Made by a program: the position numbers and the translations under genes
Source: Geobacteraceae bacterium
GTDB lineage: Bacteria; Desulfobacterota; Desulfuromonadia; Geobacterales; Pseudopelobacteraceae
Direction: 5' to 3'
NCBI GenBank assembly: GCA_021286935.1
Contig: JAJTBI010000009.1
Coordinates: 1-64,000, forward strand
Length of the DNA: 64,000 nucleotides
In this document: one piece after another, positions 1 through 64,000 of the stretch
How the letters are laid out: every line of letters starts with the position of its first letter
How positions within the stretch are numbered: position 1 is the stretch's first letter
Notes under the pieces: generated by a model
Database searches by the model: none
What the model saw: only the letters and a program-made list of their open reading frames with translations
Told to the model about the DNA's origin: nothing

Positions 1-1
1 T

Positions 2-553
2 CACCCGCTGGTTGCCCGGTCTGAAGATCTTTTTGCCCTGTTTTCCGCAAAAAACGGTTCATCTATTACAAAATTATCTGATTTAAAAGGCAAACGACTG
101 GGCACCCCACCGGCAACCGGGGCGGTCACCTATCTTGCGCTGGATGCAGTCCACAAGGCCGGGCTCACCCCGGGCAAGGACCTGACGGTTCGAAACTTTC
201 CCAACCATCTTGCCTGCCTGCAGCAGTTGCAGATCGGCTCGGTTGATTCCTGTGCCACCAGTTCCGGCACCTCGAAGACCTTTGAATCCCAGTTTGGCTT
301 GCCACTTAAACGGATCGGTCACTCAATTTCCATCCCCCATACCCTGTTTGCTGCGCACAGCCGAATTCCCGCCGCAGACCGGGAAATCATCAAAAAAACA
401 TTGCTTACCAGCTCACTTGCCCAGGTTGATCCACATCTACGCCAGCTGTTTATTGAAACTGGCAATGCCAGTACAGGTACGTACTTCAAAGCCGTTAGTG
501 ACAAGGATTACGAGTCAGCCCGACGGATTTTGAAACGATTGGGTACCCGTTGA
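2..553 (+). CDS. PhnD-like periplasmic phosphate/phosphonate-type binding protein, 5' truncated by window
   Basis: The reading frame is open from the first codon of the window and ends at a TGA at 551-553, giving the last 183 residues of a longer protein. The segment LSDLKGKRLGTPPATGAVTY is the typical hinge/lobe sequence of PhnD-type ABC solute-binding proteins, which bind oxyanions or phosphonates outside the inner membrane. No permease or ATPase gene follows. Instead the stop overlaps a membrane GGDEF-EAL gene, so this protein may act as a sensory subunit rather than in uptake (inference). The N-terminus and signal peptide lie outside the window. Confidence 0.8.
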   Translation, partial: HPLVARSEDLFALFSAKNGSSITKLSDLKGKRLGTPPATGAVTYLALDAVHKAGLTPGKDLTVRNFPNHLACLQQLQIGSVDSCATSSGTSKTFESQFGLPLKRIGHSISIPHTLFAAHSRIPAADREIIKKTLLTSSLAQVDPHLRQLFIETGNASTGTYFKAVSDKDYESARRILKRLGTR

Positions 554-2547
554 TAACCTTCTCACTAAAATACCGGATTGCCCTGGTGGTCTTTATCCTC
601 CAGATTGCCATATTTACGCCTCTGTTATGGTTTACTTTTACTGCGTACAGAGATTCTGACCTGAAGCAGTTGCAGACCCGCGAAGATGTCTTTATGGGGT
701 TGGTATCCCAGTTAGGGCGTAAGGCTCTGCTGACTGCAGAACCAACGGACTTCCAGCTTTTTATTGCCCCTTTCAGCACTGCTCCCCATATCAAGCGGAT
801 CGTCCTACTGAATCAATCCGGCATTGTCGTGGCAAGTACGGTCCCCGCTGATCTGGGCGGGCCGGCTCCCGTGCATACCCACGGCAGGGATATTGTCTGC
901 AAAAACAGTGAAATTGCCAATGCCACTGAGCAGTTAGGTTCCATTTCAGTCCATTTTTCCCGGGCTGAAATGGATAAAAATGTTGAGGCCCTGTTGAAGC
1001 GAGGAATCCCGATTGCGCTGGTCAGCGTTATACTAAGCGCCCTGGTCGGATTGGGGTTGGGATCGTTACTGACCCGTCGTTTGAAAGCGCTGGAACAAGC
1101 CACCCGACGGATGGGCGAAGGCGATATGGGCGCCAGCGTTGAAATTTCAGGGAATGATGAAGTTGCGCATCTCGCGCAGGTTTTTAACGAAATGTCCGGC
1201 AGCCTGCGATCACAGTTTGATGAGTTGCAGCAGGTTCAGCAGGAATTAGCTTTCCAGGCTCAGCATGATCCGTTAACCGGCTTGCCAAATCGTTTGCTGT
1301 TTGATCTACGCTGCAGCCAGGCCATTGCGGCGGCCCAGCAGCATCAGCATGCCCTTGCCCTGCTGTTTTTTGACCTGGACCACTTTAAAAACATCAATGA
1401 CAGCTATGGCCATCAGGTGGGTGACAGTGTCCTGCGTGCAGTGGCAGCCCGCTTAACCCTGGTTTTAAAAGATCATAACCTGATCGCACGGTTGGGCGGT
1501 GACGAGTTCTGTGTCCTGATGGAGAAGGTTGAACAGCAGCAGGAAGCAGCTGAAGTCGCCGAGTCAATTCTGGATATGCTGGCGGTACCGCTCAGCTGCG
1601 AGCAGCATGAGTTTTTTCTGTCAGCCAGCATCGGTATCTGCCTTTATCCACGGGATGGTGAGGATGAGGTCAGACTGCTGCGCAATGCCGACACCGCCAT
1701 GTATCGTGCCAAAACCGCAGGACGGGGCGGCTATCGTTTCTACTCCCATGAGCAGACCTCGTCAGTACAGGAACGGACTTCCCTGGAAAATCGCCTCCGC
1801 AAAGCGATTGAGCGCGGTGAGCTGCGCCTGAACTATCAACCACAGGTCTGTCTGACCACTGGCAACGTGTTGGGGGTTGAGGCGCTGGCCCGCTGGACAA
1901 GCCCGGAGTTTGGCCTGGTTGCACCGGAAAAGTTCATCCCGATTGCTGAAGAAAGCGGTCTGATCCAACCCATGGGGGAATGGATACTGGAAGATGCCTG
2001 CCGACAGATGCAGCAGTGGCGGGCCAGCGGATCAAACATTCCCCGCGTAGCGGTTAATCTTTCTGCGCTGCAGATTCAGCGCGGCGATATCACTGCGCTG
2101 GTACGCCGGACCCTGAATAGCACCGGACTACCGGCTGACTGCCTTGAACTGGAAATAACCGAGGGCTATATCCTGCAGGATGCTGACCGGGCGGTGGAGG
2201 TATTAAAGCAACTGCGTGATCTGGGAGTCTCAATTGCCATTGATGACTTCGGTACCGGTTTTTCATCCCTGTCTTACCTGCACCGCCTGCCGATTGACCG
2301 GCTCAAGATTGATAAATCATTTGTCCAGGAGATCGGCTCCACCTCACGGGCTGCCCAGGTTGCCCAGGCAGTGGTCAGTCTCGGCAAAACCTTGGGGCTC
2401 TCCATTATTGGTGAAGGGGTTGAGCAGACCCGCCATGCGGATGCGTTACGGGAATGGGGTTGCCATGAGGCACAGGGATTCCTGTACGCCCCTGCCCTGA
2501 CGCCAGACCAGCTTCATCTGCTGGCCCCATTCAAGAGGAAGCCATGA
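550..2547 (+). CDS. Membrane HAMP-GGDEF-EAL cyclic-di-GMP protein
   Basis: 665 residues from a TTG start that overlaps the preceding stop by 4 nt. A membrane segment at about 8-28, a roughly 120-residue periplasmic domain, a second membrane segment at about 153-175 and a HAMP linker precede a GGDEF domain (about 240-400) and an EAL domain (about 415-660). The active sites look intact: GGDEF near residue 316, EALARW near 443 and [10 protein letters not shown] further on. The inhibitory RxxD site five residues before GGDEF is replaced by KDHN, so product inhibition is probably lost. The protein could make or degrade cyclic di-GMP; the balance cannot be read from sequence. Translational coupling suggests that the binding protein feeds the periplasmic domain. 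Confidence 0.93.
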
Positions 2548-2981
2548 AAGCGGTGATTCAGCGGGTCAGTTCTGCATCGGTTACGGTGGATGACCAAGTG
2601 GTGGGCCGGATCAACCAGGGCATCATGGTGCTGCTGGGGGTTGAAAAAGGGGACACCAAGGCCCCGGCAGACTGGCTGGCGGAAAAGATCGTCGGGCTGC
2701 GCATCTTTGAGGATGAAGCTGGTAAGATGAACCGGGCTCTGACGGATATCGGGGGTGCCGTGCTGGCGGTCTCCCAGTTTACCCTGGCCGGTAACTGCGA
2801 CAAGGGGCGCCGCCCCTCCTTTGATACGGCAGCGCCGGCAGAAGAAGGCAAACGCCTGTATGACTATTTTGTTGAGGCGCTGAAGCGTCAGAACGTGCCG
2901 GTACAAACCGGTATCTTTCAGGCAGATATGCAGGTGGCCCTGGTTAATGATGGGCCGGTGACCTTTATTCTGGAGCGTTAA
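2544..2981 (+). CDS. dtd: D-aminoacyl-tRNA deacylase
   Basis: 145 residues, the normal length for Dtd. The family hallmarks SQFTL (about 78-82) and NDGPVTF (near the C-terminus, carrying the Gly-cis-Pro pair that reads substrate chirality) are both present. The enzyme hydrolyses D-amino acids, and glycine mischarged on tRNA-Ala, from tRNA in the cytoplasm. The ATG overlaps the stop of the GGDEF-EAL gene (ATGA), so it is in the same transcript, but no functional link to cyclic di-GMP is implied. Confidence 0.96.
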
Positions 2982-2984
2982 GCC

Positions 2985-3902
2985 ATGTTTTCTCTACCTT
3001 TTGGAACCAGAATAGATCAGCTCCTTTCGCTGTATATTATCGATATAATGAATACATTGCTCTTTCTGGCAGCTTTGCTGCTGATGCTGGCGCTCTTTTT
3101 TGTACGCAAGCTGGCCAAAGAGCTACCCAAAGGGCGTACCCGCAACTGGTGGAAAGTTCTGGGCGGCCTGATTGTCCTGTTTATCTGTGGTTACTTCAGC
3201 TTTTACCTGATGAAACTAGGCACCCAGTACAGCAGTTCCGAGATGCTGGTGCCGGTCATTTTCTTTTTTGGCGCCATATTTGTACTGCTGGTCTGTGTAC
3301 TTGCCTATCGAACCACCTGCGAACTGAAGCGGATATTCATACTGGAGCAGGAGAGTATCACCGATCCGCTGACCGGTATCTTTAACCGTCGTCATCTTGA
3401 TCGACGCCTGCAAGAGGAGGTTTTGCGATGCCAGCGTTACAATCTCCTGCTGGCGGTGCTGCTGGTGGACATTGATCATTTCAAGCAGGTAAATGATACC
3501 TGGGGGCATCAGGTTGGTGATCTGGTATTAAAGCATGTTGCCCGGCTCTTTGTCGAGGTATTGAGGCAAACTGATATGGTGGCCCGTTTTGGTGGTGAAG
3601 AGTTTGTGATCCTGTTGCCCCACACCCCGGAAGCAGAGTCATATCGTCTTGCGGAGCGGTTACGGAAAACGGTTGAAAGCACCCCCCTGCAATTCATGTC
3701 AGACGGTACATTGGCAGAGATACGCGTTACGATCAGTATCGGCAGCGCCTGTCTATTACCTGAAAACGATTCAGCCTTTGACCTGCTGGAGCGTGCAGAC
3801 AAGGCGATGTACTGCGCCAAAAATGAAGGCCGTAACCGGGTGGTACGTTGTCCCGGACACGGCTCTGCTGCAGGATGGAGAAGCCAAAGTGAAGGTCGGT
3901 AG
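2985..3902 (+). CDS. Membrane-anchored GGDEF diguanylate cyclase
   Basis: 305 residues. The ATG at 2985 has GGAG 9 nt upstream; a later ATG at 3048 lacks a site and was rejected. Membrane segments lie at about 22-42, 55-75 and 85-105, followed by a GGDEF domain whose signature is GGEEF at 203-207. The allosteric RQTD inhibitory site sits five residues before it, so this should be an active, product-inhibited diguanylate cyclase, unlike the GGDEF-EAL protein two genes upstream. No extracytoplasmic sensor domain of size is visible. Confidence 0.93.
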   Translation: MFSLPFGTRIDQLLSLYIIDIMNTLLFLAALLLMLALFFVRKLAKELPKGRTRNWWKVLGGLIVLFICGYFSFYLMKLGTQYSSSEMLVPVIFFFGAIFVLLVCVLAYRTTCELKRIFILEQESITDPLTGIFNRRHLDRRLQEEVLRCQRYNLLLAVLLVDIDHFKQVNDTWGHQVGDLVLKHVARLFVEVLRQTDMVARFGGEEFVILLPHTPEAESYRLAERLRKTVESTPLQFMSDGTLAEIRVTISIGSACLLPENDSAFDLLERADKAMYCAKNEGRNRVVRCPGHGSAAGWRSQSEGR

Positions 3903-4173
3903 TCTGCGTGATGCCGCAACCAGCGGTGGTTTCTGGATGGCGTGGCTGCTACTGGTAACAGCCGTCCTGATACCGGTTCCCACTGCCAGTTTCTGTCTGG
4001 CCTTTCTGGCGGTCACCTGCGGGGTGTTTCCGTTGGCGTTTGGCTCCCGCAGGCAACGGATTGGTGCCGTTGCTGCCCTCGTTCTGAGTATCCTGTTGGT
4101 CTTTTCACTGGTTGATAAAGCTAAAAACGATCCCTGGTTCAAAAAACACCGCAGTACAAGCTCGCCTGCCTGA
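3889..4173 (+). CDS. Small integral membrane protein, unknown function
   Basis: 94 residues from a GTG at 3889 with GGAG 8 nt before it; it overlaps the end of the diguanylate cyclase gene by 14 nt. Two or three hydrophobic segments (about 14-34, 35-50 and 60-76) are separated by a basic GSRRQR turn. The same frame is open upstream to 3649, but that part is antiparallel noise inside the GGDEF domain. No family was recognised. The overlap suggests co-expression with the cyclase. Confidence 0.6.
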   Translation: MKVGSLRDAATSGGFWMAWLLLVTAVLIPVPTASFCLAFLAVTCGVFPLAFGSRRQRIGAVAALVLSILLVFSLVDKAKNDPWFKKHRSTSSPA

Positions 4174-4371
4174 ACAGACCAGCTAACCTGTCACCTACAT
4201 TCAACGCCCTGGCTGTAGACACAAATTGTACAGCGCCCCCAATCATCAGCCATCAATTTTTAGTTCAACACCGTATATAACCTTGCGATACCTATACATT
4301 GGGCCGTTTGGTGGTATATTGGCATACTATCTGTAATAGCTCTAACGATTCATGAAATGAGGTCTTTAACC

Positions 4372-4983
4372 ATGCTGCTGCCAACCTGTCGCTTTCTGAT
4401 CATTGTTGCCTGTTGCCTGACCATCCTGGCCGGTATTGCCTGGGCAAACGCTCCTGCAGCAGCCACAAAACCTGCTGCCAATCAAACGGTAGTAATTCGC
4501 TCCTCTGAGCATCTCTATAACCTGCCCGGCCTGGGTAATGCAGGCAGGGTTGCCCCAGGCGTCTATCGCGGCGAACAGCCCGGACCGGGCGGCTATACGA
4601 CCCTGAAGCAGCTGGGGATCAAGACCGTGATTGATCTGCGTACCAGTGAGAGCGAAAAGGCCCAGGTGGAGGCAGCCGGAATGCGGGCGATTGCCGTACC
4701 GATTGAGATGACCCGCAAGGGACTGAAGGAAAAGGTTGATCAGGTGGTGGCGCTGATGGCTGATCCAGCCAATCAGCCGGTTTACGTCCATTGTCGTCAT
4801 GGACAGGACCGCACCGGCATTGTGGTGGCTGCCTACCGGATGACACTGGACAACTGGAGTCTGAAGGATGTTGAGGCTGAGATGCAATCCTTCGGGTTTA
4901 ATGATGTCTGGGTCAATTTCAAGAAGTTTATCCGCAGTTACAAAGCACCGGCTGGTAAGGCACTACAGTCTGTTGCCAACTAA
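4372..4983 (+). CDS. Exported dual-specificity/tyrosine-type phosphatase
   Basis: 203 residues. The ATG at 4372 has GAGG 9 nt upstream; an ATG five codons earlier lacks a site. An N-terminal signal segment (about 7-26, ending AWA) predicts export. The Cys-based phosphatase P-loop is HCRHGQDRTG with nucleophile Cys141 and Arg147, and TVIDLR is the usual strand before the general-acid region. The family removes phosphate from proteins, inositols or lipids. The next gene is a lipid-type glycosyltransferase, so a periplasmic lipid phosphate is a reasonable substrate guess. Confidence 0.85.
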   Translation: MLLPTCRFLIIVACCLTILAGIAWANAPAAATKPAANQTVVIRSSEHLYNLPGLGNAGRVAPGVYRGEQPGPGGYTTLKQLGIKTVIDLRTSESEKAQVEAAGMRAIAVPIEMTRKGLKEKVDQVVALMADPANQPVYVHCRHGQDRTGIVVAAYRMTLDNWSLKDVEAEMQSFGFNDVWVNFKKFIRSYKAPAGKALQSVAN

Positions 4984-5012
4984 CCAGAATCGCTGTGCAG
5001 AGGAGAACCACC

Positions 5013-6164
5013 ATGAGCAGCCAGGCCCCAGCAAAAAAGAAGCTCGTCATATTCAGTGTCTCTGCCGGTGCAGGCCATGTGCGGGCTGCCCAGGCCCTGG
5101 TGGCTGGAGCAAAATGCTGGTATCCCGATATTGAAGCGGTCCATGTGGACCTGATGGAGCTGGTACCGCAACTGTTCAGAAAGGTCTATGCCGATTCCTA
5201 CCTGAAGGTAGTGGAACGACACCCGGCACTCTGGGGCTACCTGTATGACAAAAGTGACCATGAAAAGGCTGATTCTGGCCTGAACCGTCTGCGCCAAGCC
5301 ATTGAACGTCTGAATACCCGTAAGCTTGCCGGGCTGCTGCGGGAACTGCAGCCGGACTACGTGATCTGCACTCATTTTCTGCCTGCCGAACTTCTTTCAA
5401 GAAAAATCAAAGCAGGTAAATTCAGTGCGCCGGTCTGGGTGCAGGTAACCGACTTTGATTTCCATGCGCTCTGGATTCAGCAGCAGATGAGCGGCTATTT
5501 TGCTGCCCATGCTGAGGTGGCCTGGCGGATGGCTGAACGGGGAATTCCTGCTGATACGATTCATGTCACCGGCATTCCGATCATGCCGGCCTTTGATCGC
5601 CAGTACGACCGGGCAACCTGTGCTGCCGAGTTTGGTCTTGACCCGAATCGTACCACGCTGCTGATGATGTCCGGTGGCATGGGGGTGGGCGGCATAGAGC
5701 AACTTGCTGAACGGCTGCTGCAGTTGCAGGGTGACTTCCAGATAGTGGCACTGGCTGGCCGTAACGAAAAACTGCTGACCGACCTGAAACTGGTGGCGAT
5801 GCGTCATCCGGGCAGGCTGTTTCCGCTTGGATTTATCAATGTTATTGAGCGTGTTATGGCGGCCAGTGATCTGGCCATTACCAAGCCGGGCGGCCTGACC
5901 ACCTCAGAATGCCTGGCAGTGGGGCTGCCGATGATCGTGGTCTCACCCATACCAGGCCAGGAAGAACGCAATGCCGATTTCCTGCTGGAAAACGGCGCAG
6001 CCCTCAAGGCCTGCGATGCCGGTGCCCTGGCCTGGCGGGTGCGACACTTGCTGGATAATCCGCAGCGTCTGCTGCACCTGCGCCAAAATGCCCTGGACTG
6101 TGGCAGGCCCGATGCTGCCCGCAGGGTGCTGGCAACGGTTCTGGGTGAAGCACCACAACCATGA
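5013..6164 (+). CDS. MGDG-synthase-like GT28 glycosyltransferase
   Basis: 383 residues; the ATG at 5013 is preceded by AGAGGAGAACCACC. The N-terminus VIFSVSAGAGHVRAAQAL is the acceptor-side glycine loop of the MGDG synthase/processive diacylglycerol glycosyltransferase group. The C-terminal half carries the nucleotide-sugar signature TKPGGLTTSECLA followed by the GQEERN segment. Such enzymes transfer hexose from a UDP-sugar to diacylglycerol at the inner face of the membrane. Flanking genes encode an exported phosphatase and a membrane protein. Substrate and product are not determinable by reading. Confidence 0.88.
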   Translation: MSSQAPAKKKLVIFSVSAGAGHVRAAQALVAGAKCWYPDIEAVHVDLMELVPQLFRKVYADSYLKVVERHPALWGYLYDKSDHEKADSGLNRLRQAIERLNTRKLAGLLRELQPDYVICTHFLPAELLSRKIKAGKFSAPVWVQVTDFDFHALWIQQQMSGYFAAHAEVAWRMAERGIPADTIHVTGIPIMPAFDRQYDRATCAAEFGLDPNRTTLLMMSGGMGVGGIEQLAERLLQLQGDFQIVALAGRNEKLLTDLKLVAMRHPGRLFPLGFINVIERVMAASDLAITKPGGLTTSECLAVGLPMIVVSPIPGQEERNADFLLENGAALKACDAGALAWRVRHLLDNPQRLLHLRQNALDCGRPDAARRVLATVLGEAPQP

Positions 6165-6646
6165 GTAAGACTCCGCATCGCTGGCCCCATCTGCTGATGC
6201 TGCTCTGCGGTGTTGCTGTGATCGGCTTTTTCTTCGGCATGACTGAGATCCAGATCGAAGGGGGCAACGGTTGGGCCTGCGCCCTGCCCACCTGGCGGAT
6301 TGAATCACACCCGTTGCTGGATATCTTCTGGGGTGGCCGTCCCATGACCGGCTACCACGCCTGGGTCTTTTCCTTCATGCTGCTGCTGTTTCATTTCCCG
6401 CTGCTGCTGGTCTGGCGTTTCAACTGGCGTCTGGAGGCCCGCTGCATGGGTAGCCTGATGCTGTTCTGGATTATTGAAGACTTTGTCTGGTTTGTGATGA
6501 ACCCCTGCTACGGCCTCAGCAAATTTAAGCCGCACTTCATCCCCTGGCATAAACACTGGCTGCTGGGTATGCCCACCGACTACCTGACCTTCAGCCTGGC
6601 CGGGCTGCTGCTGATCTGGTGGTCGTTTCGGGGTAAGGCAGCATAG
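6161..6646 (+). CDS. Four-helix integral membrane protein, unknown
   Basis: 161 residues; the start overlaps the glycosyltransferase stop by 4 nt. Hydrophobic segments lie at about 10-28, 65-86, 94-112 and 135-156, separated by Trp/His-rich loops (HFIPWHKHW near 126-134). I do not recognise the family. The tight coupling suggests that it assists the glycosyltransferase, for example in substrate handling at the membrane, but this is inference from position only. Confidence 0.7.
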   Translation: MSKTPHRWPHLLMLLCGVAVIGFFFGMTEIQIEGGNGWACALPTWRIESHPLLDIFWGGRPMTGYHAWVFSFMLLLFHFPLLLVWRFNWRLEARCMGSLMLFWIIEDFVWFVMNPCYGLSKFKPHFIPWHKHWLLGMPTDYLTFSLAGLLLIWWSFRGKAA

Positions 6647-6693
6647 CCAAAATTCTGTATCCACCAGCTATATAGGAACCATCAGGAGGGGCC

Positions 6694-7707
6694 ATGCGAC
6701 TCGTGCCATCTGACAAACGCGAATGGGCTAAAATGTTACTGCGCTGGACCGTCCTTTTCACTGTTTTCGCTGCCATAGGAACGTGGGTGGTCGGCATGCC
6801 TGGTCATTCGTTTAAAGGGGCGTTGCCAGCATTTTCTGTGCAGGAAGTTAACACGGCCCAACGACTGAAACAGGATGTAGAGTTGTTCGCCGGTAGCATC
6901 GGCGAGCACAATACCAACAGCTTTCGTCAACTGCAACAAGTTGCCAGCTTGCTCGAAAGCCGTCTTAAGGCAATGGGATACCGGGCGCAGGAAGAAGCCT
7001 ATCGTGCGCAGGACAAGCAGGTTATGAATATTGTTGCCGAACTTCGCGGTGCAACCAAGCCAGAAGAGATTGTCGTTATTGGAGCGCATTACGACTCACC
7101 GCCAGAGTCCCCCGGTGCAAACGATAATACTTCAGGCGTTGCAGCACTGCTTGAACTTGCTGATCGTTTTAAAGGCAGAAAACCTGCCCGCACCCTGCGC
7201 TTTGTGGCCTTTGTGAATGAGGAACCGCCCTGGTTTCAAACAGAGTTGATGGGTAGCCGGGTAAATGCTGTCCGGGCAAAGCAGCGCGGTGAAAATATAG
7301 TTGCCATGCTGGCACTTGAGACTATCGGCAATTACTCGGATACGCCAGGCAGCCAGCACTACCCGCCCCCCTTCAATCTGCTTTATCCTGATATCGGCAA
7401 CTTTATCGCCTTTGTTGGTAATACAGCTTCGCGTGATCTGGTGCGTACAAGCGTAAAGCTTTTCAGGGATACCACCCCATTTCCGTCAGAAGGGATTGCT
7501 GCACCGTCCTTTATCAAGGGCATTGGCTGGTCTGATCACTGGTCATACTGGCAGGAAGGGTATCCAGCTATTATGGTTACTGATACGGCACCGTTTCGCT
7601 ACAAGCATTACCATGAAAGCAGTGATACGCCGGACAAGCTTGATTATCAGCGTATGGCACGGGTGGTTACAGGCCTTGACCGGGTTGTAGAGGGGTTGCT
7701 GAAATGA
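6694..7707 (+). CDS. M28-family zinc aminopeptidase-like protein, membrane-anchored
   Basis: 337 residues with a strong AGGAGG site 5 nt before the ATG. One N-terminal membrane or signal segment (about 16-35) precedes an M28 peptidase domain. The expected metal ligands are visible: His132 and Asp134 in GAHYDS, Asp144 in GANDNTSG, Glu176/177 in VNEEPP, Glu209 in ALETIG, and His307 in the HESSDTPD segment. The enzyme probably cleaves N-terminal residues outside the cytoplasm. It is coupled by a 4-nt overlap to an alpha/beta hydrolase. Confidence 0.9.
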   Translation: MRLVPSDKREWAKMLLRWTVLFTVFAAIGTWVVGMPGHSFKGALPAFSVQEVNTAQRLKQDVELFAGSIGEHNTNSFRQLQQVASLLESRLKAMGYRAQEEAYRAQDKQVMNIVAELRGATKPEEIVVIGAHYDSPPESPGANDNTSGVAALLELADRFKGRKPARTLRFVAFVNEEPPWFQTELMGSRVNAVRAKQRGENIVAMLALETIGNYSDTPGSQHYPPPFNLLYPDIGNFIAFVGNTASRDLVRTSVKLFRDTTPFPSEGIAAPSFIKGIGWSDHWSYWQEGYPAIMVTDTAPFRYKHYHESSDTPDKLDYQRMARVVTGLDRVVEGLLK

Positions 7708-8414
7708 ATAATGAGCCGCCGGTAACGTTGGTTTTATTACCCGGTATGGATGGTACCGGGCGGCTGTTTGCTCCGTTTGTGCAGATGCTTCCTGATTGGA
7801 TTACACCACTCGTTGTTGCCTATCCATCTGATCCGTTGTTGGATTTGCCTGCTTTATTGGACGTGGTGCTTGCGGCTTTGCCTGATGACCGGCAGTTTGT
7901 TCTGTTGGGGGAATCGTTCTCAGGCCCGCTTGCTGTAATGGCGGCAGCGCGTAACCCAAAAGGACTTTTAGGGATTATTCTTTGCGCATCATTTATTAAA
8001 TTTCCATTGGCTTTGCCTCTGTTTCTGCGCCGTGTAATTAGTCATCCTGTCATGGGAATATTCAGGGGTTCACGTCTTGTTCTACAACAACTGCTGGGTA
8101 ATGAAGCATCCGCAGAACTGCATAACCTGCTTGCTACAACACTAACTGCTGTACACCCCCGACTCCTGTCGGCGCGGGCCAGACTGCTGATCAAACTTGA
8201 CTGTACAGATGAATTACTTGCCTGTCCGGTCCCAATACTTTCCATTCACGCCACGCAGGACCGGCTTGTCCCTTCACGCAATATAGCTATGATTTCCTCT
8301 GTGCGCCCGGACTGTACGATTGCTGAAATAGCCGGGCCGCACTTGATTCTTCAACGTCAACCCCACAAGGCAGCAGAGGTTGTGTCCCGTTTTGTTTTAT
8401 CCCTGCACAGATAA
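7704..8414 (+). CDS. Alpha/beta-hydrolase
   Basis: 236 residues overlapping the peptidase gene by 4 nt. It has LLPGMDGTG after strand 1, a nucleophile elbow GESFSG (Ser71), an acid in ATQDRLVP (Asp186) and a base in GPHLILQ (His213), so the catalytic triad is complete. There is no signal peptide, so a cytoplasmic esterase/lipase-type enzyme is expected. The substrate is unknown. A plausible context is lipid or acyl-group turnover with the upstream glycosyltransferase cluster. Confidence 0.82.
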   Translation: MNNEPPVTLVLLPGMDGTGRLFAPFVQMLPDWITPLVVAYPSDPLLDLPALLDVVLAALPDDRQFVLLGESFSGPLAVMAAARNPKGLLGIILCASFIKFPLALPLFLRRVISHPVMGIFRGSRLVLQQLLGNEASAELHNLLATTLTAVHPRLLSARARLLIKLDCTDELLACPVPILSIHATQDRLVPSRNIAMISSVRPDCTIAEIAGPHLILQRQPHKAAEVVSRFVLSLHR

Positions 8415-8418
8415 CCGC

Positions 8419-8447
8419 TTGACAGCTAAAAGCCGACTTGCTATGTT
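8419..8447 (+). promoter_or_regulatory. Sigma-70-type promoter of the GbsR-like gene
   Basis: TTGACA (8419-8424) and TATGTT (8442-8447) are separated by exactly 17 nt, and the start codon is 26 nt further on. The -10 box overlaps the palindrome at 8445-8462. Confidence 0.75.
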
Positions 8448-8462
8448 CACAAAAAAATGAAC
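8445..8462. promoter_or_regulatory. Operator-like palindrome, copy 1
   Basis: GTTCA-N8-TGAAC lies over the -10 box and start-site region of the GbsR-like gene. The same arrangement with the same spacer length recurs at 9000-9017, and the first ten bases (GTTCACAAAA) are identical. Placement over the promoter fits autorepression. Confidence 0.7.
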
Positions 8463-8473
8463 AAAGGTTTTAT

Positions 8474-8971
8474 ATGGAACCGGAAGTACTAGACAGGTTT
8501 GTTGAATCATGGGGGGCGATGGGGTCACTCTGGGGGGTAAACACCTCGGTTGCCCGTATCCATGGCCTGTTGATCGCCTCTGACCAGTCCTGGTGCCTGG
8601 ATGATATCAGTCAGCGACTTGCCATCAGCAAGAGCAACGTCAGTATGTCGCTCAAGGAGTTACGGACCTGGAATGTTATCCGCAAGGTCTATAAACCGGG
8701 TGATCGTCGTGAGTTTTACGTCTGTGAGCCGGATGCCTGGAAGATGCTGTTCAATATCATGCGGGAACGGAAACGGCGGGAGTTTGATCCGGTGGTGGCC
8801 CACATCAAGGATACCCTTGAAAGTGCGGCCTCTGCGCCGGATGGCATTGCCCTGGAACGTCTCAGGCAGATGGAACAGATGCTGGCCACCTTTGACAGTC
8901 TTGCCAATAAACTGCTTTCAAGCGAAACACAGGCACGGGCGGTGATCGGTTTTTTCATGAACAAGATATAG
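8474..8971 (+). CDS. GbsR/MarR-type transcriptional regulator
   Basis: 165 residues from the ATG at 8474. The winged helix-turn-helix occupies about 28-95, with a recognition helix in AISKSNVSMSLKELRTWNVI and a wing in KPGDRREFYVCEP, which is characteristic of the GbsR branch. A C-terminal helical dimerisation segment follows. A matching palindrome lies over its own promoter and another lies in front of the next gene, so it most likely controls itself and the reductase downstream. The effector is not visible. Confidence 0.85.
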   Translation: MEPEVLDRFVESWGAMGSLWGVNTSVARIHGLLIASDQSWCLDDISQRLAISKSNVSMSLKELRTWNVIRKVYKPGDRREFYVCEPDAWKMLFNIMRERKRREFDPVVAHIKDTLESAASAPDGIALERLRQMEQMLATFDSLANKLLSSETQARAVIGFFMNKI

Positions 8972-8999
8972 GAGTTGGCTCTTTTTTTTGGGTAGTGTT

Positions 9000-9017
9000 G
9001 TTCACAAAATTCTGAAC
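9000..9017. promoter_or_regulatory. Operator-like palindrome, copy 2
   Basis: A second GTTCA-N8-TGAAC, ending 31 nt before the start codon of the reductase gene. Identity of half-sites and spacer with copy 1 supports one regulator acting at both. Confidence 0.7.
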
Positions 9018-9048
9018 ATACAAAAAACAAATCGAAAAGGGGACGGTC

Positions 9049-9963
9049 ATGAAACAGAATGAACTGCATGTTGTCACCGGGGCATTTGGTTACTCAGGAA
9101 AGTACATTGCACAGCGGTTGCTTGAGCAAGGGCATCGTGTGCGCACCATTACCAGCAAGCAACCGGTACTTGATCCATTTCAGGGCCAAGTTGAACACCA
9201 CCCGCTTGCCTTTGATAATCACAGCCAATTGGTGGCCTCCCTGCGCGGCGCATCGGTACTCTATAACACTTACTGGGTGCGCTTTAATCATGCCAACTTC
9301 AAGCATGCTGAGGCGGTAGACAATACGATCAGACTGTTTAAGGCTGCCAAAGAAGCCGGAGTGCAGCGGGTGGTGCATGTCAGCATCACCAATCCGTCTG
9401 AAGATTCAACCCTGGAATATTTTCACGGCAAGGCAGTGCTGGAACGGGCATTGCGGGAGTCTGGTATGTCATACGCTATTCTGCGTCCCACGGTGCTGTT
9501 TGGTAAAGAAGATATCCTGATTAACAACATTGCCTGGGCGCTGCGTAAACTGCCGGTGGTGGGGGTTTTTGGCGATGGTTCCTACCGTCTGCAACCGATC
9601 TATGTAGACGACCTGGCCCGATTGGCTGTTGAACAGGGGGCAGCAACAGAAAACCGGGTAATCAATGCCATTGGCCCAGAGGCCTTCAGTTACCGCGAAC
9701 TGGTGGCAACCATTGGCCGTATTATTGGCAAACAGCGACCAATTATTTCGGTTTCGCCAAATCTGGGCTATCTGGCCTGCTCAGTGATTGGTAAGCTGGT
9801 TGGCGATGTCTTTATTACCCGTGAGGAGATAGAGGGGCTGATGGCTGATCTGCTGTACGTGGACGCGTCACCAACCGGTACAACCCGCCTGACCGATTGG
9901 GCGCGTAAGCATGCAGATAGTTTGGGGGCAGTATATGCCAGCGAACTTGGACGACGTCGCTAA
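9049..9963 (+). CDS. NAD(P)-binding extended SDR/NmrA-like reductase
   Basis: 304 residues with AAAAGGGGA before the ATG. The N-terminal nucleotide-binding loop is TGAFGYSGKYI (TGxxGxxG type). The family's VVHVSITNPSEDS strand and YFHGKAVLE active-site segment follow, then LRPTVLFG. It resembles atypical SDRs such as NmrA or complex-I-assembly-like proteins in which the usual YxxxK is altered (here YFHGK). It is probably induced through the GbsR-like regulator immediately upstream. The substrate is unknown. Confidence 0.82.
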   Translation: MKQNELHVVTGAFGYSGKYIAQRLLEQGHRVRTITSKQPVLDPFQGQVEHHPLAFDNHSQLVASLRGASVLYNTYWVRFNHANFKHAEAVDNTIRLFKAAKEAGVQRVVHVSITNPSEDSTLEYFHGKAVLERALRESGMSYAILRPTVLFGKEDILINNIAWALRKLPVVGVFGDGSYRLQPIYVDDLARLAVEQGAATENRVINAIGPEAFSYRELVATIGRIIGKQRPIISVSPNLGYLACSVIGKLVGDVFITREEIEGLMADLLYVDASPTGTTRLTDWARKHADSLGAVYASELGRRR

Positions 9964-9984
9964 AACCAACAGGCAGGAAAAGAT

Positions 9985-10081
9985 GAAAGCGGTCGCACGC
10001 GGAGGAGCGGAGACGCGAAGGTAATAATTAACGCGTGTCTTTCTCTGCGAGCTTCGCTACTCCGCGTGAGTTCCTGCTTTC
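9985..10081. repeat. Dispersed imperfect inverted-repeat element, copy 1
   Basis: Outer ends start with GAAAGC and its complement, followed by CACGCGGAG on the left and CTCCGCGTG on the right, with further imperfect pairing inward (GCGAAG/CTTCGC). It is about 97 bp, has no coding capacity, and lies between the convergent reductase and HD-protein genes. The same end sequence recurs at 46655-46800. Confidence 0.65.
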
Positions 10082-10118
10082 AAAACCTTAACCGTTGCAA
10101 AGAAGCTGACTACAGCAG

Positions 10119-11234
10119 CTAATTACCAAACAGATCCAAATTTTTCAGGTTAGCAAACGGTTGGTTGCCGAAACTGTCTCTGGCCGGTTTCGGCTTTTCC
10201 TTTTCAGCAGGAGCAGCCGGTTCCGGTGCTGCCTCTGCCAGCGGTTCAGACAGGGCAATCAGCTCTTCTTCGGCGCTATCATCCATACCATTACCGGTAA
10301 AGAAGTAGAGGTTATACAGGCGGTGGTGGCTGGTCCAGCGGTTGCCCTGGGCGGTTTCTTTGGCAATGTGGGAACGGATACCGTTGATCTTGGAATCCAT
10401 GTCATCCAGGTAGTGCAGGATAGTGGCTTCAACGGTCTTGGGCCGTTTAGGTGAGCCGTAGTCATACTGGCCGTGGTGGGACAGCAGCAGATGCTTCAGC
10501 AGCATGGCAAGCTCACGGGGGAAGCCGGGAATAGTGGCGATCCGCTCGGTCAACATCTCCACACCGATGCTGATATGGCCGATCAGACGCCCTTCATCGG
10601 TGTACTCAAAGGCGCGGTCATAGGACAGTTCTGCCACCTTGCCCAGGTCATGCAGCAAGGCCCCCACCACCAGCAAGTCACGGTTCAGGCCTGGGTAAAG
10701 CGGCACGATGGCATCTACCAGCCGTACCACCGACAGTGAGTGCTCCAGCAGCCCGCCGATATAGACATGGTGCATCCCCTTGGCAGCCGGGGCCTTGCAG
10801 TAGCCTGCCATGAAGGCTGCATCCCCGCAAAAGCCATCCATCAGCGCCTTCAGGTACGGGTTGGTCAGTGATGCCACCACACCGGCCAGTTCAGCCCGCA
10901 TCTCTGCCTGGGGCACCGGCGAGACCGGTACAAAATCAGCCAGATCCACCCCTTCTTCTTCAAGTCGCTTGATCTCTTTTGCCACCAACTGCATCTTGCC
11001 CATGTAGAGCGAGGCGGTACCGCGAATCCTGACAAAGTCCCCCTTTTGGAATACCTTGTCCATCTCATCCACGTTATCCCACAGCTTGCCGTCAATCTCG
11101 CCGCTCTTGTCCATAAACTTCAGGTTCATGTACGGCTTGCCGTTCTTGGCCATGGCCATGGTCTTTTCCTTGACCATAAACGGGGAATCAATGGCATCTC
11201 TATCTTTCAGTTCTGCAATAAATTGTTTGGACAT
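10119..11234 (-). CDS. YhaM-like OB-fold/HD-domain 3'-5' exoribonuclease
   Basis: 371 residues. An N-terminal OB-fold (about 1-90, containing MNLKFMDKSGEIDGKLWDN) is followed by an HD domain with LLHDLGK as the metal motif and a downstream LLSHHGQYDYGSP motif. This is the order found in YhaM, a 3'-5' exonuclease of single-stranded RNA and DNA. The C-terminal 50 residues are Pro/Ala/Glu-rich and probably disordered, and end in a short hydrophobic LKNLDLFGN tail. The gene is monocistronic. Function in this lineage is inferred from family only. Confidence 0.88.
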   Translation of the reverse strand: MSKQFIAELKDRDAIDSPFMVKEKTMAMAKNGKPYMNLKFMDKSGEIDGKLWDNVDEMDKVFQKGDFVRIRGTASLYMGKMQLVAKEIKRLEEEGVDLADFVPVSPVPQAEMRAELAGVVASLTNPYLKALMDGFCGDAAFMAGYCKAPAAKGMHHVYIGGLLEHSLSVVRLVDAIVPLYPGLNRDLLVVGALLHDLGKVAELSYDRAFEYTDEGRLIGHISIGVEMLTERIATIPGFPRELAMLLKHLLLSHHGQYDYGSPKRPKTVEATILHYLDDMDSKINGIRSHIAKETAQGNRWTSHHRLYNLYFFTGNGMDDSAEEELIALSEPLAEAAPEPAAPAEKEKPKPARDSFGNQPFANLKNLDLFGN

Positions 11235-11363
11235 CGGGCTCTTTCAGATAGCGGGAAGTAACGTGCGTCAGGTAGGACTTAGCTGGAATCAGCAGAATTT
11301 GCAACCATGAAAAAGCTGCCTGAGCGGTTGTGTACCTGTGTCAGGCAGCCTGAACAGACAATT

Positions 11364-11873
11364 CTATTTCGTTATGCAGCTATAAAATTCAGGTTCACCG
11401 ATCACGATCCGCTTGGCCGTGTCATGGTTGATCCGCAGTTCACTTTGTACAAAGATCTGTTTGCTGCCACCGGTATCAAAAGTAACGTCCACCGTCTCGC
11501 CCGGCTCCACCGTGACCGATTTCAGCACCTCACCATTACGATCCTTGTTTTTAAAGGAAAACTCCATGGGTGCCTTGATCCCGTCATCAATATAGATTTT
11601 AGCGCGGAAACTGGCAAAAGAGCCGGTGGCCTTCATGGTGCCGCCAAAATAGGCCATGCTCTGTGGTTTTAGATTGGTGATGCCCCAGCGAAAGCCATGC
11701 AGGATCGATTTGTCACTGGTAACGGCGCTGCCATAGTAATCCTTGTACAGCTTGCCGGATTTAATCGGTAATGAGCGGGTCTTGGTGCAGTCACCTCCCT
11801 CAGCGATGGCAACCGCCGTAATCATCAGCAGGCAACAGGACAGCATCAGTGCAACCGATAACAGTTTCTTCAT
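11364..11873 (-). CDS. Exported hypothetical protein
   Basis: 169 residues from the ATG at 11873, which has AAGGAG upstream; the frame is open 13 codons further but without a ribosome site. The signal peptide is about 1-24 (MKKLLSVALML...AIA). The mature part contains beta-rich segments (GTMKATGSFASFRAKIYIDD, GETVDVTFDTGG) that suggest a small beta-sandwich. Two cysteines (CTK near the mature start and YSC near the end) could form a disulfide. No family was recognised. Confidence 0.7.
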   Translation of the reverse strand: MKKLLSVALMLSCCLLMITAVAIAEGGDCTKTRSLPIKSGKLYKDYYGSAVTSDKSILHGFRWGITNLKPQSMAYFGGTMKATGSFASFRAKIYIDDGIKAPMEFSFKNKDRNGEVLKSVTVEPGETVDVTFDTGGSKQIFVQSELRINHDTAKRIVIGEPEFYSCITK

Positions 11874-11954
11874 GGTTCTCTTCTCCTTTGTGTAAGACTG
11901 GCTACTGTCCAAATTCTACCAGAGGAATCGTATTTGACAATCTCTGCAGCGCCT

Positions 11955-13313
11955 TTAACTGACAGCCGCGTCGCGCACAATCTGTATCTTTCTCCAGTTA
12001 CCAGTTCTAAAGCGCAGCAGCCAGACCACTGCCGTACAGAATACAAAGCAGGTTGCCAGGGTCCATTCCGTCACCAGACCGGGCATGGTGCGATCAATCA
12101 ACCAGAGCAGGACAACAAAGATGGCTGAAGCAATGGCAAAGGTTCGGGCGATCCACTGGGTTTCACCGGCAGAAGCCAGCACGCAGCCAATCATGACATT
12201 GGCGGCATCAAAGACGCAGTAGACCGCCACAAACTTCATCAGCAGCGTGCCGGTTGCGATAATGCCGGCAGATTCCGGGCTGGCACCGGCAAAGATCGAG
12301 AACAGCGGTCCTGCTGCAGTGGCAAACAGTGTGGCCATTAGCAGCATCCAGACTTCGCAGACTGCCAAAGATTGCCAGGCAATGGCTGGTACCTGGTCAT
12401 CCTTGCCTGCCCCCCGAGCATGGCCCACCAGTACACCGGCAGCCTGTCCCAGCCCCAGGGCAGGGAAAAAAGCGATGCCGTTAATCCTGAAGGCGATACT
12501 TGATGCTGCCAGCTCCACGGTGCCAAGCCGCCCCACCACCACCAGAAACAGGGTCCAGGCTGCCAGCTCGCCACTGATCCGCAGCCCCATTGGCGCAGCC
12601 AGCGACAAAAAGCGGCAAAACTCTGCCCGATTAAGAACACGGGCCGCCGGATTGCTGAAACCGCCTGATCGTGCAAACAGGAAGGCATACAGCAGGGCCG
12701 CAATCATCTGGGCTGATACGGTTGCCAGGGCGGCACCGGCAATGCCCATCCGGGGCAGACCCCATTCCCCCAGCACCAGCCCCCATGCCAGCAGTGCGTT
12801 GATCACAAGCGAGATAAAGGTGACTGCAGTGACCAGCGCAGGGCGGCCGATGCCCGAAAGCCAGCCAGCCAGGGCACTGCCAAAGACCGGAAAGAATGCC
12901 CCGGCCATACAGATAGAAAAATAGATCTGCTCATCTCTGGCAACCCGGGGTTCGTGGCCGGTTAACAGGAACAGTTGCGCCAGGGGCCAGGCAACCAGCA
13001 GGGCAACCAGACCGGAAACAAGGGCTGTGTAGATGCCAAGCCAGGCTGACGAGACAACCCCCTGACGGTTACCCTGGCCATGGTTGTGGGCCACAAAAGT
13101 ACCGGCATACCCGGCAGTGCCAAACAGAAAGCCCTGGAACAGGATGACCGCCATGCTTGATGGTCCGATTGCCGCAAGAGCCTGACTGGAATCGTAGGAC
13201 AGCACGATGGTATCAATGATTTGCATCAGCGTGATGGCGGAGGTGGAAAGGATCATTGGGCCTGCCAGCTTCAGCAGGCGGGGGATATGGTTAAACCTGA
13301 GGCGTTGTTTCAT
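11955..13313 (-). CDS. MATE-family efflux transporter
   Basis: 452 residues with about twelve membrane segments. The N-terminal half starts with RLLKLAGPMILSTSAITLMQIIDTIVLS, typical of MATE antiporters, and the second half repeats the fold (RFLSLAAPMGLRISGE). Such proteins exchange Na+ or H+ for cationic drugs or metabolites. It is transcribed divergently from an MFS transporter with about 100 bp between the two starts. The substrate cannot be inferred. Confidence 0.9.
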   Translation of the reverse strand: MKQRLRFNHIPRLLKLAGPMILSTSAITLMQIIDTIVLSYDSSQALAAIGPSSMAVILFQGFLFGTAGYAGTFVAHNHGQGNRQGVVSSAWLGIYTALVSGLVALLVAWPLAQLFLLTGHEPRVARDEQIYFSICMAGAFFPVFGSALAGWLSGIGRPALVTAVTFISLVINALLAWGLVLGEWGLPRMGIAGAALATVSAQMIAALLYAFLFARSGGFSNPAARVLNRAEFCRFLSLAAPMGLRISGELAAWTLFLVVVGRLGTVELAASSIAFRINGIAFFPALGLGQAAGVLVGHARGAGKDDQVPAIAWQSLAVCEVWMLLMATLFATAAGPLFSIFAGASPESAGIIATGTLLMKFVAVYCVFDAANVMIGCVLASAGETQWIARTFAIASAIFVVLLWLIDRTMPGLVTEWTLATCFVFCTAVVWLLRFRTGNWRKIQIVRDAAVS

Positions 13314-13415
13314 GGTCTGTTTTTAGCATGCTCTACGGAGTGCTGTCGAAGCCTTTTGCCCATCCTGCCGGATGAAAAACTTGCACAGCCCGGCAAGCTC
13401 CGCTAGGTTAGCGAA

Positions 13416-14672
13416 ATGTCCAATTGTTCTTCCACCCATACCACTCACTTCCATTACGGCTGGATTATTGTCCTAGTCGGTTTTCTGGTGCTGTTTGCCT
13501 GTTTTGGCCTTGCCCGTTACGCCTACGCCATGCTGCTACCTGCCATGCAAAGCGGATTGCAGCTTAGTTATGACCAGACCGGCTACATCAGTACCGGCAA
13601 TTTTGTCGGTTATCTGCTGTCGGTATTACTGGTACCACCCACCTTACGCCAGATCAAGCCACGCACAGCCGTTACCGCAGGCTTGCTGCTGATCAGTTGC
13701 GCCTTGCTGGCCATCAGTCAGTGCATCGCATTCTGGCAGATCTTCTGCCTCTATACACTAGCCGGTATCGGTGGAGGATTTGCCAACATCCCCCTGATGC
13801 TCCTGATTACCTACTGGTTCCACCGTACCAAGCGCGGCAGTGCCCTTGGACTTGCCCTTGGCGGTAATGGCGCCGGCATCGTACTGGCCGGTCTGTTGAT
13901 ACCGTACCTGAATCGGAGTTTTGGCGCAGGGGGCTGGCGGATTGGCTGGCTTTTGCTGGGTTTGATCTGTCTGGGGGTAACCGTTACAGCCGGGCTGCTG
14001 CTGCGTAACAGCCCGACTGAGATGGGACTGGAGCCGATCGGTGAGCCTGAAGTCTGTCAGCCGGAACAGTTTGCCAGCCATGAGCGGGCCAGAGATGCTT
14101 CTCTGTTGATGAGACTGGGGCTGATCTATACCGCCTTTGGCGCCACCTTTATGATCTACGGCACCTTTCTGGTTACCACCATGGTGCGGGACTATCATTT
14201 TTCTGAGGCACGCGCCGGTTTTTACTGGTCATGGGTCGGGGTTTTCAGTCTCTTTTCAGGAGTACTGTTCGGAACACTTTCCGACCGGATTGGCCGGAAG
14301 TATGGACTGGCGCTGGTGCTGCTGGTGCAGACGCTGGCCTACGCCCTGGTGGGATTAAAACTGGACGGGTATTGGCTGACGGTCTCAATTGTGCTCTACG
14401 GGCTGGCCTTGTTTGCCATACCGGCTATCATGACGGCAGCAATTGCCGAATACCTGGGGCTGGCCCGTGCTGCAGCATCATTTTCTACGGTGACGCTCTT
14501 TTTTGCTGCCGGTCAGTCCGTTGGCCCTGCAACGGCAGGGCTGCTGGCCCATGCACATGGCAGCTTCAGCAGCGCCTACCAGCTGGCTGCGCTGTTAACG
14601 CTGCTGGCCGTGGTGCTGGCGGTGTCGCTACCACGGCTGAATCACCGACCGGACAGTAAACAACCGGGGTAG
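13416..14672 (+). CDS. Major facilitator superfamily transporter
   Basis: 418 residues and about twelve helices. Helix 1 (HYGWIIVLVGFLVLFACFGLARYAYAMLLPAM) resembles the YbfB/CynX-type MFS groups. The conserved loop 8-9 motif GTLSDRIGRKYGL is present, while the loop 2-3 equivalent is degenerate (RQIKPRTAV). It faces a second MFS gene convergently at its 3' end. No substrate can be assigned. Confidence 0.88.
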   Translation: MSNCSSTHTTHFHYGWIIVLVGFLVLFACFGLARYAYAMLLPAMQSGLQLSYDQTGYISTGNFVGYLLSVLLVPPTLRQIKPRTAVTAGLLLISCALLAISQCIAFWQIFCLYTLAGIGGGFANIPLMLLITYWFHRTKRGSALGLALGGNGAGIVLAGLLIPYLNRSFGAGGWRIGWLLLGLICLGVTVTAGLLLRNSPTEMGLEPIGEPEVCQPEQFASHERARDASLLMRLGLIYTAFGATFMIYGTFLVTTMVRDYHFSEARAGFYWSWVGVFSLFSGVLFGTLSDRIGRKYGLALVLLVQTLAYALVGLKLDGYWLTVSIVLYGLALFAIPAIMTAAIAEYLGLARAAASFSTVTLFFAAGQSVGPATAGLLAHAHGSFSSAYQLAALLTLLAVVLAVSLPRLNHRPDSKQPG

Positions 14673-14731
14673 TCCGGGCTGCCCACCAGCTGCAGGGTCC
14701 TGGCCAGTACCTGACGGGTATCCCTGTTCAT
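14642..14731 (-). other. Short ORF or gene remnant between two MFS genes
   Basis: A 29-codon frame (MNRDTRQVLARTL... ending LLSGR) begins 4 nt after the stop of the minus-strand MFS gene, with GGGAG upstream of its ATG, and runs antisense into the 3' end of the facing MFS gene. It reads like the N-terminus of a larger protein cut short, but it could be chance. Offered as a remnant candidate only. Confidence 0.2.
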
Positions 14732-14735
14732 GACG

Positions 14736-15971
14736 TTACTCCCCGGCAGGACAGTTGCGGGCAAACAGAAACAGCAGGCTGGTCAGCAGCAGGCCCGCCA
14801 CCGGCAGGCTGAAGGCTGCCCGAAACCCCTCCGCTGTATACCCGCCGCAATGGGCAATCACCACACCCATCCCCTGCTGGGCAACCGCTGCCCCCATCAG
14901 TACAAAAAAGTTCAGCGAGGTAAGCCCGGTCCCCACCATGGCGATCGGCACGCTGGCCCGGATGATCGGATAGATCATCACACCGGTTGAGACGGTCAGG
15001 CCGATGCCCAGAAAATAGATCGGCAGCGACCAGAGCGGCAGCAGTACCAGCCAGCCCAGAAAACCGGACATGAGCGCTGTCAGGCAGAGCTGGCCAACCA
15101 GCAGGGTGCGGCTGTACGAACGGAAAACCTTCTGGGCGATCCTGTCAGTCAGGGTAGAGCCGATGATAAAGCCGACCGAGGTCCACATCAGCATCTTGCC
15201 TGCCCCTTCCCGCGACAGACCGATCAGATGCATCAGAAACGGCCCGCCCCACAGTCCCTGCACTGCCAGGTAGTTTCCGTACCAGCAGAAGGCAATGGCA
15301 GCCAGCAGCCAAAAGGAGCGGTCTTGGGCAATGGTTGCCCAGGCCGCCAGCATGGCAGGCTTGTCCTGCTGTTCAGCGGGGGCTGCTACCGGACGGTGTG
15401 CCGGGCGGTCCTGGACCTTTACAAAGATCAGTACCGTCACCACCGCCTGCAGCACAGCAGCCACCAGAAATGACGAACGCCACCCCATGTAGCCGACGGC
15501 AAAGGCCAGTGGAGCGGTTCCGGCCAGATTGCCCAGGTTGCCGGCAGCCACCATCAGGCCGGATGCCTTGCCGAACTCCTGTTTGGTATACCAGTGGCTG
15601 AAGATGGTGAAGGTGGCCATCAAGACCGCAGCTGTACCGATGCCGATCAGCACCCGGCCAGCCATGGCGGTTGCCAGAGAACCGGCCTGGGAAAACAGTA
15701 GCCCGCCCAGGGTGGTTAACAGCCCACAAGCGGAGATAACCAGCCGGGGGCCTATCCGGTCAATCAGTGGCCCCAGCGGGATCTGGGCCACGGCATAGAC
15801 GTAGAACAGAATACCTGCCAGGTTGCCCAACTGCTCCGGGGTCAGGGCCAGGTCACGACTGACATCGGCAGACACCACCGCCAGTGAAACCCGGTAGAAA
15901 TAGACCAGGATGTACATCAGGGCCAGGGTGAAGAACAGGCGCCAGCGCAGTGTGGTGAAGGATGGAGACAT
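14736..15971 (-). CDS. Major facilitator superfamily transporter (OPA/ACS-like)
   Basis: 411 residues and twelve predicted helices. The loop 2-3 signature is IPLGPLIDRIGPRLVIS and the helix 4-5 region GRVLIGIGTAAVLMA carries the conserved Arg-Gly pattern of organophosphate/anion MFS members. Its start codon overlaps the stop of the HD-GYP gene by 1 nt, so both lie on one message. The substrate is unknown. Confidence 0.87.
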   Translation of the reverse strand: MSPSFTTLRWRLFFTLALMYILVYFYRVSLAVVSADVSRDLALTPEQLGNLAGILFYVYAVAQIPLGPLIDRIGPRLVISACGLLTTLGGLLFSQAGSLATAMAGRVLIGIGTAAVLMATFTIFSHWYTKQEFGKASGLMVAAGNLGNLAGTAPLAFAVGYMGWRSSFLVAAVLQAVVTVLIFVKVQDRPAHRPVAAPAEQQDKPAMLAAWATIAQDRSFWLLAAIAFCWYGNYLAVQGLWGGPFLMHLIGLSREGAGKMLMWTSVGFIIGSTLTDRIAQKVFRSYSRTLLVGQLCLTALMSGFLGWLVLLPLWSLPIYFLGIGLTVSTGVMIYPIIRASVPIAMVGTGLTSLNFFVLMGAAVAQQGMGVVIAHCGGYTAEGFRAAFSLPVAGLLLTSLLFLFARNCPAGE

Positions 15972-16924
15972 CAGGCTCCTTCAGGAAGAATGACGGATTT
16001 GAATTTTTCCAGCAGGCGAGGGCTGAAGACATCTTTGCCAACGCTCTCCATCAGGGCGATCGCTTCAGTCTTGTCCATGGCCTTTTTGTAGGGACGGTTT
16101 GATGTCAGGGCACTGAACACATCGCAGATTGCGGTAACCTGGGCAGTACGGGGGATCTCGTCACCGGCCAGTTGGAAGGGGTATCCTTCACCATTATTCC
16201 GTTCGTGGTGGTATCTGACCGCTGCCAGGCTGATATCGCTGAAACCGCCCAGATCGCGCAGACATTCATACCCACGTTCTGCGTGTTTCTTGATCAGGTT
16301 GTATTCAAAGTTGGTCAGAATATCCGACTTTTCCAGAATCCCGCTGGGCACGAAAATCATCCCTACATCATGCAGAATACCCCCGACACCCACATCTTCC
16401 AGCTCATCTGGAGCCAGACCGAATACCTCTGCATGTATCAGCATTGAGAGCGAAGCAACATGCACACTGTGGGCAAAGGTATAAAAATCATGGCTCACAA
16501 TTGCATGCAGGGCCTCAAGGGGATTCTGGTTGGCGGTTATGAACTGCATTAACTGCCGGACAAGGTTGCGACATCGCCCCAGGTTTGAGAGCTTGTCCGG
16601 CATCTCAAACACATCCATGACATAGTTCATGGCAACCTGTGACAGCAGTTGCCCTTTGACCGGTGCCGCAATCTCATCATCCGCCATCAGCTCGGTAATG
16701 CTGGTCTCAAGAAAATCACAGACTTCGCGGATACTGCCGGAGTTGACATACAGATATTCAACCTGATTGTTATGCAGCCGTTTGAGATCATGTACCGAAA
16801 TGGGACGGTCAGCAGGTTTGTACAGCACCAGATTGGTGCCGCTCAGCATGTAGAGTGCCACCTGGGGGAATTTGTCGGGTTGAATACAGGCGGTATGAAC
16901 CGGCCGATATTTTTCGTCAAACAT
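15971..16924 (-). CDS. HD-GYP domain protein, putative cyclic-di-GMP phosphodiesterase
   Basis: 317 residues from the ATG at 16924 (GGAG 8 nt upstream); the frame is open to 17056 but that part overlaps noise. An N-terminal domain of about 130 residues precedes the HD-GYP domain with HD at 185-186, a later HH pair and HHERNNGEGYP as the GYP motif. The canonical HDxGK reads HDVGM, so the conserved lysine is methionine. Family members hydrolyse cyclic di-GMP to GMP or pGpG using two or three metals. Activity is likely but not certain given the substitution. Confidence 0.9.
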   Translation of the reverse strand: MFDEKYRPVHTACIQPDKFPQVALYMLSGTNLVLYKPADRPISVHDLKRLHNNQVEYLYVNSGSIREVCDFLETSITELMADDEIAAPVKGQLLSQVAMNYVMDVFEMPDKLSNLGRCRNLVRQLMQFITANQNPLEALHAIVSHDFYTFAHSVHVASLSMLIHAEVFGLAPDELEDVGVGGILHDVGMIFVPSGILEKSDILTNFEYNLIKKHAERGYECLRDLGGFSDISLAAVRYHHERNNGEGYPFQLAGDEIPRTAQVTAICDVFSALTSNRPYKKAMDKTEAIALMESVGKDVFSPRLLEKFKSVILPEGA

Positions 16925-17006
16925 GATCGCTGCTCCAAAGCTGGCTTTGAATACCCTGTCTGCACGTATTCTACATGAAATCAGAAGGACGGGTTGCAGA
17001 TTTTGC

Positions 17007-17591
17007 TCACCTGTGCTGCAGTTCCTGCCACCTGAAGCAGTCAATGGTATGATCATTCACCATCCCCACCGCCTGCATCATGGCATAGCAGATGGTGCTG
17101 CCCACAAAACGGAAGCCGCGCTTTTTCAGGTCACGGCTGAGGGCATCGGAAACCGGCGTGTTGGCTGGTACTTCCTTGATACTCTTCCAGGCATTCTGGA
17201 TTGGCCTGCCCTCCACAAAACGCCACAGATAGGTGTCAAAGGAGCCAAACTCCTCCTGAACCTTCAAAAAAGCGCGGGCATTGCTGATGGTTGATGCCAC
17301 CTTCAGGCGGTTACGGATAATACCGGGATTCTGCAGCAGCTCAGCCTGTTTCTGTTCATCAAAACGGACCACCAGCTCGGGATCAAACCCGCTAAAGGCG
17401 GCACGGTAGGACTCGCGCTTACGCAGCACCGTGATCCAGGATAGCCCGGCCTGGGCTCCCTCCAAGGTCAGAAACTCAAACAGCAGCCGGTCATCGTGCA
17501 CCGGCACGCCCCACTCGCAGTCATGGTAGTCGCGGTAGAGCTGGTCATCACTGACCCAGGCGCAGCGGATTGGTTGGGCGCTATTTCTCAT
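17007..17591 (-). CDS. tag: DNA-3-methyladenine glycosylase I
   Basis: 194 residues; the ATG at 17591 has CAGGAG upstream, which rules out the longer frame. The zinc-binding residues match Tag from E. coli in identity and spacing: Cys10 and His23 (13 apart) near the start, His181 and Cys185 (4 apart) near the end. The central EGAQAGLSWITVLRKRE segment is diagnostic. The enzyme excises 3-methyladenine from alkylated DNA. It overlaps the upstream transglutaminase-like gene by 11 nt. Confidence 0.96.
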   Translation of the reverse strand: MRNSAQPIRCAWVSDDQLYRDYHDCEWGVPVHDDRLLFEFLTLEGAQAGLSWITVLRKRESYRAAFSGFDPELVVRFDEQKQAELLQNPGIIRNRLKVASTISNARAFLKVQEEFGSFDTYLWRFVEGRPIQNAWKSIKEVPANTPVSDALSRDLKKRGFRFVGSTICYAMMQAVGMVNDHTIDCFRWQELQHR

Positions 17592-18183
17592 ACCTGCTCC
17601 TGATTTTTGGCAGTACCTCAACATCCGGCAGATTGTTGTAGACCTCTTCCACTGTAGCACAGGCGGTCAGTACCTGCACCACCACTGCTAACGGCTCAGC
17701 CCAGATCTCCGGCAGGTCAACCTCTTCTGCAGACTGGAGCCTGAAGGCCAACTGCTCGATTGGCGGGCAGAATTGGGCATCCACCCCTGGTTTGTTGCCC
17801 CGCGCATCAACCCGGTACCAACCATACTCCTCCAGCCAGACCGCGTTCAGGCCGTGCAGGCAATAGGGCGGCCCGCTTTCACCTGCAGACAGGCGCTGGT
17901 AACACAACCCGGCCGGGATGCCATTGGCCCGTAGTAGCGCTGCCAGCAGGTGGCTCTTGGCATAGCAGTAACCGGTTCCCTGTTCCAGCACCTCCGAGGC
18001 CCGGCAGGTGACCGGGTTCTGGCGATAGTCCCAGCTATGCCTGATCTGGTCCCGCACAAACTCAAAACAGCGCCGGGTGATCTCTGTCTTGTTAGCTAGT
18101 CCTGCGGCCAGCTCCTGAGCCTTGGTCAGCACAGCCGGGTGCTGCCAGTTGATAATGTCGCTTGCCTGGAGATACTGTTGCAT
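17581..18183 (-). CDS. Transglutaminase-like cysteine protease-fold protein
   Basis: 200 residues, no signal peptide. The transglutaminase-like core shows a Cys-His-Asp triad: Cys73 in GTGYCYAKS, His110 in CLHGLNAVW and Asp126 in RVDARGN. Prokaryotic members are mostly proteases or amidases acting on peptides. The gene overlaps tag, suggesting a shared transcript but no obvious common pathway. The start was taken at the first ATG, with a purine-rich stretch upstream. Confidence 0.85.
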   Translation of the reverse strand: MQQYLQASDIINWQHPAVLTKAQELAAGLANKTEITRRCFEFVRDQIRHSWDYRQNPVTCRASEVLEQGTGYCYAKSHLLAALLRANGIPAGLCYQRLSAGESGPPYCLHGLNAVWLEEYGWYRVDARGNKPGVDAQFCPPIEQLAFRLQSAEEVDLPEIWAEPLAVVVQVLTACATVEEVYNNLPDVEVLPKIRSRYEK

Positions 18184-18219
18184 GGGCTGTGTCCTCCGTC
18201 TGATCAGTATACCTGCAGT

Positions 18220-19395
18220 TCATAGTGATTGTGCAAAAACCTGATCAAGCAGGGTCAGGCAGAGCTCCACCTCATCCTCGCTTACATTCAGGGCTGGCAT
18301 AAGGCGCAGGGTATCAGGCCTGGCTGCATTGATCAGCAGGCCAAGGTCACGGGCGGCCTCGGCAATGGCATCCCCATTAGCTGCTGGAAGTGCCAGGGCC
18401 AGCAGCAGTCCGTTACCCCGTACCTCGCCCAGGCCACGCCGTGTGGAGAGCTTCCGCAACCCATTGGCCAGTTGTGCCCCTCTCTCACGTACCTGTTCCA
18501 GAAAGCCTGGCTGCAGCATGGTTTCCAGCACAGCACAACCAACCGCAGCCATCAAGGGATTACCATTGTAGGTGCCGCCCTGGTCACCCGGCTCAAAGCA
18601 GCAGACCGCCTCTTTAGCCAGCAGGGCCGCCAGCGGCACCCCACCGCCGATCCCCTTGCCCAAAGTCATGATATCCGGCTCTATCCCGGCCTGCTGATAG
18701 GCAAACAGCGTGCCCAGCCGCCTCATGCCGGCCTGCACCTCATCAAAGATCAACAACAGCTTGTATTCATCAGCCAACTGCCGCAGGCCCTGCAAAAAGG
18801 ACTGGCTGGCCGGGATCACCCCGGCCTCTCCCTGCACCGGCTCCAGCATGATCGCCACGGTGCGCTCAGAAATTGCAGCACGCACTGCCTCCAGCTCGTT
18901 CAGGGCTACCTTGACAAAACCGGGCACCTTGGGCTCGAACAGCTCCTGCCAGTGCGGTTTGCCCGAGGCAGACATGGTTGCCAGGGTGCGGCCATGAAAG
19001 CCATTGACCATGGTAATGATCTCATAGGCGCCTGCCTTGTGCAGACTGCCCCACTTGCGCGCCAGTTTGATAGCCCCTTCATTGGCCTCTGCCCCGCTGT
19101 TGGCAAAAAACACCCGCTCAAAGCAACTGTTGGCGGTTAAGAGAACAGCCAGGCAGATGGCCTGCTGGTTGTAAAAGGCCGGACTGGGGCTGATCAGCCG
19201 GGCTGCCTGACTGCTGATGGCCTGACTGATCACGCTTGGCGCGTGTCCCAGACTGTTGACTGCCCAGCCTTGGATAAAATCAAGGTAACGCTTGCCCGTG
19301 CTGTCGGTCAGCCACGAACCCTGGCCCTCCACCATCACTATTGGTGGCCGCTTGGTAATAGTCATTAACGAATCAAATGAACTACTTTCTGACAT
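18220..19395 (-). CDS. Class III PLP aminotransferase, acetylornithine aminotransferase-like
   Basis: 391 residues from the ATG at 19395, which has AAGGAGG upstream. Signature elements are the SGAEANE motif (100-106), IFDEV with Asp218 contacting the pyridine nitrogen, and TLGKGIGGG with the Schiff-base Lys247. Overall it resembles ArgD-type acetylornithine/succinyldiaminopimelate aminotransferases, but specificity within class III cannot be fixed by eye and this may be a second copy. A strong terminator hairpin sits in its leader, suggesting transcription attenuation. Confidence 0.85.
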   Translation of the reverse strand: MSESSSFDSLMTITKRPPIVMVEGQGSWLTDSTGKRYLDFIQGWAVNSLGHAPSVISQAISSQAARLISPSPAFYNQQAICLAVLLTANSCFERVFFANSGAEANEGAIKLARKWGSLHKAGAYEIITMVNGFHGRTLATMSASGKPHWQELFEPKVPGFVKVALNELEAVRAAISERTVAIMLEPVQGEAGVIPASQSFLQGLRQLADEYKLLLIFDEVQAGMRRLGTLFAYQQAGIEPDIMTLGKGIGGGVPLAALLAKEAVCCFEPGDQGGTYNGNPLMAAVGCAVLETMLQPGFLEQVRERGAQLANGLRKLSTRRGLGEVRGNGLLLALALPAANGDAIAEAARDLGLLINAARPDTLRLMPALNVSEDEVELCLTLLDQVFAQSL

Positions 19396-19431
19396 AGTGA
19401 CTCCTCCTTGCTGTGCCGTCTTCGGAGGGGG

Positions 19432-19466
19432 AAATAAAAAAGCCCGCCTCCATGGGAGACGGGCTT
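19432..19466 (-). terminator. Intrinsic terminator in the aminotransferase leader (attenuator candidate)
   Basis: On the minus strand, a 12-bp stem (arms 19455-19466 and 19440-19451, one G-T pair, 3-nt loop) is followed by six T. It lies about 37 nt upstream of the aminotransferase start and points into the gene. A 20-codon ORF with two adjacent Arg codons (19565 down to 19503) lies just upstream and could be a leader peptide, though its ribosome site is poor. Confidence 0.7.
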
Positions 19467-19641
19467 GGGGTAATTGGTTGTGATGAATTAAACGAACGTA
19501 CCTTACTCCATTGCACCGGGCCTGGTGACACCTGCTTGCGCTATGAAGAACTGACGTCGGATCATGGGGAGAGCTTGCCTGATAATCTGCAGTCTTGTCA
19601 ATTATTTTCAGGGCAGCGAGAGCCGCCTTGCTATTTCTGTT

Positions 19642-19711
19642 AAGCAACGGCGCGGGGGCGCACAAGCGGCGCAGGTCTATCGCGCCGACTGTGTGCCGCC
19701 GAGAGTTAGAC
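19642..19711 (-). other. attC-like recombination site, putative
   Basis: Read on the minus strand, this 70-nt stretch starts with GTCTAAC, which fits the integron R'' consensus RYYYAAC. Two long GC-rich arms then pair imperfectly (19657-19672 with 19681-19700), leaving unpaired bases, and the stretch ends at a GTT (19648-19646). Length and fold fit attC sites. The terminal GTTGCTT departs from GTTRRRY, so the site may be decayed. It directly follows the AT-rich gene at 19739-20164, as in a gene cassette. Confidence 0.4.
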
Positions 19712-19738
19712 CCTTCCTTCTTTAGCAGGTAAGAAAGG

Positions 19739-20164
19739 CTATTTATGCTTGGCAAATCCTATGAGATTTTCAATAAATTTTTTGAACTCGTTCAGCAGTT
19801 CTTCTTCACTACAAATAAAGGCAGAACCATCATAAAACTTCTGGTTGTATTGGCTGTAGTCATTCCATGTTTTTTCAAATTCGCTTTTTATACTCCCTTC
19901 GAGGAATCTGGCGAATTCGATCATGACTCTATTTTGCTTGTCAAAGTTGTTGATGACTATGTGACCGGTAGTGTCCATTCCGTTGGGAAAGGCTTCAAAA
20001 ACACAAGTAAAGGACTCTCTGAAGTTTTTAGCGGCCTCGTTGTAGCCTTTTCTCATACTTTCCGCGTTGCTTCTTCTGATAGCGAGAACATGACCAAGGT
20101 AGGTGCCGAGAATAAGGCCGATGAGTCCGCCTGCTGTGAAGTTTCCGGGTTCAAAAAAGGGCAT
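19739..20164 (-). CDS. Hypothetical single-pass membrane protein, cassette-like
   Basis: 141 residues; AGGAGG lies 11 nt before the ATG. An N-terminal hydrophobic segment (about 11-28, GGLIGLILGTYLGHVLAIRR) is followed by an acidic/aromatic helical domain ending KHK. No family was recognised. Base composition is clearly more AT-rich than all neighbours, which suggests lateral acquisition. An attC-like structure follows the stop, and a GTTRRRY-type sequence (GTTAAAC, 20274-20268) lies upstream, so the gene may be the body of an integron cassette. Confidence 0.65.
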   Translation of the reverse strand: MPFFEPGNFTAGGLIGLILGTYLGHVLAIRRSNAESMRKGYNEAAKNFRESFTCVFEAFPNGMDTTGHIVINNFDKQNRVMIEFARFLEGSIKSEFEKTWNDYSQYNQKFYDGSAFICSEEELLNEFKKFIENLIGFAKHK

Positions 20165-20385
20165 GACGCCTACTACCTCCTAGACTGGATTGTCGGTGCA
20201 GATACTGTGCTATTTGGAGTCTGGTTTAGTGCTCTGTTTTTGAAGTTTCGCAGTTAATTGTATTCTGGTTTAACTCAGTATTACCCGCTTCAAATGCACA
20301 CGCGTGAACCGGTCATCCTCCCAAATGGAACATGTATCCAACTATAGCCCAATATCCCGCTGCCGCAACCGCCCGACTGCTGTTC

Positions 20386-21633
20386 TTACCTTTTATCCAA
20401 CCTGTCAACCTGCGCCAGTTGCGGAAACAGCCGTATCCAGAGCCCCACCACCAGCAGGGTGCCGATACCGCCGATCAGTACCGACGGTACGGTGCCGAAC
20501 AGGGCAGCGGTTGCGCCGGATTCAAATTCACCCAACTGGTTGGAGGTGCCAATAAACAAGGAGTTGACGGCACTGACCCGGCCACGCATCTCATCCGGGG
20601 TTTCCATCTGTACCAGGGATGAACGGATCACCACGCTGATTACATCTGCTGCACCCAGCACCACCAGGGCTGCCAAAGAGAGCCAGAAGATCCAGGAAAC
20701 CGCAAACACAAGGGTGGCAACGCCAAACAGGGCAACAGAGCGGAACATGGTACGCCCCACCCGGCGCTTGAGCGGCCTGCGGGCCAGCCAGAGCGACATG
20801 GCCAGGGCACCGATGGCCGGTGCTGAGCGCAGCAGGCCCAGACCCCAGGGGCCGGTGATCAGGATATCACGGGCATAGATCGGCAAAAGCGCGGTGGCAC
20901 CTCCCAGCAGCACCGCAAACAGATCGAGCGAGATAGCGCCCAGTACCACCGGGTGCTGTTTGATAAAGGAGATTCCGGCAAACAGGGAACGGTCTGCAAC
21001 GGCTTCCGGCCTGGTGGTTTCTGATGCGGGTTGGATGCAGGAGATCAGGATGCAGGCTGCCAGAAACAGCAGGCCAATGGTGCTGTAGACCGTGGTCACA
21101 CCGGCAGTATAGAGGATGCCGCCAATGGCCGGACCCACAATGGTGGCGGTCTGGTTGGCCGAGGCAGACAGGGCCAGGGCGCGGGGCAACTGTTCTCGGG
21201 GTACCAGACGTGGCACCAGGGCATGCATGGTGGGGTATTCAAAGGCCCGTGCGCTGCCGATCACAACCATGATGGCCAGCAGGACCTCTTTGCCAAGCAG
21301 GTTGTAGTACCCGCCAACGGCCAGTGCTACGGCTGCCAACGCCTCAACAAACTGGCAGGTACGGGCAATGGTGCGGCGATCATAGCGGTCAGCAACCTGG
21401 CCTGCCAGCAGGGTCAGCAGTACCATGGGCAGAAACTGGGCCAGCCCCACCAACCCCAGGTACCAGGCGCTGCTGGTAATAGCGTACATCTGCCAGCCCA
21501 CTGCCACCCCCAGCATTTGAAAGGCAATCGAGGAGCCCATCCTGCCAAACAGGAACAGCACCAGCGGCTTGGCCAACGAACCGGATGTCGGCATCTGTTG
21601 CTCAGGTTTTGTCATGGCTATCACGCTGCTCAT
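20386..21633 (-). CDS. MFS transporter, EntS-like group
   Basis: 415 residues from the first ATG; an alternative start is the ATG at 21615. There are twelve helices, with the loop 2-3 motif LAGQVADRYDRRTIAR and the second-half signature VQMETPDEMRGRVSAVNSLF, which is typical of the EntS/MFS_3 exporters that often release siderophores or drugs. The start lies 32 nt inside the end of the HTH-citrate synthase gene, so both are probably co-transcribed. No biosynthetic genes for a secreted compound are nearby. Confidence 0.87.
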   Translation of the reverse strand: MSSVIAMTKPEQQMPTSGSLAKPLVLFLFGRMGSSIAFQMLGVAVGWQMYAITSSAWYLGLVGLAQFLPMVLLTLLAGQVADRYDRRTIARTCQFVEALAAVALAVGGYYNLLGKEVLLAIMVVIGSARAFEYPTMHALVPRLVPREQLPRALALSASANQTATIVGPAIGGILYTAGVTTVYSTIGLLFLAACILISCIQPASETTRPEAVADRSLFAGISFIKQHPVVLGAISLDLFAVLLGGATALLPIYARDILITGPWGLGLLRSAPAIGALAMSLWLARRPLKRRVGRTMFRSVALFGVATLVFAVSWIFWLSLAALVVLGAADVISVVIRSSLVQMETPDEMRGRVSAVNSLFIGTSNQLGEFESGATAALFGTVPSVLIGGIGTLLVVGLWIRLFPQLAQVDRLDKR

Positions 21634-22816
21634 TTTCCCGGTTTGGTGTCACGCCAACATACTGCGCCCGTGGCCTGATCGGCCGGTTCTGGCTGTACTG
21701 CTCCTGGATATGCGCTATCAACCCGCTTAGCCTGCCCAGGTAAAACAGGTGGGTACCGGCCTGTTCCGACAGAGACAGCTCTTTTTCCAGCATGAGCACG
21801 GCAAAGTCAATGGTGGGGTAGGCTCCTGCCAGCAGTGTATCTGAGGCTGTAAGGGCCTGTTTGATGTAACCGCTTTGATCAGGCAGGCGCGGCAGCAAAA
21901 AGGCTGCACGGGGGTCGCGGTTGTAGAGCCGGTGGCCAAAGCCGGGAACCGGGTCGCCCCGTTTGACCCGTGATGCGATCGCCTCGTAAAGGTTGCCGCG
22001 TCCGTCTGCCTCATGCAGCAGCCCGCGAATCCGTTCGGTGTTGCCGCCATGCCGCCGCCCGAAAAAGGTATGGGTGGCTGCTGCCACAGCAGCATAGGGC
22101 GAACAACCGGCAGAGGCAGCACAGCGGGCAGTGAAGGATGCAAGGTTCAGTTCGTGGTCGGCAGTCAGGATCAGGGTGCTGTTAATCAGCGCGTGAGCAG
22201 CGCTATCAAGCTGCCATGCTGCTGCCAGATGTCCGGCAACTGGGCCGTGCGGCCATTGGCCGGTTATAATACGCAGGAAGCTGGCCATCATCAGGGCACC
22301 TGCGCCCATGGTTGTCTGGGGGGTAAAGCGGAACGCAGCAGCATCCTGGTGGTTCAGCAGGGCCAACAGCGCAAGAAACCGGTCAATCGGGGTCTCTGCC
22401 GACATACCGCTGACTCTGTTTTCAATACTCTTTTGCAACCCTGGTTCCGGCAGTGACAGGGCCGTCTCAGGCATGTCCCACAAAAGCGCAACGGTCTGTT
22501 CAAAACTTCCTGTTTCTGCCAGGTGCGGAACTGCCTGACCCCGGTAGTAGAAGGTCTCATCCCCAATCAAGGTAATTTCCGATTCCATGATGGGCGCGCC
22601 CCAATCAGTAGCGCCCTGCAGGGCCTGCGCCGGTGCCTTGTGCAGACCGCTTCTGGTGCCCAGCCGGTCAACATCAAGGGCATGGTAACGGCTTGAGCGG
22701 TGGCCGGGACTGACCGGTTCGGAGCGGATCAGCCCCCTGCTGACATAGGCATAGAGTGTGTTTTTGGAAACACCAAGCTTCTTGCTGGCTTCCTGGGCTG
22801 AATAATAGCGGGGCAT
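21602..22816 (-). CDS. Citrate synthase-family protein with N-terminal helix-turn-helix
   Basis: 404 residues from the ATG at 22816. Residues 1-55 form a MerR/excisionase-type helix-turn-helix (YYSAQEASKKLGVSKNTLYA, then VSRGLIRSEP). The rest is a citrate synthase fold with the catalytic residues in place: His221 (ADHELN), His295 (GFGHRLY) and Asp337 (IDFAVL), plus FFGRRHGGNTERI for CoA binding. Such fusions are known but poorly characterised. It may be a metabolite-sensing regulator, a (methyl)citrate synthase, or both. A palindrome at 22835-22850 lies directly upstream. Confidence 0.88.
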   Translation of the reverse strand: MPRYYSAQEASKKLGVSKNTLYAYVSRGLIRSEPVSPGHRSSRYHALDVDRLGTRSGLHKAPAQALQGATDWGAPIMESEITLIGDETFYYRGQAVPHLAETGSFEQTVALLWDMPETALSLPEPGLQKSIENRVSGMSAETPIDRFLALLALLNHQDAAAFRFTPQTTMGAGALMMASFLRIITGQWPHGPVAGHLAAAWQLDSAAHALINSTLILTADHELNLASFTARCAASAGCSPYAAVAAATHTFFGRRHGGNTERIRGLLHEADGRGNLYEAIASRVKRGDPVPGFGHRLYNRDPRAAFLLPRLPDQSGYIKQALTASDTLLAGAYPTIDFAVLMLEKELSLSEQAGTHLFYLGRLSGLIAHIQEQYSQNRPIRPRAQYVGVTPNRENEQRDSHDKT

Positions 22817-22834
22817 CCTGCACCTCACGATATG

Positions 22835-22850
22835 TTGATTGCGCTATCAA
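22835..22850. promoter_or_regulatory. Operator-like palindrome between HTH-citrate synthase and VOC genes
   Basis: TTGAT-T-GCGC-T-ATCAA is a 16-bp dyad with 7 of 8 positions symmetrical. It lies 19 nt before the HTH-citrate synthase start. On the plus strand a plausible -35/-10 pair (TTGATT, 17 nt, AATATA) for the VOC gene begins inside it. Confidence 0.5.
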
Positions 22851-22885
22851 GATTGACAATATATGCGCCCAAGCTGATGATTTGA

Positions 22886-23290
<405 letters not shown>

Positions 23291-23334
23291 CCACGATGGT
23301 GCGCCTTGAGGCAGTGCAACTGAGGGTGGCAAGG

Positions 23335-24039
23335 TTACTCGGCGTCAACAACCTTGCCGTCCATAAAGATCACCTTCAGGTCAGCATCACAGTAGAGGAA
23401 GATAGTCTTTGTCCCCAGCAGGATCTGCTTTTGCGGTGCACCAAAGGCTGCTGTCACTTGCTCCTGGGTCTGACCAAGCTTGATGGTACGGGTAGCCTTG
23501 GCAGCCTGGCGGGGTTTTGCAGCAGCACGGGCATCTTCTTCAGTGGCGAACCATGCATCAATGTCATCAAGTAGTTGCTGTGTAGTAATGCCGGTCAGAC
23601 CGTTGTCATACTGGAAACGGACCGATGCCTGTAGCGCCTGTGGTCCGCGCATGCCGGGCACCACGTAATTGGTAACGGTGTGCAGATCAAGCTGCAGGTA
23701 GTTGTCGCCGGTACTGACCCCATACAGGTACAGACGTTCGCCCGGCTTCAGGAGCCCGCTGTGAACACCACCAAGGGAGAGTGCTCCACCGCCGCTAACA
23801 ACCAGTTGGCGGTTCTGCACCACGTTGGGTTTAAACATCTTGCTGGGACGGTCTACCCGCAGCCCTTCCCGCCGTGGGGTCAGGACATCTCCAATGGTCT
23901 TGAAATTGCCCAGAAATCCGGGGATGGTGATCCGGTAGTTTGAGGTTACCGCCGAAGACAACTCGCCGGGTGTTGCAGCAGATGCCGGGGAGGCTGCAAA
24001 TACCAGGAACAACAGTAGGTAGCAGATTTGACGATACAT
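23335..24039 (-). CDS. Exported protein with C-terminal SmpA/BamE-like segment, unknown
   Basis: 234 residues with a clear signal peptide (about 1-21, ASPASA). The middle contains beta-rich stretches (RLYLYGVSTGDNYLQLDLHT). The C-terminal 60 residues (IKLGQTQEQVTAAFGAPQKQ followed by LKVIFMDGKVVD) look like the small alpha/beta unit of SmpA/OmlA-type proteins. There is no lipobox. Function is unknown; it stands alone between the VOC gene and a TauE/DUF1634 pair. Confidence 0.7.
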   Translation of the reverse strand: MYRQICYLLLFLVFAASPASAATPGELSSAVTSNYRITIPGFLGNFKTIGDVLTPRREGLRVDRPSKMFKPNVVQNRQLVVSGGGALSLGGVHSGLLKPGERLYLYGVSTGDNYLQLDLHTVTNYVVPGMRGPQALQASVRFQYDNGLTGITTQQLLDDIDAWFATEEDARAAAKPRQAAKATRTIKLGQTQEQVTAAFGAPQKQILLGTKTIFLYCDADLKVIFMDGKVVDAE

Positions 24040-24062
24040 CGGTATTCCCTTTCAATGGAGAA

Positions 24063-24386
24063 CTAACTGTGTACCCGGCCCAGATAGATACCGGCTGCCA
24101 GGGCGCAGATCACCACCAGACAGAAGCAGGCAAAGCGCCAGTCCTTTTCCCGCACAAAGATCAGCCCGGCAGTAATCACCCGCATGATCGGCGTGGCCAG
24201 CAGCGCCAGCAGACCGGCAGTGATCAGGCGGGTGGCAAGCGCCTCTTTGCCCAGCAACATAGTGCCGATACCAACGGCAATCAGCACCGCCGCAATAAAT
24301 GAGCCGATCCGCAGCAGCCGGGCCAGGGTCAGCTCAATCGGTTCATGTGGAGAGGGAATATCTGGCTCTGAGCCGTGAGTGGTCAT
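24063..24386 (-). CDS. DUF1634 membrane protein
   Basis: 107 residues with three membrane segments (about 26-46, 52-72 and 84-103). The LLRIGSFIAAVLIAVGIG and TAGLLALLATPIMRVI segments are typical of DUF1634, a family usually found beside TauE/SafE transporters. The start codon overlaps the TauE-like stop by 4 nt, supporting a two-component membrane unit. Its role is unknown; presumably it is an accessory to anion export. Confidence 0.8.
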   Translation of the reverse strand: MTTHGSEPDIPSPHEPIELTLARLLRIGSFIAAVLIAVGIGTMLLGKEALATRLITAGLLALLATPIMRVITAGLIFVREKDWRFACFCLVVICALAAGIYLGRVHS

Positions 24387-25213
24387 TTCAGCCCCCGGTA
24401 GATCATTTCAAAGGCGGTGTAGATGATGATCGGAATAAACAGCTTGCGGATGGTGGATGACTTGAGCCTGACCATCAGCTTGGCCCCCAGGATCGCCCCC
24501 AGCAGGACGCCCAGCACCACCGGCCCGGTGATCATCGGTTTGACATCACCCCGTGCAAAGTAGACCACCGCCCCGGAGGCGGCAGTAACACCGATCATGA
24601 AGTTTGAGGTGGCGGTGGAGGCCTTGAACGGTATCCGCATGATCTGGTCCATGGCCGGAACCTTGAAGATACCGGCTCCGATCCCCAACAGGCCTGCGGC
24701 AATGCCGGAAAAGTACATAATGATCAATCCCGGAATAGTTCCCGTCACCTGATAATCAATCCTTTTGCCCAGTTGGCGGTCAGTATAGGAACCTTGCAGT
24801 TGCAGCTTTTGGGAGAGCCGGTCCGGTAGTACCCCTTCCGGCAGCTCATTCTTACGGGCCTTGAACATGTTGTAGCCGGAATAGGCCAACAGCAGGCCGA
24901 ACAGGATGTACAGAAAACGCTGGTTAAGGTACCCGGCAATCAGTGCACCGCTGAGCGCGCCGGTTGAGGTGCCCATTTCCAGCCAGATGGCAACCCGGGT
25001 ATTGGTCAGCCGATCCTGCAGAAAGGCCACTGCTGCGCCGGTGGAGGTGGCAATGATCGAGACCGTTGAGGCGGCAACCGCTGTCTGCATCGGCACGTTA
25101 AACAACAGCGTCAGGACCGGTACGATGATGATCCCGCCACCCAGCCCCAGGATGGAGCCAAACACCCCGGCGGTAATCGCAATCAGAAAGATTTCAAGCG
25201 TCTGTACAAGCAT
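24383..25213 (-). CDS. TauE/SafE-family anion transporter
   Basis: 276 residues, seven or eight helices. Two half-repeats start AGVFGSILGLGGGIIIVP and AGLLGIGAGIFKVP, the hallmark of the TauE/SafE (UPF0721) family that moves sulfite, sulfoacetate or related organic anions across the inner membrane. It is coupled to a DUF1634 gene. The direction of transport and the substrate are not determinable. Confidence 0.9.
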   Translation of the reverse strand: MLVQTLEIFLIAITAGVFGSILGLGGGIIIVPVLTLLFNVPMQTAVAASTVSIIATSTGAAVAFLQDRLTNTRVAIWLEMGTSTGALSGALIAGYLNQRFLYILFGLLLAYSGYNMFKARKNELPEGVLPDRLSQKLQLQGSYTDRQLGKRIDYQVTGTIPGLIIMYFSGIAAGLLGIGAGIFKVPAMDQIMRIPFKASTATSNFMIGVTAASGAVVYFARGDVKPMITGPVVLGVLLGAILGAKLMVRLKSSTIRKLFIPIIIYTAFEMIYRGLK

Positions 25214-25246
25214 GCAGCTCCCCGGAAGGTGCAGACAAAATCAGAA

Positions 25247-26017
25247 CTACCGGACATATCCGGCCGGCTTAAAGGGAGGCACCGGACCGGTGCCACGGTC
25301 AATGCTGGTGTTGTGGCGCTGCATCGCCTTGAGGTGCTGGTTTACTTCGTGAGGGAGCAGGATTCGTTCCTTTACAAAATATTCCCCCAGCCGTGGCTGG
25401 CTGTGGTGCTGGTGTCTGACCAGAAAAGCGGCCTGTTTTGGAGACAACATGCCCAGGGCAACCGCCTTTTCACCGAACACACCGGGGATATCGGTGGCGG
25501 CACGAACTATCTGGATATCTTTGTCGTTCAACCATCCCCAGGCCTTGGCGATCTCGCCGTAGGGGGGACGCTGGTCCCGCTGCCAGCGCATGCCGCGCAC
25601 CAGATCCTGCCAGGAGATCTCAGCGGCAAAATACAAAAACTGACCAAATTTCAGTTTATAGGTTGGAAAGACGCCGCTGTAATAACGCTCGTGCTCTTTT
25701 TTTGGGATTTTTTCCACAACCGGACGCACCGGCTTGACAACCGTTGGCCGGGCATAGCTGCTGAAGGGGTTTGAGGATTTGGTTGTTGTTGGGCCGACAG
25801 TTTTTTTCTGAGCGGACTCAAGGTGTTCGATCAGGATATCCCGTGCCGAGACCAGGGAACTGACCGCCTCGCCGCAATGTTGCGCCACGCTCTGGGAAGA
25901 GTCCGGGTGAAATATGCGCACCCGGCGCCGGAAGGCTGATTTTACCTCGGCAGCGGTAACCCGCCGCAGATCAGTGGCTTCGCCAAACAATATCTTTACT
26001 GCGTCTGATGGATGCAT
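25247..26017 (-). CDS. J-domain protein
   Basis: 256 residues. The N-terminal 60 residues form a divergent J domain with the HPD motif at 37-39 (RIFHPDSS) that would stimulate a DnaK-type ATPase. The central part is Lys/Pro-rich and the C-terminal domain (about 110-245, KFGQFLYFAAEISWQDLVRG and following) is conserved-looking but not recognised; it contains FLVRHQHHSQPRLGEYF. It probably delivers a specific client to DnaK. Confidence 0.78.
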   Translation of the reverse strand: MHPSDAVKILFGEATDLRRVTAAEVKSAFRRRVRIFHPDSSQSVAQHCGEAVSSLVSARDILIEHLESAQKKTVGPTTTKSSNPFSSYARPTVVKPVRPVVEKIPKKEHERYYSGVFPTYKLKFGQFLYFAAEISWQDLVRGMRWQRDQRPPYGEIAKAWGWLNDKDIQIVRAATDIPGVFGEKAVALGMLSPKQAAFLVRHQHHSQPRLGEYFVKERILLPHEVNQHLKAMQRHNTSIDRGTGPVPPFKPAGYVR

Positions 26018-26145
26018 AGGCGCTCTTACTCCTGATCAGCAGGATTTCAGACAGCGAGAAAACTGCTATTTAAGCTATCCATTTGTACTCCGCTATCAGG
26101 CACCTGACAAGAGCTGACATTACTTTTTAGCTCCATCGGGAACCG

Positions 26146-26496
26146 TTAGCCCAGTGCTTCCCGTTCTGCCTTGCGTAGCCCCTTCAGCACCAGCCGGTAG
26201 GATGCCTCAATCATGGTCAGCAACAGCTCCTGCGGCACCGACCCATCCAGTGTCACCGTGTTCCAGTGGTTCTTGTTCATGTAGTAGCCCGGCTGGATGG
26301 CACTGAAGATACGGCGCAGTTCATCCGCCTCACCCGGATCAGATTTCAGGGTGATCCGCAGCGGTTCTTCCTGCCAGGCCACCAGGGCAAACATCTTGCC
26401 AGCCACCTTAAACACCGCCGCATCAGGGCCAAAGGGATACTCCAGCACCGCTCCCCTTTTACCCAGCAACAGACTTTCCAACGCTTTGTAGTCCAT
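26146..26496 (-). CDS. MmcQ/YjbR-family protein
   Basis: 116 residues, typical for this cytoplasmic family. It shows PFGPDAAVFKVAGKMFALV near the start, then LRITLKSDPGEADELR and the diagnostic GYYMNKNHWNTVTLDG. The family has a CyaY/DNA-binding-like fold and no settled function. The gene is monocistronic and followed by TrmO on the same strand. Confidence 0.88.
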   Translation of the reverse strand: MDYKALESLLLGKRGAVLEYPFGPDAAVFKVAGKMFALVAWQEEPLRITLKSDPGEADELRRIFSAIQPGYYMNKNHWNTVTLDGSVPQELLLTMIEASYRLVLKGLRKAEREALG

Positions 26497-26534
26497 AGCC
26501 TTAAACCTCCTCGTACGGTGTACTGCGAGCGGCT

Positions 26535-26990
26535 CTATTCCCGGCCTTCAGGTTTTTGACGCCAGGGGACTTGGGCGGTCCAGCCCGGGTTTGCATCCGG
26601 AATGGCATCGTACTGGGGAATGTACGGCTTGATGTCCAGAAGCGGTGTCTCATTCAGCATATCAACGCCTTCAACCATAAGCGTCGCGCCTTCTCTGCCG
26701 AGCAGCCTGACAATCGAAAGCCCGATGCTATTTGGACGGCAGGGGTGCCGGGAGGCGTAAATACCGTGCGGGGTCTCATCCAGAAAGGTGGGCCGGACCA
26801 GTATGATCTCGCCTGACCGGTCAAACAGGTAGAGCAGGTAGATATGGGAGAAGGTCTCGATATCTTGCAATCCTTCGGCATACTGCGGCAACAGCACAAC
26901 CCGGCCTGCGGCACCGGAGGCGTACCGGGGCTGGATCGGGCAGTCCTGCTTGGTGAGATACGGTGTATAGATCGTGCCGATGGTGTGCAT
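26535..26990 (-). CDS. trmO: tRNA (N6-threonylcarbamoyladenosine37-N6)-methyltransferase
   Basis: 151 residues, a bare TrmO/TsaA domain. The family signatures SRHPCRPNSIGLS (about 80-92) and LLDIKPYIPQYD (about 116-127) are present. TrmO uses S-adenosylmethionine to methylate t6A37 in tRNA-Thr. The longer E. coli protein carries a C-terminal extension that is missing here, as in many bacteria and archaea, so some homologues may have another role. Confidence 0.9.
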   Translation of the reverse strand: MHTIGTIYTPYLTKQDCPIQPRYASGAAGRVVLLPQYAEGLQDIETFSHIYLLYLFDRSGEIILVRPTFLDETPHGIYASRHPCRPNSIGLSIVRLLGREGATLMVEGVDMLNETPLLDIKPYIPQYDAIPDANPGWTAQVPWRQKPEGRE

Positions 26991-27024
26991 GATTTGGCCT
27001 TTTTCCGCAGAAGTGAGACATTTG

Positions 27025-27426
27025 TTACAGGTTTGACGCCTTGATAAAACGATATTCCTGCGTCATCCCCTGATATCCCCAGGAATCCGCCCTGACGTCA
27101 TGGATAACAATATAACTGGCTTCGTCAATCTCTCTCAGCAGTTCCCGCATAGCGGCAAAGACCTGACGGCAATAGGTGGACTTTTCCTGTTTGGTATTAG
27201 TACCTTCGGTAATTTTGATGTCAAGGTAAAAACTGTTTGTAGCGCTTGCTTCCAGCGAGCTGCCGTTGATGAACCATCTGCCTGCCGGAACCGGCTCCAC
27301 CAGCACCGCGGTTACCTCCGGCTTCTTGCCCAGCAGTTCAGCGGTCAGCCGGGTCAGCCTGGTTGCGATAGCTTCCGCCAGTTGCGGTGATGGCTCACAG
27401 GAAACTTTGACATTCAGACAGGGCAT
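27025..27426 (-). CDS. Tautomerase/MIF-superfamily protein
   Basis: 133 residues beginning Met-Pro (MPCLNVKVS), so the catalytic N-terminal proline of the 4-oxalocrotonate tautomerase superfamily would be exposed after Met removal. The MIF-like length and ASYIVIHDVRADSWGYQGMTQ, a two-unit equivalent of the ending of short 4-OT proteins, support this. It catalyses keto-enol chemistry on an unknown substrate. The gene ends 2 nt from the downstream isochorismatase-fold start side and shares its transcript. A decayed short 4-OT gene lies at 40819-40987. Confidence 0.82.
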   Translation of the reverse strand: MPCLNVKVSCEPSPQLAEAIATRLTRLTAELLGKKPEVTAVLVEPVPAGRWFINGSSLEASATNSFYLDIKITEGTNTKQEKSTYCRQVFAAMRELLREIDEASYIVIHDVRADSWGYQGMTQEYRFIKASNL

Positions 27427-27428
27427 GG

Positions 27429-28055
27429 TCAGGCTCCTTTCAGGGCACGCTGGTTGGATGTATAGATGCTGTCCCGCTCCGGCTCACCGCCGCTTGCAAT
27501 CAGCCCTAACCACTCATCGGTGTTCAGCACCGCAGCAAAACGTGACTGCAGCACCACCGTTGTTACCCGGTGAATCTCCTCTGCTGTTGCGCTGCCGGCT
27601 TTGTTGGTATAGGCCAGTGACCCGCTGGCATCGGCCAGAAACTCCACCTGAAAGCCGCGGTGCAGGGCGGCAATGGCAGTGGAGAGATCGCAGTTGTGGG
27701 TCATATAGCCGACAATGGTCACTGTGGTTATCTGTTGTTCCTTGAGCCAGGCCTCCAGGTCGGTCTTGCAGAACGCCACCGGCATATCCTTCAGCACATA
27801 ATGGTCCCAGCCCCGCGACGTCACCACCGGGTGCAGTTCAGCACCTGCGGTTCCTTCAGCCATGAATGGTGCCGAGGCAGGCAGGATGTTCTGTACCGCC
27901 ACCACTGATATGTTGGCGGCCCTGGCAGCATCCATGGCCCTGCCGATGTTGGCCAGCGATTGTTCCACCGGCGGCCAGGTGATCGGTAGCTTGCCGCCGA
28001 TGTAGTCGTTCTGCACATCAATCACGATCAAAGCTCTGCGTAACGTGGTTTGCAT
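27429..28055 (-). CDS. Isochorismatase-fold cysteine hydrolase
   Basis: 208 residues from the ATG at 28055 (AGGAG upstream). The catalytic triad of the cysteine hydrolase family is in place: Asp13 (VIDVQNDY), Lys89 (YVLKD) and Cys122 (GYMTHNCDLSTA). Members hydrolyse amides such as nicotinamide, biuret or ureidoacrylate. It is transcribed divergently from a GlxA-type regulator, a common arrangement in which the regulator controls the hydrolase (inference), and is followed by the tautomerase gene. Confidence 0.88.
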   Translation of the reverse strand: MQTTLRRALIVIDVQNDYIGGKLPITWPPVEQSLANIGRAMDAARAANISVVAVQNILPASAPFMAEGTAGAELHPVVTSRGWDHYVLKDMPVAFCKTDLEAWLKEQQITTVTIVGYMTHNCDLSTAIAALHRGFQVEFLADASGSLAYTNKAGSATAEEIHRVTTVVLQSRFAAVLNTDEWLGLIASGGEPERDSIYTSNQRALKGA

Positions 28056-28142
28056 AGTCTGCTCCTTTGGCATGAACTGGCTGAGATGGTTTGAGTATCT
28101 GCGTATTCACGCCATAAAACAAGTGGCCTGATTGACATAATT

Positions 28143-28151
28143 TGCTATAAT
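28143..28151 (+). promoter_or_regulatory. Extended -10 promoter of GlxA-type regulator
   Basis: TGCTATAAT is a perfect extended -10 element 26 nt before the start codon. No good -35 is seen at the usual distance, which fits an extended -10 promoter. Confidence 0.55.
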
Positions 28152-28177
28152 CGGGCCATATTTATACGGGAGATACC

Positions 28178-29146
28178 ATGCAGGCCGAAACCATTGCCGT
28201 GATCGCCTTTGATCAGATCAGTCCCTTTCTGCTTGCCATGCCCTGTACCGTGTTCAGGGATGATCCAACCAGACCGGATGCACCCCGCTTCAGGCTGCTG
28301 GTCTGCTCTGCAGAAAAGCGCACAATGCAAAGCAGCGCCGGTTTTGCCATACAGACCTGCCACACACTACGGGATGCAGAGCAGGCTGATATCGTGATTG
28401 TGCCCAGCTGGCGTGATCCGCAGGAATTGCCGCCGCAACGGCTGCTACAGTGCCTGCAGGCCGCTCACAAACGGGGGGCACTGGTGGTGGGGTTATGTCT
28501 GGGAACCTATGTGCTGGCTGCAGCCGGACTGCTGGATGGCCGTCCGGCAACCACCCACTGGGGATGGACTGATGACCTGGCCCAACGCTACCCGCAGATA
28601 ACCCTGCAACCGGATGTCCTGTATGTGGATGATGGTGATGTAATAACCTCGGCCGGGGTGGCTGCGGGGATTGACTGCTGCCTGCATCTGCTGCGCCGCT
28701 TGCATGGTGCTGAAGTGGCCACCCATGTGGCCAGACGGATGGTGGTACCGCCCCACCGTCAGGGGGGACAGGCGCAATTTATCGAGATGCCGGTTGGCAG
28801 AAGTGGGGCAGAGGACCGCTTTGGACAGAATCTGGAATGGGTGCAGCGTAATCTTGATCAGTCACACTCACTGGACAGCCTTGCAGCACGCTTCATGATG
28901 AGCCGCCGGACCTTTACCCGCCGTTTCAGGCAGGTGACCGGCAGCACGGTGAGTGATTGGTTGCTGAATCAGCGTCTGGCCCGCGCCCAGCGGTTATTGG
29001 AAACCACTGCCAAATCAATCGATCAGGTGGCACAGGATGCTGGTTTTGGTTCTGAGGCTGCCCTGCGGCAGCAGTTCAACAAGGTACTTAAGACCTCGCC
29101 GACCCGCTACCGCAGGGAGTTTCGGGGGAACAGCACAACACAGTAG
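28178..29146 (+). CDS. GlxA-family regulator (DJ-1/PfpI domain + AraC helix-turn-helix)
   Basis: 322 residues with GGGAG before the ATG. Residues 1-180 form a class-I amidotransferase-like DJ-1/PfpI domain with the elbow cysteine in GLCLGTYVLAAAGLLDGR. Residues 215-318 are an AraC-type double helix-turn-helix (SLDSLAARFMMSRRTFTRRF, IDQVAQDAGFGSEAALRQQF). The N-terminal domain probably binds a small molecule. Divergence from the isochorismatase-fold gene suggests control of that hydrolase and the tautomerase. Confidence 0.92.
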   Translation: MQAETIAVIAFDQISPFLLAMPCTVFRDDPTRPDAPRFRLLVCSAEKRTMQSSAGFAIQTCHTLRDAEQADIVIVPSWRDPQELPPQRLLQCLQAAHKRGALVVGLCLGTYVLAAAGLLDGRPATTHWGWTDDLAQRYPQITLQPDVLYVDDGDVITSAGVAAGIDCCLHLLRRLHGAEVATHVARRMVVPPHRQGGQAQFIEMPVGRSGAEDRFGQNLEWVQRNLDQSHSLDSLAARFMMSRRTFTRRFRQVTGSTVSDWLLNQRLARAQRLLETTAKSIDQVAQDAGFGSEAALRQQFNKVLKTSPTRYRREFRGNSTTQ

Positions 29147-29153
29147 CCAGACT

Positions 29154-30482
29154 TTAGGGTTTCCATTTAAAGTATCGACAGGTTTCTTCTTTAACTACCT
29201 TTGAGAGTATCAGCAGGCCAATGGTGTTGGGGATGATCATCATGCCGTTCATCAGGTCCGAGAAGTTCCAGACAAACTCCAGCTTCATCATTGACCCCAA
29301 CAGCACGACACAGACAAAGACCACCCGGTATGGCTTGATCGATTTTGGCCCCAGCAGGTACTCAATCGCTTTTTCACCGTAGTAGTTCCAGCCGATCAGG
29401 GTTGATCCGGCAAACAGGGCCGTTGCGATGGCCACCAGAATCACGCCGGGCTGGCCCAGTACGGCGCCAAAGCTTACGCTGGTCAACTGGCCGGCCGGAA
29501 CCTTGTCGAGCCAGGCAGTGCCGGTCAGGATTACCAGTGCGGTCATGCTGCAGACCACCAGAGTGTCAATAAAGGTCTGGGTCATGCTGACCAGTGACTG
29601 TTTAACCGGATCATGGGTGCGGGCCGCTGCCGCAGCAATCGGGGCTGATCCCATGCCGGATTCATTGGAAAATACGCCACGGGCAATACCAAAACGCATG
29701 GCAGCCGCAATGGTTGAACCGGCAAGTCCGCCACCAGCGGCAGCCGGACTGAAGGCGCCCTGAAAGATCAAACCGAGGGCATGGGGGATCTTGTCCAGAC
29801 TCAGTGCCAGCACCACCAGACCACCAACCACATACCCGACAATCATGAACGGCACCAGTATTGAGGTGGCCTTGCCGATGGATTTGATCCCGCCCAAAAT
29901 GACCAGACCGGTCATCAGCATCAGCACCAGACCGGTGATCCAGGTATCAACGTTAAAGGTGGATTTAAAGATGGTGGCAACGGCATTGGCCTGGGTCATG
30001 TTGCCGATACCAAAGGTGGCCAGGGCGGTAAAGACCGCAAACAGCCAGCCCAATCTTGGCAGGTTTGCGCCCTTACTCAAGTAGTACATCGGGCCGCCCC
30101 GCATGCCGTGGGGCCCTTTTTCACGGTATTTAACCGCCAGTACCGCCTCGGCATATTTGGTTGCCATCCCCACCAGTCCGGTCATCCACATCCAGAACAC
30201 AGCCCCCGGCCCGCCCAGTGATATGGCGGTTGCCACACCTACGATGTTGCCGATCCCCACCGTAGCCGCTAGTGCTGTCATCAAAGCAGCAAAGTGGCTG
30301 ATATCGCCATCACCGGCATGCTCCTTGTGCCAGATCAGGGCAAAGGCATGGCCCAGGGCGCGGAATTGTACTCCCCGCAGGATAACCGTCAGATACAGTC
30401 CGGTGCCAACCAGTAGTGCCAATATCGGCGGTCCCCAGATGAAATTGGACAAGGTAGCTATCAGGGCTTCAATGATCTGCAT
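29154..30482 (-). CDS. Alanine/glycine:cation symporter (AGCS family)
   Basis: 442 residues, ten or eleven helices. The family signature around KYAEAVLAVKYREKGPHGMR, followed by GGPMYYLSKG, is clear, as is ARGVFSNESGMGSAPIAAA. AGCS proteins import alanine or glycine with Na+ or H+. It is monocistronic, convergent with the GlxA-type gene with 7 nt between the stops. A small hairpin (about 30556-30573) lies upstream but lacks a U-tract. Confidence 0.94.
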   Translation of the reverse strand: MQIIEALIATLSNFIWGPPILALLVGTGLYLTVILRGVQFRALGHAFALIWHKEHAGDGDISHFAALMTALAATVGIGNIVGVATAISLGGPGAVFWMWMTGLVGMATKYAEAVLAVKYREKGPHGMRGGPMYYLSKGANLPRLGWLFAVFTALATFGIGNMTQANAVATIFKSTFNVDTWITGLVLMLMTGLVILGGIKSIGKATSILVPFMIVGYVVGGLVVLALSLDKIPHALGLIFQGAFSPAAAGGGLAGSTIAAAMRFGIARGVFSNESGMGSAPIAAAAARTHDPVKQSLVSMTQTFIDTLVVCSMTALVILTGTAWLDKVPAGQLTSVSFGAVLGQPGVILVAIATALFAGSTLIGWNYYGEKAIEYLLGPKSIKPYRVVFVCVVLLGSMMKLEFVWNFSDLMNGMMIIPNTIGLLILSKVVKEETCRYFKWKP

Positions 30483-30658
30483 CTGTTCTCCCAGCGTGTC
30501 ATGGATTGCCCGATGGTCAGCGGGCTGATTACGACGCGGCGCTACGTTACCGCAACTGCCTGAAAAAATCAGGCAAAAATTGGAGTATAGGGTGAATAAG
30601 GGAGAATATTTTCTGCATTTTTTACGGGATTAAACAGGTATCAGGATGGATATCGGGG

Positions 30659-31417
30659 TTATCCCTTGATGCTGACACCAGCCTCTCTAATGGCTTCTGC
30701 GGCTGCCTGATAGGCCTGCATCTGCAATGCGGCCTGGGTGGCGGGGTCGTTGGGCTTTTGCAGCTTACGTTCCAGCATCTGTTTTACGGATTGAAACAGT
30801 TGCTTTAGTTTTTCAAGTTCCTCTTTGTCAGCACGATCTGCAGCGTTTTCCGCTTTGCTTTGATTGGCCTGCTCAAGGTAACTGCTGCCCTTGTCGCTTG
30901 AGTCTTTATCCTTTGCATCATCCGTTTTGCTGTCCGCTTCAGTTTGCTCAGTATTGCTACTTTCAGGTGCTGTTTCTGCGGTTGCCTCTGCAGCAGCAGC
31001 CTCGGCCTGACCGCTAGAATCGGTGGTAGTTGCCACCTGAGTGTCTGACCCGGTTAACGCTTCAGAACCATCACTGCCACCACTACTGCCTTTCAGCGCA
31101 CCGATCTGAGCCGCAATCTGCTTCAGTTCTGCCTTAAGGGATTTAGCTGCAGAAGCGCTCATGAACGGGATCATCTGCTTCAGCATCTTCAGCCGATCTT
31201 TCAGCATCTTGATTTTATCAGCCTTACTCTGGCGATCTGAGGTCTTCTTGTCTGGCAGCTGCTTCAGGGCTTCACGCGTATCTGCCAGCCGTTTGACCTG
31301 CTGTTCGTAATAGGCATCCGCACGGTTTGAACCGGCACTGCTGATGCCTTTGAAAAACGCCCGTTCCGTCTTGCTAAGCGGTACATTGTACTGGTTGAGC
31401 AGTGACATGAGTTCCAT
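30659..31417 (-). CDS. Low-complexity Ala/Glu/Ser-rich coiled-coil protein, unknown
   Basis: 252 residues from the ATG at 31417 (GAGG 6 nt upstream). The N-terminal third is basic and helical (KIKMLKDRLKMLKQMIPFM). The middle (about 115-185) is Ser/Thr/Ala/Asp/Glu low complexity. The C-terminus is again a predicted coiled coil (LEKLKQLFQSVKQMLERKLQ). There is no signal peptide or transmembrane helix. No family was recognised; it may be a structural or scaffold protein. Confidence 0.65.
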   Translation of the reverse strand: MELMSLLNQYNVPLSKTERAFFKGISSAGSNRADAYYEQQVKRLADTREALKQLPDKKTSDRQSKADKIKMLKDRLKMLKQMIPFMSASAAKSLKAELKQIAAQIGALKGSSGGSDGSEALTGSDTQVATTTDSSGQAEAAAAEATAETAPESSNTEQTEADSKTDDAKDKDSSDKGSSYLEQANQSKAENAADRADKEELEKLKQLFQSVKQMLERKLQKPNDPATQAALQMQAYQAAAEAIREAGVSIKG

Positions 31418-31482
31418 GGGCCACCTCGATAGCAAACTGAGTACTTTGCTTATCGGCAGAAGTGGAATCTCTATGTATCTAC

Positions 31483-31516
31483 AAAAAATACGGCCCGACT
31501 ATTTGATCGGGCCGTA
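31483..31516 (-). terminator. Intrinsic terminator after nitroreductase-like gene
   Basis: A perfect 10-bp stem (31489-31498 with 31507-31516, 8-nt loop) is followed on the minus strand by six T, 25 nt after the nitroreductase-like stop. Confidence 0.85.
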
Positions 31517-31540
31517 GGGGCGTGCTACACGGTATAAGTA

Positions 31541-32143
31541 CTAGGTAAACAGCTTCACCCGTTCTGATACCGATTGAAACTCTTTTGCTCCCGGTTGGGC
31601 AGCCGGTTTGCCAAACGGCATCTGGGCGATCAGTTTCCAGGATGACGGAATTTCCCAGGCAGCCTTCACAGCATCATCGATCACCGGGTTATAGTGCTGT
31701 AATGAAGCACCCCAGCCTTGTAGTTCCAGTGCGGTCCAGATTGCAAGCTGCAACATGCCTGAGGACTGGAGTGACCAGAGCGGAAAGTTGTCACGGTATG
31801 TCGGGAATTGCTGCTGGAGCCCCTCAACCACCTGCATATCCTCAAAATAGAGGATCGTGCCATAGCCACTGAGAAAGGCATTGTTGATCTTCTCTTCAGT
31901 CGGCGCGAAATTTTCCGGTGGCACGATCTTTTGCAGCTCAGCCTTGGTAAGGTTCCACAGGCGGTCATGCTGCGGTCCCAGCAGGATCACGACCCTGGCG
32001 CTTTGGGAATTGAACGATGACGGCACATGCAGCACAGCCTGCTCAACCAGTTCCCTGATCTGCTCATCGCTGCTTAACGGCTCTTTTTTAAGTGCGTAAT
32101 AGGTCCTTCTATTTTTCAGTGCATCGATAAATGCTGTTGTCAT
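31541..32143 (-). CDS. Nitroreductase-family flavoprotein
   Basis: 200 residues. The start (FIDALKNRRTYYALKKEPL, with the FMN-contacting RR/Y pattern) and the SFNSQSARVVILLG segment identify the nitroreductase/HBN1-like branch. GWGASLQHYNP is the conserved FMN loop. These enzymes reduce nitro groups, quinones or enals with NAD(P)H. The gene is divergent from the TetR-AcuI locus, which also handles electrophiles, and it ends at a clear terminator. Confidence 0.88.
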   Translation of the reverse strand: MTTAFIDALKNRRTYYALKKEPLSSDEQIRELVEQAVLHVPSSFNSQSARVVILLGPQHDRLWNLTKAELQKIVPPENFAPTEEKINNAFLSGYGTILYFEDMQVVEGLQQQFPTYRDNFPLWSLQSSGMLQLAIWTALELQGWGASLQHYNPVIDDAVKAAWEIPSSWKLIAQMPFGKPAAQPGAKEFQSVSERVKLFT

Positions 32144-32265
32144 GACGGTTCTCCTTTACGTGAAACCGTTTGCACATCTCAGTTCCCTACAGGCTATATT
32201 CTACAACCAAAATAGTCAAGTTAAATGAGAATGGAGGTCTACAGACAGGCCTTTGAAAAAACCGC

Positions 32266-32294
32266 TTGACTTACCAGACCAATCGGTCTAGTAA
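32266..32294 (+). promoter_or_regulatory. Promoter and embedded operator of the TetR gene
   Basis: TTGACT (32266-32271), a 17-nt spacer and TAGTAA (32289-32294). The spacer and -10 contain the dyad ACCAGAC-N6-GTCTAGT, closely related to the dyad at 32898-32922. Transcription should begin only one or two bases before the ATG at 32303, implying a nearly leaderless message. Confidence 0.7.
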
Positions 32295-32302
32295 TCCCGC
32301 CC

Positions 32303-32884
32303 ATGGAAAAGAAAGATACCCGCAGCGACATCATTAAAATTGGCACCGAGTTGATCTCCCGCCAGGGCTATAATGCCACCGGCATTGAGATGGTACTGAA
32401 GGAGGCCGGGGTTCCCAAAGGCTCGTTCTACCACTATTTCAAGAGCAAGGAAGAGTTCGGTCTGGCGGTGATGGATGTCTTTGCCAACTACTACAGCCAG
32501 CGGATGACCGCGCTGCTGCAGGATACGGCTTTGTCTCCATTAAGCCGTATCAGGAAGCTGCTGGAAGGTTCACTGCAACGTTTCAGCAATAACCAGTGCA
32601 GCAAAGGCTGCCTGATCGGTAATTTGGGGCAGGAAATGGCTGACCAGAACGAGCGGTTCCGCGCCCGCTTGGATCAGATCTTTGACGATTGGCGGTGCCT
32701 GTTTGCCGACTGTCTGCGGGAGGCGCAGGTTGCGAAAGAGTTGGACAGCCGCCTTGATGCCGAGCCATTGGCCTCTTTTGTCCTGTCCGGTTGGGAAGGG
32801 GCAATTCTGCGGGCCAAAGTGATGAAGTCGCCGAAACCGCTGCAGGATTTTATTGAGGTGCTTTTTAAGGTTACCCTGCGCTAA
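32303..32884 (+). CDS. TetR-family regulator, NemR/AcuR-like
   Basis: 193 residues. The helix-turn-helix (about 10-55) contains NATGIEMVLKEAGVPKGSFYHYF, nearly the NemR/AcuR recognition helix. A CSKGCLIGNLGQEMAD segment around residue 100 holds the cysteine that in NemR senses electrophiles. A related operator lies in its own promoter and in front of the downstream reductase, so it most likely represses both until an electrophile or acrylate-type compound binds (inference). Confidence 0.9.
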   Translation: MEKKDTRSDIIKIGTELISRQGYNATGIEMVLKEAGVPKGSFYHYFKSKEEFGLAVMDVFANYYSQRMTALLQDTALSPLSRIRKLLEGSLQRFSNNQCSKGCLIGNLGQEMADQNERFRARLDQIFDDWRCLFADCLREAQVAKELDSRLDAEPLASFVLSGWEGAILRAKVMKSPKPLQDFIEVLFKVTLR

Positions 32885-32897
32885 AAAAATTTAGCCA

Positions 32898-32922
32898 AAA
32901 ACTAGACGACCGGTCTAGTTTT
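32898..32922. promoter_or_regulatory. Operator in front of acuI/yhdH-like gene
   Basis: AAAACTAGAC-N5-GTCTAGTTTT is a perfect 10+10 dyad, 18 nt before the reductase start. Its core ACTAGAC/GTCTAGT matches the dyad in the TetR promoter, with a spacer one base shorter. Confidence 0.75.
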
Positions 32923-32940
32923 ACAAGGAGGAGCATAGCT

Positions 32941-33942
32941 ATGGACGCACATACAACCTTCAAGGCCCTGGTTGTAACAAAAGGCGAAGACAAACAGTTC
33001 ACACGGACTATTCAGGAGCGAACCATTGCAGAGCTGCCTCCCGGTGATCTGCTGGTGCGGGTGCGTTACTCCTCGCTTAACTACAAGGATGCCCTGTCTG
33101 CCACCGGCCATCCCGGCGTGACCCGTCAGTTTCCCCATACACCGGGCATTGATGCGGCCGGCGAGGTGGTTTCATGTGCAAACGGCACATTTACACCGGG
33201 TCAGCAGGTACTGATCACCGGTTATGATCTGGGGATGGAGACCGACGGTGGTTGGGGCGGATACATCCGCATCCCCTCTGAATGGGCGGTGCCATTACCT
33301 GCCGGCCTTGATCTACGTGAGAGTATGATAATCGGTACCGCCGGGTTCACGGCAGCGCTGTCGGTGCTGAAACTGGAGCAGGCCGGTGTCAAGCCCGGTA
33401 CTGGTGACGTGCTGGTTACCGGCGCCACCGGCGGAGTGGGTAGTATTGCGGTTGCCATCCTTGCCAGGGCGGGCTATCGGGTGGTGGCAGCCACCGGCAA
33501 GAATAGCGATGCAGCCTATCTGCATACCTTGGGGGCGTCAGAGGTGATCACCCGTGAACAGCTCACTGAAGGGGTCGATCGTCCCATGTTGAAAGAACGC
33601 TGGGCCGGTGTGGTGGATGTGGTTGGTGGTGAGATGCTGGTGGCGGCACTGAAATCAACCCGCTACGGCGGGGCGGTGACCTGTTGCGGGCTCGTAGGAT
33701 CCACCGATCTGGCCATGAATATCTATCCCTTTATCTTACGCGGTGTCAGCCTGATCGGTATTGATTCCGTCAACTGCCCGATGGGACCACGTCTGCAGGC
33801 CTGGGAACGGCTTGCCGGAGCATGGCGCCCGGAGCATCTGGCAACCGTTGCAAACGAGGTAACGCTGGAGAATCTTGAAGAGAAACTGCAGGCTATCCTG
33901 CAGGGCAAGATGCGGGGGCGTACGGTTATTTCGCTGCCGTAG
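32941..33942 (+). CDS. acuI: Acryloyl-CoA reductase-like MDR oxidoreductase (YhdH/AcuI)
   Basis: 333 residues; AAGGAGGAG precedes the ATG. The medium-chain reductase fold has YSSLNYKDALSATGHPGVTR near the start and the NADPH loop VTGATGGVGSIAVAI; the zinc ligands of alcohol dehydrogenases are absent, as in YhdH/AcuI. RGVSLIGIDSVNCP near the end is diagnostic. The family reduces acryloyl-CoA to propionyl-CoA with NADPH. It is paired with a NemR/AcuR-like regulator and twin operators, a known arrangement for acrylate detoxification. Confidence 0.92.
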   Translation: MDAHTTFKALVVTKGEDKQFTRTIQERTIAELPPGDLLVRVRYSSLNYKDALSATGHPGVTRQFPHTPGIDAAGEVVSCANGTFTPGQQVLITGYDLGMETDGGWGGYIRIPSEWAVPLPAGLDLRESMIIGTAGFTAALSVLKLEQAGVKPGTGDVLVTGATGGVGSIAVAILARAGYRVVAATGKNSDAAYLHTLGASEVITREQLTEGVDRPMLKERWAGVVDVVGGEMLVAALKSTRYGGAVTCCGLVGSTDLAMNIYPFILRGVSLIGIDSVNCPMGPRLQAWERLAGAWRPEHLATVANEVTLENLEEKLQAILQGKMRGRTVISLP

Positions 33943-33971
33943 AACTACTCACTACATATCGGAGGAATACC

Positions 33972-34541
33972 ATGAAGATTGTCAGTCTGCTGGGCAGTCC
34001 CCGCACCAACGGCAACAGCGCCACTATTGCCGGACATTTTATGCAAACAGCCGCAGGGCTGGGGGCTGAAACCCAGACCTTTGAACTGAACCGTCTGATT
34101 TATCGTGGCTGTCAGGCCTGCTATGCCTGCAAGACCGGACGGGAAGACTGCGTACTGAATGACGGCCTGACTGAAGTTCTGGCAGCGGTGCAGGCTGCTG
34201 ATCTGGTGGTGTTGGCCTCGCCGGTCTATTACGGCGACCTCACCATGCAGCTTAAGGGGTTCATAGACCGTAGCTACTCCTATCTGGTGCCGGACTACCT
34301 GACCAACCCGCAGCCAAGTCGGCTTTCTCCCAAGAAACTGGTCTTTATCCAGACCCAGGGACAACCTGAAGAGAGTATGTTTGCTGATATCTTCCCCCGT
34401 TATGACTTTTTCCTGAAATGGATGGGCTTTACGGAGACCAGCCTGATTCGAGTCTGTGGCATCGGGCCAGCCTCTGTGGATGCCGTGCCTGACCATATAC
34501 TGCAGCAGGCGGAGGCGGTGGCGCGCCGGATGCTGTCCTGA
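33972..34541 (+). CDS. Flavodoxin-fold NAD(P)H/FMN reductase with Cys cluster motif
   Basis: 189 residues with GGAGG before the ATG. The FMN phosphate loop is LLGSPRTNGNSATIA. The GCQACYACKTGREDC segment (about 46-60) is the compact CxxCxxC...C site of iron-sulfur flavoproteins, and ASPVYYGDLTMQLKGFIDR binds the flavin ring. It likely carries electrons or reduces quinones, and is probably co-transcribed with the AcuI-like gene (29-nt gap). Confidence 0.88.
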   Translation: MKIVSLLGSPRTNGNSATIAGHFMQTAAGLGAETQTFELNRLIYRGCQACYACKTGREDCVLNDGLTEVLAAVQAADLVVLASPVYYGDLTMQLKGFIDRSYSYLVPDYLTNPQPSRLSPKKLVFIQTQGQPEESMFADIFPRYDFFLKWMGFTETSLIRVCGIGPASVDAVPDHILQQAEAVARRMLS

Positions 34542-34583
34542 GCAGGATGGACGGTGCGATCAGCTAGATGGTGAGAGGGATCT

Positions 34584-35456
34584 ATGGATTCTGTCATGCA
34601 CATCGAAAACTTCATTCGCAGCTTCTGGGCCTCTGACCCCAGCAACAGCCTGCACCTTGCAACCAATGAAAAGGCCTGGCAAGAACCACAGGTGGCGATA
34701 GCGCGGGGAGACGACCCGCTGTTTCTCCGCATCAAAGAGCTGATCGGCCCTTTCCTCTGGACCCCGCAAGAGGCCTATACCCTGGCATTTCCTGAAGCGC
34801 CGGCTGCTGCTGAAGAGTTGCGGGTGATCAGCTACCTCTTGCCGCAGACACCGGAAACCCGCGCTGATCAGCGCCAGGAAACCAGCGTACCGGCAGAGCG
34901 CTGGGCCCGTTCACGCTTTCATGGCGAAGAGTTCAACTGTGCATTGCGGCTGCATCTGGCAGACAGCCTGACACAGGCCGGCTACCCTGCTGTGGCGCCG
35001 GAACGGTTACCCGGCTTTGCCTACCGCCAGTCAGAACGTTTCGGCCTGGCCTCCAACTGGTCAGAGCGGCATGTTGCCTTTGTGGCCGGACACGGCACCT
35101 TTGGCCTTTCAGATGCCTTGATCACCCGCTGGGGCAAGGCTGTGCGATTCGGCTCGGTGGTTGTGCGCATCAACCTGCCGGTTACACCACGAGTATACGG
35201 TGATGACCACCATGCCTGGTGTCTCTGGTACGCCAAAGGCACCTGCGGCGCCTGCGCCAAACGCTGCCCGGTCGATGCCATCACAACCGCTACGGGCCAT
35301 GATAAACAGGCCTGTTTTACCTACATCCGTGGGACAACCGCCCCCTATGCAACCGCAACCTACGGCACCGGTGCCACCCCTTGTGGTCTGTGCCAGGTCA
35401 AGATCCCGTGTGAGGCGAATGTGCCTGCCACGCTGCTCAACCCAATCTGCAATTGA
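34584..35456 (+). CDS. 4Fe-4S double-cluster protein, QueG-like ferredoxin domain
   Basis: 290 residues. The N-terminal 200 residues are a reductase-like domain without recognised motif. The C-terminus contains a ferredoxin pair: Cys221, 224 and 228 (CGACAKRCP), Cys244 (CFTYIRG), and Cys267, 270 and 276 (CGLCQVKIPC), an arrangement like that of epoxyqueuosine reductase and reductive-dehalogenase relatives. Cobalamin-binding features were not identified. It may accept electrons from the flavodoxin-like protein encoded upstream. Confidence 0.78.
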   Translation: MDSVMHIENFIRSFWASDPSNSLHLATNEKAWQEPQVAIARGDDPLFLRIKELIGPFLWTPQEAYTLAFPEAPAAAEELRVISYLLPQTPETRADQRQETSVPAERWARSRFHGEEFNCALRLHLADSLTQAGYPAVAPERLPGFAYRQSERFGLASNWSERHVAFVAGHGTFGLSDALITRWGKAVRFGSVVVRINLPVTPRVYGDDHHAWCLWYAKGTCGACAKRCPVDAITTATGHDKQACFTYIRGTTAPYATATYGTGATPCGLCQVKIPCEANVPATLLNPICN

Positions 35457-35468
35457 AAGGAACATGCG

Positions 35469-35894
35469 ATGACCACCAAGGCAAATAACTACAGCGCAGA
35501 ACATATCGGACCGCTTGAGGAGCTGCTGAACAAGGATTTCATGGGCTTTCACGGCAAATACTTTATCGGCAAGGAGCTGGGCCTGACCGGCTGCGAGGTC
35601 TCCCTCAACCGCCTGCCAGCTGGTAAATTCATGCCGTTCATCCATAGCCACAAGAAGAACGAAGAGCTGTACATCGTGCTGCGGGGCAACGGCATGTTTT
35701 ATGTTGATGGTGATGAATTCCCGATCCAGGAGGGCAGCCTGATCCGGGTGGCACCGGAAGGGGAGCGGGGCTGGAAGGCTGGTGATGAAGACCTGTATTT
35801 CATCTGCATCCAGGCCGAGGCAGGTAGCCTCAGCCAGGCCACGCTGGAGGACGGTAAGCGGCTGGAAAGCAAGGCGTCATGGATGCTAAAGTAA
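35469..35894 (+). CDS. Cupin-domain protein
   Basis: 141 residues with AAAGGAA upstream. The cupin motif 1 is PFIHSHKKNEELYIVLRGNG (His-x-His...Glu, metal ligands) and the second strand set is EGSLIRVAPEGERGWKAG, where the final motif-2 His is lacking. Small single cupins bind metals and act as isomerases, dioxygenases or sensors. It follows the ferredoxin-like gene by 12 nt, suggesting one transcript. Confidence 0.85.
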   Translation: MTTKANNYSAEHIGPLEELLNKDFMGFHGKYFIGKELGLTGCEVSLNRLPAGKFMPFIHSHKKNEELYIVLRGNGMFYVDGDEFPIQEGSLIRVAPEGERGWKAGDEDLYFICIQAEAGSLSQATLEDGKRLESKASWMLK

Positions 35895-35930
35895 CCTGCT
35901 GCTCATGCCATACGTAAAGGATTCCACATC

Positions 35931-36719
35931 ATGCCTCATGTACACCTGTACGCAGTGCTGTTGCTGATGCTTTGTGTTGTAACCCCTGCCAGGGCCGAAG
36001 ATGCCGCACTTGCCAAACTGTTCAGTACCCGTGCTGTACAGGGTACTTTGGTGCTGACAAACCGCGATGGCTCCCGCAGCTATTTCCATAACGAGGCCCG
36101 TGCCAGCACGCCGCTTTTGCCTGCCTCCACCTTCAAAATTCCCAACACCCTGATTGCGCTTGATGAAGGGGTAACAACTGAAAAGGAATTACTGAAATGG
36201 GATGGCACAGACAAGGGGCTTGCAGCCTGCAACCGGGATCAGACCCTGGCAAGTGCCTTCAAAAACTCCTGCGTCTGGTGTTATCAGGAGCTGGCGCAAC
36301 GGATCGGCTTGAAACAGTATCAGGCATGGCTGAAAAAGATCGACTACGGCAATGCCCTGCCGCAGCCGGAGCTAACCACGTTCTGGCTGTCCGGTGACCT
36401 GCGGATCAGCGCGCAACAGCAGATTGCGTTTTTAAAAAAGCTCTACAAGCATGAACTGCCGTTCAAGGCCGCATCCTATGACGCATTGCGCCGGATCATG
36501 CTGATGGAGGAAAAGCCCGGTTATCGCCTGTACGCCAAGACCGGCTGGGCAGGTTACGGAGAAAAGGACACGCCACAAATCGGCTGGTATGTGGGCTATC
36601 TGGAAACCGGAACGGATGTCTGGTTTTTTGCCCTGAACATGGCTATAACCAAACCAGCAGAGGGCGCCTATCGCCAGCAGATGGTGATGGAGGCGATGAA
36701 GCTGAAGGGAATAATTTAG
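35931..36719 (+). CDS. Class D (OXA-type) beta-lactamase
   Basis: 262 residues with a signal peptide (about 1-22, ARA). All class D active-site elements are present: Ser66-Thr-Phe-Lys69 in PASTFKIPNTLIALD, Ser113-Cys-Val115, Tyr139-Gly-Asn, Trp152-x-x-Gly155 and Lys203-Thr-Gly205. The enzyme should hydrolyse beta-lactams in the periplasm through a carbamylated lysine. No mobile element is adjacent and base composition matches the neighbours, so it looks like a resident chromosomal gene. The substrate range is unknown. Confidence 0.93.
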   Translation: MPHVHLYAVLLLMLCVVTPARAEDAALAKLFSTRAVQGTLVLTNRDGSRSYFHNEARASTPLLPASTFKIPNTLIALDEGVTTEKELLKWDGTDKGLAACNRDQTLASAFKNSCVWCYQELAQRIGLKQYQAWLKKIDYGNALPQPELTTFWLSGDLRISAQQQIAFLKKLYKHELPFKAASYDALRRIMLMEEKPGYRLYAKTGWAGYGEKDTPQIGWYVGYLETGTDVWFFALNMAITKPAEGAYRQQMVMEAMKLKGII

Positions 36720-36734
36720 TAACGGAGGGCAGCA

Positions 36735-37094
36735 ATGATTGATCAGGCCTTTGCGCACAGCTTTGCCAATGAATGGATCGAAGCCTGGAACAACCACGAT
36801 CTGGAACAGGTGCTCAGCCACTATGCCGATGACTTTGAGATGCACTCGCCGGTGATCGCCCAGATTGTGGGGGAACCGTCCGGCATGCTGCAGGGTAAAC
36901 AGGCAGTGGGCGCCTACTGGAGCCAGGCCTTGCAACTACTGCCCGACCTGCAGTTTGAGCTGATCACGGTACTTGCCGGGGTGAACAGCATCACCCTGTA
37001 CTATCGCGGCGCACTGGATAGACTGGCTGCTGAGGTCTTTCATTTTGGGCCAGACGGCAAGGTGATCAAGGCCTTTGCCCATTACGGGGTGTAA
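36735..37094 (+). CDS. SnoaL/NTF2-like small protein
   Basis: 119 residues with GGAGG before the ATG. The NTF2-fold pattern is clear: FANEWIEAWNNHDLEQVLSHYADDFEMHSPV at the start and AEVFHFGPDGKVIKAFAHYG at the end. Such proteins are ligand-binding or isomerase-like and often of unknown role. It lies 15 nt after the beta-lactamase gene on the same strand. Confidence 0.86.
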   Translation: MIDQAFAHSFANEWIEAWNNHDLEQVLSHYADDFEMHSPVIAQIVGEPSGMLQGKQAVGAYWSQALQLLPDLQFELITVLAGVNSITLYYRGALDRLAAEVFHFGPDGKVIKAFAHYGV

Positions 37095-37112
37095 GGCTGT
37101 GCAGCCAGGGAT

Positions 37113-37706
37113 ATGCAGACCATGATCCAGTCCACCTCCGCCATGTTTGGTGTCCTGAAGCTGTTTATTATCCCGGTTGGCGGTGGAATCCCGGCTGGAG
37201 TTATGCTTGCCCAGGCAAAAGGCCTGACTTGGCCCATCACCGCCGGGATCTACCTGATTTCCGATCTGGTGCTGGCCATTGCCTTTGAACCGGTCCTGCG
37301 GTTTATCTCCACATTGTTTGGAAAAACCACGTTTTTTGCCCGTTTCAGGACAGCTTTCAAGATGGCAATGGCGCGCAGTGCAGCGCATTTCAGCGGCACT
37401 GGTGCAGGCCCATTTGCACTGGTGATGATCGCCTTTGGTGTTGATCCCATGACCGGGCGTGCCACGGCATTGGCTGCAGGACATGGTTTTATTGCGGGCT
37501 GGGCCTTTGCCATTGCTGGGGACATGCTCTATTTTGCCGTTATTGCTATCACAACGCTGCGCCTGAATGCGTACATCCGCAATCCAAACACAACTATGTT
37601 GATCGTACTTGCTGCCATGCTTGTTGTGCCGGTGCTGATACGTTTTTTTAAGCGAGTAAAAGAGTCTTGCAAGCAGAGCAAGGCTGCATCCGTCATCAGT
37701 CCATGA
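37113..37706 (+). CDS. Integral membrane protein, unknown
   Basis: 197 residues with about five hydrophobic segments (12-32, 40-62, 95-118, 125-148 and 155-176). Gly-rich loops (IPVGGGIPAG, SGTGAGPFALV) occur. The family is not recognised. It overlaps the next gene by 4 nt, so the two are co-translated. The start at 37113 is the first reasonable ATG; MIQSTS four codons later is an alternative. Confidence 0.65.
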   Translation: MQTMIQSTSAMFGVLKLFIIPVGGGIPAGVMLAQAKGLTWPITAGIYLISDLVLAIAFEPVLRFISTLFGKTTFFARFRTAFKMAMARSAAHFSGTGAGPFALVMIAFGVDPMTGRATALAAGHGFIAGWAFAIAGDMLYFAVIAITTLRLNAYIRNPNTTMLIVLAAMLVVPVLIRFFKRVKESCKQSKAASVISP

Positions 37707-38065
37707 CCAACAATCTAACCTATCACGATAGTCTGATTACCATAACTGCGGATGAGATCGTCTTTACTGATTACTATTTTCCCCGGCATACCCCCAAGAC
37801 GGTCCGTCTGGCGGATATCGCCAGTATTACGGTTTGTGAGCCGACCATCTGGAACGGCAAGTGGCGGCTACACGGTACCGGTAACATCAAGACCTGGTTT
37901 CCGGCAGATTATAACCGGCCCAGGCGTGATAAAATCTTCATTGCCAACCTGAAAACTCAGTGGATCAACATCGGCTTTACCGTGGAAGACAGTGCCAGGG
38001 TTGAGGCAATCTTCCGGCAGCTAGGGTTTATCAAGGCAGATGAAACGTCCCATGCCCTGCGGTAA
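37703..38065 (+). CDS. Small hypothetical protein, PH-like
   Basis: 120 residues from the ATG overlapping the upstream stop (ATGA). Alternating beta segments (SLITITADEIVFTDYYFPRH, TVRLADIASITVCEP, and WINIGFTVEDSARVEAIFRQL at the end) resemble bacterial PH-domain proteins in which strands precede one C-terminal helix. There is no signal or membrane segment. The name is structural inference only. Confidence 0.6.
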   Translation: MTNNLTYHDSLITITADEIVFTDYYFPRHTPKTVRLADIASITVCEPTIWNGKWRLHGTGNIKTWFPADYNRPRRDKIFIANLKTQWINIGFTVEDSARVEAIFRQLGFIKADETSHALR

Positions 38066-38080
38066 GTTATCTGGAATTTC

Positions 38081-39421
38081 ATGCTAGCAGATCATCAGAT
38101 ACCAGCACTCAAAAACGAGCCTGATCGTATCACCAGAGTATTCCTGTTGCTTACCGGTGGTGATGATGCGGGGCTGTGCAAAGAGATACCGGAGAGCGCC
38201 TGCAAAGATCAACCGGGTAACTTTTTCCGTCAACTGCTGGCTTCCGTGGGGAGTAAGCTCTCAGATGAAGTTGCCAGCCCACGTCTGGTGCTGCCCTGGC
38301 TGCTGTCCCATCTTGGGGGTGGCGGCGCTGCTGTGGCATGGCTGCTGCCGATCCGTGAGGCTGGTACGCTGGTGCCGCAACTGCTGATTGCCGCGTGGTT
38401 GCGACATCTACCGCTGCGCAAGTATGCCTGGGCCTTTGGTGGTTTTGTGCAGGGGCTGTCGGCATTGGGGATGGCAGCTATTGCCCTGTTGGGCTCTGGC
38501 CCGGCAAGCACTTGGGGGGTGCTTGGCCTGTTGTTGCTGCTTGCCCTGGGGCGGGGTGTCAGCTCAATCGCAACCAAGGATGTGCTGGGCAAGACCATTG
38601 CCAAGTCACGTCGAGGGGCGCTCATGGGCTGGAGCGAGAGCGCGTCAAGTGTGATTGCGCTGGTAATCGGCCTGCTTCTGCCGTTGTTGGGCAAGAGCCC
38701 GGAACGGAGCCTGCTGGCGCTGTTACTGCTGGTGGCCGTTGCCGGATGGTGGATTAATGCGGCTTTGGCGCTGGCAATCCGTGAGAAACCGGGTGCTACG
38801 GAAGAGGAGGTCAACACTGGCAGGGCCATACTGGAAGGTTTTGGGCTGCTCTCTACAGACCGAGTCTTTCTTAAATTTAACCTAACCCGTGGTCTGCTGC
38901 TGGGCAGTGTGCTGTCGCTACCCTATCTGGTGGTGCTGGCCCGGAAGCAGAGTAGCGCTGATATGACCAGCCTGGGACTGTTGCTGATCATCTCCAATCT
39001 GGTGGTGCTGCTGACCAGTCCAGCCTGGGGCCGCTGGTCTGACCGCTCCAGCAGCCATGTTATGGCCGCGGGCGGGGCTCTTGCCGGGCTGGCTACTGCC
39101 GCAGCCTTGTTTCTGCCGTTCCTGCAGGGAGGGTGGACCCGCTCGATCTGGACCTACGGCCTGCTCTACGGTGTTCTGGTTGCTGCGCATACCGGCATCC
39201 AGATTGGCCGTAAAACCTGGGTGGTGGATTTTGGCGGCCCTAACCGGGCCATGTACGTTGCCATGTCTAACACCCTGGCTGGTCTGCTAACGCTGATTGC
39301 AGGTGCTGTAACCAGCTTTGTTGCCCACCGCTGGGGTGATTCCGGCGCGTTGGCGCTGATGACGGTTATGGCTCTGGCCGGTGCGGTGACCACTGTCTGG
39401 AATACAGAACAGGAAAACTGA
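38081..39421 (+). CDS. MFS transporter with unusual soluble N-terminus
   Basis: 446 residues. The first 75 residues are hydrophilic (IPALKNEPDRITRVFLLLTGGDDAGLC...), then eleven or twelve helices follow. The SSIATKDVLGKTIAKSRRGALMGW loop and the second-half SPAWGRWSDRSSSH motif support an MFS fold. A start nearer the first helix was considered, but the upstream frame is open with no better ribosome site. The substrate is unknown. Confidence 0.8.
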   Translation: MLADHQIPALKNEPDRITRVFLLLTGGDDAGLCKEIPESACKDQPGNFFRQLLASVGSKLSDEVASPRLVLPWLLSHLGGGGAAVAWLLPIREAGTLVPQLLIAAWLRHLPLRKYAWAFGGFVQGLSALGMAAIALLGSGPASTWGVLGLLLLLALGRGVSSIATKDVLGKTIAKSRRGALMGWSESASSVIALVIGLLLPLLGKSPERSLLALLLLVAVAGWWINAALALAIREKPGATEEEVNTGRAILEGFGLLSTDRVFLKFNLTRGLLLGSVLSLPYLVVLARKQSSADMTSLGLLLIISNLVVLLTSPAWGRWSDRSSSHVMAAGGALAGLATAAALFLPFLQGGWTRSIWTYGLLYGVLVAAHTGIQIGRKTWVVDFGGPNRAMYVAMSNTLAGLLTLIAGAVTSFVAHRWGDSGALALMTVMALAGAVTTVWNTEQEN

Positions 39422-39475
39422 CGGCTAGTCAGGCGCTTTTACGCTTGATGCAAAATACGTAGATACGTTGCAAGG

Positions 39476-39997
39476 TTACTTTTCTTGCAGGGTGCTGGTC
39501 GGCTTTTCCAGAAACACCAGTTCCACCTGTGGTGAAAGCTGTTTGCGGGCATATACCGTGTAGCCCAACCGTTCATACAGGCTGATATTACGAAGACTCA
39601 GGCTGCCGGTAAACAGCTCAAAACGGGCCGCTGTTGGAAAGGCCGCCTCAATGGCAGCCATCAGACAACTGCCGATCCCCTGCCCCTGCAGAGCAGGGTC
39701 CACAATCAGACGGCCGATTGCCACACTGTTGTCTTCCCGTAGCACTGCCCTGACCGAACCGACCAGACCTGTGCCCTGACAGGCCTTCAGCACGGTGATG
39801 GTTGCAATCTCCTGCTGCAGCTCCGGCAGGCTCTGGGTTAAGGGCGGAATGGACCAGTCCTGGTACAGCTCAGCCTCACTCTGGTAGGCTGCCTGCTGTA
39901 AGGCCAGGATAGCCGGTGCATCTGCTGCTGTTGCGCAGTTGATGGTAAGCTGTAATAGGTGATCCATCATAGCAGCCTTTAGTATCTGTTCTGTCAT
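39476..39997 (-). CDS. GNAT-family N-acetyltransferase
   Basis: 173 residues; internal ATGs at 39970 and 39967 are alternative starts. The acetyl-CoA loop is VDPALQGQGIGSCLMAAIE (RxxGxG/A variant, QGQGIG), preceded by the AIGRLIV strand and followed by the SLRNISLYERLGYTVYARK segment typical of GNAT enzymes. The acceptor is unknown. Confidence 0.88.
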   Translation of the reverse strand: MTEQILKAAMMDHLLQLTINCATAADAPAILALQQAAYQSEAELYQDWSIPPLTQSLPELQQEIATITVLKACQGTGLVGSVRAVLREDNSVAIGRLIVDPALQGQGIGSCLMAAIEAAFPTAARFELFTGSLSLRNISLYERLGYTVYARKQLSPQVELVFLEKPTSTLQEK

Positions 39998-40040
39998 GAC
40001 CTTGTGCTACGCCAGTCAACTACAGCCCCAACCATGACAT

Positions 40041-40769
40041 TCACCGGCCTCCTCCAAAGACCTTACGCAGCGTCGGCGTTGTCTGGCCAGCTGGATCCAG
40101 CCTGATTCTCTTTTCTGACTCAGCAAGTAAAAGAAAGATACCGTCAAGTGCTTTGTTGGTAAGATACCCCTCAAAATCCAGTTCATGACTCCTGACTTGA
40201 GAAGCCTGCGGCATTCGTGCGCATAACGAGAGGAAGCTGTTATAGCGCTGTAGCGTACCAGTTTGATCCATGGCTGCCTTCATACGTGGCTTATACAGGT
40301 CAAACAGCTGTTGCCGGTATTTTCTCTCAAGAAAACGGGTTGCTGCGGAACTGTCTCCATGTGCGATCTGGCCGGCATTATCAAACGTCATCTGTTTAAT
40401 AACGCTGCCAAAGAGCGGTATTACCTGCTGCGCAGCTCGCTCAGCAGCCCTGTTCATGCTCAACACAAGTCCATCTACCTGCAGCCCTGAGCCTACGGAT
40501 CTCAAAAAAACTTCAGCCTGCCGCAGATTGTTCGGCATCTGGATCTTGATAACCGGGTTTCCATAATACCCGTCAACCCTTGCTGCTTGAAAAACAGCCT
40601 GTTCCGTGCATAGCAGCAACGCTTCCTTAAGACCCTGTATAGTTACTGCATCGTCAAATACTTCCATACGCCTTGGCACTGCTGAGGATTTATCAGACAG
40701 GCTGGCTGCAGAACTTGCTGAGGCCAATGCGCACAGGATACAGAGTGTGAAGCCGATAGTTACCTTCAT
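40041..40769 (-). CDS. DUF4197 exported protein
   Basis: 242 residues from the ATG at 40769, which begins a clear signal peptide (about 1-21, SASSAAS); the frame is open to 40892, but that part overlaps a pseudogene. The mature protein matches the DUF4197 pattern: GLKEALLLCTEQAV, NPVIKIQMPNNL, MNRAAERAAQQVIPLFGSVI and the C-terminal ALDGIFLLLAESEKRIRLDP. It is predicted periplasmic, function unknown. Confidence 0.85.
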   Translation of the reverse strand: MKVTIGFTLCILCALASASSAASLSDKSSAVPRRMEVFDDAVTIQGLKEALLLCTEQAVFQAARVDGYYGNPVIKIQMPNNLRQAEVFLRSVGSGLQVDGLVLSMNRAAERAAQQVIPLFGSVIKQMTFDNAGQIAHGDSSAATRFLERKYRQQLFDLYKPRMKAAMDQTGTLQRYNSFLSLCARMPQASQVRSHELDFEGYLTNKALDGIFLLLAESEKRIRLDPAGQTTPTLRKVFGGGR

Positions 40770-40818
40770 AGACAGATCTCCTTGAACAGAAATAGCCTGC
40801 ATGACTTGACGATATATA

Positions 40819-40987
40819 CTACTTTCCAGCCTTACGGTGCACTGTAATGCTCTTACCAGCAACTCCCCAGTTATCCGTATCCACCTCATCAATCACCACT
40901 AATTGTAGTGGCTGGATTCTTACCCAGCACATCCACCAGCAACAGAGTTGCGCCTTCCCGGGAAATTTTAATATTCACGCAGGGCAT
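40819..40987 (-). pseudogene. Decayed 4-oxalocrotonate tautomerase gene
   Basis: From the ATG at 40987 the frame reads MPCVNIKISREGAT, then LLLVDVLGKNPATT, then hits a stop at 40889. In another frame the sequence continues VVIDEVDTDNWGVAGKSITV to a stop at 40819. Together these are the start, middle and end of a short 4-OT protein, with roughly 14 residues missing after REGAT and a frameshift after PATT. Pro2 is kept. It is too damaged to encode an enzyme. The intact tautomerase at 27025-27426 belongs to another, longer subgroup. Confidence 0.85.
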
Positions 40988-41130
40988 GCCGGATTTCCTT
41001 TCATATCTATATCGTAGTCTATCTGAATGCAGGAAAACACTTGCAGACAAACCGGCTCGTATATCGTACTTGGCAAGAACAGTTCTTGCAAGAAGTGACG
41101 TCACACACGTTATGCGTACACAAGCCGAAG

Positions 41131-41961
41131 CTAGACGTCACCCCGCTGCCGGGCATACTGGCGCGGCGAGGCCCCCAGTTCCTTGCGGAACATCTCGATA
41201 AAGGCGCTCAGGCTCTGGTAGCCCAGGTCAAAGGCAATTCTGGTGACCGGCTGGCCCTGGTCCAGCCGCTTGATCGCCTCTTGCAGTACCAGCCGCTTGC
41301 GCCACTGGCCAAAGGTCAGGCCGGTCTCGGCCACAAACAGCCGAGCCAGGGTGCGGCTGCTGGCCCCGGCCAGGCTGCTCCACTGCTCCAGCCCCCGACA
41401 ATCTTCAGGGTTGTGCAGCAGCGCCTCAATCACCCGCATGACCCGTTCATCCCGCGCCATGGGCAGGTGCAACGGGGTCGGCTCTGCCTGGCGCAGTTCA
41501 TCCAGCAAGACCTGCATCAGGCGCCAGCCCGCACTGTCCGGCTGGTAGTTCTCGCCGATCTGCACCGCCTTCAGAATCAGTTCCCGCAGTAATGGTGACA
41601 CCTTCACGACCGTGCATTGCAGTGCCAAGCCGTCTGTGGCACTGGGATCAATGAACAGGTTGCGCATGCCCACCTCACCGGGAAAATAGACCTCGTGTTC
41701 CTGCTCCGGTGGCACCCAGACCGCCTGGGAAGGGGGCACCACCCAGATGTCGCGGCCGCAGATTACCCTCATCACGCCGCTGCTGGCATAGATCAACTGG
41801 CCGCGCGGGTGGGCATGAACTGCAGCGCAGCCCACCTGCTGGGCCTGCAACTGCTGCGGGCTGACCTCCAGGGAGAGCGGAATGATCGGCAGGTTGGGGT
41901 CCAAGCGGTACCCCAGCATTACCGGCGCCATTCTTGTCAGTTTTGCGATAGTCATTGGCAT
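41131..41961 (-). CDS. AraC-family regulator with cupin sensor domain
   Basis: 276 residues. An N-terminal cupin (about 45-105, HAHPRGQLIYASSGVMRV) precedes two helix-turn-helix units (LEQWSSLAGASSRTLARLF and VTRIAFDLGYQSLSAFIEMF). This is the AraC_binding/YqhC-like regulator type that senses small molecules in the cupin. It is divergent from a SAM methyltransferase gene, with 65 bp between the starts; control of that operon is plausible. Confidence 0.9.
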   Translation of the reverse strand: MPMTIAKLTRMAPVMLGYRLDPNLPIIPLSLEVSPQQLQAQQVGCAAVHAHPRGQLIYASSGVMRVICGRDIWVVPPSQAVWVPPEQEHEVYFPGEVGMRNLFIDPSATDGLALQCTVVKVSPLLRELILKAVQIGENYQPDSAGWRLMQVLLDELRQAEPTPLHLPMARDERVMRVIEALLHNPEDCRGLEQWSSLAGASSRTLARLFVAETGLTFGQWRKRLVLQEAIKRLDQGQPVTRIAFDLGYQSLSAFIEMFRKELGASPRQYARQRGDV

Positions 41962-42026
41962 ACTATAGAAAGATTGTCAGGCGGGTGCAAGGTATTGTTT
42001 ATTGTACTTTCTCAGGAGGTGTTGTC

Positions 42027-42794
42027 ATGTCTGCAAGCCATCATGAACGGATCGTAGAGCAGTTTACCCAGCAGGCCATCCCGTTTGCCCAACTGCCCGG
42101 TCATCTGGATTCTCTTAACCTGCTGCTTGAGCTGACCCGGCCAACGGCTGAGGATACCGTACTTGATCTGGCCTGCGGCCCTGGTCTGCTGGCCTGCGCC
42201 TTTGCCCGTCAGGCCGGGCAGGTGACTGGCATGGACCTGACCCCGGCTATGCTGGAGCAGGCTGCCAAGCGCCAGCAGGAGCAGGGACTGACGAACCTGG
42301 TCTGGCAGTTGGGGGATGTGCAGGCCCTGCCCTATGCTGATGACAGTTTTTCACTGGTGATTACCCGCTACAGCTTTCATCACCTGCTTGACCCGCAACA
42401 GACCCTGGCAGAGATGATCCGGGTCTGCAAACCGGGCGGCCAAGTGTTGGTGGCGGATGTAGCGCTGCCAGCGGAAAAGGCGGCTGCCTATGACTATCTG
42501 GAGCTGTTGCGTGACCCCTCCCATACCCATGCCCTGACTACTGCGGAGTTCAGCGCCCTGTTCCTGAATAGCGGCCTGCATGACTGCCGACAGGCCAGCT
42601 ACAACGTGGAGCTGGAACTGGAGGCGCAATTGCGTGCCTCGTTCCCCAAGCCAGGGGATGAGGAGCGGATACGACAGATGGTGACTGAGGATATCGGTAT
42701 CAACAACCTGGGCATCAAGGCCCGCTATCAGGATGGTGCGGTGGTCTACAGCGTGCCGATCAGTGTGTTCGTAGGCAGCAAAGGAGCAGCATGA
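42027..42794 (+). CDS. Class I SAM-dependent methyltransferase (UbiE-like)
   Basis: 255 residues from the ATG at 42027, which has CAGGAGG 7 nt upstream. Motif I is VLDLACGPGLLACAF, followed by an acidic residue in GMDLTPAMLEQA, motif II LVITRYSFHHLLDP and motif III RVCKPGGQVLVADVALP. The acceptor is unknown; small molecules are usual in this branch. The stop overlaps the start of a second methyltransferase frame. Confidence 0.9.
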   Translation: MSASHHERIVEQFTQQAIPFAQLPGHLDSLNLLLELTRPTAEDTVLDLACGPGLLACAFARQAGQVTGMDLTPAMLEQAAKRQQEQGLTNLVWQLGDVQALPYADDSFSLVITRYSFHHLLDPQQTLAEMIRVCKPGGQVLVADVALPAEKAAAYDYLELLRDPSHTHALTTAEFSALFLNSGLHDCRQASYNVELELEAQLRASFPKPGDEERIRQMVTEDIGINNLGIKARYQDGAVVYSVPISVFVGSKGAA

Positions 42795-43518
42795 TGGATT
42801 GGTTACACAAATCAAGCATTGAGGAGATCCGCCAGCGCTTTGATGGGGATGTGGAGCGCTTTGCCAACCTGGAGACCGGCCAGAGTGCACCATGGATGCA
42901 CCTCTGGCCATGGAGCTGATCACCAGGGCGGCCCTTGCTTGTACGCCGAAGATCCGCAGGGTGCTGGATATCGGCTGCGGTGCCGGTAACAACACCCTCA
43001 AGCTGCTGCAGGACGCAGCACAGCCTGTTGCGTGTGACCTGCTGGACCTGAGCCTGCCCATGCTGCAGCGGGCCAAAGAGCGGGTGCAGGCAGCCACCAG
43101 TGCCACGGTGCAGACCTTTCAGGGGGATTTCCGTGAGATCGAGCTGCCTGAGGCAGGCTATGACGTGATCCTGGCCGCAGCAGTGCTGCACCACCTGCGG
43201 GATGAGCAGGATTGGGAGCGGGCCTTTGCCAAGATCTATTGCTTGACCGCGCCGGGGGGGAGTGTCTGGATCACTGATCTGGTGGCCCAGGAGACCGCAG
43301 CGGTGCAGCACCTGATGGAGCAACGCTACAGCATGTATCTTTGTGAGCTGGGTGGCGAGGCCTATCGTGACAAAGTGCTGGCCTACATTGCCAAAGAGGA
43401 TTCGCCCCAGCCGGTCACCTTCCAGCTTGAACTGCTGCGCCGGGTCGGGTTCAGCCAGGTGGAGCTGCTGCACAAAAATGCCTGCTTTGCGGCCTTTGGG
43501 GCCATCAGGCGCTGCTGA
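42791..43518 (+). pseudogene. Frameshifted class I SAM methyltransferase
   Basis: From the ATG at 42791 (AAGGAG upstream) the frame reads WLHKSSIEEIRQRFDGDVERF, then ANLETGQSA, and then runs into a stop. The other frame takes up directly with TMDAPLAMELITRA and continues through motif I VLDIGCGAGNNTLKLL to 43518. A single missing base near 42888 explains both. The 208-residue remainder still holds the SAM-binding core and could be translated from the ATG at 42892, but it would lack about 34 N-terminal residues. A real mutation and a sequencing error are both possible. Confidence 0.8.
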
Positions 43519-43584
43519 TAAATCTGCTGGAACAGCCGCAGGTTGCGGGGTATGATGCGCTCCATCACTGCTTGAGGTGCTGCC

Positions 43585-43986
43585 ATGTCCATTGAACCAG
43601 CCACTCCGGAATCAATCAACAACATCTCTCTGCTGAAGACCCTGGGGATTCAACTGCAGGAGATCGGCGAGCGCCATGCGGTTATGTGCGTAACCGTTGA
43701 CGAACGCCACCGCAACTACTTTGGCGGTGCTCACGGTGGTCTGCTGGCCACGCTGGTGGATACTGCCTCGTTTTTCCCCCGCCCCTTGCTCCCCTCCGGG
43801 GTGACCTGCACCACCACCAGCCTGCAGGTCAACTATATCCGCCCTGCCGCAGTGGGGGATCTGCTGACGGCCCGCTCCGAGCTGCTGCACCTTGGGCGTC
43901 GCACTGCCAGCGTCAGGGTTGAGGTGACCAATCAGGAAGACAAGCTGGTGGTACACGGTACGGTCGGGCTGCTGGTATTGGAATAA
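43585..43986 (+). CDS. PaaI-family hotdog thioesterase
   Basis: 133 residues. The hotdog signature RNYFGGAHGGLLATLVDTA (about 48-66) and the strand TTTSLQVNYIRPAAVGDLLTA are typical of PaaI/YbgC-type acyl-CoA thioesterases. There is no signal peptide. It probably hydrolyses aryl- or acyl-CoA; the substrate is unknown. It is followed by a dispersed inverted repeat. Confidence 0.9.
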   Translation: MSIEPATPESINNISLLKTLGIQLQEIGERHAVMCVTVDERHRNYFGGAHGGLLATLVDTASFFPRPLLPSGVTCTTTSLQVNYIRPAAVGDLLTARSELLHLGRRTASVRVEVTNQEDKLVVHGTVGLLVLE

Positions 43987-43991
43987 ACCCA

Positions 43992-44148
43992 GAAAAGCGA
44001 TTGTCCACTAAGTACACGAAGAAACACCAAGAAAGCAGATTGTTCCGACCGAGACATAAACAACCTTCAGGCTGAATCTTTTACTTCATGTAACCTGCTG
44101 AATTTTCGTGAAACTTCGTGTCCTTCGTGGATAGTAACTGCCGTTTTT
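43992..44148. repeat. Dispersed imperfect inverted-repeat element, copy 3 (variant family)
   Basis: The left arm (about 43994-44034) contains CCACTAAGTACACGAAG and CACCAAG, and the right arm (about 44102-44148) contains CTTCGTGTCCTTCGTGG. They are complementary over most of 35-40 positions, so the 157-bp unit could fold into a long hairpin. It is a relative in design, not sequence-identical, to the elements at 9985 and 46655. Confidence 0.6.
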
Positions 44149-44179
44149 AGGATTAAATGCAATTGCGGAGGTGTCCATA

Positions 44180-44542
44180 ATGCTCGGTTCGTTGACCATT
44201 ATTCTGGTTTGCCAACTGCTTGGGGAGATCATTACCCGACTGACCGGGCTACCGGTGCCGGGGCCGGTAATCGGCATGCTGCTCCTGTTCTGCGGCCTGC
44301 TGCTCAAGCAGAACTTACCGTCTGAGCTGGAAGGTGCGGCAAATTCCCTGCACCGTTATCTGGCGTTGTTATTTGTGCCGGCCGGGGTGGGGGTAATTAC
44401 CAACCTGGATCTGCTGGTCCGTTCCTGGCTGCCGCTTGGCGGCGCGATTCTGATCGGCACGGCGGTGACCATTGCGGTGACCGGTCAGGTCATGCAACGG
44501 GCCAACCGTCATAATCAGCAGAATGAAGGAGGGACACCATGA
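44180..44542 (+). CDS. lrgA: LrgA/CidA-family holin-like protein
   Basis: 120 residues from the ATG at 44180 (GGAGG 8 nt upstream). There are four helices; the LGEIITRLTGLPVPGPVIGM segment is diagnostic of CidA/LrgA. In staphylococci these proteins modulate murein hydrolase activity, and in plants and other bacteria the pair moves glycolate or pyruvate. The start of the LrgB gene overlaps its stop by 4 nt. Confidence 0.92.
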   Translation: MLGSLTIILVCQLLGEIITRLTGLPVPGPVIGMLLLFCGLLLKQNLPSELEGAANSLHRYLALLFVPAGVGVITNLDLLVRSWLPLGGAILIGTAVTIAVTGQVMQRANRHNQQNEGGTP

Positions 44543-45258
44543 CCGGCGATGTCTCGCAACTGTGGGTCTACCTCTCCACCACGCCGTTGCTCTGGCTGGC
44601 TGTGACTCTGATCGCCTATCAACTGGGGAGCTGGCTGTTCCGACGGCTGGGCTGCAGTCCGATCTTCAACCCGGTCCTGATTGCCGTGCTGATACTGGTA
44701 CTTCTGCTCAAGCTCAGCAACACACCGTACCAAACCTATTTCAAGGGTGCCCAGTTTATCCACTTTCTGCTGGGGCCGGCCACCGTAGCGTTGGCAATAC
44801 CGCTCTACCGCGAGGTAGCCATGATCCGCAAGACCTTCAGGCCGATTGCGATTACGCTGCTGCTCGGCTCACTGGCTGCCATTGTCAGTGCGGTGGGGAT
44901 CGCCTGGCTGCTGGGGGGAGAACGGGTACTGCTCTTGACCCTGGCACCCAAATCGGTGACGACTCCGATAGCGATGGGGATCAGTGAGCAGATTGGCGGC
45001 CTGCCGTCTCTGACGGCGGTGGCAGTGGTGCTGACCGGCATTACCGGTACCGTGATCGGCGATCTGGTGCTGAACTGGATGCGGGTGCATGACGATACGG
45101 CCCGCGGCATGGCCTTCGGGGTTGCCTCCCACGGGATCGGCACCGCCCATGCCATGCAGAAAAGCCGCACAGCCGGGGCTTTTTCTGCCTTGGCGATGGC
45201 CTTGAATGGCTTGCTTACTGCCCTGTTACTGCCGATTCTGATCAGTTTGTTGCGTTGA
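44539..45258 (+). CDS. lrgB: LrgB/CidB-family protein
   Basis: 239 residues with six or seven helices. Typical segments are FIHFLLGPATVALAIPLYR, LAPKSVTTPIAMGISEQIGG and GVASHGIGTAHAMQ, the last two being the most conserved parts of LrgB. It forms a unit with LrgA encoded just upstream. Transport of pyruvate or glycolate is a plausible role from the family. Confidence 0.93.
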   Translation: MTGDVSQLWVYLSTTPLLWLAVTLIAYQLGSWLFRRLGCSPIFNPVLIAVLILVLLLKLSNTPYQTYFKGAQFIHFLLGPATVALAIPLYREVAMIRKTFRPIAITLLLGSLAAIVSAVGIAWLLGGERVLLLTLAPKSVTTPIAMGISEQIGGLPSLTAVAVVLTGITGTVIGDLVLNWMRVHDDTARGMAFGVASHGIGTAHAMQKSRTAGAFSALAMALNGLLTALLLPILISLLR

Positions 45259-45393
45259 TAACTGTGTCTTCCGGCGCAGTTGGCTGCTGGGCAGCCTGCT
45301 GCATTTGACAATCAGCTGTTTTCTGTTAAAAATGACCAATAAATTATTTGGCAGACCAATCACAAGGACTCTTCAGCCTTCCGGCATATCCCC

Positions 45394-45903
45394 ATGAAAA
45401 AAGATTTTGTACGTTTTATAGCCCTGCCCGCCTGTGTCTGCCTCGGCTCACCGGTCGATTCCTCGCTGCCTGCTGCCTATACTGCGGTGGTACATGCCGT
45501 GCATGAGATTGTGGTTACCGGATGTGAAAACGAGAGCATCGCCATCAGCAAGATGAAGGAGAAGCGGAAGCAGTTGGGCAAGAAGACCGTGTTTTCAGAA
45601 ATTTCCATTGAGCCCAAAACTGCTGGAATTGTGAAGTATCATCCGACACCATTTGTTGCCGGACATAACATCATGACCACACCGGATGCAGATGGTGCTT
45701 ATCCGGCTAAAGTGCTTTTAAAAGCGCAGCAGTTCCCGGATGGCCAGGGATTATGGATTCAGTACAGCATCAAGGATGTGGTTACCGGAGACAAACAGCA
45801 GCGTCACATGTACTGCGAAAAATACAAGACCACGCTGTATTGCGGCTCTCTGCCGGCCAGTTACGATCTGCGGGCCCACATGAACGCCATCCTTACACCG
45901 TAA
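45394..45903 (+). CDS. Hypothetical protein with weak export signal
   Basis: 169 residues. The N-terminus KKDFVRFIALPACVCLGSPV is hydrophobic and might be a short signal. The rest alternates strands (AKVLLKAQQF, WIQYSIKDVVTG) with a Cys pair near the end (MYCEKYKTTLYCG). No family was recognised. The 3' end overlaps the convergent TIGR03915-like gene by 11 nt. TTGACA occurs at 45306-45311 but a good -10 at standard spacing is not evident. Confidence 0.6.
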   Translation: MKKDFVRFIALPACVCLGSPVDSSLPAAYTAVVHAVHEIVVTGCENESIAISKMKEKRKQLGKKTVFSEISIEPKTAGIVKYHPTPFVAGHNIMTTPDADGAYPAKVLLKAQQFPDGQGLWIQYSIKDVVTGDKQQRHMYCEKYKTTLYCGSLPASYDLRAHMNAILTP

Positions 45904-46645
45904 ACTCCGTCAGGCAGCTTCGCGTCTTCAAAGGTACTTTACCTTGTTGTAGTTTCAGATTGGTTCGCTCCGGTATGGCCAGGGTGCTGAAGTAGCAGCG
46001 CCAGAGCTGCTGAAACTGCGTCTCCTGCGGGGTTGCTTCCGGCTGTGCATGTAGTTTCATCGGCAGTAGTAGCCATTCTTTTTTTTCAGCATCGTACAGA
46101 ATTGCCTCGCCATGGTGCTGATCATGGATAATCCACTGCTGATCAGCGAACCGATCGGCAAAGTGCTGGCCAATCAGTAACAGGATCCGGTGATCCGGCC
46201 TGATTGCAGCGTAGTACAGCCCCCCCTGCACCTGCTGAAAACGGACAAAACCCAGATAACGGTGCGCCTCCCGAGCCACCTGCTGGGACAGTTTCCAGAC
46301 CTGTGCTACCCACGGATGGGCCAGCATCCCGTCAATTTTCTTGCCCTGTTCGCCTTCCAGCAGAAGAAAGTGGTAGATCAGCAGTTCCTGTTGGGGATGA
46401 TCAGCCAGCAGGCAACGCCGCAGCAGTTTGAGTGCATTGTCGGAGAGACGTTTGGTCAGGCGTTGCCAGAACTCCTCCGCAGCAGCCTGATCAGTGGCTA
46501 TGCTGACTTCAGCGGTAAACAGGTTTTGCTGGTCAGCAACAACCGCGCTGATCCGCTCTACCTCTGCAGGCTCTGCCAGCAGATAGGCATAGAGGGTCAG
46601 TAACCCGGCCAGCGTACCATCATAGGTGTAGCTTGCAGGTGTCAT
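45893..46645 (-). CDS. TIGR03915-type DNA-metabolism protein (partner of radical SAM)
   Basis: 250 residues from the ATG at 46645. The start YTYDGTLAGLLTLYAYLLAE and the downstream HPWVAQVWKLSQQVAREAHRY followed by GFVRFQ are the hallmarks of this family, whose members are encoded next to, or fused with, radical-SAM and uracil-DNA-glycosylase-like proteins. FADRFADQQWIIHDQHHGEAILYD is also conserved-looking. No uracil-glycosylase domain is fused here. Its role in DNA modification or repair is proposed by association, not shown. Confidence 0.85.
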   Translation of the reverse strand: MTPASYTYDGTLAGLLTLYAYLLAEPAEVERISAVVADQQNLFTAEVSIATDQAAAEEFWQRLTKRLSDNALKLLRRCLLADHPQQELLIYHFLLLEGEQGKKIDGMLAHPWVAQVWKLSQQVAREAHRYLGFVRFQQVQGGLYYAAIRPDHRILLLIGQHFADRFADQQWIIHDQHHGEAILYDAEKKEWLLLPMKLHAQPEATPQETQFQQLWRCYFSTLAIPERTNLKLQQGKVPLKTRSCLTEFTV

Positions 46646-46654
46646 ACTGAAAAG

Positions 46655-46800
46655 AACTGTTGCACGCGGAGGCACGGAGGCGCGAAGAGTGACATCATGT
46701 AGTTAGAGCTCATTGCCGGTTCACCTGCAGGGTAATGCCTTGCTTTTCGGTAGCTATGTGATCTTCTCCGCGAACTTCGCGGCTCCGCGTGAGTCACTTT
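46655..46800. repeat. Dispersed imperfect inverted-repeat element, copy 2
   Basis: Left arm (46661-46690) CACGCGGAGGCACGGAGG, right arm (46761-46795) CTTCGCGGCTCCGCGTGA; the arms pair over most of their length around a 70-bp centre. It sits between the two genes of the TIGR03915/radical-SAM pair and matches the ends of the element at 9985-10081. Confidence 0.65.
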
Positions 46801-46811
46801 CATTTTAATGA

Positions 46812-48101
46812 TCATAATTGCCCCGTAATCAGGCTGCGGGTCTCATCATCAACCGGACTGCTGAAATCAAGGCTTAACTGCTGCGGCTTCCGGCCCGTTG
46901 TTTTGTCGATCAGACGGCTGCGCAGGCTGCTGCTGTCCAGTGCCGCAGCTTCCAGCGATCTGCCGCGGGCCGTGACAAAATAGCGGGCCCGCTTCATAAC
47001 CACCCCCAGCCGTACCAGATCATCCAGTCCCAGATGCCCCTGCCGCCGGGCCCGGATAATCCGCTGGGCAGACAGCACCCCCACCCCCGGCACCCGCAGC
47101 AGCTCTTCATAACTGGCCCGGTTGATCTCCACCGGAAACAGCTCAATATGGCGCAAGGCCCAGCCGGTCTTGGGATCAAGCTCGCTATCCAGATTGGGAC
47201 GCGCCTCATCCAGTAGTTCATCCGCAGAAAAACCGTAATAACGCAGCAGCCAGTCTGCCTGATACAGGCGGTGTTCCCGCTTCAGTGGTGCCACGGGACG
47301 GGCAGGCAAACGGGTGTCCTGATTGACCGGAATAAAGGCGGAATAGTAGACCCGCTTCAGTTCCATGCGCTGGTACAACTGTTCCGACAGCTTCACAATC
47401 TGGTGGTCGCTTTCGTTGGAGGCCCCCACAATCAACTGGGTGCTCTGACCGGCCGGTGCAAAACGGGGTACCTTGCGGGACTGCTTCCGCTCGGCCCGGT
47501 TGATGGTGATCAACTGGTTGACCTGTCGCATCGGTTGCACCACCGCATCGCGGCTCTTGTCCGGTGCCAGCAACTGCAGGCTGCTGCTGGTGGGCAGCTC
47601 CAGATTGACGCTGACCCGGTCTGCCCAGTGTCCGGCTTGCTGCACCAGCAGCGGATCAGCCCCTGGCACCAGTTTCAGGTGGATATAGCCGTTAAAGCGA
47701 TACTCTTCCCGCAGGGTGCGTACCGCCTGGATTAGCAGCTCCATGGTGTAATCCGGTGAACGGACCACGCCGGTACTTAAAAACAGCCCTTCAATGTAGT
47801 TGCGGCGGTAGAAGCCGATGGTCAGCTCTGCCACCTCTGCCGGTGAAAGCGCCACCCGCGGCGTGTCGTTACTGCGGCGGTTGACGCAGTAGGCGCAGTC
47901 ATAGATGCAGGCGTTGGTCATCAGGATCTTGAGCAGGGAGACGCAGCGGCCGTCACTGGTCCAGGTATGGCAGATACCGCAGGAGGCAGCCGAGCCGATT
48001 CCCCCGCTGTTGCTGCGGGAGCTGCCGCTGGATGAGCAGGAGACATCGTACTTTGCCCCGTCTGCCAGTATCTTCAGCTTGTCCATCAGGTCTGCTGCCA
48101 C
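46812..48101 (-). CDS. TIGR03916-type radical SAM protein with helix-hairpin-helix
   Basis: 429 residues from a GTG at 48101 with GGGGAG 7 nt upstream; the ATG at 48086 is an alternative. The radical SAM cluster motif is Cys65-x3-Cys69-x2-Cys72 (CIYDCAYC), preceded by three more conserved-looking cysteines at 41, 44 and 53. The C-terminus carries a helix-hairpin-helix (INRASYEELLRVPGVGVLSA) for DNA binding. The family is annotated as a putative DNA modification/repair protein linked to UDG; the reaction is unknown. Confidence 0.88.
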   Translation of the reverse strand: MAADLMDKLKILADGAKYDVSCSSSGSSRSNSGGIGSAASCGICHTWTSDGRCVSLLKILMTNACIYDCAYCVNRRSNDTPRVALSPAEVAELTIGFYRRNYIEGLFLSTGVVRSPDYTMELLIQAVRTLREEYRFNGYIHLKLVPGADPLLVQQAGHWADRVSVNLELPTSSSLQLLAPDKSRDAVVQPMRQVNQLITINRAERKQSRKVPRFAPAGQSTQLIVGASNESDHQIVKLSEQLYQRMELKRVYYSAFIPVNQDTRLPARPVAPLKREHRLYQADWLLRYYGFSADELLDEARPNLDSELDPKTGWALRHIELFPVEINRASYEELLRVPGVGVLSAQRIIRARRQGHLGLDDLVRLGVVMKRARYFVTARGRSLEAAALDSSSLRSRLIDKTTGRKPQQLSLDFSSPVDDETRSLITGQL

Positions 48102-48194
48102 ACCAAATCTCCCCAAAAATTACATTGTAGTAGCATACCATATCCCTATGACAGGATAGGTCATTATGGAGTGTACTGCCGCTGCATATTCCAA

Positions 48195-48222
48195 TTGTTG
48201 TAATGCTATTTCAGAGTATAAT
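48195..48222 (+). promoter_or_regulatory. Sigma-70-type promoter of the OYE gene
   Basis: TTGTTG (48195-48200), 16-nt spacer, and a perfect TATAAT (48217-48222), 32 nt before the start codon. Confidence 0.7.
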
Positions 48223-48254
48223 GATTAAGAACAAAACAGGGAAGGAGCACGACC

Positions 48255-49340
48255 ATGAAACTTTTTTCAACCTGTACCATTGGTGCTGTCAAGCTGCAGA
48301 ACCGTGTTGTCATGTCACCCATGACCCGTTCGCGGGCCACCAATAATCTGCCAAACAGCCTGATGGTTGAATATTACAGCCAGCGTTCAGGTGCTGGCCT
48401 GATCATCACTGAAGGAACCTCGCCATCCCCTAACGGACTTGGCTATGCCCGGATACCGGGTGCATTTTCAGCGGAACAGACTGCAGGCTGGCAGCAGATA
48501 GCTTATACGGTCCATAGGGGTGGTGCCCGGATCTTCATGCAGCTGATGCATTGCGGCCGGGTGGGAAGCACGCTTAACCTGCCAGCAGGAGCAGAGCTGG
48601 TGGCTCCTTCGGCAGTTGCTTTGGGCGGTAAGATCTGGACCGACAGCCAGGGGGAACAGCCCTATGACCAGCCGCGGGAGATGACGCTAAAGGATATTGA
48701 GCAGGCCATTGCTGAGTATGCCCTGGCAGCAAAAAATGCTGTTGCTGCCGGGCTGGATGGGGTTGAGGTGCATGGCGCCAACGGCTATCTAATCAACCAG
48801 TTTCTGGACCCTGGGGCAAATCAGCGCAGTGATGAATATGGCGGCGATGCAGCGCGCCGCAACCGGTTTGCCCTGGATGTTGCTGCTGCGGTGATCGCTG
48901 AAATCGGGGCTGATCGTGTTGGTATCCGGCTCTCACCCTATGGTGTCTTTAACGAAATGAGTGGCGACTACGACGGCATTGTCGATCAGTATGTCGCACT
49001 GGCTGCAGCGCTTGGTGGACTGGGATTGAGCTACCTGCATCTGGTGGATCACTCTGCCATGGGGGCACCCAAGCCGGAACCAGCCACTGTGCAGGCCATC
49101 TGTCAGGCCTTCCGGGCCAGCGGTGGCGCTACCGTGATCCTTTCCGGCGGGTATGATGCTGAACGGGCTGAGGCTGATCTGCAGAGTGGTGCAGCAGATC
49201 TGATCGCCTTTGGCCGTCCCTTCATTGCCAACCCGGATCTGGTGGCACGCCTGCAAAGTGGAAAAGAGCTGGCTGTCCCGGATCAGGCTACCTTCTATTC
49301 ACCGGGGGAAGCTGGGTATACTGATTATCCTGTCAGGTAA
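48255..49340 (+). CDS. nemA: Old yellow enzyme-family ene-reductase
   Basis: 361 residues with GGGAAGGAG upstream. The TIM-barrel FMN enzyme shows NRVVMSPMTRSRA near the start, the substrate-anion-binding HGANGYLINQF and the SDEYGGDAARRNRF segment with the proton-donor region. Members reduce activated C=C bonds and nitro compounds with NADPH, using N-ethylmaleimide as a model substrate. It is possibly co-transcribed with the pirin-like gene 25 nt downstream. The symbol is by similarity. Confidence 0.93.
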   Translation: MKLFSTCTIGAVKLQNRVVMSPMTRSRATNNLPNSLMVEYYSQRSGAGLIITEGTSPSPNGLGYARIPGAFSAEQTAGWQQIAYTVHRGGARIFMQLMHCGRVGSTLNLPAGAELVAPSAVALGGKIWTDSQGEQPYDQPREMTLKDIEQAIAEYALAAKNAVAAGLDGVEVHGANGYLINQFLDPGANQRSDEYGGDAARRNRFALDVAAAVIAEIGADRVGIRLSPYGVFNEMSGDYDGIVDQYVALAAALGGLGLSYLHLVDHSAMGAPKPEPATVQAICQAFRASGGATVILSGGYDAERAEADLQSGAADLIAFGRPFIANPDLVARLQSGKELAVPDQATFYSPGEAGYTDYPVR

Positions 49341-49365
49341 ACGTACTCCAGAGCGAGGTGCGGCC

Positions 49366-50268
49366 ATGCAACCACGTATGATTAGTAAGGTGTTTAAAAG
49401 TATTCCCACTATTGAGGGGGCTGGTGTCCACCTCAAGCGGGCCTTTGGCTACCATCAACTGCCGCTGTTCGACCCGTTCCTGATGCTGGATGATTTCCAT
49501 ACAAACAACCCGGACGAATATCTGGCCGGTTTTCCCTGGCACCCCCACCGGGGGATTGAGACCATCACCTACATCCTTGAAGGGCGGGTGGAACATGGCG
49601 ACAGCATGGGCAACAGCGGAGTAATCGGCGCCGGCGATGTGCAGTGGATGACCGCCGGCAGCGGCATTATCCACCAGGAGATGCCGAAGTTAAGCCCCAG
49701 CGGTACCATGTGGGGCTTCCAGTTCTGGACCAACCTGCCGGCCAGCCAGAAGATGATTGCTCCCCGTTACCGCGATGTTCCGGCTGCCAGTATCCCTGAA
49801 GTAACCCTGGAGAATGGCGCCTCGGTCAAGGTGATCGCAGGAAAGGTAGCTGGTGTGCAGGGACCGGTGCAGGATATCCTGGCCGACCCGGAACTGCTGG
49901 ATGTACGCCTGCCACCGGACGCCGTCTTTGAACATGCGGTGGCCGATGGGTACACCGTGGTGGCCTACCTGCTGGATGGTCAGGGCTATTTTGATCAGGG
50001 CCGCGATCCCTATGCCTACGATTATGCCGGTAGCGGCTGGTTGGATCTGGAACGAGGCTGTTCCTTTGGTCCCGAGACAACCGTACTGTATGAGCACCAG
50101 GGGGAGGGCATCCGGGTGAGTGCCGGTAAGCAGGGGGTGCGTTTCCTGCTGCTGGTTGGCAAGCCGCTGGGTGAGCCGATTGCCTGGCAGGGGCCGATTG
50201 TGATGAACAGCCGCGAAGAGCTGCGTATCGCCTTTGAAGAGTACCATAACGGCACCTTTGTGAAGTAG
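49366..50268 (+). CDS. Pirin-family protein
   Basis: 300 residues from the ATG at 49366 (GAGG 7 nt upstream). The N-terminal cupin carries the iron ligands: FPWHPHRGIETITYILEG (two His), then HGDSMG (His), and a Glu in GSGIIHQEMP. Bacterial pirins such as YhhW act as quercetin 2,3-dioxygenases or redox regulators. It ends at a clear terminator and forms a likely two-gene operon with the ene-reductase. Confidence 0.92.
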   Translation: MQPRMISKVFKSIPTIEGAGVHLKRAFGYHQLPLFDPFLMLDDFHTNNPDEYLAGFPWHPHRGIETITYILEGRVEHGDSMGNSGVIGAGDVQWMTAGSGIIHQEMPKLSPSGTMWGFQFWTNLPASQKMIAPRYRDVPAASIPEVTLENGASVKVIAGKVAGVQGPVQDILADPELLDVRLPPDAVFEHAVADGYTVVAYLLDGQGYFDQGRDPYAYDYAGSGWLDLERGCSFGPETTVLYEHQGEGIRVSAGKQGVRFLLLVGKPLGEPIAWQGPIVMNSREELRIAFEEYHNGTFVK

Positions 50269-50293
50269 ATCGACATGTTGTACCGTTGAGCAC

Positions 50294-50331
50294 TACGGGC
50301 GTCCATAACCAGACGCCCGTAACTGTTTTAT
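50294..50331 (+). terminator. Intrinsic terminator after the pirin-like gene
   Basis: A perfect 10-bp stem (TACGGGCGTC, 50294-50303, with its complement 50312-50321) is followed by ACTGTTTTA. It lies 26 nt after the stop. Confidence 0.75.
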
Positions 50332-50384
50332 GGCTCATCAGCCCACGGAGTCCGGAGCGAATGCGGGGCTGCCATGCGGTCTTT

Positions 50385-50597
50385 TCACTCCTCATCCGCC
50401 AGGTATTCCAGCAGATCACCCGGCTGACAGTCCAGATAGCGGCAGATCGCCTCCAGTGTGGCAAAGCGTACCCCTTTGACCTTGCCGCTTTTCAGCAGCG
50501 ACAGGTTTGCTTCGGTAATGCCGATTTGCTCGGCCAGGTCACGGGATTTAACCTTGCGCTTTGCCAGCATGATATCCAGATTCACCACAATCGGCAT
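50385..50597 (-). CDS. Small XRE-family transcription factor (YozG-like)
   Basis: 70 residues, a single Cro/C1 helix-turn-helix: SRDLAEQIGITEANLSLLKSG followed by the FATLEAICRYLDCQPGDLLEY pattern typical of the YozG group. It lies 9 nt downstream of a DUF2975 membrane protein gene, the usual pairing. It probably regulates this two-gene operon. Confidence 0.9.
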   Translation of the reverse strand: MPIVVNLDIMLAKRKVKSRDLAEQIGITEANLSLLKSGKVKGVRFATLEAICRYLDCQPGDLLEYLADEE

Positions 50598-50606
50598 AGC
50601 GCTCCC

Positions 50607-51098
50607 TTACACAATCTGACTGTTGTCGTCCTGGATGCGGTACGCCTCGTCCATCACCACCCCCAGCATCTGCACAGCGCCGCCAACTATCAGCAGATAC
50701 AGGTCTGCCGTACTCAATCCCACGCTAATGGAAAGCTTGCCCTGCGCTGCCATTGACAGTAATCCGGAAAGGGTCGCCGTGTACAGGGCGTTTGCTCCAC
50801 CCAGCAGTAGCAGACCGGTACCAAAACGGCGGTACTGAACGCCGGTTTCCCGTCGGAACAGTTCTCCCCTTGCATAGGCGCTGCAGATCCGGAACAGGGC
50901 TGCCAGGGCATACGCGGCAGCTACAAGCGGAAGCAGTTCCACCAGAAAACCTGCAATCCTGACACCGTTAGACAGGCCTGCAGGCCCGACCTGCGTTGCC
51001 AGGGTTGGAGGAAGCCAGGCAACAATCTGCGGTGCTGACCAGCGTAGTACGGCAATCACCAGCGTCAACAGCCATAGCAGCACAACCATCCACTGCAT
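50607..51098 (-). CDS. DUF2975 membrane protein
   Basis: 163 residues, four helices (about 4-22, 48-72, 92-115 and 125-148). The RICSAYARGELFRRETGVQYRRFG linker is characteristic of DUF2975. The family is nearly always encoded with a YozG-like XRE protein, as here. Its function is unknown. The ribosome site is weak; the strong AGGAGG at about 51142-51147 is out of range of this ATG. Confidence 0.85.
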   Translation of the reverse strand: MQWMVVLLWLLTLVIAVLRWSAPQIVAWLPPTLATQVGPAGLSNGVRIAGFLVELLPLVAAAYALAALFRICSAYARGELFRRETGVQYRRFGTGLLLLGGANALYTATLSGLLSMAAQGKLSISVGLSTADLYLLIVGGAVQMLGVVMDEAYRIQDDNSQIV

Positions 51099-51150
51099 GA
51101 TGCGACTCTTTGTTGTCAGTTGTTGAGGCAGCAGGATGCACCTCCTAAAT

Positions 51151-51182
51151 TTTTATTGTAAAACGATAATTTTTTATTGTAC
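51151..51182. promoter_or_regulatory. Twin direct repeats in the DUF2975/XRE control region
   Basis: TTTTTATTGTA occurs at 51151-51161 and again at 51172-51182, 21 bp (two helical turns) apart, in a strongly AT-rich stretch 50-85 nt upstream of the DUF2975 start. Binding of two regulator protomers on one DNA face is plausible. Confidence 0.45.
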
Positions 51183-51252
51183 TACTATATCATTCAACAA
51201 AAAATTTCAACCGCAGAGATAGCTCTACAGCTTTTTGTCTGGAGGAAATGCA

Positions 51253-51561
51253 ATGGTTACGATGCGTAGAACAGCACTTTTACTGGTATTGGGTCTGATT
51301 GTGACAGCAGTGTTCTGCAATGCCCAGGAACCACTGCAGGCTGAGAACCCAACACCGCCGGTTGTGTTATTGCCCGCTACGCTGCCTCAGCCTGCTGTTG
51401 ATCCACTGCTTGAAACAGTTGAGAAAAAACCGGCCAAACAGGTTACAGAAACGCCTTGGTTCTGGCGGTTTATGGAAGGGATGGCAATCGGCGCGGCAAA
51501 TCACAATACCCAGAAGCAGAGCGATGGCCGTCCCCAGACGCCAAGTACGGTTAAGCCATAG
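51253..51561 (+). CDS. Small exported hypothetical protein
   Basis: 102 residues from the ATG at 51253 (GGAGG 7 nt upstream). A signal peptide (about 5-25, VFCNA) is followed by a Pro-rich linker and an amphipathic segment WFWRFMEGMAIGAANHNTQ. No family was recognised. It ends 33 nt before the lipoprotein gene on the same strand. Confidence 0.65.
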   Translation: MVTMRRTALLLVLGLIVTAVFCNAQEPLQAENPTPPVVLLPATLPQPAVDPLLETVEKKPAKQVTETPWFWRFMEGMAIGAANHNTQKQSDGRPQTPSTVKP

Positions 51562-51594
51562 ATCGGTTTGAAAGTCAGCTTAAGGAGAATTCTG

Positions 51595-53400
51595 ATGCGC
51601 CATCCTTTCAAGAACATTGCACGCTTACTACTGCCTGTGCTCCTGTTACTAGTCGTGCTTGCAGGCTGCGCCACGCCTCCAGTCAGGCCACAGGCTTTGA
51701 TTCCTGGTGAGTACGGCTATCTGAAAGAACATATAAGCTGGCTGATCCGCAAGGAGATGGCTAAAAATGACGTGCAGGGGCTGTCTATTGCGCTGGTGGA
51801 TGATCAGCAGGTGGTTTGGTCAGAAGGGTTCGGTTTTGCTGATACTGCTGCACAAACCCCTGCCAGTGGAGATACGGTCTATCGGGTCGGTTCTGTTTCA
51901 AAACTGTTTACCTGCCTAGCGGCCATGCAGCTGATGGAACAGGGTAGGCTTAAGCTGGACGCGCCGCTGACAACCTCCATCCCTGATTTTTCACTCCGCT
52001 CCAGATTCAGCAATGCTGCGCCAATCACCCTGCGCAGCATCATGACCCACCATTCCGGCATCCCGTCTGATTATGCCAAAGGGATGTGGACCAAACAGCC
52101 TCAGCCGATCAGCAGCTTGCCTGCACTGATCAGGGATGAATATGCCGCATTCCCGCCCAACACGGTCTTTTCCTACTCAAATCTTGGGATGTCGCTGTTG
52201 GGGCTGGCTGTTCAGAATGCAAGCGGACAAGGGTTCAGTTATCATTTGCAGCAGGCGGTATTGGCGCCACTGGGCATGAACCATTCCGCCTTTTCCCCGG
52301 CCATTGGTAATGTTGCTCCGGCAGCGAAGGCGTACCGTAATGGTGAGGAAAAGCAGGAGCCTCCCCTGCGTGATATGCCCGCTGGCGGTCTGAATGCATC
52401 GGTAAACGATATGACCCGTTTTATCCGTATGATTCTGGCCGAAGGGGAGCTTGACGGACAGAGAATCATCAAGCCGGAAACCCTGCGGGAGATGTTACGT
52501 CCCCAGAACCGTGATGTGGCGCTTGACCAGGGCTTTCGGGTCGGTCTGGGCTGGATGCTGGATGGGCTCGGTGGTATCAACATCAAAAATGTCGGTACGG
52601 TGGCCCATCATAGCGGTGCAACCCTGTATCATCGCGCCCAGTTAGTGGTGCTGCCCCAGGTCAAGCTGGGGGTTGTGGTCCTATCAAACTCAGGTAGCGC
52701 CCAACAGGTGGTAAACACCATTGCCACCGAAGCATTAAAACTGGCGGTTGAGATCAAGACCGGCCAGAAACAGCCAGAGAAGAAGCCAATTGTCACCGGC
52801 GAATTCCTGACAGCGGATGAGCTGAAGACCTATGAAGGCAGCTACGCCACCATGGCCGGTCTGGGCAGGCTGACTGCGGGATCCGAGTATCTTAAGGCAG
52901 AGCTGATGGATCGCTCATTCCGGCTGGTGCCACGGCAGGATAAAAAGCTGCAGATTCAGTACTGGCTCTTGGGGCTGTTCCCGTTGAATCTGGGCGAGCT
53001 TGGCCAGTATGGTGTCAGCCGTGCAAACGTAAACGGCCACGAATTGCTGAAGGCATCGGATGGAGAGCAGGAGGTGGTTGTTGGTGAGAAGGTGGCACCT
53101 GTACCGTTGTCTGCTGCCTGGCAGCAGCGTGTCGGCAGCTACCGGATCGTTAATGCCGGTGATGACACCCTGCTGGTTAATGACATTGTGCTGCGGATGG
53201 ATAATGGTTTGTTGCTGGTCGAATATGCCCTGCCTGAATTTGGTAGTGGCAGAATCAGCAGCGTTATCCGCCCGATTTCCGATGATGAAGCAGTGTTTGC
53301 AGGACTTTGGCGCGGCATGGGAGAAACCTTGCGCGTGGTGCATGAGCATGGTGTTGAACAGATTATCCATTCAGGGTATCGCCTTGAACGGATAAAGTAA
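51595..53400 (+). CDS. Serine beta-lactamase/DD-peptidase-like lipoprotein
   Basis: 601 residues from the ATG at 51595 (AAGGAG 7 nt upstream). The signal ends in a lipobox LAGC (Cys25), so it is a lipoprotein. The class C-type serine hydrolase domain has Ser100-x-x-Lys103 (GSVSK), Tyr194-Ser-Asn196 (YSN) and a VAHHSGATLYH segment serving as the third box. The C-terminal 200 residues form an additional beta-rich domain. It may act on peptidoglycan peptides or as an esterase rather than as a true beta-lactamase. Confidence 0.88.
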   Translation: MRHPFKNIARLLLPVLLLLVVLAGCATPPVRPQALIPGEYGYLKEHISWLIRKEMAKNDVQGLSIALVDDQQVVWSEGFGFADTAAQTPASGDTVYRVGSVSKLFTCLAAMQLMEQGRLKLDAPLTTSIPDFSLRSRFSNAAPITLRSIMTHHSGIPSDYAKGMWTKQPQPISSLPALIRDEYAAFPPNTVFSYSNLGMSLLGLAVQNASGQGFSYHLQQAVLAPLGMNHSAFSPAIGNVAPAAKAYRNGEEKQEPPLRDMPAGGLNASVNDMTRFIRMILAEGELDGQRIIKPETLREMLRPQNRDVALDQGFRVGLGWMLDGLGGINIKNVGTVAHHSGATLYHRAQLVVLPQVKLGVVVLSNSGSAQQVVNTIATEALKLAVEIKTGQKQPEKKPIVTGEFLTADELKTYEGSYATMAGLGRLTAGSEYLKAELMDRSFRLVPRQDKKLQIQYWLLGLFPLNLGELGQYGVSRANVNGHELLKASDGEQEVVVGEKVAPVPLSAAWQQRVGSYRIVNAGDDTLLVNDIVLRMDNGLLLVEYALPEFGSGRISSVIRPISDDEAVFAGLWRGMGETLRVVHEHGVEQIIHSGYRLERIK

Positions 53401-53455
53401 AAAACTATTGCGATCCTGGGAGTGCTTTGACGATGAACAGTTATAGCCACATAGA

Positions 53456-53484
53456 TTGACACATGTTCTCACATTTGCTAACCT
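53456..53484 (+). promoter_or_regulatory. Promoter of the toxin-antitoxin pair (leaderless arrangement)
   Basis: A perfect TTGACA (53456-53461), 17-nt spacer and TAACCT (53479-53484). The ATG of the toxin gene lies 8 nt after the -10 box, where transcription should begin. No Shine-Dalgarno sequence precedes that ATG. Confidence 0.65.
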
Positions 53485-53491
53485 TGTCCAC

Positions 53492-53818
53492 ATGAACTAC
53501 ACCATCGAATATTTCAATGAGCGCGTTCTGGAAGAAATTGAAAAGTGGCCTGACGGTATTCTTGCCGACTATGCCAGACTTGTTGAGCTGCTGATGGAGT
53601 TCGGGCCAAATCTGAAAATGCCACATTCAAAGGCATTGGGTAAGGGCTTGTTTGAATTGCGTCCCAAAGGGAAAGAAGGTATCGGCAGAACCTTCTACTG
53701 TTATCTTGTAGGTCAACGCATCATCATCCTTCATGCATTCATCAAGAAAACACAGGAAACTCCCGAGAATGAAATGAAAGTTGCTCGCAAACGTGTCAAG
53801 GAGGTACAAAATGGCTAA
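53492..53818 (+). CDS. HigB/RelE-like toxin (phage Gp49-type)
   Basis: 108 residues. IEYFNERVLEEIEKWPDGIL at the start and LGKGLFELRPKGKEGIGRTFYCYLVG in the middle, followed by IIILHAFIKKTQETPENEM, give the typical HigB/Gp49 pattern; the C-terminal Lys/Thr-Pro segment belongs to the ribosome-dependent mRNase family. It overlaps the HigA-like antitoxin by 8 nt. The pair is more AT-rich than its neighbours, as is common for mobile toxin-antitoxin units. Confidence 0.9.
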   Translation: MNYTIEYFNERVLEEIEKWPDGILADYARLVELLMEFGPNLKMPHSKALGKGLFELRPKGKEGIGRTFYCYLVGQRIIILHAFIKKTQETPENEMKVARKRVKEVQNG

Positions 53819-54125
53819 TTCACAATATAAACCCGTTGCTCATAACCATGCTGCTTTCATCGAAAAGGCAAAACAACGTGAAAGTTTCCAGAAAGCATAT
53901 GACGAACTGGAAGAAGAGTATGCACTCGTCAAAGAAATGCTTTCAGCCAGGGCTCGTGTAGGTTTGTCTCAGGAGGCTGTTGCTGAACGTATGGGCACAA
54001 CTAAAAGCGCTATATCAAGGCTTGAAGCAGCAGGCAAGCACTCTCCTTCCATTTCAACCCTCAAGAAATATGCTCAAGCCGTTGGCTGTCACCTCGAAAT
54101 CAGGTTTGTGCCGGAACATGCCTAA
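53811..54125 (+). CDS. HigA-like XRE antitoxin
   Basis: 104 residues from the ATG at 53811 with AAGGAGG 6 nt upstream. The helix-turn-helix is VGLSQEAVAERMGTTKSAIS with RLEAAGKHSPSISTLKKYA after it, typical of antitoxins that repress their own operon. The toxin gene comes first, as in many HigBA operons. Confidence 0.9.
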   Translation: MANSQYKPVAHNHAAFIEKAKQRESFQKAYDELEEEYALVKEMLSARARVGLSQEAVAERMGTTKSAISRLEAAGKHSPSISTLKKYAQAVGCHLEIRFVPEHA

Positions 54126-54149
54126 ACGGTGTTTAGCAGGAGCTTCTGC

Positions 54150-54491
54150 ATGACAAAAACAGTTTTACATTTGCTTGCTGTTATTCTGTTTGCTGCACCA
54201 GCGGTGCAGGCCGCCACCGGCGTCTGTGTGGATGATGACGAACATCTGCTGCTTGCCATCATGACCCACGATAATGGCAAGGTGATTGACTTGGCCGTAA
54301 CTGTTGACGACAAAAACATCTATCGCTATCCAGAAGCCGGTCTTACCCAGGTACTGCTTGGCAACTATCGCTACACCTTCTCAGCCGCCAAAAAAGGAAA
54401 ACGCCCCGCCATACGTCTGGAGCTGGACGGCCGCAAGGCTACAATGACGCTGCATGACAAAATCAGTTCATTAGAATGTAACTGGCAGTAA
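54150..54491 (+). CDS. Small exported hypothetical protein
   Basis: 113 residues from the ATG at 54150 (AGGAG 7 nt upstream). A signal peptide (about 1-21, APAVQA) precedes a small beta-rich domain with Cys residues near each end (TGVCVDDD and SLECNW), likely forming a disulfide. The gene lies between the toxin-antitoxin pair and the MarR operator. No family was recognised. Confidence 0.65.
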   Translation: MTKTVLHLLAVILFAAPAVQAATGVCVDDDEHLLLAIMTHDNGKVIDLAVTVDDKNIYRYPEAGLTQVLLGNYRYTFSAAKKGKRPAIRLELDGRKATMTLHDKISSLECNWQ

Positions 54492-54513
54492 TTTAAAACC
54501 TGTTGAATCTCTC

Positions 54514-54544
54514 TTGACAAATATATTTAGCTGGCTAAATATAT
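54514..54544 (+). promoter_or_regulatory. Promoter with overlapping MarR operator
   Basis: TTGACA (54514-54519) and TAAATA (54536-54541, 16-nt spacer) flank and overlap ATATATTTAGC-TG-GCTAAATATAT (54521-54544), an almost perfect 24-bp palindrome. The position between -35 and -10 fits autorepression by the MarR-type protein. Confidence 0.75.
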
Positions 54545-54571
54545 GCCGTCTAAATAAATGTTGAGGTTCCC

Positions 54572-55084
54572 ATGTTTGAGATTATAGACCTGCCTGATAA
54601 AGCCGCCCTGGCCAAGCTGACAACACGCTATCCCATGCTTGATGTGCCTGCCCTGGAGACCTGGCTGGGTCTGCTGCGGATCTCCGGCGATTGCATGAAT
54701 GACCTGGATCAGTTTCTGGCCCGCCACAACCTCTCCCAACGAAAGTTTTTTGTCCTGATCCTGTTGATGCGGAATCCCGACGGCCTGAAGGTATCGCAAC
54801 TGGCTGAGGGAACTGGTGTTTCCTGCGCCACCATGACCGGCGTGGTGGAAGGGTTACTGAAGGCCGGGTTGATTACGCGGGAGACCGATCCACAGGACCG
54901 GCGCGCCTTTGTGGTGGCGATTACCACTAATGGCCAGGATCTGCTGGATCAGGTCCTGCCGCAGCACTACACCCGGATCAAGTCAATTACCGCTTGCCTT
55001 GACCCGGGTGAGCAGAAACAGTTGCAGACACTTTTGTCCAAGATCGCCTTTGGTCTGCATGAGACGCGTAGCCGCAAGCTTTGA
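54572..55084 (+). CDS. MarR-family transcriptional regulator
   Basis: 170 residues. The winged helix-turn-helix shows LKVSQLAEGTGVSCATMTGV followed by VEGLLKAGLITRETDPQDRRAF, the classical MarR recognition helix and wing with the conserved Asp-x-Arg. A long palindrome overlies its promoter. It heads a same-strand series with a GlxA-type regulator, an aldo/keto reductase and an MFS transporter, which it may control. Confidence 0.92.
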   Translation: MFEIIDLPDKAALAKLTTRYPMLDVPALETWLGLLRISGDCMNDLDQFLARHNLSQRKFFVLILLMRNPDGLKVSQLAEGTGVSCATMTGVVEGLLKAGLITRETDPQDRRAFVVAITTNGQDLLDQVLPQHYTRIKSITACLDPGEQKQLQTLLSKIAFGLHETRSRKL

Positions 55085-55161
55085 CATGTTTATGGGGGCT
55101 TGGCAGAAAATGCGTTTGTCTTGTCATTGTTTCGTGACAGATGGTGTGGCAAAAGGTGAAC

Positions 55162-56169
55162 ATGAACGTGCGCGAAAAATTTCAGACTGCAGCTCAATCA
55201 ATGACACGAAATATCGTCATTGCCATCTATGACGGTTGTGAGGTTCTGGATGCCACTGCACCTGCCGAGGCGTTTGAAATGGCTAACCGTACCCTGCTGG
55301 AACAAGGCGGTACGCAGCCTGCTTATCGTGTTTCGCTTGTGGCAGAGAACGCCGGGCAGGTCATCACGTCGTCCGGTCTACGTCTTGTGGCTGATAGTTG
55401 GTCGGAAGTCACTACTGCAATTGACACGCTGGCGGTTGTGGGTGGCCCCCGTGTTGCATTGCAGTGTGCCGTAGCAAACTACTCCCTGATCACCTGGCTA
55501 CGCAGCATGCCGGATCGCGCCCGTCGCCTGGTTTCCATCTGCAGCGGCGCGTTTATGCTTGCAGAGGCACACTTACTTGACGGACGGCGGGCAACCACCC
55601 ACTGGATGGAGACGGAACGTCTTGCCCGCGAGTACCCGCTGGTCAAGGTTGATCCTGATGCCATATTTGTGAAAGATGGTCCTATTGCCACATCAGCTGG
55701 TGCTACCGCCGGTCTGGATCTGGCCCTGGCCTTGATCGAGGATGATTTTGGCAAGCACTTGGCTCTGGCTGTGGCACGCCGTTTGGTCTTGTATCTGAAA
55801 CGGCCGGGTGGACAGACCCAGTTCAGCACCCATCTACGTGCGCAGATGGTAGCAGGTGAATCGTTAACTATGACGCTGGCCTGGATGGAAGAGAACTTTC
55901 AGCACAGAATAACGGTGGAGATGCTTGCCGAACACGCCTGTATGAGCCCAAGAAATTTTGCCCGCACCTTTCTGAGAGAGACCGGCACTACCCCTGCAAA
56001 ATACCTGGAGCTGGTCCGTTTGGAACATGCCATCCAGCTGTTAGAAGGGAGCAGTCAACCGCTTGCAGTCATTGCCCAGGCATGCGGCTTTTCAACAACA
56101 GAGCATCTCAGACGTGGTTTTTATCGGCACTTGGGCATCAGTCCCGGTGCCTACCGAGAACGTTTCTAG
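55162..56169 (+). CDS. GlxA-family regulator (DJ-1/PfpI + AraC), second copy
   Basis: 335 residues from the ATG at 55162; the ATG at 55201 is an alternative. The N-terminal DJ-1/PfpI domain contains the elbow cysteine in SICSGAFMLAEAHLLDGRRA, and the C-terminal AraC part has ITVEMLAEHACMSPRNFART and IAQACGFSTTEHLRRGFYRH. It resembles the regulator at 28178 in plan but the two are clearly different in sequence. It lies between MarR and aldo/keto reductase genes. Confidence 0.9.
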   Translation: MNVREKFQTAAQSMTRNIVIAIYDGCEVLDATAPAEAFEMANRTLLEQGGTQPAYRVSLVAENAGQVITSSGLRLVADSWSEVTTAIDTLAVVGGPRVALQCAVANYSLITWLRSMPDRARRLVSICSGAFMLAEAHLLDGRRATTHWMETERLAREYPLVKVDPDAIFVKDGPIATSAGATAGLDLALALIEDDFGKHLALAVARRLVLYLKRPGGQTQFSTHLRAQMVAGESLTMTLAWMEENFQHRITVEMLAEHACMSPRNFARTFLRETGTTPAKYLELVRLEHAIQLLEGSSQPLAVIAQACGFSTTEHLRRGFYRHLGISPGAYRERF

Positions 56170-56230
56170 GCAGCCATAGCGATGAAAAGGCACTGCTGCA
56201 AGACACTGAAGACTGAAGGAGATACTAACA

Positions 56231-57238
56231 ATGCAACAAAGAAAACTTGGCACACAGGGATTAACGGTTTCAGCTCAGGGGTTGGGCTGCATGGGGATGT
56301 CGGACTTTTATGGTGAGCGGGATGAGGCAGAGTCAATTGCAACCATCCACCGTGCCTTTGAGTTGGGAGTGAACTTTCTGGACACCTCGGACGCCTACGG
56401 ACCGTTTACCAATGAAGAGCTGATCGGTAAAGCGATCAAAGGCAAGCGAGACAAAGTGGTCATTGCCACCAAATTCGGCCTTTTGCGCAGCGCCCAGGCA
56501 GCCGCTGACGGTGGCTGGGCACCGGTGACCGGCATCAGCGGCAAGCCGGAGTATGTCAAATCAGCCTGCGAAGCGTCGTTAAAACGCCTGGGGATCGACT
56601 GCATTGATCTCTACTACCAGCATCGGGTGGATGCCGAGGTGCCGATTGAAGAGACCATCGGCGCCATGGCAGAGCTGGTTCAGGCCGGTAAGATCCGCTA
56701 TATCGGCCTGTCAGAGGCCAGCCCGGCAACCATCCGGCGTGCCCACGCGGTTCATCCGATCAGCGCCCTGCAGAATGAATACTCGCTCTGGACCCGCGAC
56801 CCGGAGGACGAGGTGCTGCCCACGCTGCGTGAGTTGGGAATCGGTCTGGTGCCTTACAGCCCACTGGGACGGGGCTTTCTGACCGGAGAACTGAAGAGTC
56901 CGGATGATTTCCCGGCCGATGACTATCGCCGTAATTCACCCCGCTTTATGGGTGAGAACTTCCAGAAGAACCTTGATCTGGTGGCAAAGATCAAGGCGAT
57001 TGCTACACGGAAAGGGATCACGCCGGGTCAGTTGGCCCTGGCCTGGGTGCTGGCTCAGGGTGATGATATTGTACCGATCCCCGGCACCAAGCGTCGCAAG
57101 TATCTGGAAGAAAATATTGCTGCCGGTTCCGTGGTCATAACGCCGGAAGAGCTGGCAGAGATTGCAGCGGTCTTTCCCCGTGGGCTGGCCAGTGGTGAAC
57201 GCTATCCAGCCTACATGATGGCATTTCTAAACCGGTAA
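56231..57238 (+). CDS. Aldo/keto reductase (AKR13-like)
   Basis: 335 residues with GGAGAT upstream. The catalytic tetrad is visible: Asp51 and Tyr56 ([11 protein letters not shown]), Lys81 (IATKFG) and His in YYQHRVD. The [12 protein letters not shown] start and [19 protein letters not shown]-binding end fit the AKR13/YajO type. It reduces aldehydes or ketones with NADPH. It is followed by an MFS exporter after 7 nt, suggesting a detoxification operon under MarR or GlxA-type control. Confidence 0.93.
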
Positions 57239-57245
57239 CAACGGT

Positions 57246-58433
57246 ATGCCTCAAGCAAGCTATGGCAGGGCTCCGTTTCTGGTGCTCTGCCTGATCGGAG
57301 CAGCCACCTTTTTCAGTTCGTACCTGCGTATCCCGGTGCTGCCGCTGTTTGCGGCAACGCTGGGAGCCGGTCCGGCCCAGGTGGGGCTGATCAACGGTGC
57401 CTTCATGGTGACGGCAGGTGTGTTATCCATTCCAGCAGGCCTGCTGGTGGACCGGCTTGGCCGGACCAAACCGGTGATCGGCGGCATTGTGGCAACCGCT
57501 GTTTCATCGCTGCTGGTAACCCAGTGCAGTTCTCCGCTCCAGATGGCAGCAGCCTATCTGCTGTTTGGCGCCGGACTGGCAGCCTTTGCCCCGGCCATGC
57601 TCTCGCTGGTAGCAGATATTGTGCCGGCTGATCGGCTCGGCCGGGCCTATGGCTGGTACACCACCGCTATTTATGTTGCCATGACCCTGGGACCGGCATC
57701 CGGCGGTTATCTGGCCAAGACGGTTGGTCTGCGTAACGTATTTTTCGTCTCCGGCATCATGCTGGCAACCATGGCGCTGCTTGCGTTGTTAACACTGCCC
57801 CGCACCGCTCCCCGTCACAAGACTGAACTGCACGCTGCCCTGGCTGCCAGTCTGACCCTGCTGCACAATCGCCCCCTGCGCGCCTGCCTGCTGGCAACTG
57901 CCGGCAGCTGTATCGGCTTTGGCCTGTTTCTGACCTTTTTACCGCTTTTTGCTGCATCCTACGGCCTTGATCCTGCCCAGGTGGGACTGGTGTTTGCTGC
58001 CCAGGCCATTACCAATGTGGTGGGACGGGTGCCGATCGGTATGATTGCCGACCGGCTTGACCGCCGTCTGCTGGTTAGCGCTGGTCTGTTCTGTCTTGCC
58101 ATTGCCCTGCCAGCCCTGGGGCAGGCCACGCTGTTGTCCTGGATGGTGGTCTATGCGGTTGGAATGGGGGTTGGTATGGCCTTTACCTTTACCGCCATTA
58201 GCGCGCTGATCGTTGAACTGGTCCCCACGGAGCAGCGCGGACTGGCCATGGGGATGTATAACAGCTGCATCTACCTGGGGCTGATGACCGGTTCCACTGC
58301 CATGGGGATCGCCTTCAAGTGGGTAGACTACCCTACTGGCTTTGCCATTGCCGGTGTTATTGCACTGCTGACCATGCTGCTGTTTCTGCTGCTGATGTCC
58401 CGCACCAATAACAACCTTGGCGGATGTACATAA
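57246..58433 (+). CDS. MFS transporter
   Basis: 395 residues, twelve helices. The loop 2-3 motif is IPAGLLVDRLGRTKPVIGG, helix 4-5 shows FAPAMLSLVADIVPADRLGRAYG, and the second half has VGRVPIGMIADRLDRRLL. This is a typical drug/metabolite exporter pattern. It is adjacent to the aldo/keto reductase on one transcript. The substrate is unknown. Confidence 0.9.
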   Translation: MPQASYGRAPFLVLCLIGAATFFSSYLRIPVLPLFAATLGAGPAQVGLINGAFMVTAGVLSIPAGLLVDRLGRTKPVIGGIVATAVSSLLVTQCSSPLQMAAAYLLFGAGLAAFAPAMLSLVADIVPADRLGRAYGWYTTAIYVAMTLGPASGGYLAKTVGLRNVFFVSGIMLATMALLALLTLPRTAPRHKTELHAALAASLTLLHNRPLRACLLATAGSCIGFGLFLTFLPLFAASYGLDPAQVGLVFAAQAITNVVGRVPIGMIADRLDRRLLVSAGLFCLAIALPALGQATLLSWMVVYAVGMGVGMAFTFTAISALIVELVPTEQRGLAMGMYNSCIYLGLMTGSTAMGIAFKWVDYPTGFAIAGVIALLTMLLFLLLMSRTNNNLGGCT

Positions 58434-58565
58434 TTTGGTTGTGCATCATGCATTGGTTGTCCTGAACTTCACCGTAAAATCGCATTTATAAAAATAATGT
58501 TCCGAATATTGGCACCTTATCCATTGGCATGGCCTGTGCTCATTACAGAGCAAAGGAGGTGCCAT

Positions 58566-59642
58566 GTGAAAAATCTTATTCTGTTACTGTTTTGTATACC
58601 CTGCTGGCTATCATCTGAAAAAGAAGCATATTCCAATACGTCCTTGCCAATTATCGATATTCATTGTCATACGGCCGGAATCGGGGCTGGTGGGAGCGGT
58701 TGCTTTGTTTCACCGGCTCTGCGAAAAAATTGGCGTTACCGGGTTTTTCTTAAGGCTTTTGGTGTTACCGAAAAGGAGCTTGAGCGAGAAGGCGACGGGC
58801 TGATTCTTAAAAAACTGTCTCAATCTCTGGCTGAGTCCCGAACTGTTTCAGCGGCAGTGGTGTTAGCCATGGATGGTGTCATTGGAGAGGATGGAGAGCT
58901 TGATCTAAAACGGACAGAAATTTATATCCCCAATGATTTTCTAGCAAAGGAGATACAACAGTATCCAAACCTTCTGTATGGCGCCAGTATCAATCCTTAT
59001 CGACATGATGCAATTCAGAGGTTGGAACATGCTGCGGCAGATGGCGCTGTTCTGATAAAATGGCTGCCTTCAGTCCAGTATATAGACCCAGCCGACACAA
59101 GGTTGGTCCCTTTTTATCGACGACTCAAAGAACTTGGACTTCCACTGCTGACACATACCGGCAAAGAAGAAGCATTTACTCACAAAAAGGATGAATTAGC
59201 TGATCCTGCAAGGTTACGTCTTCCGCTTTCTTTGGGGGTAACTGTGATTGCGGCGCATGCAGCAAGCAATGGATATAATGGCGGAGAGCCAAACTTCAAA
59301 AAACTTTTACCGCTCTTTGATGAGTTCCCAAATCTGTATGCTGACATTTCCAGCCTGACTCAGCTTAATCGCTTAGGCCACCTACCAAAACTATTACAAC
59401 ACAAACAACTGCACAGCAGGCTTCTGTATGGCACGGACATGCCAATATTGAATACTGGCATCACCTCACCTTGGTATCACAGCTACCGGCTATCTCCGCG
59501 TTCTTTGTTCTATATTCTCAAACAAAAAAATCCCTGGGATCGAGATGTCGCATTAAAGAGAGCACTGGGAGTGACTCAATCGATTTTAAACAATAATACA
59601 GAAATACTGCGTCTACCAACATCTGCAAAACAGGCCAATTGA
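58566..59642 (+). CDS. Exported TIM-barrel amidohydrolase (PF04909-like)
   Basis: 358 residues from a GTG at 58566 with AAAGGAGG 6 nt upstream; the frame is open from 58497. A short signal (NLILLLFCIPCWLSS) precedes the metal motif DIHCHTAG (His33, His35). Further barrel residues are a His in LLTHTGKEE, a His in IAAHAASNG and an Asp in LYGTDMPI. It is probably a zinc hydrolase or decarboxylase outside the cytoplasm. The gene is AT-richer than its neighbours, with many A/T-ending codons, suggesting transfer. Confidence 0.83.
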   Translation: MKNLILLLFCIPCWLSSEKEAYSNTSLPIIDIHCHTAGIGAGGSGCFVSPALRKNWRYRVFLKAFGVTEKELEREGDGLILKKLSQSLAESRTVSAAVVLAMDGVIGEDGELDLKRTEIYIPNDFLAKEIQQYPNLLYGASINPYRHDAIQRLEHAAADGAVLIKWLPSVQYIDPADTRLVPFYRRLKELGLPLLTHTGKEEAFTHKKDELADPARLRLPLSLGVTVIAAHAASNGYNGGEPNFKKLLPLFDEFPNLYADISSLTQLNRLGHLPKLLQHKQLHSRLLYGTDMPILNTGITSPWYHSYRLSPRSLFYILKQKNPWDRDVALKRALGVTQSILNNNTEILRLPTSAKQAN

Positions 59643-59738
59643 AGCGTTTTTTTGGTGTCAGTTGTGCCAAGTCGACAGGGACTATCTCGGTATTTAGGTG
59701 TGAATGAAATGGATTTGACACTAAAACAGGAGCAAAAA

Positions 59739-60062
59739 ATGAGAAACACAAAAATTTTATTAATTCTGGCGATAATTATTTCAAATTGTGTTGGATGCGC
59801 TTCAATAGGTTCTTACTCTCTATCCAAAAACGGGAATTTCAAATTTACCAATAAGAGGATTGAGGCAGAAAAGACGGAGTATTTTTTAGGAACACGGGTA
59901 AGTAGTGAGTTTATATCGGGACCAGTAATAAAGGACAAATATCCATCTGAAATTGCCTTGAAAATGCTGTTTATTCTGGATTTCCCGCTGACCATAACAA
60001 CTGATGCCGTGTTGTTGCCTTTTATTGGCATTAAAAACATCGGGAAAGCAGATCCTCAGTAG
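59739..60062 (+). CDS. YceK-like small lipoprotein
   Basis: 107 residues from the ATG at 59739 (AGGAG 6 nt upstream). The N-terminal hydrophobic segment ends in NCVGCASIG, where Cys20 can be lipidated although the -3 position is unusual. The C-terminal ILDFPLTITTDAVLLPFIG matches the conserved end of YceK/YidQ (DUF1375) lipoproteins. It is AT-rich like the amidohydrolase gene before it. The function is unknown. Confidence 0.72.
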   Translation: MRNTKILLILAIIISNCVGCASIGSYSLSKNGNFKFTNKRIEAEKTEYFLGTRVSSEFISGPVIKDKYPSEIALKMLFILDFPLTITTDAVLLPFIGIKNIGKADPQ

Positions 60063-60086
60063 GCTTGTATAAAGTGCCGACATTAT

Positions 60087-61088
60087 TTATTTCTTCTGCC
60101 ACCTGTCTTCCGTCTCCAATACTGAACGGGGACCGTTGCTGTCCAGCCAGCTCCTGGCTACCGGGTCGTTCCGCAGCCAGGCATCCCAAAAAGCGGTGCT
60201 GATCGCCAGAATGGCCCGATGATGGTTTGGATTGCGCTGTTTTACTCCCCAGTTTCGATCTCCAAAGGCAGCATGCTCAGCACCGTACAGCACCACTTCA
60301 TATTTGCCACCCGGTGGTAAAGCCGGGAATACCGACAGACGAGATTGCAAGCCAATGCCGCCAATGGCAGATACATCATTGGTGCCGGTCATCAGCAGCC
60401 AAGGGATATGTACTGCACCAAAGGCCTGGGTCGTATTTTCGCCGCTGCGAGGGCCGCTTGGGCTGAACATGATTGCCGCCTTGATACGCGGGTCTGCCAG
60501 AGATGTTGCTGCACTGCCAAACCGCTGGCCGCTTACTGCCTGGGTGGTGACCGCACCAAAGGAATGCCCGGACATACCGATCTGCGTCATATCAAGCCTG
60601 CCTGCCACTGCATGGCCGGAGGTTGTCTGCCATACTGCAAGCTGATCAAGCACCACTGAAACATCTCTGGCCCGTAACAGGAAATTCTGTGCATTCGCTG
60701 CCTGCTGCAGGGCACGCAGGCGCTGATTCATAGGTTTGTTGCGCCATACGGTCTCATCGCTGCCGGGATGCTGCAGAAAAACGGCAACATATCCGCGGGC
60801 TGCCCAATGGGTTCCAAGATAGGCGGAGCCTTCACGTGATCCGCCCAGTCCGTGACTGAACAGGATAACCGGCGCTGGTACTGATGTTGACGGCAGATAT
60901 ACCTTGATCGGAATGGTTCGCTGCCGTACCTGATCATTGACACTCAGCTCAAGTGTGTGCGGTATGCGGTCGGTATGCTGTAGTGCCAACGGTTCATAGG
61001 CATTCACCATCCCTGGCTGTATGCCGATCAGTACCGCAAGACAGGCAAACCTGACAATGCTGTTTAACAGATGCGAGACAGGTGCCAT
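60087..61088 (-). CDS. Exported alpha/beta-hydrolase, dienelactone/PAF-acetylhydrolase-like
   Basis: 333 residues from the ATG at 61088 (GGGGGA 6 nt upstream). A signal peptide (about 1-30) precedes a hydrolase with VILFSHGLGGSREG (oxyanion region), the nucleophile elbow GMSGHSFGAVT, an acid in TGTNDVSAIGG and a base in GAEHAAFGD. The pattern fits the group including PETase-like and PAF-acetylhydrolase-like esterases. A 10-bp hairpin at 61111-61133 lies just upstream. Confidence 0.87.
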   Translation of the reverse strand: MAPVSHLLNSIVRFACLAVLIGIQPGMVNAYEPLALQHTDRIPHTLELSVNDQVRQRTIPIKVYLPSTSVPAPVILFSHGLGGSREGSAYLGTHWAARGYVAVFLQHPGSDETVWRNKPMNQRLRALQQAANAQNFLLRARDVSVVLDQLAVWQTTSGHAVAGRLDMTQIGMSGHSFGAVTTQAVSGQRFGSAATSLADPRIKAAIMFSPSGPRSGENTTQAFGAVHIPWLLMTGTNDVSAIGGIGLQSRLSVFPALPPGGKYEVVLYGAEHAAFGDRNWGVKQRNPNHHRAILAISTAFWDAWLRNDPVARSWLDSNGPRSVLETEDRWQKK

Positions 61089-61161
61089 ACAGATTCCCCC
61101 GTGCAACAGGAAAGGCCGCCAGTGGCGACCTTTCTCTGCTGCTCCCTGTGATAATCTGAAA

Positions 61162-61494
61162 TTACTGCACGTTTGCCGTACGGTTGTTATGCTTTTTACG
61201 ATAGATCGCCTTGTTGGCCCGGTTTTGGTCATGGGTCAGCTTGGCCCGTTCTGCCTTGGTCAGATTACCATCCGCCTTCATCCGTGCTTCTTCCTGGGCA
61301 ATCCTTGCCTGCTGGGCTTCCAGCCGTCCAGCCTCTTTCGGGGTCAGTGCGCCGCTCTGCACACCTTGCTCAATACGTTGCTCTTGTTTCTCCTGCCTGC
61401 GGTCAATACGTGGATCATTGGTGCCGGCAAAGGCGGAACCGGCAAACAGGGCTGCTGCGACAGTGACACAAATAGCCAGTGCGATTTTTGACAT
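61162..61494 (-). CDS. Exported Glu/Arg/Gln-rich helical protein
   Basis: 110 residues with AAGGAG upstream. The signal peptide is about 1-23 (SAFA). The mature part is highly charged and helical (DRRQEKQEQRIEQGVQSG, LEAQQARIAQEEARMKADG) with LTPKEAGRL and LTKAERAKL as two repeated helix caps after a Gly. This pattern is common in small periplasmic proteins of unknown function. It follows the sigma-factor operon on the same strand after an 82-bp gap. Confidence 0.75.
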   Translation of the reverse strand: MSKIALAICVTVAAALFAGSAFAGTNDPRIDRRQEKQEQRIEQGVQSGALTPKEAGRLEAQQARIAQEEARMKADGNLTKAERAKLTHDQNRANKAIYRKKHNNRTANVQ

Positions 61495-61576
61495 GATCTA
61501 TCTCCTTGATTGACAAGTTTGTCCTGCTTGTTGCTTACAACGGATGATGACGCTTTTGGTTGACAAAAAAATAAGA

Positions 61577-62092
61577 TTATTCCTGCCCCTGCCGTGAACG
61601 TAATTTCTGCCGCACTGCACGCCGTTCTTCCTGAGACATATTTTTCCAGTTCTGGCGGATGTTCTTCCGTTCTTCTGGAGGAAGGCTCTGCCATTGCTTA
61701 CGCAGTTCCTGCCGTTTTTCAGGAGGCAACTGTTTGAACCATTTAAAGCGCTCCCGTATCCTGTCCTGCTCGGCAGGGGGCATCTGCCGGAATTCCTTGA
61801 AACGCCGCTTGATCTGCTCACGCTGTTCCGGCGGAAGCTCGCGCCACTGTTTGAAACGTTGCTTGGCCTCCTGACGTTCTTCCGGTGTCATCTGTTGCCA
61901 GCGGCCCACTCCGCGTCGTAAGGTCTCTTTCTGCTCAGGTTGCAGGCTGGACCATTTCTCTGCCAGCGGTTTCAGCAGCTTCTGTTCCTTGGGAGAAAGG
62001 TCTTCCCAACGTCCACCATCTTCAGCGGCAAAGACCAGCCCGCCTGCGAGACAGGTCACAGCCATGCTCAGTATCACCAGTCTATTTTTCAT
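61577..62092 (-). CDS. DUF3106 exported repeat protein
   Basis: 171 residues from the ATG at 62092 (AAGGA 8 nt upstream); the frame is open to 62317 but overlaps upstream genes. After a signal peptide (about 1-21) the protein consists of eight tandem units of 15-18 residues of the form W/F-x2-L/M-x-P-E-x-R/K followed by a basic helix (for example WQQMTPEERQEAKQRFKQ). This is the DUF3106 pattern. The repeats are likely short helical hairpins that could bind an acidic partner. It is the last gene of the sigma-factor operon. Confidence 0.88.
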   Translation of the reverse strand: MKNRLVILSMAVTCLAGGLVFAAEDGGRWEDLSPKEQKLLKPLAEKWSSLQPEQKETLRRGVGRWQQMTPEERQEAKQRFKQWRELPPEQREQIKRRFKEFRQMPPAEQDRIRERFKWFKQLPPEKRQELRKQWQSLPPEERKNIRQNWKNMSQEERRAVRQKLRSRQGQE

Positions 62093-62351
62093 AACGGCCA
62101 TCCTTAAGCAGTTTCTTCCGGTCGGTCGATTGCTTGCGCTCATCTTTCGTTGCTGTCGTTGTGGTAGTCTGTTTCTTCTGTGGGGCTTTGTCATCGGCAA
62201 ACTGTAACGGGTCAATCGCTTTGCCGTTACTTGTTTCGAACTTGCCCAGAAACTCCAGAAACTCGGCATCCGGCACCTGTTCTCCACTGGCCCGGGAAGT
62301 GGCAGGAAGCAGCGCAATCAGTGCCAGACAGATCAGGCTAGTGCGTCTCAT
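62082..62351 (-). CDS. Small exported protein of the sigma operon
   Basis: 89 residues from the ATG at 62351, overlapping the upstream gene end by 14 nt and the DUF3106 start by 11 nt. The signal peptide is about 1-22 (SRASG). The segment VPDAEFLEFLGKFETSNGKAIDPLQFAD is the only conserved-looking part; the rest is Thr/Lys/Asp-rich. Similar short proteins occur beside DUF3106 genes. The function is unknown. Confidence 0.7.
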   Translation of the reverse strand: MRRTSLICLALIALLPATSRASGEQVPDAEFLEFLGKFETSNGKAIDPLQFADDKAPQKKQTTTTTATKDERKQSTDRKKLLKDGRYEK

Positions 62352-62697
62352 CGGTCTTTGCCAGCCAGGCATAAAAATCCATATCTTTGTACATATCCAG
62401 ACTCCCCTGTTGTGCCAGCAACTCCATCTCTTCCATCCGGTTTTCAGGCATACCAGGGCGTGATGGATGCCAGTGGGAGATGAGTATCAACAGCATAATT
62501 GCAGTGGCAAAACCGGCCAGACGCTGGGGGCGCAGGAGCGTCCATGCTGAAAACGGTTCTTTTGTGGCCTGCTCCAGCGCCTTGATCCGGCCTTCCCGCA
62601 GCCGTGTGCTGATTAACGGATCAAGGTGCTCAAGCCCGGCATCCAGCACGGTTTTAATCTGCGTGTTGTTCTGCTCGCTTTGTCCGGTACTGTTCAT
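62338..62697 (-). CDS. DUF3619-like membrane protein, possible anti-sigma factor
   Basis: 119 residues. A cytoplasmic N-terminal helix region (about 15-55, GLEHLDPLISTRLREGRIKALEQA) is followed by one membrane helix (about 58-76) and a short external tail. The layout is that of a small anti-sigma factor, and the gene directly follows the ECF sigma gene with a 4-nt overlap. It resembles DUF3619. The anti-sigma role is inferred from position and topology. Confidence 0.75.
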   Translation of the reverse strand: MNSTGQSEQNNTQIKTVLDAGLEHLDPLISTRLREGRIKALEQATKEPFSAWTLLRPQRLAGFATAIMLLILISHWHPSRPGMPENRMEEMELLAQQGSLDMYKDMDFYAWLAKTDETH

Positions 62698-63236
62698 GGC
62701 CGGTACTCCTCCAGCTTTTGCCGTAATGCCTGTACTGCCCGAAAATAATGGGTCTTCACACTTCCTTCGCTACATCCCATGGATTGCGCGGTTTCAGCCA
62801 GATCAAACCCTTCCCATGAGCGCAACAGAAAGGCCTGCTGCTGCCGTAACGGCAGTTCTGCAATTGCCGCCTCCAACTGTGCTCCCAACTGGGCCTGCTC
62901 CAGTAGTTTCAGCGGCGTTTCGTCGCGGGGATCAGCAACATTCAGGAGCGGATCGCTCTCATCATCTTCCTGACGCTCCAGCCCCAGCCAGCCCATAAAG
63001 CGTTGCCGTACCGAGCGGCGGCGATGGGCATCGGTAATCTTGCTCTGCAGCACACAATGGAACAGGGGAGGCCACTCCTGCTCAGGCTTGTCACGATAGC
63101 GACGCACAAACTCCAGCATCGCATCCTGAACGCAGTCCAACGCCAGATCATCATCAGCCACGGCAAAGCGCGCCATGCGGAAGGCACGTTTTTCTATATT
63201 GGCCAGAAAGAGATTGAGGCGCGCTGTGGTATCCAG
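62694..63236 (-). CDS. ECF-type RNA polymerase sigma factor, probable CTG start
   Basis: Region 2 (DDDLALDCVQDAMLEFVRRY) and region 4 (LPLRQQQAFLLRSWEGFDLAETAQ followed by SMGCSEGSVKTHYFRA) are clear. The first ATG/GTG/TTG in frame (63176) would remove the conserved segment LNLFLANIEKRAFR, which is coded in the same frame upstream. A CTG at 63236 with GGGAG 6 nt before it restores a normal 180-residue protein. The ATG nearby (63241) is out of frame. The gene heads an operon with DUF3619, a small exported protein and DUF3106. Confidence 0.85.
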   Translation of the reverse strand: MDTTARLNLFLANIEKRAFRMARFAVADDDLALDCVQDAMLEFVRRYRDKPEQEWPPLFHCVLQSKITDAHRRRSVRQRFMGWLGLERQEDDESDPLLNVADPRDETPLKLLEQAQLGAQLEAAIAELPLRQQQAFLLRSWEGFDLAETAQSMGCSEGSVKTHYFRAVQALRQKLEEYRP

Positions 63237-63312
63237 ATCATACTCCCTGTGTATGCTGCCTTTACCTGATCTGTTCCTTATAACGCAGCAGGGCCAGATA
63301 GGTTGACAGATT

Positions 63313-63966
63313 TTATTGGGTGCTTGTGGATTGTTTCAGGCGATAGCCCACCAGATCTCCTACCGTCACCACCGGCATATCCTGTGATTGTGCAAACGCC
63401 ACGATCTCAGGCAGTCTGGCCATGCTGCCGTCAGGGTTGGTCAGTTCACACAATACACCGTAGGGTTTCAGACCTGCCAGCCGCATCAGGTCTACGGTTG
63501 CCTCGGTATGGCCACCCCGTTCCAGCACACCACCGGGACGGGCCCGCAACGGAAAGATATGGCCGGGCCGACAGAGATCTGCAGGCACGGCCTTATCGGC
63601 AATAGCGGCCTTGACCGTGGTTACCCGGTCAGCAGCCGAGACACCGGTGGTGACCCCTGCTGCAGCCTCAATTGAAACCGTAAAGGCGGTCTGGAAACGG
63701 CTGCTGTTATCCGGCACCATCATTGGCAACTGTAATGCCTGCACCTTTTCATCGGTCAGACAGAGACAGACAATACCGCTGCATTCACGGATCAGCATCG
63801 CCATCTGTGCCTCAGTCAGTGATTCGGCAGCAAAGATCAGGTCGCCTTCATTCTCACGATCCTCATCATCAGTTACCAGAATACCGTTGCCGCTGCGGAG
63901 AGCCGCAAGCGCCTTTTCTACCCGTTCAACAGGGGTGCCGAATTGTGCTGCAAGGGGATGATGCAT
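63313..63966 (-). CDS. ribB: 3,4-dihydroxy-2-butanone 4-phosphate synthase
   Basis: 217 residues, the length of stand-alone RibB, with GGGAGGCAACC before the ATG. Key motifs are [16 protein letters not shown] (acidic loop, substrate and Mg2+ binding), TGVSAADR and [20 protein letters not shown] followed by HTEATVDL. It converts ribulose 5-phosphate into the four-carbon precursor of riboflavin. There is no GTP cyclohydrolase II domain. Any FMN riboswitch would lie beyond the window end; only 34 nt of leader are visible. Confidence 0.97.
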
Positions 63967-64000
63967 GGTTGCCTCCCAAAGGTTAGAGTGGCTTACCAGC

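Follow-up and report, generated by a model that had tools for sequence, protein, structure and literature searches.

A solitary gene cassette beside a dispersed attI-like repeat in a Geobacteraceae bacterium

An integron is understood as one attI site, one integrase and a linear array of cassettes, of which those nearest the promoter alone are well expressed. The long-form integrases, which are ~120 aa longer, were grouped as clade 15 by Nemergut et al. 2008 (PMC2426708); they were known earlier as a gene fusion, and the clade includes Geobacter. We describe here a locus that shares with the chromosomal integrons of this type its type of attC, the end of its attI and the G/TT crossover (a slash marks the crossover point throughout), and that lies in a genome with a long intI. 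The locus differs from such integrons in that intI is absent in cis, a single cassette stands in place of an array, and the attI-like site is repeated many times and has a longer palindrome.

Cassettes distant from intI have been described in other settings. CALINs (PMC8618304) resemble the present locus in that attC-borne cassettes lie away from intI, but they have at least two attC sites, whereas this locus has a single attC and its cassette is headed by a recognisable attI-like site. Insertion at attG sites (Loot et al. 2024, cited in PMC12901181) likewise places a cassette in the chromosome off the integron, with IntI presumably acting in trans in both cases; the target there is a diverged site, and its counterpart at the present locus is a conserved repeat homologous to attI. 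In Shewanella prophage M16-3 (PMC9892861), a CALIN also carries an attI of its own, an extra copy that heads a run of cassettes without intI, but this is one copy in one prophage, whereas many chromosomal copies are spread across an order here; beyond that case, we found no literature on multiple, orphan or dispersed attI-like sites. The multicopy palindromic sequences of Geobacter (PMC2700814, PMC2996986) are also dispersed and intergenic and occur in the same bacteria. They may include the present repeat, and integrons go unmentioned in both main texts.

The cassette and its attC site

The window (the whole stretch of 64,000 nucleotides that was analysed) contains a minus-strand ORF followed by an imperfect palindrome, and the earlier note read this arrangement as a possible stray integron cassette (Table 1). 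The ORF is indeed AT-rich relative to its surroundings, with a GC content of 41.3% compared with 55.2% across the window. Only one other patch, at ~59.3 kb, is comparably AT-rich; it holds a 136-aa lipoprotein-like ORF (59652-60062, plus strand), and neither of the models R1 and R2 described below found an attC or a repeat there.

The palindrome runs from GTCTAAC to GTTGCTT, exactly where it had been placed. Its plus strand, which here is the attC bottom strand, the strand that recombines in known integrons, folds at -22.0 kcal/mol (z = -2.96), better than 199 of 200 shuffled sequences; the minus strand folds less well (-18.5 kcal/mol, z = -1.88). When the DNA of the locus was compared with that of relatives, only the palindrome region was matched, in 13 places at 76-90% identity. 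A strict stem scan (RYYYAAC..GTTRRRY) missed nearly all sites, and a covariance model was therefore used instead. This model, R1, was made from 15 aligned attC sites of other genomes, with the window left out, and the aligned sites have the pattern RYYYAAC..CGGCGGCAC.CAGTCGGCGC..loop..GCGCCGCTGGTGCGCC..CCGTTRRRY. The covariance-model check proposed in the earlier note gave a clear answer with R1: the held-out palindrome scored 69.7 bits (E = 1.2e-16), and the next-best match in the 64 kb was noise (E = 4). Judged by its sequence, the palindrome is an attC. Elsewhere, R1 matches line up on one strand in arrays that run divergently from an integron integrase gene, as at L114. A second attC-like site lies in the window's own genome (G000:C119:5815-5877, minus strand; L140; 38.3 bits with R1). 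A search of Rfam at gathering and loose thresholds gave no relevant match.

The GTTGCTT end is off consensus, as had been remarked, and this is expected because everything past the crossover G is chromosomal flank and lies outside the cassette. At the other end, upstream of the ORF, GTTAAAC lies precisely at 20274-20268 (minus strand), and G20274 is the final base ahead of the crossover in the window. The boundaries in Table 1 follow from the G/TT rule, and the flanks of the corresponding locus in genome G003 can be aligned on both sides to a point no more than 5 bp from the crossover predicted by it.

Table 1. Features of the cassette locus and integron integrase genes of the same genome
Feature	Location	Strand	Description
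attC site	19642..19711	-	R'' GTCTAAC 19711-19705; GTTGCTT 19648-19642; crossover G 19648; R1, 69.7 bits
TTGCTT, chromosomal bases completing attC	19642..19647	-	Conserved flank: TTAGTTAACAG in G003, TTGCTAACAAA in G014
Gene cassette	19648..20273	-	626 bp; starts at the T next to G20274 and ends with the attC crossover G; G/TT rule applied to the sequence
Cassette ORF	19739..20164	-	141 aa; long N-terminal helix and helical domain
AGGAGG ribosome-binding site	20176..20181	-	11 nt ahead of the ATG; read from the sequence
Orphan attI-like repeat, decayed copy	20275..20340	-	66 bp, palindromic; R2 and family alignment
Relic of PIN-domain toxin gene 3' end	20341..20389	-	Gene intact at this place in G006
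Standard intI	C38		341-aa frame; 478 bits (TIGR02249)
Long-form intI	C145 (L051)		485-aa frame, N-terminal extension; 337 bits (TIGR02249)

The reading as a cassette proved right. The attC has the RYYYAAC motif, the conserved stem and the G/TT crossover, and its model score is very strong. The locus was found in genomes G003, G006 and G014 with its flanking genes kept and with different inserts between them, so that the unit is exchangeable at one site. Conserved synteny of the ORF with its neighbours, which the earlier note had named as evidence against a cassette, is absent, since the congeners hold other inserts there. The window has one attC, fewer than the two or more of a CALIN, and no intI stands beside the attI-like site and cassette as in a complete integron.

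The 141-aa cassette protein matched no families, and no close relatives of the ORF were found in GTDB r220 contigs or in plasmids. In an AlphaFold model made from six sequences (mean pLDDT 75), the protein consists wholly of helices, the N-terminal one being long. Remote relatives (23-30% identity), which make up a small family with it, were found at L152, L154, L157 and L158; at all four loci the gene ends a few bases from an attC-like site, and at L152 and L158 an orphan attI lies upstream too. A plus-strand ORF at 19745-20257 (170 aa) gave no family above the cut-off, with a weak BCCT match below it, and was judged spurious, since it runs antisense to a gene that has a good ribosome-binding site and homologs in the cassette family.

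A dispersed repeat that ends like a long-form attI

The cassette is not stray, because its 5' flank belongs to a family of dispersed repeats that match the attI of the long-form integrase; of the earlier description as an isolated cassette, only the cassette stands. The stretch 20340-20275 (minus strand) matches dozens of places in other genomes. A model of the repeat built without the window copy (R2) found 20272-20340 (minus strand) in the held-out window at 57.4 bits (E = 1.1e-10), and the match ended exactly at the cassette junction. An attG site is expected to have a 5' flank without homology to att sites, and the 5' flank here is this repeat.

We extracted 48 copies of the repeat, which have the form GGATAAATGTTCCATTTGGGAAGATCACCGGTTCACGCGCG..CGCGTGAACCGGTCAATAAYGAG/TT. 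The spacing from the repeat end to the crossover is fixed in the 45 intact copies, 44 of which have GTT directly after the repeat, a count to which the extraction pattern itself contributes. Past the GTT, the first base is a purine (44/45) and the fourth a pyrimidine (37/45), with two variable bases between them, and the first ORF usually begins within about 60 nt. GC content is lower downstream of the repeat in 42 of 46 cases (0.45 compared with 0.54). The DNA to the left is mostly unrelated between copies, and the left boundary is abrupt, with no remnants of intI. The palindrome covaries, with 19 both-side changes against 6.6 after shuffling and a covariation score reached by none of 500 shuffles. 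In the window copy, the 3' arm of the palindrome no longer matches, which we ascribe to decay, and this copy may be inactive as a result.

As the earlier note stated, the window holds no integrase; two genes of the genome, both on other contigs, score above the TIGR02249 cut-off (Table 1). The attI position upstream of the long-form intI carries ..GGTCAATAAYGAG/TTRRRY (at L117, for example, ACCGGTCTAACCGGTCAATAACGAG/TTGGCT). We scanned 15 long-type and seven standard intI loci with a matrix for the final 18 nt of the repeat. In 12 of the 15 long-type loci, the best match of the whole locus was at the attI position, 725-1140 nt upstream of the intI match and on the expected strand. In none of the seven standard loci did the best match fall at this position with a similar score and a continuation like GTTRRRY, and the standard IntI of contig C38 was rejected as the source of the site. 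Over its full length, the repeat matches the true attI weakly with R2 (best E = 0.047), and the orphan repeats have the longer palindrome. The repeat thus has the sequence of the attI of a known integrase type in its last 18 nt; the copies are dispersed and not beside intI, and we therefore call them attI-like or orphan attI sites (pads, for short). Long-form intI loci include L051, L108, L114, L117, L118, L120 and L124. A small conserved divergent gene lies between intI and attI in six relatives and encodes proteins like MKTRLCLKPGQRGTKRLTDKYGDALVCVRFRYD...

A simple secondary-site insertion was an early reading that the repeat analysis led us to drop. By this account, IntI made a one-off insertion at a non-classical (attG) site that happens to adjoin an unrelated dispersed palindromic repeat; the attC is genuine, such an insertion requires only G/TT, and the TTGCTT after the attC is off consensus. 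We now regard it as very unlikely, since in all 45 intact copies the end of the repeat coincides with the crossover instead of lying at a varying distance from it, and since this end is shared with the attI of long-IntI integrons.

Exchange at fixed sites and distribution among genomes

The earlier note had suggested that the two cassette ends would pair on circularisation, and they do so in the window at three of four variable positions. For 12 units, we compared the bases after the repeat G with the R'' of that unit's attC and permuted the attCs. The cassette starts paired with their own R'' at 35 of 48 variable positions, compared with 19.9 after permutation (p = 5e-5), and pairing was perfect in five of the 12. 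The best eleven R1 matches in repeat loci all lie downstream of the repeat on the same strand; the distance from it is 0.8 to 2.9 kb for ten and 6 kb for the other (L159). Among the 45 repeat units, a considerable share had no recognised attC. Three units (L161:1038, L194:1014 and L198:4924) are possibly empty pads, in which a long chromosomal-type gene of host-like GC content comes next and no attC was found.

At orthologous positions, the repeat is kept while the DNA behind it changes. L186 and L193 share the repeat, which is followed by 1007 and 819 bp, respectively, of unrelated DNA, and synteny resumes in both at G/TTGATAAACA. Ahead of polA (L180, L196 and L302), the repeat holds the same position with differing cassettes, and after a uvrA-like gene (L181 and L166) the repeat is kept and the cassette differs. 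At the uvrA-like locus, both repeat and cassette are missing from the window's own genome (contig C11), whose sequence there is GCC/GTTCACC where G003 reads attC-CCG/TTCACC.

We weighed whether the repeat and its cargo might be another mobile element that resembles an integron, such as a transposon or REP-like end served by another recombinase. The abrupt left boundary fits such an element, as do the absence of the whole G003 unit from G000 at one locus and the many-copy genomes without IntI. Nevertheless, we consider it highly improbable: the repeat stays at orthologous sites and only the DNA past G/TT changes, the two ends of a cassette pair as they would in an attC circle, and the attC type is that of the long-IntI arrays.

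Of the 277 genomes of the class, 102 have R2 matches; 98 of these are among the 141 genomes of the window's order. Outside the order, the repeat is found in four of 136 genomes, although IntI is present in 58. Exact matches in named GTDB contigs carry only Geobacter, Geobacteraceae, Pelobacter, Desulfuromonad or unresolved (Delta)proteobacteria labels. Some genomes have at least 18 copies, and the window's own genome has eight; an intact copy in this genome lies at G000:C143:19245-19315. Within the order, 49 genomes have both the repeat and IntI, 49 the repeat only, 10 IntI only and 33 neither (Fisher p = 0.003 for co-occurrence, uncorrected for phylogeny). IntI was thus not detected at E ≤ 1e-60 in half of the 98 repeat-bearing genomes of the order, in which the integrase may have been lost, may be supplied from outside or may be replaced by another recombinase. 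Some of these genomes without IntI at that threshold are nearly complete and carry 17-18 copies (G232 and G258).

Repeat-bearing genomes without IntI would also be expected if the pads were remains of ordinary integrons or arrays that rearrangement had split, each with intI lost, with attI and one or two cassettes retained, and with no activity in trans; intI loss and rearrangement are both published explanations of CALINs (PMC8618304). We think this very unlikely, given the 18 or more copies in some genomes and the abrupt left boundary without intI remnants. The differing cassettes at one orthologous pad also argue against passive decay, which would not produce them.

Comparison between genomes establishes, at the level of sequence, the identities of the attC and the attI-like site, the G/TT boundaries, the differences between cassettes at orthologous sites and the pairing of cassette ends. 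We consider it likely that the window holds a single cassette at an orphan attI site and that dispersed pads take up exchangeable cassettes, presumably with the long IntI acting in trans. Circular cassettes would enter the pads by attI x attC recombination carried out by the long-form IntI encoded on C145, and the same enzyme would also excise them, so that one integrase would serve many chromosomal attI sites. Counting against this explanation are the 49 repeat-bearing genomes of the order without detectable IntI, the many units without a recognised attC together with the seemingly empty pads, and the decayed window copy together with the weak full-length match to attI.

Genes around the pads and their implications

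The first genes at 43 sampled pads include those for TIR, caspase, OLD/GajA/AriA-like, Abi and methyltransferase proteins. Toxin and antitoxin genes are frequent just upstream of pads (PIN in 7 of 37, and Fic, PemK, ParE, HipA and Phd; these are raw counts in which several entries are orthologous pairs). Examples lie at L067:3380-3799 (minus strand), an intact PIN gene, L131:7061-7522 (minus strand) and L186:558-1004 (plus strand), and in some cases the repeat supplies the stop codon of the upstream gene. Positions 20279-20389 of the window are 73.9% identical to L067:3324-3432.

Taken as a whole, the system is probably a distributed integron, in which a long-form integrase would act in trans on a dozen or more attI pads, often behind toxin genes, where single, defence-leaning cassettes would be swapped. 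Pads raise the question of how attI sites themselves multiply. The 71-nt repeat would be a cheap marker for newly acquired genes, and several of the genes found behind pads (TIR, caspase, OLD/GajA-like and Abi) are candidate anti-phage genes. If the interpretation is true, pads would be one concrete origin of solitary cassettes, and a genome with many of them would hold several cassettes that are each first behind an attI.
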